From the NCBI GenBank assembly GCA_945898215.1, contig CAMDHY010000034.1:1-38252 (forward strand): 38,252 nt of DNA, written 5' to 3'. A program made the translations under genes and the position numbers. Source of the stretch: Pseudoxanthobacter soli DSM 19599. Lineage in GTDB: Bacteria > Pseudomonadota > Alphaproteobacteria > Rhizobiales > Segnochrobactraceae. This document shows, piece by piece, positions 1 through 38,252 of this stretch (within the stretch, counting starts at the first letter, position 1; the number at the start of each line of letters is the position of its first letter). The notes below the pieces were generated by a model. That model did not search any database. It was given only the letters and a program-made list of their open reading frames with translations, and had not been told where the DNA came from.

Positions 1-1
1 G

Positions 2-739
2 ACGACGGCGATCAACCTCGCCACCGCGCTCGCCGCGATCGGCGAGCGGGTACTCGTCATCGACCTCGACCCCCAGGGCAACGCCTCCACCGGCCTCGGC
101 ATCGACCGTCGCAAGCGCGACCTCTCCACCTACGACGTGATGACCGGCGAGCGCCCGCTCGCCGACGTCGTGCTGGCCACCGCCGTGCCCGGCCTCGCGG
201 TGGCGCCGTCGACGATGGACCTGCTCGGCGTCGAGCTCGAGATCGCCGGCGAGGCCGACCGGGTGCACCGCCTGCGCGCGGCGATCGCGGGGCTGCCGGC
301 CGGCGCCTACTCGTACATCCTGATCGACTGTCCGCCGTCGCTGAACCTGCTGACGATCAATGCCCTGGTCGCCGCCCAGGCGATCCTGGTGCCGCTGCAG
401 TGCGAGTTCTTCGCGCTCGAAGGCCTGAGCCAGCTGCTCTCCACGGTCGATCAGGTGAAGCGCTCCCTCAACCCTCAGTTGCGCATCCACGGCATCGTGC
501 TGACCATGTACGACGGCCGCAACAACCTCGCCGCCCAGGTCGTCGCCGACGTCCGCGAGACGATGGGCGAGGCGGTCTACGAGACGGTGATCCCGCGCAA
601 TGTGCGGCTCTCCGAGGCGCCGTCGCACGGCAAGCCGGCGCTGCTCTACGACGTCCGCTGCTCCGGCAGCCAGGCCTATATCCGGCTCGCCTCCGAGGTG
701 ATCCAGCGTGAGCGGCGTCTCGCCGCCGCGGCGGCGTGA
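2..739 (+). CDS. parA: Chromosome partitioning ATPase ParA (5' end outside window)
   Basis: ParA/Soj-type ATPase that acts with ParB to segregate replication origins. The window opens inside the Walker A loop: the first visible codons read TTAINLA. The reading frame is open from base 2 and gives 245 residues. Also visible are the LVIDLDPQGNAS segment near the N-terminus and the ILIDCPPSLN Walker B-like segment. The C-terminus, with the NVRLSEAPSHGKP stretch, is typical of chromosomal ParA. The stop overlaps the parB start by four bases (GTGA), so the two are probably translationally coupled. No parS-like TGTTTCACGTGAAACA site was seen nearby. The true start lies upstream of the window, so this is a boundary truncation and not a broken gene. 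Confidence 0.96.
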   Translation, partial: TTAINLATALAAIGERVLVIDLDPQGNASTGLGIDRRKRDLSTYDVMTGERPLADVVLATAVPGLAVAPSTMDLLGVELEIAGEADRVHRLRAAIAGLPAGAYSYILIDCPPSLNLLTINALVAAQAILVPLQCEFFALEGLSQLLSTVDQVKRSLNPQLRIHGIVLTMYDGRNNLAAQVVADVRETMGEAVYETVIPRNVRLSEAPSHGKPALLYDVRCSGSQAYIRLASEVIQRERRLAAAAA

Positions 740-1638
740 GCGGGGAGGGCGGCATGGCCGCCGCGAGCGGCCGGCGCCGGCTCGGGCGCGGGCTGGCGGC
801 GCTGATCGGCGACATCCCGAGCGAGCCCGCGCCCGGCCGCGAGCCGCCGCGCGGCTTCCGCCGCGTGCCGACGGCCTCGATCCACCGCAACCCCCGCAAC
901 CCGCGCCGCCACTTCGACAGCGGCGAACTCGCCCAACTCGCGGTCTCCCTGAAGACGCACGGGCTGGTGCAGCCGCTGCTCGTGCGCGAAACCGGGTCGG
1001 ACGCCTACGAGATCGTCGCCGGCGAACGGCGCTGGCGGGCCGCCCAACTCGCCGGCCTGCACGAACTGCCGGTGGTGGTGCGCGAGGTCGACGATCGCGA
1101 GGCGCTCGAGATCGCCATCATCGAGAACGTCCAGCGTGCCGACCTCAACCCGATCGACGAGGCGGCCGGCTACGAGGCGCTGGCGAGCGAGCACGGCCAC
1201 AGCCATGCCGAGATCGCGGTGGCGATCGGCAAGAGCCGCAGCCATGTCGCCAACACCATCCGCCTGCTGAAGCTGCCGGAGGGCGTCCAGGCGCACGTCG
1301 CCGAGGGCCGGCTCAGCGCCGGCCACGCCCGCGCGCTGCTCACCGCCGCCGACCCGGAGGCGCTCGCCGCCCGCATCATCGCCGAGGGGCTGACCGTCCG
1401 AGACGCCGAGCGGCTCGCCGCCGAGCCCGTCGCGGCGGCGGTGAAGGCGCGCGCCAAGGCGGCCGCGGCGACCCCGGCGAAGGACGCCGATACGCGGGCA
1501 CTGGAAAAGCTCGTCGCCGACCGGCTCGGGCTGAACGTCGACATCGCCCATCGCCCCGACGGCGGCGGCGCCATCACGATTTCCTATTCCACGCTCGAGC
1601 AACTCGACGACCTCTGTCGCAAACTGGGTGAGCCGTGA
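736..1638 (+). CDS. parB: Chromosome partitioning protein ParB
   Basis: ParB/Spo0J family, 300 residues, a normal length. It loads on parS sites as a CTP-dependent clamp and is moved by ParA. The N-terminal domain shows the RNPRNPRRHF segment, the GERRWRA box and the ENVQRADLNPIDEA box, which form the nucleotide-binding core. A helix-turn-helix follows (EIAVAIGKSRSHVANTIRLL), then the GRLSAGHARALL helix and an Ala-rich linker to the C-terminal dimerisation domain. The GTG start at 736 overlaps the parA stop. An ATG at 754 is the alternative, but the overlap favours GTG. The last four bases overlap the next gene's GTG, giving a tight three-gene unit. Confidence 0.96.
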   Translation: MSGEGGMAAASGRRRLGRGLAALIGDIPSEPAPGREPPRGFRRVPTASIHRNPRNPRRHFDSGELAQLAVSLKTHGLVQPLLVRETGSDAYEIVAGERRWRAAQLAGLHELPVVVREVDDREALEIAIIENVQRADLNPIDEAAGYEALASEHGHSHAEIAVAIGKSRSHVANTIRLLKLPEGVQAHVAEGRLSAGHARALLTAADPEALAARIIAEGLTVRDAERLAAEPVAAAVKARAKAAAATPAKDADTRALEKLVADRLGLNVDIAHRPDGGGAITISYSTLEQLDDLCRKLGEP

Positions 1639-2306
1639 GCCTCGCAAACCAAGCCGAAACCGCCGCCGCGCCGCCGATCAAGGTCGCCGTCGTCCGCGTC
1701 ACGCCCTTCCAGCAGAACGCCTCCCTCGTCGCCTGCGCGACCACCGGCCGGGCCGCTGTCGTCGATCCCGGCGGCGACCTCGACCGCATCCTCGAGGTGA
1801 TCGACGAGGCCGGCGTGACGGTCGAGAAGATCCTGATCACCCACGGCCACGTCGACCACGCCGCCGGCGCTGCGGAACTCGCGCTCCGCCTCGGCGTGCC
1901 GGTGGAAGGACCCGGCGAGGCCGACGCCTTCCTGCTCGCCGAGCTGTCGGAGAAGGGCCGCGAGTACGGCTTCCCCGCCGATCCGCTGACGCCCGACCGC
2001 TGGCTCGCCGAGGGCGACGCCGTGACGGTCGGTGAGGCGGTGTTCCGCGTGCTCGACGTGCCCGGTCATTCACCGGGCCACGTGGTGTTCGTGCACGACG
2101 GCGCGAAGCTCGTCATCGGCGGCGACACGCTGTTCGCCGGCTCGGTCGGCCGGACCGACATGAGCTACGGCGACGGCGAGTTACTCCTGCGCGGCATCAC
2201 CGGGAAGCTGCTGCCGCTCGGCGACGACTTCACGGTGCTCCCCGGCCACGGCCCGGCGACGACGATCGGCCGCGAGAAGGCGAAGAACCCGTTTTTGCAG
2301 GGGTAG
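1635..2306 (+). CDS. MBL-fold metallo-hydrolase (glyoxalase II-like)
   Basis: Metallo-beta-lactamase-fold hydrolase of 223 residues. The zinc motif THGHVDH sits at about residues 69-75 (H70, H72, D74, H75). The downstream metal-ligand segments PGHSPGHVVF and LPGHGPATTIGREK match the short YcbL/glyoxalase II-like group. It probably hydrolyses a thioester such as a glutathione conjugate; the substrate cannot be read from sequence. The GTG start overlaps the parB stop by four bases (GTGA), so it appears to be co-translated with parAB although no role in segregation is known for the family. The protein is soluble, with no signal peptide or membrane segment. Confidence 0.88.
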   Translation: MSLANQAETAAAPPIKVAVVRVTPFQQNASLVACATTGRAAVVDPGGDLDRILEVIDEAGVTVEKILITHGHVDHAAGAAELALRLGVPVEGPGEADAFLLAELSEKGREYGFPADPLTPDRWLAEGDAVTVGEAVFRVLDVPGHSPGHVVFVHDGAKLVIGGDTLFAGSVGRTDMSYGDGELLLRGITGKLLPLGDDFTVLPGHGPATTIGREKAKNPFLQG

Positions 2307-2387
2307 GTCGGCTGCAGGGGTGATCCCGGCACGAGCCGATGGCTCCGGCCGCAGGGTCGCCGGGGTGTTGAAGCGAGCGGGGCGACC

Positions 2388-3179
2388 ATGGACCTGAAAC
2401 TGAACGGCCAGACGGCCCTCGTCACCGGATCGACCGGCGGCATCGGCTTCGCCATCGCCCACCGGCTGGCGGCCGAGGGGGCGAGCGTCGTTGTCTCCGG
2501 GCGCGGTGAGGCGAAGGTCGATGCGGCCGTCGGCAAGATCAAGGACGCGGTTGACGGCTCCGTGCGGGGCGTCGTCGCCGACGTGACCACCGCCGAGGGC
2601 GCCGACGCCCTGCTGGCGGCGGCGGGTCAGGTCGACATCCTCGTCAACAATCTCGGCATCTACGAGAGCAAGGCCTTCGCCGACATCACCGACGCCGACT
2701 GGATGCGCTTCTTCGACGTCAACGTGGTGAGCGGCGCGCGTCTCGCGCGGGCGGTGTTTCCGGGGATGCTCGCGCGCAATTCCGGGCGGATCGTCTTCGT
2801 CTCGAGCGAATCGGCGCTGTCGGTCCCGAAGGACATGATCCACTACGCCGTCACCAAGACCGCGCAGCTGACGATCGCCCGCGGGCTCGCCGAGCTCACC
2901 AAGGGGACGAAGGTCACGGTCAATTCCGTGCTGCCGGGGCCGACCCGCGCCGACGGGATCGAGAGCTTCCTGCGCGGCCAGGCGAGCGACCCGGGTGCGC
3001 CGCTCGCCGAGATCGAGGCGGAATTCTTCGCGAAGTCACGCGCGGCGTCGCTGCTGCAGCGGATGATCGAGCCGGAGGAAATCGCGAGCCTCGTCGCCTA
3101 CCTCGCGAGTCCGCTCTCGGCGGCGACGAACGGTACGGCGCTGCGGGTCGAAGGCGGGCTCATCACCACGATCGCGTGA
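2388..3179 (+). CDS. SDR family NAD(P)-dependent oxidoreductase
   Basis: Classical short-chain dehydrogenase/reductase, 263 residues. The cofactor loop TGSTGGIG is at residues 13-20, the NNLG motif is in the middle, and the catalytic set is Ser about 140 with Tyr153 and Lys157 (YAVTK). The C-terminus has the usual PGPTRADG segment after strand 6. It should reduce or oxidise a carbonyl/alcohol with NAD(P); the substrate is unknown. The ATG at 2388 follows a purine-rich GAGCGGGGCGACC stretch. It stands alone between the parAB unit and a convergent small gene. Alternative roles such as 3-oxoacyl-ACP reductase are possible but not indicated by context. Confidence 0.88.
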   Translation: MDLKLNGQTALVTGSTGGIGFAIAHRLAAEGASVVVSGRGEAKVDAAVGKIKDAVDGSVRGVVADVTTAEGADALLAAAGQVDILVNNLGIYESKAFADITDADWMRFFDVNVVSGARLARAVFPGMLARNSGRIVFVSSESALSVPKDMIHYAVTKTAQLTIARGLAELTKGTKVTVNSVLPGPTRADGIESFLRGQASDPGAPLAEIEAEFFAKSRAASLLQRMIEPEEIASLVAYLASPLSAATNGTALRVEGGLITTIA

Positions 3180-3239
3180 GGGCGGGAAGGGCTGCGCCCG
3201 CGGTAGCCCGCAGCACACTCTGTTTCGAAACCGTAAGCC

Positions 3240-3653
3240 TCACTTCGGCTTCGTTAGCTCGACGTAGAGATCGAGAAGCTTGGCAGTCGTACTCCCGTAA
3301 TCTGAATAACCTTTCAGAGCCTCGGAAACCTCTTGCGGGAATAGCTCAGATATCTCCGGCACAGACTGAGGGGCGCGCCCCTCCTCCTTGGCAACAATGT
3401 CGAACAATTCGGATTCTTCTATTGCCACGAAAAAACTAAATAGCATCTGTTCGGCAGCATATCTGGCGATCTTGAGGGTTCGATCCGTTGAGTCGTCCTC
3501 GGTCAGGTAAATCTGCAGCGCCTTGAAACGCGGATGGGAATCCGTGTCCATCCTCATCAGATCATTGTAGACACTTCGGAACGCATAGTGGAAAGCCTCC
3601 GCGCACAGCTTTCTGAATTCGTCCAGCAATTGCTCGCGGGTATCCGCGTCCAT
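3240..3653 (-). CDS. Hypothetical protein, low-GC orphan
   Basis: I do not recognise this 137-residue protein. It is acidic and largely helical in appearance, without signal peptide, membrane span or motif; it begins MDADTREQLLDEF and ends LYVELTKPK. I chose the ATG at 3653. A GTG at 3704 would lengthen it by 17 residues but would run into the end of the upstream gene. Base composition is clearly less GC-rich than its neighbours and codon choice is more relaxed (many A/T third positions), which suggests recent acquisition. It lies 25 bases downstream of the formylglycine-generating enzyme gene on the same strand and could be read from the same transcript. No function is proposed. Confidence 0.7.
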   Translation of the reverse strand: MDADTREQLLDEFRKLCAEAFHYAFRSVYNDLMRMDTDSHPRFKALQIYLTEDDSTDRTLKIARYAAEQMLFSFFVAIEESELFDIVAKEEGRAPQSVPEISELFPQEVSEALKGYSDYGSTTAKLLDLYVELTKPK

Positions 3654-3678
3654 CGGCGCGTTCCGTTCGAAGGAGAGA

Positions 3679-4668
3679 CTATGGGCTCGGCTGCCGCCGC
3701 ACACACCGGAACCCCACGTGGCTCGTCGACGTGTCGACCGGCTCGGCGTGGCGGGCGGCGGGGCGGTAGCGGCGGCAGTAGCTCGGCGCGCAGAGGTGGG
3801 AGCCGCCCTTCAGCACCTTGCGTGGAATGCGGATCTCCGGCTGGCGCGGGTCGAAGCTCGCAGCCTCCGGGCCGCCGCGCGGATTGACCGGCACGCAGCA
3901 CGCCTTCGCAGCGTCGGCGGGGTGGCGGGTCGACCAGAAGTCGGTCGTCCACTCCCAGGTGTTGCCGATCATGTCGTAGACGCCGTAGGGGTTCGGCGGG
4001 AAGGCGGTCACCGGCGAAGTGCGCTCAAAGCCGTCCTCGACGAGGTTCTCGGCCGGGAAGACGCCCTGCCAGGTGTTGGCGCGGTGGACGCCGCCGGGCA
4101 CGAGCTCGTCACCCCAGGCGAACTCGGCGCCGGCGAGGCCGCCGCGGGCGGCGAACTCCCACTCGGCCTCCGTCGGCAGCGCCTTGCCGGCCCAGGCGGC
4201 GTAGGCCTCGGCGTCGGCATAGGCGACGTGGACGACGGGGTGGTCGTCGAGGCCCTTGGTGGAGCTGCCCGGGCCGGTCGGCCGGCGCCAGCAGGCGCGG
4301 AAAACGAAGCGCCACCACTGGCTCCAGTCGCGGGTGTCGACGGCGTGGGCGGGCGGGGTGAAGACGAGGGAGCCGGCCTTCAGCATGTGCGGCAGCGCGC
4401 CGGGGTAGTGCTTCGGATCGGGCGGGATTTCGGCGACGGTGACGTAGCCGGTCGCCTCGACGAAGGCGCGGAACTGCCGGTTCGTCACCGGGGTGGGATC
4501 GATGAAGAAGCCGTCGACAGTGACGGTGTGGACCGGCTTCTCCTCGGGATAGTGGTCGTCGGAGCCCATGCGGAAGCTGCCGCCGGGGATCCAGACCATC
4601 TCCTCGACGGGTGCCGGAGCCGCGATCGCTGATGCCGTCGCCCGGTTGCGCTTGCCCGAAGCCACCAC
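3679..4668 (-). CDS. Formylglycine-generating enzyme (SUMF1/FGE family)
   Basis: FGE-sulfatase domain protein of 329 residues. The N-terminal signature EEMVWIPGGSFRMGSDDHYPEE is followed by the PVTNRQFRAFV segment, LPTEAEWEFAARGG, and YDMIGNTWEWTTDFW. Near the C-terminus GGSHLCAPSYCRRYR carries two cysteines (about C293 and C298) in the same spacing as the copper-binding active-site pair of SUMF1. This argues for a genuine enzyme that converts a sulfatase active-site Cys to formylglycine rather than a non-catalytic family member. The GTG start at 4668 is preceded by a GGGGGAGGG ribosome-binding site. No sulfatase gene lies in the window, so the substrate must be elsewhere. The protein appears cytoplasmic. 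Confidence 0.87.
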   Translation of the reverse strand: MVASGKRNRATASAIAAPAPVEEMVWIPGGSFRMGSDDHYPEEKPVHTVTVDGFFIDPTPVTNRQFRAFVEATGYVTVAEIPPDPKHYPGALPHMLKAGSLVFTPPAHAVDTRDWSQWWRFVFRACWRRPTGPGSSTKGLDDHPVVHVAYADAEAYAAWAGKALPTEAEWEFAARGGLAGAEFAWGDELVPGGVHRANTWQGVFPAENLVEDGFERTSPVTAFPPNPYGVYDMIGNTWEWTTDFWSTRHPADAAKACCVPVNPRGGPEAASFDPRQPEIRIPRKVLKGGSHLCAPSYCRRYRPAARHAEPVDTSTSHVGFRCVRRQPSP

Positions 4669-4774
4669 GCCCTCCCCCGGTGCCGAAAAAGCACCGCATT
4701 CCTGCCCGACGAACGCCGGCCCGTTCGCTATTCTACGTCAGGCGGCGCCGAAATCCTCCTCGACACCCGCTCTG

Positions 4775-4804
4775 TTGCCTGCCGACGAACACAGCCGATA
4801 TAGA
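4775..4804 (+). promoter_or_regulatory. Candidate sigma-70 promoter, possibly giving a leaderless mRNA
   Basis: TTGCCT at 4775-4780, an 18-base spacer, and TATAGA at 4799-4804. The expected start of transcription (about 4811) coincides with the ATG at 4812, which has no Shine-Dalgarno sequence. Both hexamers match four of six consensus bases. Confidence 0.45.
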
Positions 4805-4811
4805 CCCACGC

Positions 4812-5636
4812 ATGTCCCTCGACGACCTTCACGACTTGCCCGCCTCCAAGGCGGCCGCCTCCAAGGCGGCTTCCGGCAAGACCGCCGACAGCGAGACCGC
4901 CAGCGGCGGTACCGCGTCGGTCGTCCTGCTGGACGCTCAGGGCCGGCCGAAGAAGCGCGCCAAGGCAATCGCATACTGGTCGGAGCCGATCGGCGGGCCG
5001 CGGCGGCGGCTGGCGGCGTGGTCGCACATGCTGATCGCCGACCACGGCATCTTCCGCCTCCTCTACGGCAACCGCCACCGCGTCGACGGCAAGCTCTGGC
5101 GCTCCGCCCAGCCGGCGCCGCACGACATCGCCTGGGCGAAGCGCAACGGCATCCGCACCATCGTGACGCTGCGCGCCGGGCGCGCCCACGGCGGCTGGCC
5201 GCTACAGCGCGAGGCGTGCGAGGCGGAGGGCCTGGCGCTGGTCGAGCTGCCGCTCTACTCGCGCGCCGCCCCGACGCGCGAGGCGGTGCACGAGGCGAAG
5301 CGGGTGTTCGACACGATCGAGTATCCGGCGCTGATGCATTGCAAGTCCGGCGCCGACCGGGCGGGGCTGGCGAGCGCACTCTATCTGCTCCTGCACAAGA
5401 ACGCGCCCGTCGAGGCGGCGATCGACCAGTTGCACCTGCGCTACGGCCACGTGCGCTCGGCGAAGACCGGCATCCTCGACGTCTTCCTGCAGAAGTACCG
5501 CGACGAGGGCCTGGCGAAGGGGCTCGGATTCCTCGAGTGGGTCGACACCGTCTATGACCCGATCGAGCTGAAAGCGTCCTACCGCTCGTCGCTGTGGACG
5601 GACCTGTTCGTCGACAAGATCCTGCGCCGCGAGTAA
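4812..5636 (+). CDS. Dual-specificity/tyrosine phosphatase family protein
   Basis: Cysteine-based phosphatase of 274 residues. The P-loop MHCKSGADRAGLA has the CX5R signature (about C177 to R183). The upstream segment, from VDGKLWRSAQPAPHDIAW, is the entry typical of DSP-type bacterial phosphatases, and a general-acid aspartate should lie before the P-loop. Residues 1-50 are a low-complexity Ala/Ser/Lys stretch of unknown role. The frame is open further upstream, but the ATG at 4812 is the best start because a promoter-like sequence ends just before it. It is divergent from the formylglycine-generating enzyme gene and convergent with the ABC exporter gene. The substrate, protein or small phosphoester, cannot be told. 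Confidence 0.82.
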   Translation: MSLDDLHDLPASKAAASKAASGKTADSETASGGTASVVLLDAQGRPKKRAKAIAYWSEPIGGPRRRLAAWSHMLIADHGIFRLLYGNRHRVDGKLWRSAQPAPHDIAWAKRNGIRTIVTLRAGRAHGGWPLQREACEAEGLALVELPLYSRAAPTREAVHEAKRVFDTIEYPALMHCKSGADRAGLASALYLLLHKNAPVEAAIDQLHLRYGHVRSAKTGILDVFLQKYRDEGLAKGLGFLEWVDTVYDPIELKASYRSSLWTDLFVDKILRRE

Positions 5637-5664
5637 CGGCGCCGGCGCGCCCGTGCCCTGCCGC

Positions 5665-7452
5665 TCAGGCCGGGCCGGCGCCGTCCGCCTCGGGCTCGGG
5701 CGCGAACACCTCCTGGAACTGCAGGCGGTAGAACCGCGCATAGAGGCCGCCGGCGGCGATCAATTCGTCGTGGGTGCCGGTCTCGACGACGCGGCCGGCC
5801 TCCATCACGACGATGCGGTCGGCGGCGCGGATGGTCGACAGCCGGTGGGCGATGACGAGCGTGGTGCGCCCTGCCGCGAGCCGGGCGATCGCCTCGCGGA
5901 TGAGGTGCTCGGATTCCGAATCGAGTGCGCTCGTCGCCTCGTCGAGGAGAAGGATCGGCGCGTCCTTGAGGAAGGCGCGGGCGAGCGTGACGCGCTGGCG
6001 CTCGCCGCCCGACAGGCGGGCGCCACGGTCGCCGACGACGGTGTCGTAGCCCTCCGGCATCGCCATGATGAAGCCGTGCGCGGCCGCCTGGCGCGCCGCC
6101 GCCTCGATCTCGGCGTCGCCAGCGTTCGGGCGGCCGAAGCGGATGTTCTGGCGGATGGTGTCGTTGAACAGCACCGCCTCCTGCGCCACCACCGCCACCT
6201 GTCGCCGCAGGCTCGCGAGCGTGGCCTCGCGGACGTCGGTGCCGTCGATCAGCACCCGGCCGGATTCCGGATCGAACAGGCGACCGACGAGGGAGAACAG
6301 CGTCGACTTGCCGGCACCGGAGCGGCCGACGATCGCCGTCACCTTGCCGCCGGGGGCGACGAAGTCGACGCCGTCGAGGGCGCGGGTGCCGTCGGCGAAG
6401 TCGTAGCGGAAGACGACGTTGTCAAAGCGCACCTCGCCGGTGCGGACGAGCAGCGGGCGAGCGCCCGGCCGATCGGCCACTGTCGGCGCCCGGTCGAGCA
6501 CGTCGAAAACGCGGCGCAGCGCCGAGAAGCCCTGCTGCAGCACGGCGTTGAGGCTGCCCAGCGCCCGCAGCGGCTGGGCGGCGATGAGCAGCGCCGAGAC
6601 GAAGCCGGTGAACTCGCCGACGGTGGAGGCGCCCGACGAGATGCGCCAGCCGATGACGAGCAGCACGCCGACGACGGCGAGCCCGCCGAGGAGCTCGAGC
6701 GTCGGCTCGACGCGGCCGCGCTGGTCGGCCGCCTTCACCTTCAGCACCCGCACCCGCTCGAAGGCGGCGGCGGCGCGGCCCTTGAGGTAGCCCTCGAGGC
6801 CGTAGGTCTTGACGATGCGCAAGGCCCCGAAGCTCTCGGAGACGAGCTGCGCCATCACGCCGGTCTGTTCCTGGGTGGTGGTGGAGACGCGGCGGATGCG
6901 CTTGCCGATGCGGCTGATCGGGATGACGGCGAGCGGCAGCACGACGATCGCGAACAGCGACAGGAACCAGTCGAGCCAGACCATCGCGGCGAAGACGGAG
7001 ACGAGCGTCAGCGCGTCGCGGACGAGATTGGTGGTGGCGCGGGTCAGCGCGTCGCGGATGTAGGCGAGGTCGGTGGTGAAGCGCTGCGTCAGCGCCGCCG
7101 GGGTCTCGTCGGCGAGCTGCGCCACGTCGGCGTCGACGAGGTGGTCGTAGAGGGTGATCTGCAGGTCGGTCTCGATGCGGGTGGCGAGACGGTTGGTCAT
7201 CGTCACCTGGACATAGAGGGTCAGCGCCTTGACGACGACGACGCCGAACACCAGCACCGGCAGGAGCGCGATCATCGCGGCATCCTTGGCGCCGAAGGCG
7301 TCGTAGGCCTCGTTGATCAGGATCGGGTAGAGGCCGGTGGTGCCGGCCGAGACCGCGATGACGGCGAGGATCATCAGGATCTGCGGCCAGTGCGGCGCGA
7401 TCCAGCCGCGCCACAGGCGGCGGGAGAGCTCGCTGCTGTCGTCGGAGAGCAT
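5665..7452 (-). CDS. ABC exporter, fused permease and ATPase (MsbA-like)
   Basis: Half-size ABC exporter of 595 residues from the ATG at 7452, which reads MLSDDSSELSRRLWRGW; the frame is open 71 codons further but that extension is Arg/Pro-rich shadow. Six membrane spans occupy roughly residues 20-310. The nucleotide-binding domain has Walker A GRSGAGKST (Lys about 382), signature LSGGE (about 480-484), Walker B ILLLDEATSALD and the H-loop IAHRLST. It should work as a homodimer in the inner membrane. The family includes lipid A and phospholipid flippases and multidrug pumps; the cargo is not determined here. It stands alone, convergent with the phosphatase gene and divergent from the two-component genes. 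Confidence 0.92.
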   Translation of the reverse strand: MLSDDSSELSRRLWRGWIAPHWPQILMILAVIAVSAGTTGLYPILINEAYDAFGAKDAAMIALLPVLVFGVVVVKALTLYVQVTMTNRLATRIETDLQITLYDHLVDADVAQLADETPAALTQRFTTDLAYIRDALTRATTNLVRDALTLVSVFAAMVWLDWFLSLFAIVVLPLAVIPISRIGKRIRRVSTTTQEQTGVMAQLVSESFGALRIVKTYGLEGYLKGRAAAAFERVRVLKVKAADQRGRVEPTLELLGGLAVVGVLLVIGWRISSGASTVGEFTGFVSALLIAAQPLRALGSLNAVLQQGFSALRRVFDVLDRAPTVADRPGARPLLVRTGEVRFDNVVFRYDFADGTRALDGVDFVAPGGKVTAIVGRSGAGKSTLFSLVGRLFDPESGRVLIDGTDVREATLASLRRQVAVVAQEAVLFNDTIRQNIRFGRPNAGDAEIEAAARQAAAHGFIMAMPEGYDTVVGDRGARLSGGERQRVTLARAFLKDAPILLLDEATSALDSESEHLIREAIARLAAGRTTLVIAHRLSTIRAADRIVVMEAGRVVETGTHDELIAAGGLYARFYRLQFQEVFAPEPEADGAGPA

Positions 7453-7703
7453 CGCTCGGCGGTCGCTCCGGGGTGGCGCCCGATGGATGGCGCGGGCGAG
7501 GCGACCCGGCGCGCGCGGGGCGGCTGCACCCGCGAGCGTATGGCCGATAGGGCGGCCCATTGCAAGGCGGCGCCGGTCGCGTCGCACCGCCGTCGGCCGG
7601 CGGCGGTGGCGCGCTTGACGGGCGCGCGAGGCGCAAGCGACAAGCGGTGAGGATTCGCGGGGCACCGGTGGCCGGCCCGCCCCGCCGCCAGCAGGCCTTT
7701 ACC

Positions 7704-8405
7704 GTGCGCATTCTGCTCGCCGAGGACGCCGAGGATCTGGGCGACGCCGTCGCGGCGCGGCTGCGCGCCTCCGGCCACGCCGTCGAATGGCACCGCACAG
7801 GGACCGATGTGGCGGCGCGCGCCCGCGAGGAGCCGTTCGACGCCCTCGTCCTCGACGTCAACCTGCCCGGTCGCGACGGCTTCGCCGTGCTCGCCGAATT
7901 GCGCCGCGCCGGGGTGACGACGCCGGTGCTGGTGGTGACGGCCCGCGCCGAGGTCGACGACAAGGTGAGCCTGCTCGACCTCGGCGCCGACGACTACATC
8001 GTCAAGCCCTTCGACCTCAGGGAGTTCGAGGCGCGGCTCAGGGCGGTGATGCGGCGCCCGACGGCGGTGCGGGCGAGCCTCGTGCGCGTCGGCGCCCTCG
8101 GGGTCGATGCGGCGAGCCGGACGGTCGTCGTCGGCGAGCGGCCGGTGGACTGCGGCCGGCGCGAGTTCCGCGTGCTCGAGGTGCTGGTCGCCCGCCTCGG
8201 CCAGGTGGTGGCGAAGGAGCGGCTGATGTCGCAGGTGTTCGGCGCGGAGGACGATGTCGGCGTCAACGCCCTCGAACTCGTGGTGTCGCGGCTGCGCCGC
8301 AAGCTCGACGGCGCCGGCGTCGAGATCGTCACTGTCCGCGGCAGCGGCTACCTGATGCGCGCCGCGGCGCCGGATGCCGAGGGGCGGCCCGATGCGGCGG
8401 TCTGA
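7704..8405 (+). CDS. tctD: OmpR-family response regulator, TctD type
   Basis: Two-component regulator of 233 residues. The receiver domain begins at once (MRILLAEDAEDLGDA) with the acidic pocket at residues 7-8, phospho-acceptor Asp51 (LVLDVNLPG) and Lys101 (VKPF). A winged-helix DNA-binding domain follows, ending in SRLRRKLDGAGVEIVTVRGSGYLM. I chose the GTG at 7704 because it gives the standard start of the family; the frame extends upstream to 7560 with no family match. The 3' end overlaps the kinase gene by 14 bases. The cluster with a tripartite tricarboxylate transporter suggests it controls tctCBA. The symbol rests on family and context, not on a tested orthologue. Confidence 0.88.
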   Translation: MRILLAEDAEDLGDAVAARLRASGHAVEWHRTGTDVAARAREEPFDALVLDVNLPGRDGFAVLAELRRAGVTTPVLVVTARAEVDDKVSLLDLGADDYIVKPFDLREFEARLRAVMRRPTAVRASLVRVGALGVDAASRTVVVGERPVDCGRREFRVLEVLVARLGQVVAKERLMSQVFGAEDDVGVNALELVVSRLRRKLDGAGVEIVTVRGSGYLMRAAAPDAEGRPDAAV

Positions 8406-10893
8406 GGCCTTCGCCGACACGCCGGTGCGGGCGGTGCTGTCGATCCGACGGCGCGTGCTCGGCCTCGCCTTCCTGGTGCTGGCGATCTCGGCGATGGTGT
8501 TCGCGGTGTTCCTGCGCGACTACGCCAACCGCGCCGCCGACCGCGCCTTCGACCGCCTGCTCGCCGCCTCGGCGCTGTCGATCGCCGGCGCCGTGCAGGT
8601 GGAGGACGGCCGCGTCACGGTGGAACTGCCGCTCGCCTCGCTGGCGATGCTGGGGGCCGGCGGCGACCGCGTCTTCTATCTCGTCGAGGCCCCCGACGGC
8701 GCCTTCGTCACCGGCTACCCCGACCTCGCCGCGGGCCGGCCGCGGGCGGCGCGCGCCGAGCCGAATTTCGAGGACCTGACATACCGCGGCGAGCGGGTCC
8801 GCGTCGCCACGATCGGCCGGCTCTCCTCGGTCGGTGGCGGCGCCGGCTTCGTCTCGATCCGCGTCGCCGAGACCCGGCGGGGGCGGGAGGCGCTGGCGAA
8901 CGAGATCCTGGCGCGCGCCGTGCTGCCGCTGGTGGCGCTCCTGCTGGTGGCGCTGGCGGTGGTGTGGTTCGGCGTGCGCCGGGCGTTTGTGCCCCTCGCC
9001 GGCATCGAGCAGGAATTGCGCGAGCGCGCGCCGGACGACCTGTCGCCGCTGCGCCTGCCGGTGCCGCTCGAGGTGATGGCGCTGGTGGCGGCGCTGAACG
9101 ACTTCATGCGCCGCCTCGATTCGTCGCTGAAGACGCTCTCCGGCCTCGTCGCCGACGCCGCCCACCAGGTGCGCACGCCGCTCGCCGCGCTCCGCGCCCA
9201 GGCCGAGGTGGCGCTCGAGGAGCGCGATCCGGCGAAGGTGCGCGAGCGCCTCGTCCGCATCCACCGCAACGCCACCGCCACCAGCGATCTCGTCAACCAG
9301 CTCCTCATGGAGGCGATCGTGGCGCACCGGCTGGAGACGCGCGAGGTGGCGCCACTGACGCCCGCCGTCATCGTCGACGAGGTGCGCGCCCGCCTCGACG
9401 ACGACGACGAGGGGCGGCTGACGGTGTCGGTGGCGCCGGCGGCGCGCGGCGTCACCATCTGGGGCGACCGGCTGGCGCTGCGCGAGATGCTGCGCAACCT
9501 CGTCGAGAACGCGCTCGCCTATTCCGACGACGACGTCGATATCGACGTGGCGCCCGCCGGGCCCGGCCGAGTGGCGGTGTCGGTGGCCGACCGCGGCGAC
9601 GGCATCGCCGACGACGAGAAGGCGCTGGTGCTGCAGCGCTTCCGCCGCGGCCGCGCCGGCGCCGGCGCCCCCGGCACCGGCCTCGGGCTGGCGGTGGCCA
9701 AAAGCGTCGCCGAGGCGCACGGCGGCACGATCGCCCTCCTCGACCGCCCCGGCGGCGGCCTCGTCGCCCGCGTCGAACTGCCGTGCGAGACCGCGCCGGC
9801 GAGCCGCTCCGCCGCCGCCGTGGTGGCGATGCTGGCCCTCGCCGCGCTTTTGTCGCTCGCCGCCGGCGGCGACGGCCTGGCGCGCGAGAGCGTCTACCCG
9901 GCGCCGGCGCCGCCGGCCGACGGCACCGGGCCCGTGCTCACCGTCGCCGGCGCCACCGACACCGGCCATTTCGCCCACTTCATCCGCGACTTCCAGGCGA
10001 CGCGACCGGACGTGAAGGTCGTCTACGTCGAGATGGACACGATCCGCCTCTATGACGCCGTCGTCGCGGGCACGCTGCCGCCCTCGACCGACCTCGTCGT
10101 CTCGTCCGCCGCCGACCTGCAGGTGAAGCTCGCCAACGACGGCTTCGCCCGGGCCCACGAGAGCGACGCCACGGCGCGGCTGCCGGCGTGGGCGCGCTGG
10201 CGCTCGGAGGTGTTCGGCTTCACCTACGAGCCGGCGGTCATCGTCTACAACACGGCGCTGGTGCCGGAGGCCGAGCGGCCGCGCTCGCATCTCGCCCTGA
10301 CGGAACTGCTCGAGCGCGAGCCGGAGCGCTTTCGCGGCCGCGTCGGCACCTACGACATCGCGCTGTCCGGCGTCGGCCACCTGCTCGCCATGCAGGACGC
10401 GCAGATCTCCTCGAACTTCTGGCGGCTCGCCCGCGCCTTCGGCCGCGTCGATGCGGAGCTCGGCGATTCGAGCCCGCAGATCCTCGATCTCGTCGAGGAG
10501 GGCGAGCTGGCCCTCGGCTACAACGTGCTCGGCTCCTACGCCTTCGCCCGCGTGGTGGAGGGCGGTCGTCTCGGCGTCGTCGTGCCGGAGGACTACACGC
10601 TGGTGCTGACGCGCACGATGCTGATCCCGAAGAGCGCCGACGACATCGCCCTCGGCGGCGCCTTCATCGACTACGCGCTGTCGCCACGCGGCCAGGCGAT
10701 CGCCGCCGGGCCGTCGGCGCTGGGCGCCGTCATCCCCGGCACGCCGGGCGAGTTCACCAGCGAGGGGATCGCGCGGGCCGCCCGCGGCGTCGTCCACCCG
10801 GTGGCCCTCGGCCCGGCCCTGCTGGTGGCGCTCGACCAGCAGCGCAAGGCGCGCGGCCTCGAGACGTGGCGACGGCTCGTCACCGAGCCCTGA
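8392..10893 (+). CDS. TctE-type sensor kinase fused to a periplasmic substrate-binding domain
   Basis: A single open frame of 833 residues with two parts. The first is a histidine kinase: membrane span 22-41, a periplasmic sensor region, span about 176-195, a HAMP-like linker, H-box ADAAHQVRTPL (His258), N-box NLVENALAYS (Asn373), G1 DRGDGI (Asp400) and G2 GTGLGLAVAK (from 428). The kinase should end near 463. A third hydrophobic segment follows at 474-491, then about 340 residues resembling a class II (iron/polyamine-like) substrate-binding protein, with VLTVAGATDTGHF, VYNTALVP and YALSPRGQAIA. GAGGGG seven bases upstream supports ATG 8392. In related clusters the binding protein is, to my knowledge, a separate gene. 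Two fates are possible: one three-span chain, or cleavage after the third segment. An ATG at 9829 could also start the second part separately but lacks a clear ribosome site. Confidence 0.87.
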   Translation: MRRSEAFADTPVRAVLSIRRRVLGLAFLVLAISAMVFAVFLRDYANRAADRAFDRLLAASALSIAGAVQVEDGRVTVELPLASLAMLGAGGDRVFYLVEAPDGAFVTGYPDLAAGRPRAARAEPNFEDLTYRGERVRVATIGRLSSVGGGAGFVSIRVAETRRGREALANEILARAVLPLVALLLVALAVVWFGVRRAFVPLAGIEQELRERAPDDLSPLRLPVPLEVMALVAALNDFMRRLDSSLKTLSGLVADAAHQVRTPLAALRAQAEVALEERDPAKVRERLVRIHRNATATSDLVNQLLMEAIVAHRLETREVAPLTPAVIVDEVRARLDDDDEGRLTVSVAPAARGVTIWGDRLALREMLRNLVENALAYSDDDVDIDVAPAGPGRVAVSVADRGDGIADDEKALVLQRFRRGRAGAGAPGTGLGLAVAKSVAEAHGGTIALLDRPGGGLVARVELPCETAPASRSAAAVVAMLALAALLSLAAGGDGLARESVYPAPAPPADGTGPVLTVAGATDTGHFAHFIRDFQATRPDVKVVYVEMDTIRLYDAVVAGTLPPSTDLVVSSAADLQVKLANDGFARAHESDATARLPAWARWRSEVFGFTYEPAVIVYNTALVPEAERPRSHLALTELLEREPERFRGRVGTYDIALSGVGHLLAMQDAQISSNFWRLARAFGRVDAELGDSSPQILDLVEEGELALGYNVLGSYAFARVVEGGRLGVVVPEDYTLVLTRTMLIPKSADDIALGGAFIDYALSPRGQAIAAGPSALGAVIPGTPGEFTSEGIARAARGVVHPVALGPALLVALDQQRKARGLETWRRLVTEP

Positions 10894-11108
10894 CGCCGGC
10901 ACCGCAGACGACAGGTTCGCGACAGCCGCATTTGCTACACTGCCGCCCGCCGGGCGCAGACAAGCCCGGAACAACCGGGAGGAGCCGCGTCTCGCCAGAG
11001 GCGTGGTGTCGACAGGATGCACCCTCGCGCCGGCCGGGCGCCGCGCGGCCTCCTCCCATGCCAGAGCTCGCGGCGCGGCCCCGCCGCGCGACGTCCCGGG
11101 AGGTTCCG

Positions 11109-12062
11109 ATGCTGAAACCCTTGTTCGCCGCCGCGCTGTGCGCCGGCCTCATCGCCGCGCCGCTGTCGGCCTCCGCCACCGACTACAAGCTGATGGCCCC
11201 GGCGGCCCCCGGCGGCGGCTGGGACCAGACCGCGCGCGCCATGCAGACGGCGCTGCAGGACGAGAAGATCGCCGACAGCGTGCAGGTGAACAACGTTCCC
11301 GGCGCCGGCGGCACCATCGGCCTCGCCCAGTTCGCCACCCAGTCGAAGGGCGATCCGAACGCGCTCATCGTCGGCGGCTACGTCATGGTCGGCGCCATCC
11401 TGACCAACAATGCGCCGGTGACGCTGGAACAGGTGACGCCGATCGCGCGCCTGACCGGCGAGTACGAGGCGATCGTCGTGCCGGCGTCCTCGCCGATCCA
11501 GACGATGCAGGACCTCGTCGCGGCGCTGAAGGCCGATCCCGGCGCGGTGTCGTGGGGCGGCGGCTCGGCCGGCGGTACCGACCACATCACCGCCGGGCTG
11601 ATCGCCAAGGCGGTGGGCGTCGACCCGACCAAGATCAACTACATCGCGTTTTCCGGCGGCGGCGAGGCGCTGGCGGCGATCCTCGGCAGCCAGGTGACGG
11701 CCGGCATCTCCGGCTACGGCGAGTTCGAGAGCCAGGTGCAGGCCGGCACGCTGCGCCTGCTCGCGGTGTCGAGCGGCGAGCGCCTGCCGGGCGTCGACGC
11801 GCCAACGCTGAAGGAGGCCGGCGTCGACGTCGAGATCCAGAACTGGCGCATGGTGGCGGCCGCGCCCGACATCACGCCCGAGCAGGCGGCGGCGATCACC
11901 GCCGACATCGAGACGATGGTCAAATCCGCGACCTGGCAGGAGACGCTGAAGACCAAGGGCTGGCAGAACACCTTCCTCGCCGGTGACGCCTTCAAGGCGC
12001 AGCTCGCCGCCGACACCGCGGCGACCGCGACGATCCTGAAGGACATCGGGCTCGTCAAATGA
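11109..12062 (+). CDS. tctC: Tricarboxylate-binding protein TctC (tripartite transporter)
   Basis: Periplasmic binding component of the tripartite tricarboxylate transporter, 317 residues. A clear signal peptide ([19 protein letters not shown], cleavage after SASA) leads into [20 protein letters not shown], the family hallmark in which the PGGGWD loop contacts the ligand carboxylate. [13 protein letters not shown] and [11 protein letters not shown] are also family-typical. The ATG at 11109 has GGGAGG at good spacing. The frame is open far upstream (from 10188), but that is antisense-like coding noise over the kinase gene. The stop overlaps the tctB start by four bases. The ligand is probably citrate or another di/tricarboxylate; these proteins vary widely in ligand. 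Confidence 0.92.
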
Positions 12063-12604
12063 GCGACCGCCTCGACGCCGGCCGGCGGGGCTCTGAACGT
12101 GGTGCCCCGGCCGTTGTGGATCACGACGGCCGGGGTGCCGGCCAGCACCGACCGGACTGGGCGGTGCTGGTCGTCGCGGCCCTCCTCGCCGGCCTCGCCG
12201 CGGTGATCGTCTGGGATACCCAGCGCCTCGCCGTGGCGGCCGCCTACGCCCGCGTCGGACCGGCCGCCTTCCCCTACACCGTCGCCGCGGGGCTGGTCGG
12301 GCTCGCCGTCTGGACGGCGATCGCCGGCTGGCGCGGCGGCTTCCCCCAGCGGGAACACGTCGAGTTCAGGCCCGTTGCCTGGATCATCGCCGGGCTCGTC
12401 GGCCAGATGGTGCTGCTCCCGTACGCCGGCTTCTCGATCGCCACCGGCGTGCTGTTCGCCTTCACGGCGAAGGGGCTCGGCCGCGGGCCGCTGTGGCTGA
12501 CGGTGCCGGGCGGGGCCGTCTTCGGCTTCCTCGTCTGGCTGACCTTCACGAAGCTCCTGCAGCTGTCGCTGCCGGCGGGGCCGCTCGAGCGCCTGTTCGT
12601 CTGA
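12059..12604 (+). CDS. tctB: Tripartite tricarboxylate transporter small membrane subunit TctB
   Basis: Small membrane subunit, 181 residues, with about four hydrophobic segments: DWAVLVVAALLAGLAAVIVW, a span near 75-95, VAWIIAGLVGQMVLL, and a C-terminal span with the phrase FGFLVWLTFTKLLQLSLPAGP that marks this family. The N-terminal 35 residues are hydrophilic and unusually rich in Gly, Arg and Asp. ATGA overlap with tctC shows tight coupling; tctA begins 34 bases after the stop. It associates with TctA in the inner membrane. An inverted repeat lies within its first 80 bases and is listed separately. Confidence 0.9.
   Translation: MSDRLDAGRRGSERGAPAVVDHDGRGAGQHRPDWAVLVVAALLAGLAAVIVWDTQRLAVAAAYARVGPAAFPYTVAAGLVGLAVWTAIAGWRGGFPQREHVEFRPVAWIIAGLVGQMVLLPYAGFSIATGVLFAFTAKGLGRGPLWLTVPGGAVFGFLVWLTFTKLLQLSLPAGPLERLFV
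12105..12135 (+). repeat. 10-bp inverted repeat inside the start of tctB
   Basis: CCCCGGCCGT (12105-12114) and ACGGCCGGGG (12126-12135) are exact complements around an 11-base loop. It lies within codons for the hydrophilic N-terminus of TctB and could fold as an mRNA hairpin just after the start codon. In DNA this GC-rich it could also be chance. Confidence 0.4.
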
Positions 12605-12637
12605 TCCTCACTTCACCTGAGCTGTCTGGGGCGATCC

Positions 12638-14155
12638 ATGGACACCTTCGCGCTGCTCGGCCAGGGCCTGCTCGTCGCGCTCGAGCCGATGAACCTGCTC
12701 TACGCGCTGATCGGCGTGACGCTCGGCACCGCCGTCGGCGTGCTGCCGGGCATCGGCCCGGCGCTGACCGTCGCGCTCTTGCTGCCCGTCACCTACAAGC
12801 TCGATCCGGCCGGCTCGCTGATCATGTTCGCCGGCATCTACTACGGCGGCATGTATGGCGGCTCGACCACCTCGATCCTGCTCAACACGCCGGGCGAGAG
12901 CGCCTCGATCGTCACGGCGCTCGAGGGCAACAAGATGGCCCGGGCCGGGCGCGGCGGCCCGGCGCTCGCCACCGCCGCCATCGGCTCCTTCGTCGCCGGC
13001 CTGATCGCCACGCTGGGACTGGCGCTGATCGCGCCGTGGGTGGTGAAGTTCGCGCTGGCCTTCGGGCCGGCGGAATATTTCGCGCTGATGGTGCTCGCCT
13101 TCATGACGGTCTCGGCGGCGTTCGGCGATTCGACGCTGCGCGGCCTCACCGCGCTCGCCCTCGGCCTCGCCATCGGCATCGTCGGCATCGACCTGCAGAC
13201 CGGCCAGGCCCGCCTCACCTTCGGCATCCCCGACCTGCTCGACGGCATCGAGGTGACGACGGTCGCCGTCGCGCTGTTCGCCGTCGGCGAGGCACTGTCG
13301 GTGGCAGCCTCGCGCTCGCGAACGCCGGAGACGATCGAGCCGGTGCGCGGCTCGGTATGGATGAGCAAGCTCGACTGGGCGCGCTCGTGGAAGCCGTGGC
13401 TGCGCGGCACGCTGATCGGCTTCCCGATCGGCGCGATGCCGGCCGGCGGCGCCGAGATCGGCACGTTCCTGTCCTATGCCGCCGAGAAGCGGCTGACGAA
13501 GCACCCCGAGGAGTTCGGCCACGGTGCCATCGAGGGCGTCGCCGGGCCGGAGGCCGCCAACAACGCCTCGGCCGCCGGCACGCTGGTGCCGCTGTTGACG
13601 CTCGGCCTGCCGACGACGGCGACGGCGGCGATCATGCTCGCCGGCTTCCAGCAGTTCGGCCTGCAGCCCGGGCCGTTGTTGTTCATCAACAATGCCGACC
13701 TCGTCTGGGGCCTGATCGCGAGCCTGCTCGTCGCCAACCTGATGCTCTTGGTGCTGAACCTGCCGCTGATCGGGCTGTGGGTGAAGCTCCTGTCGATCCC
13801 GCGGCCGTGGCTCTATGGCGGCATCCTGGTGTTCGCCACCCTCGGCACCATCGGCGCCAACCCGTCGGTGGCCGAGCTCGCCATGCTGCTCGCCTTCGGC
13901 ATCCTCGGCTTTCTCCTGCGGCTGTTCGGCTATCCGATCGCCCCGGTGGTGGTCGGGCTGATCCTCGGGCCGCTCGCCGAACAGCAGCTCAGGCGGGCGC
14001 TCGCCATCAGCCAGGGCGATCCGACGGTGCTCGTCACCTCGCCGGTGGCGGCCGTTCTGCTGGCGCTGGCGGTAGCGGCGGTGATCGTGCCGCTGGTGCT
14101 GCGCTGGCGCGGCCGCGGCAAGGTGCTCTCGGCTCTTGCGGCCAACGAGGATTGA
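12638..14155 (+). CDS. tctA: Tripartite tricarboxylate transporter large permease TctA
   Basis: Large membrane subunit, 505 residues, the normal length, with about 11-12 hydrophobic segments. Family hallmarks include [17 protein letters not shown] near residue 40, [20 protein letters not shown], and the internal counterpart [41 protein letters not shown] carries the conserved Asn-Asn pair. The ATG at 12638 follows tctB by 33 bases. Together with TctB and the binding protein TctC it forms a proton- or sodium-driven secondary uptake system in the inner membrane. It is the last gene of the module that begins with the TctD/TctE-like genes. Confidence 0.94.
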
Positions 14156-14439
14156 GGCCATGAGGATGCCGCCGGGTCTCCCCCGGCGGGTCCCAGATCA
14201 CCCCGTCTGCGACCACCCCTTCGGAGACACCGAGCTCTTCTCCCAACCCTGGTGCCAGGCCGGGCCCCTCTGGCAGCCCTTCGGGACTGCGATGTCGGAC
14301 TGGACGTTTTCCGAGATTCCTCGGGCGCAGCAGACGGGCGCGCCCGCCCTTTGGCGGTAGACCCGGACCGGCAACGCGGCCGGCCTTTCACGCGTTCTCG
14401 TCCTGCTCCGCCCTTGCCCCTGCAAGGAGACAGTCCCGC
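14156..14439 (+). promoter_or_regulatory. Structured leader region upstream of the TerC-family gene
   Basis: A 284-base stretch without a convincing gene. It holds several possible RNA hairpins: GCCGGG/CCCGGC near 14169-14185, TGCCAG/CTGGCA in 14253-14275, and AACGCG/CGCGTT near 14375-14397. The gene behind it belongs to a family often placed behind manganese-sensing yybP-ykoY riboswitches, but the diagnostic GGGGAGUAGC loop is not present. A 66-codon frame (14160-14360) exists but resembles no protein I know. Confidence 0.4.
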
Positions 14440-15117
14440 ATGATGGAATTCTTCGCCGAGCACCTGACCCCCGAGGCGCTCACCGCGCTCGGCCAGGTGA
14501 TCATGATCGACATCGTGCTCGCCGGCGACAACGCCATCGTCATCGGGCTGGCCGCCGCCGGCCTGCCGAAGGACCAGCGCGCCAAGGCGATCCTGATCGG
14601 CATCATCGCCGCCACCGTGCTGCGCATCTTCTTTGCCGCCATCACCGCGCAGCTGCTCGCCATCATCGGCCTGCTGCTCGCCGGCGGCATCCTGCTGCTC
14701 TGGGTGTCGTGGAAGATGTGGCGCGAGCTGCGCCTCTCCGCCCTCGAGGCGGCCGAGGGCCAGGAGGCGCTGACCGAGGAGGACCTCACCGGCGACAACA
14801 GGATCGCCGCCGGTGCGCCGCGCAAGACCTTCGCCCAGGCGGCCTGGCAGATCGTCGTCGCCGACGTGTCGATGTCGCTCGACAACGTGCTCGCCGTTGC
14901 CGGTGCGGCGCGCGAGCACCCCTGGGTGCTGGTCACCGGCCTCGTGGTTTCGATCGCGCTGATGGGCCTCGCGGCGACCTTCATCGCCAAGCTGCTGCAC
15001 CGCTACCGCTGGATCGCCTATGTCGGCCTGTTGATCATCCTCTACGTGTCGCTCGAGATGATCTATCGCGGCGCCCTCGAGGTGTGGCCCTACGTTCAGG
15101 CCTACGTGGCGACCTGA
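14440..15117 (+). CDS. TerC family (YjbE-like) integral membrane protein
   Basis: Integral membrane protein of 225 residues with about seven hydrophobic segments. The TerC hallmarks are IDIVLAGDNAIVIGLAAAGLP near residue 25 and the repeat-related VVADVSMSLDNVLAVAGAA near 150, which place acidic residues within membrane helices, presumably for metal binding. Family members export manganese or help metallate secreted proteins, and some confer tellurium resistance; which applies here is not shown. AAGGAGA at 14424-14430 supports the ATG at 14440, though an ATG one codon later is equally usable. It is preceded by a structured leader and followed by a hairpin shared with a convergent gene. Confidence 0.9.
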   Translation: MMEFFAEHLTPEALTALGQVIMIDIVLAGDNAIVIGLAAAGLPKDQRAKAILIGIIAATVLRIFFAAITAQLLAIIGLLLAGGILLLWVSWKMWRELRLSALEAAEGQEALTEEDLTGDNRIAAGAPRKTFAQAAWQIVVADVSMSLDNVLAVAGAAREHPWVLVTGLVVSIALMGLAATFIAKLLHRYRWIAYVGLLIILYVSLEMIYRGALEVWPYVQAYVAT

Positions 15118-15190
15118 CGGGCCTGTCGATCCAATCGCGTCGCGGTCGCCCCGGCGGCCGCGACGTCGACCAACCGAAGACGTCGCGCAA

Positions 15191-15225
15191 ATAAAAACGG
15201 GCCCCGGTCTTGCGACCGGGGCCCG
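15191..15225 (-). terminator. Intrinsic terminator of the 65-residue gene
   Basis: A 12-bp stem (CGGGCCCCGGTC/GACCGGGGCCCG, 15198-15209 and 15214-15225) with a 4-base loop. On the minus strand it is followed by TTTTTAT, so it should end transcripts coming from 15484. It may also act on the TerC gene in the other direction but lacks a T-run on that side. Confidence 0.85.
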
Positions 15226-15286
15226 CTTCGCGACGGTGCGCCGAGCACTCGACGGGCGGGCGGGGGGAGGACCCGCCCGGAGCGTC

Positions 15287-15484
15287 TCAGAAGCGCACGC
15301 CGTCGAAGGACTTCGGATCGATGCCGAGGACGCGCAGATCGGCCGCGGCGGGCCGGCGTCCGGCCTGGGCGGCGGCGGAGGCGTTGCGGGCCGCGCCGAG
15401 GACCGCGAACATCGTGCCGATGCCGCCGAAGAAGCTGTTGCGCGGCCGCGCCTCAAGACCGGCGGTGTGATGGGTGGCGCTCAT
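15287..15484 (-). CDS. Small hypothetical protein (65 aa)
   Basis: A 65-residue protein with no recognised domain. It has a polar N-terminus, a hydrophobic middle (FFGGIGTMFAVLGAARNASA) that might form an amphipathic helix, and the ending DLRVLGIDPKSFDGVRF. This ending loosely recalls short alphaproteobacterial proteins of the DUF1127 type, but the Arg-rich part is missing. It is well supported as a gene: AGGAGAT sits six to seven bases before the ATG at 15484, and a strong intrinsic terminator follows 60 bases after the stop. It appears to be a monocistronic unit. A start upstream at 15532 is possible but unsupported. Confidence 0.72.
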   Translation of the reverse strand: MSATHHTAGLEARPRNSFFGGIGTMFAVLGAARNASAAAQAGRRPAAADLRVLGIDPKSFDGVRF

Positions 15485-15867
15485 GGGGTGATCTCCTGTG
15501 ATACCGTTTCCCCCATATCGGTCATGCTGCACTGCAAAAGAAGTGCGCGATTCGCAGCGCCGCCATGCAGCGGGCGCAAGGCACGCGGCAACACTGCTTC
15601 AAGACTGTTCGGGGGCTGCGCAGCAGGGCCGGCATTCCGGCCGAAGGTCGGTACGCCTTGTGCGACGCAACAACAGTCCGGCTCCGACCGCCTCGTGGTC
15701 GCGGAGCTGAAAGCGGAAGCGGCCCGGAGCGGAGGACCGCGCCGGGCGTGGGCACCTAGAAGTCTCGGGATGCCCCGCCCGGGGTCGGCGCGGTGCTCTT
15801 GCCGGGGCTCGCGGCGGCCGTTGTGGGCGGCCGATGGCGTGGCGCCCGTGGCGGCCCCCCCTCCCTA

Positions 15868-15890
15868 CCCTCCCCCGCCAGGGGGGAGGG
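15868..15890. repeat. 23-bp palindromic intergenic repeat, copy 1
   Basis: CCCTCCCCC-GCCAG-GGGGGAGGG followed by TTCGCG. It is a near-perfect palindrome that can fold into a hairpin. A second copy lies 67 bases downstream with the same flank. Such CCCTCCCC/GGGGAGGG palindromes are common in intergenic DNA of Hyphomicrobiales genomes. Confidence 0.75.
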
Positions 15891-15934
15891 TTCGCGCCGA
15901 GCGAGACGTGAGGGGCCAGACCGACTCAGCCTTG

Positions 15935-15957
15935 CCCTCCCCCGCGAGGGGGGAGGG
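15935..15957. repeat. 23-bp palindromic intergenic repeat, copy 2
   Basis: CCCTCCCCC-GCGAG-GGGGGAGGG followed by TTCGCG. It differs from copy 1 by one loop base. It lies 28 bases beyond the ilvE stop, so it could also form the 3' hairpin of the ilvE transcript, though no T-run follows on either strand. Confidence 0.75.
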
Positions 15958-15984
15958 TTCGCGTGGTGCTTGGGGGGAGGTGGC

Positions 15985-16878
15985 TCAGCCGGCGGCGGCG
16001 AGCTTCGTGGGCTGCACGGCGATGGCGTAGTCGTCCATCAGCGTGCGGGTGACCTCGCCCGGCGTGAAGGTGTAGGGGCCGATCTCCGACACCGGCGTCA
16101 CCTCGGCGGCGGTGCCAGTGAGGAAGCACTCGGCGAAGCCCGCCATCTCCTCCGGCGCGATGCGCCGCTCGACCACCTCGATGCCGCGGCGCCTGGCGAG
16201 CTCGACGACGGTGCGCCGGGTGATGCCGTCGAGGAAGCAGTGCGGCTCCGGCGTGTGGATGCGGCCGTCCTTGACGAAGAACACGTTGGCGCCCGTCGCC
16301 TCGGCGACGTTACCCTCGTAGTCGAGCATCAGGGCGTCGGCGTAGCCCTTGTTCTCGGCGGCGTGCTTCGACAGCGTGCAGATCATGTAGAGGCCGGCCG
16401 CCTTGGCCTTCGAGGGGATCGTCCGCGGATCCGGGCGGCGCCACTCGGCCATGTCGAGGCGGATGCCCTTCAGGCGCTGCTCGGGGGCGAAGTAGCTCGG
16501 CCATTCCCACGCCGCGATGGCGAGGTGGATGGTGTTGTGCTGCGCCGAGACGCCCATCATCTCGCTGCCGCGCCAGGCGACCGGGCGCAGGTAGGCGTCG
16601 GTGAGCTTCTGGCGACGCAGCAGTTCGCGGCTCGCCGCGTTGATCTCGTCGGCCGAGTAGGGGATCTGGAAGCCCAGCACCTTGGCGGAGAACAGCAGCC
16701 GCTCGGTGTGCTCGGCGAGCTTGAAGATCTCGCCGCCATAGGCGCGCTCGCCCTCGAACACCGAGGAGGCGTAGTGCAGCCCGTGGGTCAGCACATGGAC
16801 GGTCGCCTCCGACCACGGCACGAACTTGCCGTCCATCCAGATGACGCCGTCGCGTTTGTCGAAGGATTGTCCCGCCAT
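15985..16878 (-). CDS. ilvE: Branched-chain amino acid aminotransferase
   Basis: Class IV PLP-dependent aminotransferase, 297 residues, which makes Leu, Ile and Val from their 2-oxo acids. The N-terminus reads DGVIWMDGKFVPW, then THGLHYASSVFEGERAY, the early family block. The PLP lysine is K159 in PSKAKAAG. EATGANVFFV and LTGTAAEVTPV form the cofactor phosphate and substrate pocket. Family members also include D-amino acid transaminase and aminodeoxychorismate lyase, but the GLHYASSVFEG block and length fit IlvE. It is divergent from a MarR-type regulator gene, with 240 bases between them; a TTGACA-type promoter for ilvE overlaps the start of that gene. Confidence 0.93.
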   Translation of the reverse strand: MAGQSFDKRDGVIWMDGKFVPWSEATVHVLTHGLHYASSVFEGERAYGGEIFKLAEHTERLLFSAKVLGFQIPYSADEINAASRELLRRQKLTDAYLRPVAWRGSEMMGVSAQHNTIHLAIAAWEWPSYFAPEQRLKGIRLDMAEWRRPDPRTIPSKAKAAGLYMICTLSKHAAENKGYADALMLDYEGNVAEATGANVFFVKDGRIHTPEPHCFLDGITRRTVVELARRRGIEVVERRIAPEEMAGFAECFLTGTAAEVTPVSEIGPYTFTPGEVTRTLMDDYAIAVQPTKLAAAG

Positions 16879-17089
16879 TGTTCTCTGTCTCCCGGTCCTC
16901 GGCGCCCGGCCGGCGGCCCGTTCGGTCCGTCCGTGTCCGGTCTAGCATGTCGGCGGCGTGGTTCGCAGCCGCCGGCTCCGGCTCGTCCGCGCGCCCGCCT
17001 TTTTTGCGTCGCGGCAAAGTTGCCGGTATCCTCCCGCACGGTCGCGCCGGCCGGGAGAACGTCCGATCCTTTCGTCCGGACGGCCGTCT

Positions 17090-17118
17090 CAGTAACAATC
17101 GTACGTGAATATGTCAAT
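17090..17118 (-). promoter_or_regulatory. Candidate sigma-70 promoter for ilvE
   Basis: On the minus strand a perfect TTGACA (17118-17113) is followed after 17 bases by TACTGA (17095-17090). Transcription would start about 200 bases before ilvE. The -35 box abuts the ATG of the divergent MarR gene, in a locally AT-richer stretch with the palindrome CGTACG (17100-17105), so the regulator could sit here. Confidence 0.5.
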
Positions 17119-17652
17119 ATGACTGACGTAATTTCGAGCGAGGCGATCCGCCCTGCCGCTCCGGCGCCGGGCGGCCGCGGCCCCATGCCGGGCGACGAGC
17201 CGCTCTACGAGCTGATCGAGTTGCTGTTCTTCGCCTACCGCGACTTCGTCGGCGGACCGGACCGCATCCTCGCCGAGTACGATTTCGGCCGGGCGCACCA
17301 CCGCGTCCTGCACTTCGTCAACCGCAACCCCGGCATGCGGGTCACCGACCTCCTCGACATCCTCAAGATCACCAAGCAGAGCCTGGCGCGGGTGCTGAAG
17401 CAGCTCGTCGACACCGGCTTCATCGACAGCCGCACCGGCGCCGCCGACCGGCGCGAGCGCCTGCTCTATCCGACGGAGGCCGGCCGGGCGCTGGCGCTTC
17501 GGCTGGCGCGGCTGCAGTCGACGCGGCTCGAGGCCGCCGCCGCGGCCCTCGGTCCGGGCGGGACCGAGGCGGCGAAGCGCTTCCTCGCCCTCGTCGTCAA
17601 CGAGGAGGAGCGTCCCGCCGTGATGGCGCTCGCCCGCAAGGACAATCCATGA
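17119..17652 (+). CDS. MarR family transcriptional regulator (PetP-like)
   Basis: Winged-helix regulator of 177 residues. The DNA-binding core is visible as HHRVLHFVNRNPGMRVTDLL, then LKITKQSLARVLKQLVDTG (recognition helix) and the wing DSRTGAADRRERLLYPTEAG. A disordered Pro/Gly stretch precedes it. The ATG at 17119 has no ribosome-binding site. The frame is open far upstream, but only from here does it match the family. Its stop overlaps the response-regulator start by four bases (ATGA). The MarR plus response-regulator pairing matches petP-petR described in Rhodobacter, here next to ilvE rather than the bc1 genes. It may repress its own and the ilvE promoter; this is inference. Confidence 0.87.
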   Translation: MTDVISSEAIRPAAPAPGGRGPMPGDEPLYELIELLFFAYRDFVGGPDRILAEYDFGRAHHRVLHFVNRNPGMRVTDLLDILKITKQSLARVLKQLVDTGFIDSRTGAADRRERLLYPTEAGRALALRLARLQSTRLEAAAAALGPGGTEAAKRFLALVVNEEERPAVMALARKDNP

Positions 17653-18371
17653 CGCGTTCCGCTACCGCCGCCGCTCCCGCCGCGTCGGCCCTGCCCGACG
17701 ACGCTCCGCACCTGCTCGTCGTCGACGACGACCAGCGCATCCGCACGCTGCTGCGCCGCTATCTCGTCGACAACGGCTACCGGGCGACGATGGCCGAGGA
17801 CGCCGCCGCCGCTCGCCGTTCGATGGGCCAGCTCGAGTTCGACCTCCTCATCCTCGACGTGATGATGCCCGGCGAGAGCGGCATCGACCTCGCCGCCTCG
17901 CTGCGCACCGTCTCGGACGTGCCGATCCTGATGCTGACGGCGCGAGCCGAGGCGGGTGACCGCATCGCCGGCCTGGAGGCGGGCGTCGACGACTACCTGA
18001 CCAAGCCCTTCGAGCCGCGCGAGCTCTTGCTGCGCGTCCAGAGCATCCTGCGCCGCCGCGCGCCGCGCGCGACCGGGCCGGCAGAGGTGCGCTTCGGGCC
18101 GTTCACCTTCCATCTGCAGAAAATGGAACTGATGCGCGGCGACGTCGCCGTCCGCCTCACCGACCGCGAGCGCCGGCTCCTCAAGGCCTTCGCCGAGCAG
18201 CCGGGCGACACCATCGCCCGCCATCTGCTCGTCGAGGGCGAGGGCAGCCTCGGCGAACGGACGGTGGACGTGCAGATCAACCGCCTGCGCCGCAAGCTCG
18301 AGGTCGACCCGGCCAATCCGGTGCACCTGCAGACGGTGCGCGGCATCGGCTACAAGCTGGCGACGAGCTGA
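17649..18371 (+). CDS. OmpR-family response regulator (PetR-like)
   Basis: Two-component regulator of 240 residues. A 25-residue Ala-rich N-terminal extension precedes the receiver domain, which has the acidic pair in LLVVDDDQRI, phospho-acceptor Asp70 (LILDVMMPGESG) and Lys119 (LTKPFEPREL). The C-terminal winged helix ends INRLRRKLEVDPANPVHLQTVRGIGYKL. The ATG overlaps the MarR stop, and the kinase gene follows after 19 bases, so the three form one operon. PetR in Rhodobacter is needed for cytochrome bc1; whether this protein has that target is unknown. Its partner kinase should be the next gene. Confidence 0.9.
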   Translation: MTRSATAAAPAASALPDDAPHLLVVDDDQRIRTLLRRYLVDNGYRATMAEDAAAARRSMGQLEFDLLILDVMMPGESGIDLAASLRTVSDVPILMLTARAEAGDRIAGLEAGVDDYLTKPFEPRELLLRVQSILRRRAPRATGPAEVRFGPFTFHLQKMELMRGDVAVRLTDRERRLLKAFAEQPGDTIARHLLVEGEGSLGERTVDVQINRLRRKLEVDPANPVHLQTVRGIGYKLATS

Positions 18372-18390
18372 GACGGCGGAGGAAGCGCGC

Positions 18391-19782
18391 TTGGCCGAAA
18401 CCGGCACGGGAATGGACTGGGCCCGCGTCGGCGACCGCGCCAAGCGCCTGCTGCTGGTGCCGGCGCTCGGCCGCTTCCTGCACCGGACGCTGCCGAAGCG
18501 GCTGTTCCCGCGCTCGCTGCTGATCATCGTGCTGCCGATGATCCTGCTGCAATCGGTGGCGGCCTACGTCTTCCTCGAGCGGCACTGGGAGCTCGTGACG
18601 CGGCGGCTGTCGGAAGCGACCGTCCGCGACATCACCGCGATCATCAGCGTGCTGCAGTCCTATCCGCAGGACCCCGACTACACGACCCTGAAGCGCATCG
18701 CCCGCGACGACCTCAAGCTCACCATCGAGGTGCTGCCGAAGCAGCCGCTGCCGCCGCCGGCGGAGAAGCCGTTCTTCTCGCTGCTCGACCGGACGCTGTC
18801 GCGGCTGATCTCCGAATCGATCGGCAAGCCGTTCTGGATCGACACCGTCGGCCGCTCCGACTTCGTCGAGATCCGCATCGACCTGCCCGACAACCAGCTG
18901 AAGGTGTTCGCCCGCCGCAGCCAGACCTACGCGGCCAACGCCCACATCTTCCTCGTCTGGATGGTCGGCACCGCCCTCGTCCTGCTCGCCATCGCCATTC
19001 CCTTCCTGCGCAACCAGATCCGCCCGATCCAGATGCTCGCCGCCGCCGCCGAGGACTTCGGCCGCGGCCGCCCGGTGGAGGGCTTCCGGCCGCGCGGCGC
19101 ACTCGAGGTGCGCCAGGCCGCGCAAGCCTTCCTCGAGATGCGCCGCCGCATCGAGCGGCAGATCGAGCAGCGCACGACGATGCTCGCCGGCGTCTCGCAC
19201 GACCTCAGGACGATGCTGACGCGCTTCCGCCTGGAACTCGCCTTCCTCGGCGACGGCGAGGAGGTGGCGGAGCTGAAGAAGGACGTCGACGAGATGCAGG
19301 CCATGCTCGAGGGCTACATCGCCTTCGTGCGCGGCGACGGCGACGAGCAGGCGGCATCGGTGGACCTGTCGGCGATGCTCGCCGAGATCGCCGCCAAGGA
19401 GGCCTCGGAGGGCTGCACGGTGACGGCCAGCTACGAGGGCGAGCCACAGGTGACGGTGAAGCCGAGCGCCTTCCGCCGGGTGATCGTCAACCTCGTCGGC
19501 AACGCCCGCCGGCACGCGGCGACCGTGGCGGTGGCAGGCTGCCACGCCGACGGCTGGATCACCGTCACCGTCGACGACGACGGCCCCGGCGTGCCACCCG
19601 AGATGCGCGAGGAGGTGTTCAAGCCCTTCGTCCGCCTCGACGAGGCGCGCAACCAGGACGAGGCCGGCACCGGGCTCGGCCTCGCCATCGCCCGCGACAT
19701 CGTCCGCGGCCACGGCGGCGACATCGGCCTCGAGGAGTCCCCCCTCGGCGGCCTGCGCGCCCGGGTGCGCATCCCCGGGTGA
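18391..19782 (+). CDS. EnvZ-like sensor histidine kinase
   Basis: Membrane sensor kinase of 463 residues. Two membrane spans (about 50-68 and 187-208) flank a short periplasmic region. A HAMP domain follows (RNQIRPIQMLAAAAEDFGRG), then H-box SHDLRTMLTRFRLEL with His270, N-box NLVGNARRHA, G1 DDDGPGVP and G2 GTGLGLAIARDIV. The conserved proline after HDLRT is a methionine (275), which may alter phosphatase activity; a non-proline residue here is, I believe, usual for the close alphaproteobacterial relatives. The TTG start at 18391 has GGAGGAA eight bases before it; the ATG at 18412 is the alternative. It is the third gene of the MarR-regulator-kinase operon. Confidence 0.9.
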   Translation: MAETGTGMDWARVGDRAKRLLLVPALGRFLHRTLPKRLFPRSLLIIVLPMILLQSVAAYVFLERHWELVTRRLSEATVRDITAIISVLQSYPQDPDYTTLKRIARDDLKLTIEVLPKQPLPPPAEKPFFSLLDRTLSRLISESIGKPFWIDTVGRSDFVEIRIDLPDNQLKVFARRSQTYAANAHIFLVWMVGTALVLLAIAIPFLRNQIRPIQMLAAAAEDFGRGRPVEGFRPRGALEVRQAAQAFLEMRRRIERQIEQRTTMLAGVSHDLRTMLTRFRLELAFLGDGEEVAELKKDVDEMQAMLEGYIAFVRGDGDEQAASVDLSAMLAEIAAKEASEGCTVTASYEGEPQVTVKPSAFRRVIVNLVGNARRHAATVAVAGCHADGWITVTVDDDGPGVPPEMREEVFKPFVRLDEARNQDEAGTGLGLAIARDIVRGHGGDIGLEESPLGGLRARVRIPG

Positions 19783-19783
19783 G

Positions 19784-19804
19784 ATCGTCCGAATTTCGGA
19801 CGAT
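19784..19804. repeat. Perfect 9-bp inverted repeat after the kinase gene
   Basis: ATCGTCCGA-ATT-TCGGACGAT begins one base after the kinase stop. It lacks a following T-run, so it is either a weak transcript-end hairpin or a protein-binding site in front of the next gene (start 19879). Confidence 0.6.
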
Positions 19805-19878
19805 ACGGCGGTCGCAGGTCTTGCGGCGCCTCCTGCGGCGCCATACCTGCGCTGCGACATGAGGGAAGGGTCCGCGCG

Positions 19879-20748
19879 ATGATCGACACGAAAAAGCTCC
19901 TCGACCAGTTTCTCGGCGCCGGCGCCGGCGGACAGGGTGGAGGGCCCGGCGGTGGATTGGGCGACGCGTTGGGCGGCATGCTCGGCGGCGGACGCCCGGG
20001 CGCCCAGGGTGGCGGTCAGGGCGGTGGCAACCCGGCCGGCGGGCTCGGCGGCCTCGGCGACATCCTGGGCGGCGTACTCGGTGGCGGCAAGGGTGGTGGC
20101 GGCGGTCTGGGCGGCGCGCTCGGCGGCGGCATGGGTGGCCTCGCCGGCGGCGCCCTCGCGGGTGGCCTCGTCTCGGTGCTGCTCGGCTCGAAGGGCGCCC
20201 GCAAGCTCGGCGGCAAGGCGCTCACCTATGGCGGCCTCGCCGTGGTCGGGGCGCTCGCCTATTCGGCCTACCGCAACTGGCAGGCGCAGCAGTCCGGCCA
20301 GCCGGCGCCCGCTCCGGTGCAGGCCGGCCAGCCACTCGCCCTGCCGCCGCCCGAGACGCCGTTCCATCCCGCCCATGCCCCCGGCGGCGAGGGCACGCTG
20401 GCGCTGACGCTGCTGCACGCGATGATCGCCGCGGCGAAGGCCGACGGCCACGTCGACGCCGACGAGCGGGCCCGCATCGTTGGCCGCCTCGACGACATCG
20501 GCCTGTCGGCCGAGGACCGCGGCTTCCTCGAGGAGGAGCTCGCCGCGCCGGTCGACATCGACCGCCTGGTGCGCGAGGCGACGACGCCGGCGGTGGCGGC
20601 CGAGATCTACGCCGCCTCGCTGCTCGTCATCACGCCGGACCATCCGGCCGAGCAGGCCTACCTGCAGCTGCTCGCCGCCCGCCTCGGGCTCGATCCGGGC
20701 CTGAAGCTCGAACTCGAGAAGGCGGTCGCGGCGGCGACGGCGGCCTGA
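19879..20748 (+). CDS. YebE/DUF533 family protein with Gly-rich N-terminus
   Basis: A protein of 289 residues with DUF533 (YebE, TerB-like fold). The first 90 residues are a Gly/Gln-rich low-complexity tail, then a hydrophobic region (LAGGALAGGLVSVLLG and a second segment near YGGLAVVGALAYSAY) that may be a membrane anchor. A linker follows, and the helical C-terminal domain begins LLHAMIAAAKADGHVDADERARI and ends LEKAVAAATAA. The KADGHVDADER stretch resembles the acidic metal-binding turn of TerB. Function is unknown; the E. coli relative is an inner-membrane envelope-stress protein. GAGGGAAGGG lies a few bases before the ATG. It is convergent with the FUSC gene. Confidence 0.83.
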   Translation: MIDTKKLLDQFLGAGAGGQGGGPGGGLGDALGGMLGGGRPGAQGGGQGGGNPAGGLGGLGDILGGVLGGGKGGGGGLGGALGGGMGGLAGGALAGGLVSVLLGSKGARKLGGKALTYGGLAVVGALAYSAYRNWQAQQSGQPAPAPVQAGQPLALPPPETPFHPAHAPGGEGTLALTLLHAMIAAAKADGHVDADERARIVGRLDDIGLSAEDRGFLEEELAAPVDIDRLVREATTPAVAAEIYAASLLVITPDHPAEQAYLQLLAARLGLDPGLKLELEKAVAAATAA

Positions 20749-20775
20749 GTCCCGCGGAACGTTCCGCCGTCCGGC

Positions 20776-21786
20776 TCAGCCCGGCGGCGCCGGCGCGAGC
20801 ACGGCGGCGCGGTGCGCCGTCAGCACCGGCCGCAGCACCGCCAGCACGGCGAGCACGATGGCGACGCCGATCAGCATGCCGGCGACACGCTCGACCACCG
20901 GCGCGATGGTGTCGGGCGGGCCGGTTCCGGTCACCATCGCCAGGATGAAGGCAAAACCGCCCTGGGCGCCGACATAAGTGTACGCGCCGCGGCCGTGATA
21001 GAGGTGGGCGAGCGCCACCAGCCCGGCGAGAAACAGGATCGACCACACAAAGAAGGACGACACGCCCATCGCCGTGATGGCGAGCCCGGCGCCGCCGCCG
21101 ACGACGCAGCCGAGGATGCGCTGCAAGCTCTTCGCCCGCATCACCGCGATGTCGCGGTCGACCACGGCGAGGATGCTGATGACGATCTGCAGGATGCTCG
21201 GCAGGTCGTACCACGACCACAGCGTCATCCCCGCCAGCAGCGCCGTTCCGGCGATGATGGCGGCGTGCAGCGCCTGGAGCCGCTCCTCCTCCCGCCCCGG
21301 CTCGAAGCCCTTCGGCTTTTCCTGCTGGTCGACACCAAGGACGAGCGCGGCGGCCATCGCCGCGAAAACGCCGATGCAGATCTCGAGCCCCCGGTAGACG
21401 ACGAACGCGTAGAGGGTGGCGGGATCCGTCATCGAGCCGACGAGGGCCATCGCCACCGTGATGGAGCCGAGCAGCCACGCATAGTCGAAGCGGCTGCGGT
21501 AGCGCATGACGATGCCGGCCATGCTGACCGCGGCGAGCACCAGCGCCTGCGCCACCGGCTGGCCCTCGAGCACGAGGGCGAGGTTGTAGCCGAGGATGCA
21601 GGCGATCAGCGTGCCGGCGACGCGCATGCCCGACTTCAGCACCAGCGCGTCGCGGTTCGGGTTGGCGACGACCCAGGCGGAAATGCAGGCCCACCAAGGG
21701 TCCGACGTGCCCGCCCAGAAGGCCAGCACGGCGGCGAGCCAGCACCCGGTCGCCGCCACCAGGGCCTGGCGCTCGCCGCCGATCAT
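20776..21786 (-). CDS. FUSC family membrane protein (aromatic acid exporter-like)
   Basis: Inner-membrane protein of 336 residues with two blocks of hydrophobic segments separated by a charged cytoplasmic loop (VDQQEKPKGFEPGREEERLQ). This is the FUSC arrangement. The second block includes SLQRILGCVVGGGAGLAI, the conserved phrase of the family. It is about half the length of E. coli AaeB, lacking the large second half. The start ATG at 21786 overlaps the stop of the HlyD-like gene (ATGA), so the pair is translated together and probably forms a proton-driven efflux pump for aromatic carboxylates or similar compounds. No outer-membrane factor gene is nearby. Confidence 0.85.
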   Translation of the reverse strand: MIGGERQALVAATGCWLAAVLAFWAGTSDPWWACISAWVVANPNRDALVLKSGMRVAGTLIACILGYNLALVLEGQPVAQALVLAAVSMAGIVMRYRSRFDYAWLLGSITVAMALVGSMTDPATLYAFVVYRGLEICIGVFAAMAAALVLGVDQQEKPKGFEPGREEERLQALHAAIIAGTALLAGMTLWSWYDLPSILQIVISILAVVDRDIAVMRAKSLQRILGCVVGGGAGLAITAMGVSSFFVWSILFLAGLVALAHLYHGRGAYTYVGAQGGFAFILAMVTGTGPPDTIAPVVERVAGMLIGVAIVLAVLAVLRPVLTAHRAAVLAPAPPG

Positions 21787-22820
21787 CGCCTCGCCGGCTC
21801 CTGCGATCCGTCGGTGGGCGCGGGTTCGGTGGCGAAGGTGTTCGCCCACATCAGCACGCGCGCATCGGCGCCGGAAAACAGCGGCACCCGGCCGGCGAAG
21901 CCCTCGATGTCGATCTCCACCGGAAAGCGCCGCGGCAGCCGGATCCACTCCGTCGTCGGCGACACGTAGGGCAACACCCGCAGCGGGTCGGGCTGGCGGG
22001 CGATGCCGCGCGGGATCGAGCGGATGGTGGCCCGGTGCAGCCGCCACGGGTCCGACGAGACGTGCACCCACACCGGCTGCCCGACCGCGAGCGCGCCGAG
22101 ATAGAAGTCCGGCAGGTTGGCGACGATCCGCCAGCCGCGATCGGCGACGACCGCCAGCACGGGCGTGCCGACGCTGACGAAGTCGCCCTGCTTCACCTCG
22201 TAGGGGGCGATCGAACCGGCGACCGAGGAGACGACGCGGGTCTGGGCGAGGTCGTACTCCGCCTTCGCCAGCGACGCCTGCGCCGCGCCGATGGCGGCGA
22301 GCTGCACGGCGATGTCCTGCTGCGCCGTCTGTTCGAGGGCGACGAGCTCGGCGACGCGGGCGGCGGCGGTGTCGAAGTCACGCTTGGCGTCGTCGACGGC
22401 CTGCACGGTGACGGCGCCGGAGCTCTGGATGGCGGCGAGGCGCTGGAAGCGCATCTGCGCGTCGGCGAGCGTCGCCTGCGCCGACTTGACGACGGCGGCG
22501 GCGGCCGAGGCCTGGTCGACCGCCTTGGCATGGCTCGCCTGCGCCAGCGCCAGTTCGGCCTTCAGCTCGTCCACCCGGTACTGGAACGGCGTCGGGTCGA
22601 TCGAGAACAGCAGGTCGCCGGCGGCGATCGTCTGGTTGCGCCGGACCTCGACGCTGGTGACCGGCCCGGCCACCTGCGGCGCGACGACGACGACGTCGGT
22701 GACCACGAAGGCGTCGGTGGTGTAGGCGACGAAGGAGGAGACGATCTCGTAGAGGACGAGCAGGCCCGCGAGCAGGCCGAACACCGATCCGCCGGGATGC
22801 CTGGCGAAGAACGCGCGCAC
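21783..22820 (-). CDS. HlyD/EmrA family membrane fusion protein
   Basis: Periplasmic adaptor of 345 residues. A single N-terminal anchor (VFGLLAGLLVLYEIVSSFVAY) is followed by the lipoyl half-motif VAGPVTSVEVRRNQTIAAGDLLFSID (split here by an alpha-hairpin of about residues 75-185). The second lipoyl half, SVAGSIAPYEVKQGDFVSVG, and a beta-barrel domain follow. This matches AaeA/EmrA-type adaptors. The GTG start at 22820 has AGGGAGA five bases upstream. It is the first gene of a two-gene unit with the FUSC permease and should bridge that permease to an outer-membrane channel encoded elsewhere. Confidence 0.9.
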   Translation of the reverse strand: MRAFFARHPGGSVFGLLAGLLVLYEIVSSFVAYTTDAFVVTDVVVVAPQVAGPVTSVEVRRNQTIAAGDLLFSIDPTPFQYRVDELKAELALAQASHAKAVDQASAAAAVVKSAQATLADAQMRFQRLAAIQSSGAVTVQAVDDAKRDFDTAAARVAELVALEQTAQQDIAVQLAAIGAAQASLAKAEYDLAQTRVVSSVAGSIAPYEVKQGDFVSVGTPVLAVVADRGWRIVANLPDFYLGALAVGQPVWVHVSSDPWRLHRATIRSIPRGIARQPDPLRVLPYVSPTTEWIRLPRRFPVEIDIEGFAGRVPLFSGADARVLMWANTFATEPAPTDGSQEPARR

Positions 22821-22913
22821 TCTCGTCTCCCTGTCGTCCCGACCCGAGGCACCGGTCGCCGAGGGAGCCCCGGCCGGCGCGCCCCGTCAAGCGCCGCCGG
22901 GCCAGCGGGCCGA

Positions 22914-22947
22914 AAACGCGACGGCCCGGGAGGATGCCTCCCGGGCC
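22914..22947 (-). terminator. Hairpin after amtB
   Basis: An 11-bp perfect stem, GGCCCGGGAGG/CCTCCCGGGCC (22923-22933 and 22937-22947), with loop ATG. On the minus strand it lies 50 bases beyond the amtB stop and is followed after six bases by TTTT, a weak intrinsic terminator. Confidence 0.6.
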
Positions 22948-22996
22948 GCGCCGTCATTGCAGGCAGGCGAGCCGCCCGGCAGAGCCGGGCCGGCCC

Positions 22997-24424
22997 TCAG
23001 CCGTTGTGGTAGGCGGCTTCGCCGTGGGAGACGAGGTCGAGGCCCTCGCGCTCCTGTTCCGGGGTGACCCGCAGCCCGACGATCAGGTCGACGATCTTGT
23101 AGAGGATCGCGGAGATGATGCCGGACCAGAGCAGCGTCACCACGACGCCCTTCAGCTGCGCCCAGAGCTGCGCCGCCGTGCCCGGATAGCCGGCCTGCAG
23201 CGTCGAGTAGTCGACGATGCCGGCGCCACCGAGCTCCGGGTTGACCAGGATGCCGGTCGCCAGGGCGCCGACGATGCCGCCGACGCAGTGGATGCCGAAG
23301 ACGTCGAGGCTGTCGTCGTAGCCCAGCGCGTTCTTCACCACGGCGACGAAGAAGTAGCAGACGACGCCGGCGGCGAGGCCGAGCACCAGGGCGCCCCCGG
23401 GGCCGGCGAAGCCGGCGGCCGGCGTCACCGCGACGAGACCGGCGACGGCACCCGAGACGGCGCCGAGCAGGCTGCACTTGCCCTTCGAGAAGCTCTCGAC
23501 GACCAGCCAGGCGATGGTGGCACCCGCCGTGGCGATGAAGGTGTTGACCATCGCCAGCACGGCATAGGAGTTGGCCTCGAGGTTCGAGCCGGCGTTGAAG
23601 CCGAACCAGCCGACCCACAGCAGCGAGGCGCCGACCATGGTGAGCGTCAGCGAGTGCGGCGCCATCATGTCTTTCTTGTAGCCCAGGCGCTTGCCGACCA
23701 TGATCGCACCGACGAGGCCGGCGATGCCCGCATTGATGTGGACGACCGTGCCGCCGGCGAAGTCGATGGCGCCGAAGCCGAAGATCAGGCCGCTCGGATC
23801 GCTGTAGGCGCTCGGGCCACCCCAGAACCACACCATGTGCGCGATCGGGAAGTAGACGAACGTCACCCACAGGACGGTGAACAGGATCACCGCCGAGAAC
23901 TTCACCCGCTCGGCGAAGGCGCCGACGATCAGGCAGGGGGTGATGCAGGCGAAGGTCATCTGGAAGATGACGAACACCAGCTCGGGGATGACGACACCCT
24001 TCGAGAACGTCTCGACGTTCGATTCAACGGTGACGCCGGCGAGGAACATCTTCGACAGGCCGCCGATGTAGGAATTCAGCGAGCCGCCGGAGGTGAAGGC
24101 GAGGCTGTAGCCGTAGACGAACCAGATGACCATGACGACGCAGGTGATGGTGAACACCTGCATCAGCACCGACAGCATGTTCTTCGAGCGGACGAGGCCG
24201 CCGTAGAACAGGGCGAGGCCGGGGATGGTCATCAGCAGGACGATGATCGTCGACAGCATCATCCAGGTGGTGTCGCCCTTGTCGGGCACGGGTGCGGCGG
24301 CGACGGCCTCGACGACGGCTTCCACCGCGGGCGCGGCGGTGTCCTGGGCGTAGGCGGCGCCGGCGGCGAGCAGCGAAAACGCCGCCGTCGACACCGCTCG
24401 GCGGAGGATCGAACTCGTTGTCAT
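22997..24424 (-). CDS. amtB: Ammonium transporter
   Basis: Amt/MEP/Rh family channel, 475 residues. An N-terminal signal peptide (to AAGAAYA, about residue 26) precedes a 35-residue Ala/Val/Glu-rich periplasmic stretch and then 11 membrane segments. WMMLSTIIVLLMTIPGLALF starts the first. The twin pore histidines are seen in TVVHINAGIAGLVGA and FGIHCVGGIVGAL. The ATG at 24424 follows GGGGAA; an ATG at 24457 is possible but would spoil the signal peptide. It begins 46 bases after the stop of a PII gene, the conserved glnK-amtB pairing in which GlnK blocks the channel under nitrogen excess. Confidence 0.96.
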   Translation of the reverse strand: MTTSSILRRAVSTAAFSLLAAGAAYAQDTAAPAVEAVVEAVAAAPVPDKGDTTWMMLSTIIVLLMTIPGLALFYGGLVRSKNMLSVLMQVFTITCVVMVIWFVYGYSLAFTSGGSLNSYIGGLSKMFLAGVTVESNVETFSKGVVIPELVFVIFQMTFACITPCLIVGAFAERVKFSAVILFTVLWVTFVYFPIAHMVWFWGGPSAYSDPSGLIFGFGAIDFAGGTVVHINAGIAGLVGAIMVGKRLGYKKDMMAPHSLTLTMVGASLLWVGWFGFNAGSNLEANSYAVLAMVNTFIATAGATIAWLVVESFSKGKCSLLGAVSGAVAGLVAVTPAAGFAGPGGALVLGLAAGVVCYFFVAVVKNALGYDDSLDVFGIHCVGGIVGALATGILVNPELGGAGIVDYSTLQAGYPGTAAQLWAQLKGVVVTLLWSGIISAILYKIVDLIVGLRVTPEQEREGLDLVSHGEAAYHNG

Positions 24425-24470
24425 GGTGGCAATTCCCCTATTCGTGCCGGCGTTCATGCAAGCGGCGGGA

Positions 24471-24893
<423 letters not shown>

Positions 24894-24922
24894 CTACCCG
24901 ACGAGCTCCGCGCCGCAACAGA

Positions 24923-24939
24923 ATCAAACACCATGCCAA
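24923..24939 (-). promoter_or_regulatory. Candidate sigma-54 promoter of glnK-amtB
   Basis: The minus strand reads TTGGCATG-GTGT-TTGAT. The GG of the -24 box is followed after ten bases by GA where GC is the consensus; otherwise it fits YTGGCACG-N4-TTGCW. Transcription would begin near 24912, about 100 bases before the glnK ATG. No clear NtrC site was identified. Confidence 0.55.
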
Positions 24940-24988
24940 ACTGGAAGGCAGTGCTGCGAAATCGACTCGTGGCCGCCGCCTTTCCGCC

Positions 24989-25024
24989 AAAAAAGAGGCC
25001 CGGGGAACGCGAGTTCCCCGGGCC
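24989..25024 (-). terminator. Intrinsic terminator of the second PII unit
   Basis: A 12-bp perfect stem GGCCCGGGGAAC/GTTCCCCGGGCC (24997-25008, 25013-25024) with loop GCGA. On the minus strand it is followed by CTCTTTTTTGG, so it is a strong terminator for transcripts coming from 25660. Confidence 0.88.
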
Positions 25025-25118
25025 AGGTGCGACCGGAGCCAGTTCGGTCGCGACGGGAGACGGACGGGTCGCCGCTGGTGTGGCGACCGAAACGGGGGGT
25101 GGGCCGCTCGCTCGCGGC

Positions 25119-25319
25119 TCACCCGGAAGCGGAGCGCGCCACGAGCGGGCGCAGGAGCGGACGGACCAGGGCGGCGATGGCCGCGCCGAGGGACCGCCGG
25201 CGACCGTTCTCCTGCCGCGGGGCGGCGGGCAGCACGGTGGCCGGCCGGCCGATGGAACCGACCCGGCCGATGGCGGCGGGGTGGTGCAGCGGCAGCGGCG
25301 GAACGGTCGGAATGTGCAT
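25119..25319 (-). CDS. Possible small protein (66 aa) behind the second PII gene
   Basis: A 66-codon frame whose ATG lies two bases after the PII stop, suggesting translational coupling. GGAGG falls about 11 bases before the start, inside the end of the PII gene. The product is Pro-, Ala- and Arg-rich (MHIPTVPPLPLHHPA at the start, RRRSLGAAIAALVRPLL later), with one possible amphipathic helix near the C-terminus and no known domain. It ends about 95 bases before a strong terminator, so the transcript covers it. Coding character is uncertain in DNA this GC-rich; the space could instead be an untranslated 3' region. Confidence 0.4.
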   Translation of the reverse strand: MHIPTVPPLPLHHPAAIGRVGSIGRPATVLPAAPRQENGRRRSLGAAIAALVRPLLRPLVARSASG

Positions 25320-25321
25320 GG

Positions 25322-25660
25322 TCAGAGCGCCTCCGCGTCGGTCTCGCCGGTGCGGATGCGCACCACCTGCTCGAGCGTTCGGACGAAGATCTTCCCGTCG
25401 CCGATGCCGCCGGTGCGCGCCGCCGCGGTGATCGCCGCCACCACCGCATCGACGATCGCCGTGTCCACGGCCACCTCGACCATCAGCTTCGGCAGGAAGG
25501 CGACGGTGTACTCGGTGCCGCGGTAGATCTCGGTGTGGCCCTTCTGGCGGCCGAAGCCGCGCGCCTCCGACACCGTCAGCCCGTGCACGCCGAGGCCGAT
25601 CAGCGCGTCGCGCACGGCCTCGAGCTTGAAGGGCTGGATGACGGCGGAGACGAGCTTCAT
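25322..25660 (-). CDS. Second PII-family protein (GlnK/GlnB paralogue)
   Basis: A PII protein of 112 residues, clearly related to the glnK product 510 bases away. The T-loop [17 protein letters not shown] keeps Tyr51 and Lys40, and the [10 protein letters not shown] and VVRIRTGE segments are intact. Differences include Gln9 for Lys9 (VIQPFK), Phe for Tyr in the T-loop base, and a divergent region VDTAIVDAVVAAITAAAR. I chose the ATG at 25660, the family start. It has its own sigma-54-like promoter about 57 bases upstream and its own terminator, so it can be expressed apart from glnK-amtB. It may regulate a different partner or form mixed trimers with GlnK. Confidence 0.93.
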   Translation of the reverse strand: MKLVSAVIQPFKLEAVRDALIGLGVHGLTVSEARGFGRQKGHTEIYRGTEYTVAFLPKLMVEVAVDTAIVDAVVAAITAAARTGGIGDGKIFVRTLEQVVRIRTGETDAEAL

Positions 25661-25716
25661 GCGGCGGTCCCGGGCTTTGCAGGCCGGACGGGTCCGGCGG
25701 CTGGCCCTCCACCCCA

Positions 25717-25732
25717 ATCAAGTGGCGTGCCA
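25717..25732 (-). promoter_or_regulatory. Candidate sigma-54 promoter of the second PII gene
   Basis: The minus strand reads TGGCACG-CCAC-TTGAT. The -24 box is a perfect consensus, followed at GG-N10 by GA instead of GC. The predicted start near 25707 leaves about 47 bases to the ATG. An AGCAT-GAAA-TGC near-palindrome lies about 90 bases upstream (near 25812), where an activator would bind, but it is not a good NtrC match. Confidence 0.65.
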
Positions 25733-25881
25733 GTTTGCCACGCCCGGCGTCGCCACCCGTCGATTCGCGTCCGGCGCCGCGAAACCCCACGCCGGCCGTG
25801 TGCGGCGCAGCATGAAATGCCTGGTTTGAAGGCGAATGATCAATCTATGGGCAGCGCTTTCGACCCGGTCCTCGCCGCCGC

Positions 25882-26745
25882 TCAGCGCGAGCGCACACGG
25901 ATGAGGCCTTCCTGCGCCACCGACGCGATCAGACGGCCGGCACGGTCGTAGAGGGAGCCGCGGTTGAAGCCGCGCGCGCCGCTGGCCGAGGGCGAATCCT
26001 GCACATAGAGCAGCCACTCGTCGGCGCGGAACGGGCGGTGGAACCACATGGCGTGATCGAGGCTCGCGACCTGCATCGCCGGATCGAAGACGATGCGGCC
26101 GTGCGGGAACAGCGCCGTGTCGAGCAGCGTGTAGTCCGAAACGTAGGCGAGCACGCAGCGGTGGATCGCCGGGTCGTCCGGCAGCTCGGCGCCGGCGCGC
26201 ACCCACACCACCTGCCGCGCCGGCAGCGCCTCGCGGGAGGTATAGTGGCGGATGTCGACGGGCCTGAGTTCTATCAGCCGCTCGCGCTCGAAATAGGCGC
26301 GCACCTCGGGCGCCATGTCGTCGATCAGGCTGTCGACGAGGGCCTTCTCGGCCGGCAGCGTCTCCGGGCCGGGCACCGGCTCGGCGTCCATCTGGTGATC
26401 GAGCCCGGGCTCCTCGACCTGGAAGGAGGCCGACATCGAGAAGATGGCGTGGCCATGCTGGATGCCGACGACGCGCCGGGTGGTAAAGCTGCCGCCGTCG
26501 CGGATGCGGTCGACCTCGTAGACGATCGGCACGGCGGGATCGCCCGGCCGCAGGAAGTAGCCGTGCAGGGAGTGGGCCTGGCGGCCGCCCGCGACGGTGC
26601 GGGTGGCCGCGACCAGCGCCTGGCCGATCACCTGGCCGCCGAAGACGCGCTGCCAGTTGTCCTTCGGGCTGACGCCGCGGAAGAGGTTGTGCTCCAGCGG
26701 CTCGAGATCGAGGATCGATAGCAGGTTGGCGACGACATCGGGCAT
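25882..26745 (-). CDS. tesB: Acyl-CoA thioesterase II
   Basis: Double hot-dog acyl-CoA thioesterase of 287 residues, matching the usual TesB length. The family start LLSILDLEPLEHNLFRG, the first hot-dog marker RVFGGQVIGQALVAA, the SLHGYFLRPGD segment and the second-domain SLDHAMWFHRPFRADEW with the catalytic Asp are visible. VAQEGLIRVR at the C-terminus carries the catalytic Gln. It hydrolyses medium and long acyl-CoAs in the cytoplasm. The ATG at 26745 begins MPDVVANLL; the frame upstream is not family-like. It is divergent from the hydroxylase gene and follows the PII/amtB block, an order I recall from other rhizobia. A TTGACA (26825-26820, minus strand) may be its -35 box. Confidence 0.94.
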   Translation of the reverse strand: MPDVVANLLSILDLEPLEHNLFRGVSPKDNWQRVFGGQVIGQALVAATRTVAGGRQAHSLHGYFLRPGDPAVPIVYEVDRIRDGGSFTTRRVVGIQHGHAIFSMSASFQVEEPGLDHQMDAEPVPGPETLPAEKALVDSLIDDMAPEVRAYFERERLIELRPVDIRHYTSREALPARQVVWVRAGAELPDDPAIHRCVLAYVSDYTLLDTALFPHGRIVFDPAMQVASLDHAMWFHRPFRADEWLLYVQDSPSASGARGFNRGSLYDRAGRLIASVAQEGLIRVRSR

Positions 26746-26920
26746 CGGTGGCGCTCCGGGGAACCGCTGCCGAGGGCGGCCGCGGGCGGGACTGCCGCAT
26801 GCGGCGGCATCGTGCCCGCTGTCAAGGCGGCGCCGCTGCCCTAGACTGTCGGGACAGATCCGCAGGGGCCCGGACACCGTCCGTCGCGGCCCCGGCCGAG
26901 CCAGCAGGAAGGTCTCTGTC

Positions 26921-28186
26921 GTGAGCGTCACCAGCCTCGCCCGTCACCCCCGCGCCGCGGACGGGGCGGAGGGCGGCCCGTTCGACGTCGTCATCGCCGG
27001 CGGCGGCACCGTCGGCCTGTCGCTGGCGCTGGCCGTGGCGCGCGCCGACCGCCACGCCCGCGTCGCCGTCGTCGATGCGACGCCGCCCGGCGGCCGTGGC
27101 GACACCCGCGCCTCGGCGATCGCCGCGGCAGCGCGGCGGATGCTCACCCGTCTCGGCGTCTGGGGCGCAGTCGGCGGAGAGGCGGAGCCGATCCGCGAGA
27201 TGATCGTCACCGACAGCCGCCTCGCCGACGTGGTGCGGCCGGTGCTGCTCGGATTCGGCGGCGAGGTCGAGCCCGGCGAGCCGTTCGCCCACATGGTGCC
27301 GAACGGACCGCTGACGGCGGCGCTGACCGCGGCGGCGGAGGCGGCCGGCGTCGTCCTGCACGCTCCCGCGAGCGTCGACGACTTCACCGTCGGCCAAGAG
27401 GGCGTCGACGTCGCGCTCGCCGACGGCCGCCGCCTCGGGGCCCGACTGCTGGTCGCCGCCGACGGCGTGCGCTCGCGGCTGCGCGACCTCGCCGGCATCG
27501 GCACGGTGCGCCACGACTACCGGCAGTCCGGCATCGTCACGACGGTGGCCCACGAGCGCCCGCACGAGGGCCGCGCCGTCGAGCACTTCCTGCCGGGCGG
27601 CCCGTTCGCCATCCTGCCGCTCCGGGGCAACCGCTCCTCGCTGGTGTGGACCGAGCCGACCCACGAGGCGGAGCGCTTGGTCGCCCTCGACGACTTCACC
27701 TTCGCCCTCGAGCTCGAGCGCCGCTTCGGCCGCCAGCTCGGCGCGCTCGAGCCGGTCGGCCCGCGCCGCGCCTGGCCGCTGTCGCTGGTGTTGGCGCGCG
27801 CCTTCGTGAAGCCGCGCTTCGCGCTCGCCGGCGACGCGGCGCACGGCATCCACCCGATCGCAGGCCAGGGCCTCAACCTCGGCTTCCGCGACGCCGCCGC
27901 TCTCGCCGAAGTGATCGTCGAGGCGCGCCGCCTCGGGCGCGACCCCGGCGGTCTCGACGTGCTGGAGACCTACGAGCGCTGGCGCCGCTTCGACACGGTG
28001 CAGATGGGGCTCGTCACCGACGCCCTCAACGCCCTCTTCCGCACCGGGTTCGACCCGCTGCGCCTGGTGCGCGGCATCGGTCTCGGCCTCGTCGACCGGC
28101 TGCCCGCCGCCAAGGGCGCCTTCATCCGCGAGGCCGCCGGCCTCGGCGGAACCCTGCCGCGCCTGATGCGGGGCGAGGCGATCTGA
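26921..28186 (+). CDS. UbiH/UbiF/COQ6-family FAD-dependent hydroxylase
   Basis: Flavoprotein monooxygenase of 421 residues. The FAD-binding fingerprint IAGGGTVGLSLALAVA is at the N-terminus, the DG motif VAADGVRSRLRDLAG in the middle, and the GD motif ALAGDAAHGIHPIAGQGLNLG near residue 305. This is the class that hydroxylates the ubiquinone ring. Which ring carbon is modified cannot be told, as alphaproteobacterial members often act on more than one. The GTG at 26921 has AGGAAGG eight bases before it. It is divergent from tesB across 175 bases, where TAGACT (26841-26846) could be a -10 box. A membrane-associated biosynthetic role is expected. Confidence 0.9.
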   Translation: MSVTSLARHPRAADGAEGGPFDVVIAGGGTVGLSLALAVARADRHARVAVVDATPPGGRGDTRASAIAAAARRMLTRLGVWGAVGGEAEPIREMIVTDSRLADVVRPVLLGFGGEVEPGEPFAHMVPNGPLTAALTAAAEAAGVVLHAPASVDDFTVGQEGVDVALADGRRLGARLLVAADGVRSRLRDLAGIGTVRHDYRQSGIVTTVAHERPHEGRAVEHFLPGGPFAILPLRGNRSSLVWTEPTHEAERLVALDDFTFALELERRFGRQLGALEPVGPRRAWPLSLVLARAFVKPRFALAGDAAHGIHPIAGQGLNLGFRDAAALAEVIVEARRLGRDPGGLDVLETYERWRRFDTVQMGLVTDALNALFRTGFDPLRLVRGIGLGLVDRLPAAKGAFIREAAGLGGTLPRLMRGEAI

Positions 28187-28361
28187 GGTGGCAACCTCGT
28201 CCCGTAGCGCCCGCCGCCCGCCCGTCGCTTCGTTTTTGCTGTTGCACTGGCAGCGCCGATCTCGCATTCGGGATGGATCTGCACGCGCGCGGACGGATGA
28301 CAGCGAACATCGACGGTTCGACGTCGACCGGGCATGATCTGCGCGACAGGAGACCTGGCTC

Positions 28362-29318
28362 GTGGCGCCGTCGTTGTCATCCATCCTGTCTCGCCTGCTG
28401 TCGCCGTTCCGGTCCTCGAAGCCAAAACGGCGCGACCGGCGCGCCGGCGCCGAGAAGGCCGCGCAGCCGCGCAAGAATGCCGCCGCCCGGGCGGAACGTC
28501 TCGCCAAGGCCGCAGAGCGGGAGGCGAAACAGCAGGCCCGCAGGGGGGCCAAGGCCGATGGTGGGCATCGCTCCGACGAGCGAGCGGCGAAGCAGGCCGC
28601 GAAGGCGGCCGCCCGCCGGGTGGGCCGGACCTTCAACGTCGTCTCGTTTCCGAAGTCCGGCCGCACCTGGCTGCGCGTCATGCTCGACGGTCTGAAGCTC
28701 GACGCGAAGTACACCCACGACGGCAGCGGCCACTCGAAGACCGGGCACGTGGAAGAGCTGCAGCCGGCTTCCGAGGCGTTCGCCGGCAAGACGATCGTCT
28801 TTCTCTATCGCGACCCGCGCGACACCGTCGTGTCCGGCTACTTCCAGACCGCCAAGCGCCTCGGCGGCTACGACGGCACCATCTCCGACTTCATCCGCGA
28901 TCCGCGCCACGGCATCGAGAAGATCGTCCGCTTCAACATGGAGTGGCTGGCGCGCGGTGCAGATCTCGGCAAGTTCCACGCCGTCACCTACGAGGACCTG
29001 AAGGCGGATACGGCCGGGGCGCTCTCGACGATCATCGGTTTCGTCGGAGCGGAGCGCGGTTCCGAGGAGATCGCCGCGGCGGTGGACGAGGCCTCGTTCG
29101 AGAAGATGCAGGCGCGCGAGCGGTCCGGCGAACTGGCGCAGCAATACGGCAGGATCCTCGCGCCCGGGAAGGCCGACGACCCGCAGTCCTACAAGGTGCG
29201 CGAGGGCATCGTCGGCGGCTTCCGCAAGCACCTCGGCGCGGACGACATCGCCTTCTGCGACGACGTCCTGAACCGTCTCGGCTATCCCCTCGAAGCCCAC
29301 GGGTCGCGGGAGGCGTGA
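28362..29318 (+). CDS. Sulfotransferase with basic N-terminal extension
   Basis: PAPS-dependent sulfotransferase of 318 residues. The 5'-phosphosulfate loop is FPKSGRTWLR (about 96-105) and the 3'-phosphate motif is YRDPRDTVVSGY (from 149). Both are well kept, and VTYEDLKADT is the usual late strand. Residues 1-88 are not part of the fold: a Lys/Arg/Ala-rich, probably helical tail (KNAAARAERLAKAAEREAKQ) with no signal peptide. The GTG at 28362 has AGGAG about nine bases upstream. The acceptor is unknown; surface polysaccharide is plausible because a GSCFA gene follows. The 175-base upstream gap is poorer in GC than the surroundings. A second sulfotransferase with a similar tail lies at 36047. 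Confidence 0.88.
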   Translation: MAPSLSSILSRLLSPFRSSKPKRRDRRAGAEKAAQPRKNAAARAERLAKAAEREAKQQARRGAKADGGHRSDERAAKQAAKAAARRVGRTFNVVSFPKSGRTWLRVMLDGLKLDAKYTHDGSGHSKTGHVEELQPASEAFAGKTIVFLYRDPRDTVVSGYFQTAKRLGGYDGTISDFIRDPRHGIEKIVRFNMEWLARGADLGKFHAVTYEDLKADTAGALSTIIGFVGAERGSEEIAAAVDEASFEKMQARERSGELAQQYGRILAPGKADDPQSYKVREGIVGGFRKHLGADDIAFCDDVLNRLGYPLEAHGSREA

Positions 29319-29484
29319 CGCCCGGCGGGTGGCCCCGCGGCAAGCGGACGGACGGCAGCGGCGTGCCGGCTCAGTTCGGGACGCGCGGCCCCTGCGCATT
29401 TCGTGGTGGAAACTCCTCGCAGTTCCGCCCTCAATCGACACGCGGACAACAACGACAGCTAAGATTTCGCGTAGTCTCCTGCCA

Positions 29485-31482
29485 ATGGCTCACCGCTTGA
29501 ACGACCCCTCAATGCTCTCCCCTTATTCGACCCCACAGCGCGGCTCGGCCCGCGACCGCCTCCGCGACAAGTCGAACGCCAATGCCGACTGGTCGGACGC
29601 CGGGCCACGGCTGGCTCCGCAGGTATGGCCCGCCTTCACGCCGGGCTTCGTCGTGCCGCCGGGCGGCACCGTCTTCACGGTCGGCTCGTGCTTCGCCCGC
29701 AACATCGAGGAACACGTCGCCCGGCTCGGCTTCCGCGTGCCGACGCTGGCGTTCTCGGTGCCGGACGCGGAGCGGGCGGGCGGGCGCGGCAATGCGGTGC
29801 TGAACAAGTACACACCGGCCGCCATTCGCCAGGAGTTCGACTGGGCCCGCCGCATCCTCGAGGCGGGTGGAACGGTCACGCCGGACCACGTCGCACCGCT
29901 CGCGTTCACCTGCACCGACGGCCAAGAGATCGATCTGCATCTCGGCGGCTACCGGCCGGTTTCGCCGGAGCGTCTGCTGGCGCGGCGCCAGCAACTCTTC
30001 GATGCCTTCCGCCACGCCTTCACCGCCGACTGCGTGGTGCTGACGCTCGGCCTCGTCGAAGCCTGGATCGACGAGGCGACCGGGCTCGCCATCCAGCAGG
30101 CTCCGGTCCAGGCGGCGTTCCGGCGCCACCTCGACCGCTTCTCCTTCCGCCGGCTCGACTTCGCCGGCTGCCGCGCCGAGGTGCAGGCGGCGATCGATAC
30201 GGTGCGCGCCGTCAACCCGGCGGCGACGTTCCTCATCACCACCTCGCCGGTGCCGCTCGACCGCACCTTCACCGACGATGACGTCATCACCGCGACGATG
30301 CACGGCAAGTCGGTGCTGCGCGCCGTCTGCGGCGAGATCGTCGCGGCGAACGAGCGGGTCGACTATTTCCCGAGCTACGAGAGCGTCATTCTGACGCGCG
30401 ACTGGTCGGTGTTCCAGAGCGACCGCCGCCACGTCTCCGACGCCTTCGTCGGCAAGATCGTGCAGCGCCTCGTCGACACCTATTTCCGCGAGGCGCCGGC
30501 CGAGCGCCGGGCGGCGCATGCCGCCTACATGGCGTCGCTGGCGGGCGAGACGACGGACGCCGATGCGCTGCGCTCGCTGTCCGAAGCGGCGCCACAGGAC
30601 GTCCGCGCCTTCGTCCACTACCTGAACGCCCTGACCACCCGCCCCGAGGCGCTCGCCGCCGCGGTAGCGCGCTACCTCGAGGGCCGTCCGGCGCCCGAGC
30701 ACGTCGCCCGCGTCGCCCGCACGACGAAGCGCGACATCGACGACGCCGCGACGGTGCTGGGCGCGATCGCGCGGGGTCTCGCGGACGCCGCCGGCGAGGC
30801 GGCGGTGGCGCCCGCCGCGGCCGACGTCTGGCGGCTGTGGGTGCAGGCGCTGCTGCGCGAGGAGCGCATCGCCGAGGCCGTCGTCGCGATCGCCGACGCC
30901 GGCCGGCGCTGGCCGGACGACGAGGGCTTTTCCGAGTTCGCCACGATGGCGAAGCGCCGGGCCCGCCGCGCCGGCCTGCAGGATGCGACAGCCGCCGATC
31001 TCGCGCCCGCCGTCGCGCCCGCCGTCGCGGCCGCACCGACGCCGATCGACACCCTCACCAGCGCCTTCGAAGGCGGAGATCCCGGCGCCATCGCGACGGC
31101 GCTCGGCGCCGCCCTCGACGCCGGTGCCACTGCCGAAGCCGTGGTGGAAATCGGCCATCAGGCGAAGCGCGCGGCGCGCGAGGGGATCGTCTCGCCACGG
31201 CTCGCCGCCCTCGCCGCGGCGATCACGGCCCGTGCCGCCGCGAGCGGCAGCGCGCCCGATCCCGCCTTTTTCCCGCTCTGGCGGCTCCTGTCGCAGGCAC
31301 TTTGGCGGGAGGATCGGCGCGCCGAGGCGCTGGCGGCGGCGCAGGCGGCGGTAGCGCTGTGGCCCGACGGCGAGGACGCCGGCGACCATCTCAACTCGGT
31401 CGAGCGCAAGGTCCGCAAACAGGGCCTCGAGCCCGCCCCCGGCGAGCCCGACGAGGCGCCGCGGGATCGGGACGCCGCCTGA
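29485..31482 (+). CDS. GSCFA-domain protein with duplicated C-terminal module
   Basis: A protein of 665 residues. The N-terminal half is a GSCFA domain, related to SGNH/GDSL esterases: the motif FTVGSCFARNIEEHV (GSCFA at 67-71) holds the likely nucleophile region, LTLGLVEAW and TTSPVPLDRTF follow, and DRRHVSDAFVGKIV carries a candidate catalytic His. The C-terminal half is Ala-rich and TPR-like, with two related copies: WRLWVQALLREERIAEAVVA (449 on) and WRLLSQALWREDRRAEALAA (599 on). Members are often linked to capsule or exopolysaccharide acylation. The ATG at 29485 lacks a ribosome site; ATG 29512 is the alternative. It is on the same strand as the sulfotransferase, 166 bases apart, in a locally AT-richer gap with a possible TCGACA/TAAGAT promoter. 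Confidence 0.85.
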   Translation: MAHRLNDPSMLSPYSTPQRGSARDRLRDKSNANADWSDAGPRLAPQVWPAFTPGFVVPPGGTVFTVGSCFARNIEEHVARLGFRVPTLAFSVPDAERAGGRGNAVLNKYTPAAIRQEFDWARRILEAGGTVTPDHVAPLAFTCTDGQEIDLHLGGYRPVSPERLLARRQQLFDAFRHAFTADCVVLTLGLVEAWIDEATGLAIQQAPVQAAFRRHLDRFSFRRLDFAGCRAEVQAAIDTVRAVNPAATFLITTSPVPLDRTFTDDDVITATMHGKSVLRAVCGEIVAANERVDYFPSYESVILTRDWSVFQSDRRHVSDAFVGKIVQRLVDTYFREAPAERRAAHAAYMASLAGETTDADALRSLSEAAPQDVRAFVHYLNALTTRPEALAAAVARYLEGRPAPEHVARVARTTKRDIDDAATVLGAIARGLADAAGEAAVAPAAADVWRLWVQALLREERIAEAVVAIADAGRRWPDDEGFSEFATMAKRRARRAGLQDATAADLAPAVAPAVAAAPTPIDTLTSAFEGGDPGAIATALGAALDAGATAEAVVEIGHQAKRAAREGIVSPRLAALAAAITARAAASGSAPDPAFFPLWRLLSQALWREDRRAEALAAAQAAVALWPDGEDAGDHLNSVERKVRKQGLEPAPGEPDEAPRDRDAA

Positions 31483-31644
31483 GACGGGTCGCCGCCCGAG
31501 CCCCGACCCACTCAGCGTCCGCGGGCCGCACCGCCGCGCCGCTCCTGCGGCGTGAGCGCCCCTGAAGTGGCGGCCGAGCCGCGCTATATGCTCGACGCTT
31601 GCACGCCCGGCCGACGCCGCAGGCGGGCCGTCGAGGAGACCGGG

Positions 31645-31836
31645 ATGGCGACCTTCTTCTACAATCTCGTGCCGTTCGCGGTCGCCGCCGTCGCGGTGGT
31701 GCTGCTCTTCGGCCTCTACAACATGCTACGGGGCGGCAGCCCCGACCTGTCGCAGAAGCTGATGCGCTGGCGGGTGATCCTGCAGCTCGTGGCCATCATC
31801 GTCATCATGGCGACGGTGTACTTCACGAGCCGCTGA
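31645..31836 (+). CDS. Twin transmembrane (HIG1-type) small protein
   Basis: A 63-residue membrane protein with two spans (LVPFAVAAVAVVLLFGLYNML and VILQLVAIIVIMATVYF) separated by the polar turn RGGSPDLSQKLMRWR. This is the alphaproteobacterial twin-TM or HIG1_N family, whose eukaryotic relatives associate with cytochrome oxidase supercomplexes. GAGGAG lies seven bases before the ATG at 31645; the frame continues upstream without family match. It is 23 bases ahead of the adenosyltransferase gene, an order I recall from other Hyphomicrobiales. The role in this organism is unproven; an inner-membrane respiratory accessory role is inference. Confidence 0.87.
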   Translation: MATFFYNLVPFAVAAVAVVLLFGLYNMLRGGSPDLSQKLMRWRVILQLVAIIVIMATVYFTSR

Positions 31837-31859
31837 CGAAGACGACGAGGAACAGGCCG

Positions 31860-32435
31860 ATGGTCGCGCTCAACCGCATCTACACCCGCACCGGCGACGA
31901 CGGTACCACCGGCCTCGCCTCCGGTCCGCGCCGCTCGAAGGCCGACATCCGCGTCGAGGCCTACGGCACCGTCGACGAGGCGAACGCCTTCCTCGGCCGC
32001 GCCCGCCTCGCCGCCGAAGCCGCCGGCGACCGCGCCAGCGACGCCATGCTGGCGCGCATCCAGAACGACCTTTTCGACCTCGGCGCCGACCTTGCGACCC
32101 CGCACGACCCACCGCCGCGCCACGAGGCGCTGCGCATCGTTCCGGCGCAGGTGGACCGGCTGGAGGCCGAGATCGACGCCCTCAACGCCCGCCTCGCGCC
32201 GCTGCGCTCGTTCGTGCTGCCGGGCGGCACGGCGCTCGCCACCGAACTGCACGTCTGCCGCACCGTCGTGCGCCGCGCCGAACGCCTCGCGGTGGCGCTC
32301 GCCGACGCCGAGGAGGTCAACCCGGCCGCGATGCGCTACCTCAACCGCCTGTCGGACCTGCTGTTCGTCGCCGCCCGCATCGCCAATGCCGACGGCGCCG
32401 ACGACGTGCTGTGGATTCCCGGCCAGAACCGCTGA
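31860..32435 (+). CDS. Cob(I)yrinic acid a,c-diamide adenosyltransferase (PduO type)
   Basis: PduO-type ATP:cob(I)alamin adenosyltransferase, 191 residues. It transfers the 5'-deoxyadenosyl group of ATP to cobalt(I) corrinoid. The N-terminal ATP-binding segment IYTRTGDDGTTGLASG, EAYGTVDEANAFLG, FVLPGGT, CRTVVRRAER and NRLSDLLFVAAR are all family landmarks of the five-helix trimer. The ATG at 31860 follows GAGGAAC. It sits between the twin-TM gene and a rhomboid gene in a same-strand unit. A cobalamin-dependent enzyme such as methylmalonyl-CoA mutase is expected elsewhere in the genome. Confidence 0.94.
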   Translation: MVALNRIYTRTGDDGTTGLASGPRRSKADIRVEAYGTVDEANAFLGRARLAAEAAGDRASDAMLARIQNDLFDLGADLATPHDPPPRHEALRIVPAQVDRLEAEIDALNARLAPLRSFVLPGGTALATELHVCRTVVRRAERLAVALADAEEVNPAAMRYLNRLSDLLFVAARIANADGADDVLWIPGQNR

Positions 32436-32462
32436 GGGCGGCGGGCGAGACAGGCGGCGGCG

Positions 32463-33155
32463 GTGTTCATCCCCATCCACGACGACAACCCGCATCGCCA
32501 CATCGCCGCGCCGGTGGTCGTCTACGCCGTCCTCGGGGGGACCCTCGCCGCCTTCCTCGCGACGCTCGCGGCGGGACCGGAGACGGTCGAGCGGGTGGTG
32601 CTCGGGCTCGGGCTGGTGCCGGCGGTGCTGACCGGCGAGGCGACGCTGGCGCCGGGCCTCGAGATCGTGCCGGCGTGGGCGACGCTTCTCACCTACGCCT
32701 TCCTGCACGCCGGCTGGGCGCATCTCCTCGGCAACATGGCGTTCGTCTGGGTGTTCGCAGACAATGTCGAGGACGCCCTCGGCCACGTCCGCTTCGCCGT
32801 CTTCTATCTCGCCTGCGCCGTCGCTGCGGGGTTGACCCATGTGCTCATCGATCCCGCCTCGCAGGCCCCGATGATCGGCGCCTCCGGGGCCGTCGCGGGG
32901 GTCGTCGGTGCCTATCTCGTGCTGCACCCGCACGTGCGCGCCTGGGTACTGGTGCTCGGGCCGATCCCGCTCCGGCTGCCGGCGGCCTGGCTCATCCTCG
33001 CCTGGGCCGCCTTCCAGGTCTGGAACGCCGCCACCGACACCGAGGGGGCGGTCGCCTGGTGGTCGCACATCGGCGGCTTCGTCGCCGGCGCCGTGCTGGT
33101 GGTGCCGCTGCGCCGGCGCGGCGTGCCGCTGTTCGACCGGCCGATCCCGCGGTGA
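32463..33155 (+). CDS. Rhomboid family intramembrane serine protease
   Basis: Intramembrane protease of 230 residues with six or more hydrophobic segments. The catalytic serine is in IGASGAVAGVVGAYL (about residue 141) and the catalytic histidine in WWSHIGGFVAGAV. The upstream HAGWAHLLGNMAFVWVFADNVED block carries the conserved His/Asn of the oxyanion region. LGHVRFAVFYLACAVAAGL is the next helix. The GTG at 32463 follows a GGCGGCGGC stretch rather than a good ribosome site, 27 bases after the adenosyltransferase stop. Substrates are unknown. A promoter-like sequence behind it begins the etf unit. Confidence 0.92.
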   Translation: MFIPIHDDNPHRHIAAPVVVYAVLGGTLAAFLATLAAGPETVERVVLGLGLVPAVLTGEATLAPGLEIVPAWATLLTYAFLHAGWAHLLGNMAFVWVFADNVEDALGHVRFAVFYLACAVAAGLTHVLIDPASQAPMIGASGAVAGVVGAYLVLHPHVRAWVLVLGPIPLRLPAAWLILAWAAFQVWNAATDTEGAVAWWSHIGGFVAGAVLVVPLRRRGVPLFDRPIPR

Positions 33156-33208
33156 GACCGCCCGCCCGATGACGCAGGCGAATCCAGCGTCTCCGCAAGG
33201 TCGCCGCG

Positions 33209-33238
33209 TTGACACCCGTTGCACCGCAACAGTAGGGT
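33209..33238 (+). promoter_or_regulatory. Candidate sigma-70 promoter of etfBA
   Basis: A perfect TTGACA at 33209-33214, then an 18-base spacer and TAGGGT at 33233-33238. Transcription would start near 33245, about 85 bases before the etfB ATG. The -10 is weak, as is common in alphaproteobacteria. Confidence 0.5.
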
Positions 33239-33331
33239 CCGGCCCGCTTCGATCCGCCCCGGCCGCCACAGGCGCCGCGGCGCAGGCCGCCCCGCCGGCC
33301 CCGGCCTCCCTGGGAGAAGGTTGAGCAGGAC

Positions 33332-34081
33332 ATGAAGATCCTCGTGCCCGTGAAGCGGGTGATCGACTACAACGTCAAGGTCCGCGTGAAGCCCGACGGC
33401 TCCGGGGTCGACCTCGCCAACGTCAAGATGTCGATGAACCCCTTCGACGAGATCGCCGTCGAGGAGGCGCTGCGCCAGAAGGAAGCCGGCAAGGCGACCG
33501 AGGTTGTGCTCGTCTCGATCGGCGCCGACAAGGCGGCCGAAACGATCCGCACCGGCCTCGCGATGGGCGCCGACCGCGGCATCCACGTGAAGACCGACGT
33601 CGAGGTCGAGCCCCTGGCGGTCGCGAAGATCCTGAAGGCCGTGGTCGACGCCGAGGCGCCCGGCCTCGTCATCCTCGGCAAGCAGGCGATCGACGACGAC
33701 AGCAACCAGACCGGCCAGATGCTCGCAGCCCTGCTCGGCTGGGCCCAGGGCACCTTCGCCTCGAAGGTGGTGATCGGCGACGGCAAGGTCGACGTGACGC
33801 GCGAGATCGACGGCGGCCTCGAGACGGTGTCGCTGACGCTGCCGGCGATCGTCACCACCGACCTGCGCCTCAACGAGCCGCGCTACGCGTCGCTGCCCAA
33901 CATCATGAAGGCGAAGAAGAAGCCGATCGACGAGAAGTCGCCGGCCGATTTCGGCGTCGACCCGACGCCGCGCCTGAAGGTGGTCAAGACCGAGGAGCCG
34001 GGCGGTCGCAAGGCCGGCGTCAAGGTCGGCTCGGTGGCCGAGCTCGTGGCCAAGCTCACGGACGAGGCGGGAGTTCTCTGA
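33332..34081 (+). CDS. etfB: Electron transfer flavoprotein beta subunit
   Basis: ETF beta subunit, 249 residues, which binds AMP and docks acyl-CoA dehydrogenases. The start [20 protein letters not shown] and the [16 protein letters not shown] block are family markers. The recognition-loop region is [15 protein letters not shown], followed by [20 protein letters not shown], typical for binding partners and nucleotide. AGGA lies five bases before the ATG at 33332. Its stop overlaps the etfA start by one base (TGATG), consistent with 1:1 synthesis of the heterodimer. A TTGACA-type promoter lies upstream. Electrons pass on to ETF-ubiquinone oxidoreductase, encoded elsewhere. Confidence 0.96.
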
Positions 34082-35028
34082 TGACGACGCTGCTTCTCGC
34101 CGAGCACGACGGCGCCACCCTGAAGGACGCCACCGGCAAGGCGCTGACCGCCGCCAAGGCGATGGGCGGCGACGTGCACGTGCTGGTCGCCGGCTCCGGC
34201 TCGCGGGCCGCCGCCGAGGCCGCCGCCAGGCTCGACGGCGTCACCAAGGTGCTGCTGGCCGACGACGCCGCCCTCGCCCACGCGCTGGCCGAGCCGCTCG
34301 CCGCCCTCATCGTCCAGCTCGCACCGGCCTATGACGCCATCGTCGCCCCGGCCACGGCCTCGGCGAAGAACGTCATGCCGCGCGTCGCCGCCATGCTCGA
34401 CGTCATGCAGGTGTCGGAGATCATCGCAGTGATCGCGCCGGACACCTTTAAGCGGCCGATCTACGCCGGCAACGCCATCCAGACGGTGACGGCCACCGAC
34501 GCCCGGAAGGTCGTCACGGTGCGGACGGCCTCGTTCCAGTCGACCGGCGAGGGCGGCGCGGCCGCCCCCGTCGAGGCGGTGTCCGCAGCCGCGGACCCGG
34601 GCGTTTCGCGCTATGTCGGCGCCGAGCTGTCGGCCTCCGACCGGCCCGAGCTCGCCTCGGCGAAGGTGGTCGTCTCCGGCGGCCGCGCGCTCGGCTCGTC
34701 GGAGAAGTTCCAGGCCGTCATCGCGCCGCTCGCCGACGCGCTCGGGGCGGCGATCGGCGCCAGCCGTGCCGCCGTCGACGCCGGCTACGCCCCGAACGAT
34801 TGGCAGGTCGGCCAGACCGGCAAGGTGGTGGCGCCCGATCTCTACGTCGCCTGCGGCATCTCCGGCGCCATCCAGCACCTCGCCGGCATGAAGGACTCCA
34901 AGGTGATCGTGGCGATCAACAAGGACGAGGAGGCGCCGATCTTCCAGGTCGCCGACTACGGCCTCGTCGCCGACCTGTTCACCGCGGTGCCGGAGCTCGC
35001 CGCGGAAATCGCCAAGGTGAAGCGCTAG
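34081..35028 (+). CDS. etfA: Electron transfer flavoprotein alpha subunit
   Basis: ETF alpha subunit, 315 residues, carrying FAD. The N-terminal domain resembles EtfB ([20 protein letters not shown]). The C-terminal FAD domain shows [36 protein letters not shown] and [17 protein letters not shown], the signature of the family. The ATG overlaps the etfB stop. The next gene, for 3-hydroxybutyryl-CoA dehydrogenase, begins 140 bases downstream, so fatty acid or ketone-body metabolism genes cluster here. Standard length and intact motifs suggest a housekeeping ETF rather than the bifurcating type. Confidence 0.96.
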
Positions 35029-35168
35029 GCCCGTGCGGCGATGTCGCACGGCCGCTTGCCGACCGCCGCGCGTCCACCGACAATGAGTGCAGAGTGAGAA
35101 CGCGAAAGACGGACGACGTGACAGGACGGAGAGGCGCGAACGCGCCCGCGGCGGGATCGAACGGCATC

Positions 35169-36050
35169 ATGGCAGGCGAATTGAAGACCATCGGCGTGAT
35201 CGGCTCCGGCCAGATGGGCAACGGCATCGCCCACGTCTGCGCGCTCGCCGGCTACACCGTGCTGTTGAACGACGTCTCGCCGGAGCGCATCCAGTCGGGC
35301 CTCGCCACCATCAACGGCAACCTCACCCGGCAGCACGCCAAGGGCCTGATCAGCGAGGAGGCGAAGGTCGCGGCGCTCGGCGCCATCGGCCCCGCCAACA
35401 ATCTCGACGACCTCGGCGAGGCCGACCTCGTCATCGAATCGGCGACCGAGAACGAGCAGGTGAAGCGCAAGATCTTCGCCCAGCTCTGCCCGCTCCTGAA
35501 GCCCGAGGCGATCCTCGCCACCAACACCTCGTCCTTGTCGATCACCCGGCTTGCCGCCTCGACGGACCGGCCGGAGCGCTTCATCGGCATCCACTTCATG
35601 AACCCGGTGCCGCTGATGGAGCTGATCGAGCTCGTCCGCGGCATCGCCACCGAGGACGAGACCTTCGAGGCTTCGAAGATCTTCTGCGCCCGCCTCGGCA
35701 AGACGATCGCGGTGGCCGAGGACTTCCCCGGCTTCATGGTCAACCGCATCCTGCTGCCGATGATCAACGAGGCGATCTACACCCTCTACGAGGGCGTCGG
35801 CTCGGTGGAGGCGATCGACACGGCGCTCCGGCTCGGCGCCAACCACCCGATGGGGCCGCTGCAGCTCGCCGACTTCATCGGCCTCGACACCTGCCTGTCG
35901 ATCATGCAGGTGCTCTACGAGGGCCTCGCCGACACCAAGTACCGGCCCTGTCCGCTGCTCGTGAAGTACGTCGAGGCCGGCTGGCTCGGCCGCAAGACGC
36001 AGCGCGGCTTCTACGACTACCGCGGCGAAAAGGCTGTGCCGACGCGATGA
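35169..36050 (+). CDS. 3-hydroxybutyryl-CoA dehydrogenase
   Basis: NAD(P)-dependent 3-hydroxyacyl-CoA dehydrogenase of 293 residues. The Rossmann fingerprint GVIGSGQMGNGIAHV is at the N-terminus, NTSSLSITRLA carries the conserved serine and asparagine, and GIHFMNPVPLMELIE holds the catalytic His. The C-terminal dimerisation domain has the motifs DFPGFMVNRILLPMINEA and NHPMGPLQLADFIGLD. It interconverts acetoacetyl-CoA and 3-hydroxybutyryl-CoA, feeding poly-hydroxybutyrate or butyrate pathways. The ATG at 35169 gives the standard length; no strong ribosome site is seen. A possible promoter is TTGCCG/GACAAT (35056-35084). Its last four bases overlap the start of a sulfotransferase gene. Confidence 0.95.
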   Translation: MAGELKTIGVIGSGQMGNGIAHVCALAGYTVLLNDVSPERIQSGLATINGNLTRQHAKGLISEEAKVAALGAIGPANNLDDLGEADLVIESATENEQVKRKIFAQLCPLLKPEAILATNTSSLSITRLAASTDRPERFIGIHFMNPVPLMELIELVRGIATEDETFEASKIFCARLGKTIAVAEDFPGFMVNRILLPMINEAIYTLYEGVGSVEAIDTALRLGANHPMGPLQLADFIGLDTCLSIMQVLYEGLADTKYRPCPLLVKYVEAGWLGRKTQRGFYDYRGEKAVPTR

Positions 36051-37024
36051 CGGCCACTGACGAGGCGGCGCTGAAGGCGGCCAAGAAAGCTCGGAAGCAA
36101 GAACGACGGAAGCAGCGCCAGCAGCTGACGCCGGAGGAGCGCCGCCAGCGCCGCCGCGAACTGACGCCCGAGCAGATCAAGAAGCGGTCGTTCCGCAAGC
36201 AGAAGCAGACCGAGAAGCAGGCCCTGCCGCGCGCGGACGAGCAGCCCGATTTCAAGGTCGGCTTCCTCGTCGCGGGCGTGCAGAAAGGTGGCACCTCCAC
36301 CCTGCACGCCTACCTCGAGCGCCATCCGCAGATCGGCCTCGGCGGCTCGAAGGAACTACACTTCTTCGACGACGAGACGCAGGACTGGCGCGCGCCCGAC
36401 TATCAGCGCTACCACCGCCTCTTCCCCGTCTATCCGGACGCGACGGTCAGCGGCGAATGCACACCGGTCTATTTCTTCTGGCCGCCGTCGCTCGAGCGCA
36501 TCCGCGCCTACAGTCCCGACCTGCGCTTCATCGTCGTCTTCCGCAATCCGATCGACCGGGCGTTCTCGCAGTGGGCGATGGCCTATGCGCGGGGCGAGGA
36601 CGGCCTCCTGTTCGCGGAGGCGATCCGCGGCGGCCGCAAACGCGTCGCCGACGCCGGCGACATCGGACACTCGCAGCGCGTCCACTCCTATGTCGAGCGC
36701 GGCTTCTACGGCGCGCAGATGCGCCGCTTCCTCGCGCTCTATCCGCGTGCGCAGATCCTGCCGCTGACCTCGGAGGAGCTTTTCAGGAGCCACCGCACGG
36801 CGCTCGCCAAGGTGACGGCGTTCCTCGGCGTATCGCCCTTCCCCGACGACCTCGAGGCGCTGCACGTCAACAGCAAGAAGAAGCGCGTCGAGTATCCGTC
36901 CGTGCTGACACGTGCCGACGCGGCGCACCTCGCCGACGTCTTCCGCGACGACCTCGCCGAATTTCAGGCGCTCTCCGGCCTCGACGTCTCCGGCTGGCTC
37001 GACACCAGCCGCTATCCGGACTGA
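36047..37024 (+). CDS. Sulfotransferase coupled to the hydroxybutyryl-CoA dehydrogenase gene
   Basis: Sulfotransferase of 325 residues. The PAPS 5'-loop is VAGVQKGGTSTLHAYLERHP (QKGGTST about 79-85), the 3'-phosphate motif FRNPIDRAFSQW starts at 165, and YVERGFYGAQMRRFLALYP is typical of heparan-sulfate-like and bacterial Sulfotransfer_1 members. Residues 1-65 form a highly basic tail (KKARKQERRKQRQQ) with a repeated LTPEE-RRQRRRE / LTPEQ-IKKRS unit and no signal peptide. The ATG overlaps the dehydrogenase stop (ATGA), which is odd for an unrelated function. It is of a different subtype from the sulfotransferase at 28362, so the two probably use different acceptors. The acceptor is unknown. 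Confidence 0.88.
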   Translation: MTATDEAALKAAKKARKQERRKQRQQLTPEERRQRRRELTPEQIKKRSFRKQKQTEKQALPRADEQPDFKVGFLVAGVQKGGTSTLHAYLERHPQIGLGGSKELHFFDDETQDWRAPDYQRYHRLFPVYPDATVSGECTPVYFFWPPSLERIRAYSPDLRFIVVFRNPIDRAFSQWAMAYARGEDGLLFAEAIRGGRKRVADAGDIGHSQRVHSYVERGFYGAQMRRFLALYPRAQILPLTSEELFRSHRTALAKVTAFLGVSPFPDDLEALHVNSKKKRVEYPSVLTRADAAHLADVFRDDLAEFQALSGLDVSGWLDTSRYPD

Positions 37025-37051
37025 CCCGGACGGCGCCGATCGCCGCCGGAC

Positions 37052-37795
37052 TCAGTGCGCCGCGGGCTTCTCCGCGCCCTCGCCCTCCGCCGCCGCTTCC
37101 CCGGCCGCCGGGTCGATTGCCCGGCCGATCAGCGCCTTGGCGTCGGCCGAGTTCCACGCTGCCGGGCCGTGCAGCACGCCGAGCTGACAGCCCGTGCCGT
37201 CGACGATCAGCGTCGTCGGCATGCCGACGGCGAGCGCCCGGCCCTTCAGGGTGTTGAAGACGCCCATCGAGCGGTCGACATAGCGCGCCAGGCTGACGAT
37301 GTCGGTCTCCTCGAGGAAGCGCGCGTCGCGGCCGTCGTCGCGGGTGTCGACGTTGATCGCCACCACCTCGAAGGCGGGGCCGCCGAGCGCCGCCTGCAGG
37401 TCGTCGAGCGCCGGCATCTCCTCGCGGCACGGCGCGCACCAGGTGGCCCAGAGGTTGAGCAGCACCGTCCGGCCGGCGAAATCGGCGACCGTGCCCGGCG
37501 TGCCGTCGGGCCGCACGAAGGCGAGATCGCCCACATAGACCGGGGTCTCCGCCGGGGTGAACGCCGCCACCTCGCCGCGCACCACCTTGCGCAGCGCCTC
37601 GGCGGTTGGCACCGCACCCTCGCAGGAGACGACCTTCGTCTCCTCCTCGTTGCCTCCGAAGCCGCCCATCACGTATACCGCGCCGAGCCCGGCGACGATG
37701 CCGGCGACGGCGGTGATCGACAGCACAATGAGCGACGGGCGGCGGCGGCGCTTCACCGTCGGTTCGGCCGGGCCGCTGTCGTCTTCGTCACTCAT
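37052..37795 (-). CDS. tlpA: TlpA-like thiol:disulfide interchange protein
   Basis: Membrane-anchored periplasmic thioredoxin of 247 residues. The N-terminus is cytoplasmic and basic (KRRRRPS), then one span ([21 protein letters not shown]), then a periplasmic thioredoxin-fold domain with active site [13 protein letters not shown] (C120 and C123), the FEVVAINVD strand and the cis-Pro loop [11 protein letters not shown]. An insertion with [11 protein letters not shown] and a later Cys in GTGCQLG may form a second disulfide, as in Bradyrhizobium TlpA. It supplies electrons for cytochrome oxidase and cytochrome c maturation. I chose the ATG at 37795. It is divergent from argH across 74 bases, as in other rhizobia. 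Confidence 0.9.
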
Positions 37796-37869
37796 CGCCC
37801 ATCGTCTCCGCTCTATCCGTCCGCCCGTCCCGCCGACCACCGCCGGCGCCAGCCCGGAGCCCACGCCCG

Positions 37870-38252
37870 ATGACCGAGACCGCCGGCCGCAACCGCATGT
37901 GGGGCGGCCGCTTCGCCGCCGCGCCCGATGCCATCATGGCCGAGATCAACGCCTCGATCGACTTCGACAAGGCGCTCTACCGCCAGGACATCGCCGGTTC
38001 GAAGGCGCACGTCGCCATGCTCGCCGATCGCGGCATCATCGCGGCGGACGATGCCCAGGAGATTGCACGCGGGCTCGACGCCGTGCTGGCCGAGATCGAG
38101 GCCGGCGAATTTGCCTTTTCGCGCGCGCTCGAAGACATCCACATGAACGTCGAGGCGCGCCTTGCCGAGCTGATCGGCCCGGCCGCCGGGCGCCTGCACA
38201 CGGCGCGCTCGCGCAACGATCAGGTGGCGACCGACTTCCGCCTGTGGGTGCG
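37870..38252 (+). CDS. argH: Argininosuccinate lyase (3' end outside window)
   Basis: The first 127 codons of argininosuccinate lyase, which splits argininosuccinate into arginine and fumarate. [22 protein letters not shown] is the standard N-terminus, [15 protein letters not shown] and [20 protein letters not shown] form the first conserved region of the fumarase/aspartase superfamily. The window ends inside the gene. The ATG at 37870 is the family start and is divergent from tlpA; the short gap between them must hold both promoters, but no clear boxes were seen. Confidence 0.96.

Follow-up and report, generated by a model that had tools for sequence, protein, structure and literature searches.

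The stretch of DNA analysed here, 38,252 nucleotides of Pseudoxanthobacter soli DSM 19599 (hereafter the window), contains one gene in which a sensor histidine kinase is followed by a solute-binding protein. Such a gene raises the question of whether the two halves work as a single membrane-tethered chain or are made as a precursor that is cut into a kinase and a separate periplasmic protein.

A sensor kinase and a solute-binding protein in one frame

The gene is a single open frame of 833 codons (window positions 8392-10893, forward strand) with no internal stop (Table 1); a further in-frame ATG lies at 8374, ahead of the start at 8392. An earlier note on this DNA had described an uninterrupted frame with a complete kinase core. 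This was borne out by the reading frame itself, by the motifs AHQVRTP (at 257, giving H258), NLVENAL (at 369, giving N373), DRGDGIA (at 400) and GTGLGLA (at 428), and by Pfam: PF08521, PF00512 and PF02518 scored 124.7, 40.9 and 73.8 bits against cut-offs of 23.2, 26.9 and 26.4, respectively, which together make up the domain set of a TctE-type kinase. TctE-type kinases normally end soon after the G2 box. Here, 367 more residues follow residue 466 in frame, and the note's reading of them as a third hydrophobic segment and a solute-binding protein proved right, with an uninterrupted hydrophobic run of 21 residues at 473-493 and the binding domain at 498-833. The AlphaFold2 model of the fused protein has a mean pLDDT of 90.6; residues 466-495 are below 50 and without a modelled helix, the modelled binding fold begins at residue 498, and from residue 501 the ten-residue blocks average 93-98, the last three residues being at 83.

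Table 1. Position and assignment of the fused gene, its segments and the adjoining genes in the window
Feature	Coordinates	Strand	Evidence
TctD-like response regulator, receiver and winged helix	7704..8405	+	Pfam PF00072, PF00486; 14-base overlap with fused-gene start
Fused gene: sensor kinase, internal signal segment and solute-binding protein, 833 aa	8392..10893	+	same order in other genomes
2CSK_N periplasmic sensor domain, residues 32-172	8485..8907	+	Pfam PF08521, E 3.6e-36
HisKA dimerisation/phospho-acceptor domain, residues 250-306	9139..9309	+	Pfam PF00512; H258 at 9163-9165
HATPase_c catalytic domain, residues 358-466, with N373 and G boxes	9463..9789	+	PF02518, E 2e-20
Internal signal-peptide-like segment, residues 471-497	9802..9882	+	junction alignments; model low-confidence, helix-free at 466-495; predicted signal peptidase I cut after A497
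MctA/3c9h-like solute-binding domain, residues 498-833	9883..10890	+	phmmer and Foldseek matches
TctC, the tripartite transporter's own binding protein	11109..12062	+	PF03401, E 2.5e-29
TctB	12059..12604	+	PF07331, E 1.8e-17
TctA permease	12638..14155	+	PF01970, E 9.7e-152

When the binding half (336 aa) was searched with phmmer, it matched 3c9h at 8.1e-62 over residues 4-331 and the MctA chains at 2.6e-40 to 1.1e-38. Foldseek gave TM-scores on the target of 0.92 for 3c9h and 0.86-0.91 for the MctA entries, and by both sequence and fold the whole mature domain belongs with MctA and 3c9h. Matches to the Pfam families SBP_bac_11, 8, 6 and 1 fall within residues 516-786 (E 6.6e-11 to 7.8e-10), all above their own cut-offs. 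The positions mutated in MctA, S26, D28, S79, S164, T199 and Y221, correspond to A521, D523, S572, S659, S694 and Y716; four of the six are identical (D, S, S and Y), T199 is conservatively replaced by Ser and S26 is Ala, ligand contact at these positions being presumed from the titles of the structure entries. As judged from sequence, the ligand of the binding half would be citrate, its complex with a metal, or something closely related.

The regulator gene has TctD (NF012023) as its top NCBIfam match, with 185.4 bits, which lies below the curated cut-off of 337, so it is called here TctD-like and not a TctD equivalog. The presence of tctCBA at 11109-14155 confirms that the fusion stands beside a tripartite transporter. 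For two other fused genes, G380 and G381, no tctCBA match was found within the 17 and 13 kb examined. G380 adjoins ABC transporters, whereas the neighbours of G381 include a 2HCT transporter and genes for citrate lyase, in keeping with a citrate-like ligand. A search of the window's genome at E 0.001 matched no second copy of the fused gene's binding protein.

Recurrence of the fusion in other genomes

The earlier note had proposed looking for the same domain order elsewhere. We found it, in one frame, at 29 other distinct loci (21 genome loci and 8 annotated plasmid loci, about 35-65% identity). Labrys genomes are among them, as are RefSeq genes from Peteryoungia and Azospirillum, one being AMK58_RS27690 of the laboratory strain Azospirillum brasilense Sp7. 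Of the relatives found, the closest have the fused form, which disposes of the possibility that they would all show two separate genes; the remaining relatives mostly have two adjacent genes. We also considered that a stop or frameshift missed in assembly or sequencing, suspected at 9780-9830, had joined two genes. Only the draft state of the window's genome (224 contigs) would speak for such an artefact. The error would have to recur from genome to genome, since many independent genomes contain this single frame, including plasmid records annotated in RefSeq and a complete chromosome of Labrys; the explanation is refuted for the family and has a negligible probability overall.

Both halves were present at 107 loci (25 fused rows, 74 same-strand pairs and 8 divergent pairs). 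Before tree building, nine partial rows were left out (L013, L016, L071, L103, L105, L106, L124, L135 and L138, among which are all 8 divergent pairs) together with the duplicates L073, L074, L075, L125 and L127, so that 93 rows were kept. Start sites and hydrophobicity were scored on 22 fused and 71 split rows, the eight plasmid loci being outside this set, and the structure alignment A1 comprised 22 fused proteins and, hand-picked from the 71 split rows, 32 kinase and 32 binding halves. On the trees, the gene pair must have switched between fused and split five times, with no fewer than three of these changes on starred branches. A single fused clade is rejected, with an AU-test p of 7.3e-93 on a quick tree with long branches. 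The fused arrangement apparently arose more than once; fused and split versions of the same neighbouring pair are present in several lineages, and joining rather than splitting would be the usual direction, while some of the changes could be splits.

Chance read-through in GC-rich DNA was rejected as the origin of the continuous frame, because the junctions are under in-frame constraint: all 8 close pairs tried have a junction dN/dS below 1, at 0.15-0.59 (some rows occur in more than one pair, and the window is not among them). Third-position GC at the junctions is 0.68-0.96, but this is a weak test since second-position GC rises too and position one exceeds position three in some rows.

As for novelty, the earlier note's idea of a possible new sensor layout stands in part. 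The order is already in RefSeq, where the eight fused plasmid-locus genes examined all carry the bare name 'extracellular solute-binding protein', a label that can conceal a complete sensor kinase. On the other side, no description of the kinase-then-binding-protein layout was found in the open-licence papers searched.

The junction between the two halves

We then have to decide whether the third hydrophobic segment is a cleavable signal peptide or a membrane anchor. In the junction alignment, position -1 is Ala in 17 of 17 core-clade rows and is the sole invariant column ahead of the YPA motif; position -3 is small in 16 of them (A in 9, V in 4, G, S and T in one each), the last having P. By eye, x-x-A is kept before the binding domain at the five other fused genome loci, and it is likewise kept at the eight plasmid loci. 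The fused set carries the two halves in one frame with a putative cut site of A-x-A type at the internal signal-like segment. The corresponding site of the window is G-L-A, predicted to be cut by signal peptidase I at A497|R498, at the start of the predicted binding fold.

The best 19-residue hydrophobicity mean has a median of 1.86 for the junctions (22) and 1.77 for the signal peptides of split binding proteins (71), against 2.48 for TM2 (22) and 3.09 for TM1 (22). Seventeen of the 22 junctions are below every TM1 value, five are above the lowest TM1 value and four above the lowest TM2 value. A [AVST]xA motif follows the hydrophobic core in 27 of 30 junctions (shuffled 22.8, sd 1.9) and in 63 of 71 split signal peptides (shuffled 52.0, sd 3.3), whereas after TM1, a span of the same orientation that remains in the membrane, it is found in 60 of 93 (shuffled 69.5, sd 3.1). 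The shuffles preserve composition but not relatedness, and the excess is modest in an Ala-rich sequence; the strict motif is absent in 3 of the 30 junctions. The window junction is among the weaker sites, with Gly at -3 and Arg at +1, and a strict match is only possible at an earlier S-L-A; its hydrophobic run exceeds those of the other 21, and at 2.33 its hydrophobicity reaches into the TM2 values. On these sequence features, a cleavable signal peptide seems a better description of the third segment than a membrane anchor. The claim that it exports the binding domain probably holds, as the segment follows the cytoplasmic kinase domain; the further claim that the domain stays tethered has become doubtful in view of the signal-peptide-like junction.

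A tethered single-chain sensor, in which the third segment is the anchor and the joined binding domain signals to its own or a dimer partner's sensor domain, is nevertheless favoured by several observations: all 18 members of the core clade keep the genes joined in one frame, and the window itself has the long hydrophobic run and a cut site weaker than that of its relatives. Against these stand the invariant Ala, the low hydrophobicity of most junctions and the excess of cut-site motifs over shuffles; in addition, the approximately ten residues between the ATPase domain and the segment would pin that domain to the membrane. We hold this reading to be unlikely, though less so for the window's own protein. 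In one version of it, the third span would hold the receptor across the membrane behind the ATPase domain, so that ligand capture directly moves or frees that domain, and partial cutting by signal peptidase, if any, would convert the one-chain form into a two-part form and tune signalling. This version seems slightly less likely still.

Two further readings keep a separate binding protein. Since the binding-protein frame of split relatives starts around the kinase stop codon, an internal start codon could also yield that protein from the fused gene, the continuous frame being incidental. The window junction does have in-frame starts, one of them ATG, and a 5-base ribosome-site match is present in 2 of 22 fused junctions. 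However, matches of at least 4 bases occur in 8 of 22 fused junctions as against 61 of 71 split ones and 40 of 154 control windows inside the kinase, the stretch scanned at locus L039 lacks any in-frame start, and the in-frame constraint in the 8 pairs tried also argues against it; an internal start is very improbable. Slightly less so is a released binding protein that serves mainly as an importer receptor and not in sensing. Its closest solved relatives are indeed titled ABC-transporter binding proteins, but the identified neighbours are tctD and tctCBA, TctC already serves TctBA, few copies would be expected from one-for-one synthesis with a kinase, and a TctD-like regulator and kinase adjoin the binding-protein gene in the 23 fused and split loci examined.

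A putative two-part precursor and its relation to known systems

The reading that we consider probable is that the precursor is cut into a kinase and a dedicated periplasmic sensor subunit for a citrate-like or metal-citrate-like ligand, controlling tctCBA. The TctE-type kinase would be inserted in the membrane by two spans, and the hydrophobic segment behind its ATPase domain would act as an internal signal peptide exporting the C-terminal half. Signal peptidase I would cut after A497 and give a periplasmic binding protein one-for-one with the kinase; the signal remnant could remain as a third kinase span. The released protein would bind citrate, free or complexed with a metal, or a closely related compound and, once loaded, dock on the periplasmic 2CSK_N domain, and the kinase would then phosphorylate the adjacent TctD-like regulator and switch on tctCBA. 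In Bordetella, citrate-loaded BctC is reported to contact the sensor domain of BctE, the binding protein driving the kinase, and about ten characterised cases of kinase-activating binding proteins were counted in 2022 (PMC9602780). A counter-example comes from Pseudomonas aeruginosa, in which three binding proteins encoded near two kinases reportedly played no visible part in activating them (PMC11113362).

Pairing binding proteins with kinases is difficult because they are encoded by separate genes, and joining in one frame names the partner outright. MctA-like proteins encoded beside other TctE-type kinases thereby become testable as sensory subunits. If the precursor is indeed cut, a kinase gene would encode a cleaved precursor, and one gene may yield two partner proteins.

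FbcH, the joined cytochrome b and cytochrome c1, likewise has a membrane protein, a signal-peptide-like segment and an exported domain in one frame, and in Bradyrhizobium it is cut by signal peptidase at the internal signal. It belongs to a respiratory complex, whereas the window protein is a sensor. Among the literature matches listed, there was no paper on FbcH cleavage; one paper calls fbcH a cytochrome b/c1 subunit (PMC12456017). Single frames of 701-758 aa containing cytochrome c1, with A-x-A type junctions, were found in the 4 f36 genomes among the 7 searched. In the three fused-kinase genomes searched and in the window's genome, cytochrome c1 frames have merely 283-428 aa (a separate gene of 283 aa in the latter), so joined precursors are no general habit of fused-kinase genomes.

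In kinases of the BvgS and EvgS type, periplasmic binding folds form part of the N-terminal side. As in the fused protein, a single polypeptide combines kinase and binding fold, but their binding domain precedes the kinase and here it comes after the ATPase domain, behind an export signal. In HptA-HptS, LuxP-LuxQ, TorT-TorS and XylFII-LytS, the ligand reaches the kinase's sensor domain by way of a soluble binding protein, and the two proteins are encoded by separate genes and not, as here, in one frame. MctA (7f6e and related entries) and Agrobacterium tumefaciens 3c9h resemble residues 498-833 in fold and sequence (about 33-35% identity); they are separate proteins titled ABC-transporter binding proteins, whereas here their counterpart forms the C-terminal half of the fused kinase gene. 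TctDE and BctDE, with TctCBA and BctCBA, share with the window a TctE-type 2CSK_N kinase, a TctD-like regulator and an adjacent tripartite transporter, but the presumed sensory binding protein of the window is MctA/3c9h-like, not of the TctC family, and shares its reading frame with the kinase.

The fused gene and its surroundings

An uninterrupted 833-codon frame joining a kinase core to a binding protein, beside a tripartite transporter, had been described in an earlier note. Frame reading and Pfam bear this out (see table): H258 and N373 are at the positions claimed, and tctC, tctB and tctA lie downstream on the same strand. Upstream is a TctD-like regulator gene, which overlaps the fused gene by 14 bases. 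In a phmmer search of the PDB, the kinase part matched many kinases, residues 484-828 matched 3c9h (9.3e-63) and residues 516-830 the 7f6 series (1.5e-39 to 6.4e-38). The AlphaFold2 model (86 aligned sequences) has a mean pLDDT of 90.6 and a pTM of 0.68; pLDDT falls below 50 at residues 466-495, and the binding fold opens with a strand at residue 498. Foldseek ranked 3c9h at the top (TM-score on target 0.92, 35% identity), followed by entries for MctA, titled metal-citrate-binding protein.

Positions of the fused gene, its domains and side features, in the window and in related loci
Feature	Location	Remark
Fused gene	window 8392-10893 (+)	833 codons
2CSK_N sensor domain	residues 32-172	Pfam
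HisKA	residues 250-306	Pfam
HATPase_c	residues 358-466	Pfam
Several SBP_bac families	residues 516-786	Pfam
parA-like gene and adjoining parB	window 137-1635	window start; parA-like match without N-terminal part
TerC-family membrane protein gene	window 14440-15117	after tctA
Tandem second response regulator and kinase ATPase domain	window 17649-19782
TerC-family gene, Azospirillum locus L178	3458-4129	after tctA, cluster with fused gene
TerC-family gene, Azospirillum locus L179	606-1286	after tctA, cluster with fused gene
Kinase match, locus L071 (Brucella oryzae record)	6001-7351	spans three frames: broken gene or assembly indels
Tandem MctA-like binding-protein genes, Mesorhizobium loci L065 and L066	7395-8375 and about 8758-9704	after kinase

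Among 14 fused loci examined, the full set of tctC, tctB and tctA is nearby, on one strand or the other, in nine, and three have tctC and tctA matches (genomes G253, G641 and G720); for the other two, G380 and G381, none of these three genes was matched in the stretch examined, and the G380 gene lies beside ABC transporters. In A. brasilense Sp7, the TctC genes AMK58_27655 and AMK58_27660 lie within a few genes of AMK58_RS27690, the fused gene. Since the abundance ratios of their proteins are 8.151 and 37.907 on fructose versus malate, products of this cluster respond to carbon source (PMC11837500); the section of that paper giving the ratios makes no mention of the fused gene.

Occurrence and history of the joined form

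The comparison with other genomes suggested in the earlier note returned the same kinase-plus-binding-domain order in a single frame in order, class and plasmid searches. The window's own genome gave no second matching copy. The fused gene is present in two of the three genomes of the family, the window's included; the remaining one yielded nothing beyond a kinase match of 37% at 1e-40. Within the order, at least 20 of 397 genomes, again including the window's, have a full-length, stop-free match, a lower bound at a cut-off of 1e-60 with two candidates scored per genome; in G244 and G158 a TGA separates the halves. At 1e-50, fused matches were observed in 3 of 385 class genomes and 1 of 398 phylum genomes, the window's genome being counted in both; in one phylum genome, G936, the match begins at the end of the kinase and reaches into the binding half, its locus (L133) being scored as split. 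Among 35 loci of named genomes, 29 are two intact genes (including Phyllobacterium, Mesorhizobium, Marinobacter, Halomonadaceae and Pseudoalteromonas) and the three fused ones all come from Labrys, giving rows identical to those of three order-search genomes; L071 is broken, L062 has the binding half only and L072 a short match only. Of 72,556 plasmid records, 145 match at 1e-40. Nine plasmid loci were inspected: one is split (Bradyrhizobium sp. 155) and eight are fused (Peteryoungia desertarenae, six Azospirillum, Palleronia), all annotated as one CDS, 'extracellular solute-binding protein'.

On the kinase tree (22 fused and 71 split rows, 93 in all), the fused/split label has to change five times, and starred branches force three or more of these changes. 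Five are also needed on the binding-protein tree, and the count is unaltered after adding eight plasmid rows and one split row. Placing all fused rows in one clade was rejected for the kinase tree (p 7.3e-93). The largest all-fused group is a core of 18 (the window, G002, Labrys, 12 of family f6 and Peteryoungia), followed by a group of seven (six Azospirillum and G381) and one of three (G253, G720 and Palleronia); G380 and G641 are each fused alone, several long branches making placements unsure. The split form was commoner in our searches, so the simplest interpretation is that adjacent genes became joined repeatedly; the trees themselves give no direction of change.

Tethering or cleavage at the junction

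For eight pairs of closely related sequences, dN/dS values were 0.15-0.59 across the junction, compared with 0.07-0.22 for the kinase core and 0.03-0.23 for the binding half; the junction is thus translated and constrained, more loosely than its flanks. Separate translation of the binding half from an internal start was unsupported when tested.

The earlier note proposed that the exported binding domain stays tethered. By eye, the signal peptides of split binding proteins look ordinary, and fused junctions retain the same parts. In 17 core rows (Peteryoungia excluded, L009 aligned with one residue removed by hand), a single column preceding the YPA motif never varies: it is Ala, at position -5 relative to the Tyr. 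Two positions further towards the N-terminus, 16 of these rows have a small residue and L079 has Pro. In the median, junctions are about as hydrophobic as split signal peptides and less so than the kinase's own spans. An [AVST]xA motif follows the hydrophobic core in 27/30 fused junctions and 63/71 split signal peptides, both above shuffles; in TM1, the kinase span that crosses in the same direction and is retained in the membrane, it occurs in 60/93, below its shuffles. These features indicate that the junction is probably cut across the family. For the window's own protein the tether keeps some ground, since its segment, with a run of 21 residues and a hydrophobicity of 2.33, is both long and rather hydrophobic, and its site, G-L-A then Arg, is weaker; we still favour cleavage there, somewhat less than for the family.

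At L089 and L091 the binding protein is in the kinase's frame with one TGA between. There, lipoprotein-like signals (LAGC, LAAC, by eye) are perhaps a different means of holding the partner at the membrane. Four family f36 genomes (L170-L173) have single frames of ~700-760 aa in which cytochrome c1 forms the C-terminal end and the junction is of the A-x-A type; no such long frame was found in the window's genome.

Candidate ligand and relation to known systems

The MctA entry titles name mutations at S26, D28, S79, S164, T199 and Y221, equivalent with an offset of two to A521, D523, S572, S659, S694 and Y716; five letters agree and the S26A entry shows Ala. Among 22 fused and 32 hand-picked split proteins, respectively, D523 is kept in 20 and 30, S572 in 21 and 27, S659 in 19 and 26 and Y716 in 21 and 30, with S or T at 694 in 22 and 27; position 521 is variable in the fused set (A 4, V 9, T 7, S 2). 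Downstream of the fused gene in G381, on the opposite strand, are genes for CitG, CitX, CitF, a CitE-type lyase, citrate lyase ligase and a 2HCT transporter. From the kept positions and these neighbours, a reasoned guess is that the ligand may be citrate or metal-citrate. Residues 692-693, adjoining the T199 equivalent, are each Cys in 23/32 split proteins versus 3/22 fused ones, perhaps marking a redox- or metal-sensitive pocket.

As for the possible 'new sensor layout' of the earlier note, we found no description of a fused kinase/binding protein in our searches of open-licence papers. Activation of a kinase by a binding protein is already known from BctC-BctE (PMC9602780). The two genes of such a pair are often neighbours, though three candidates tested in P. 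aeruginosa showed no activating role (PMC11113362). The present case differs in how the pair is encoded: the presumed sensory partner follows the kinase in one frame, with an export signal linking the two.
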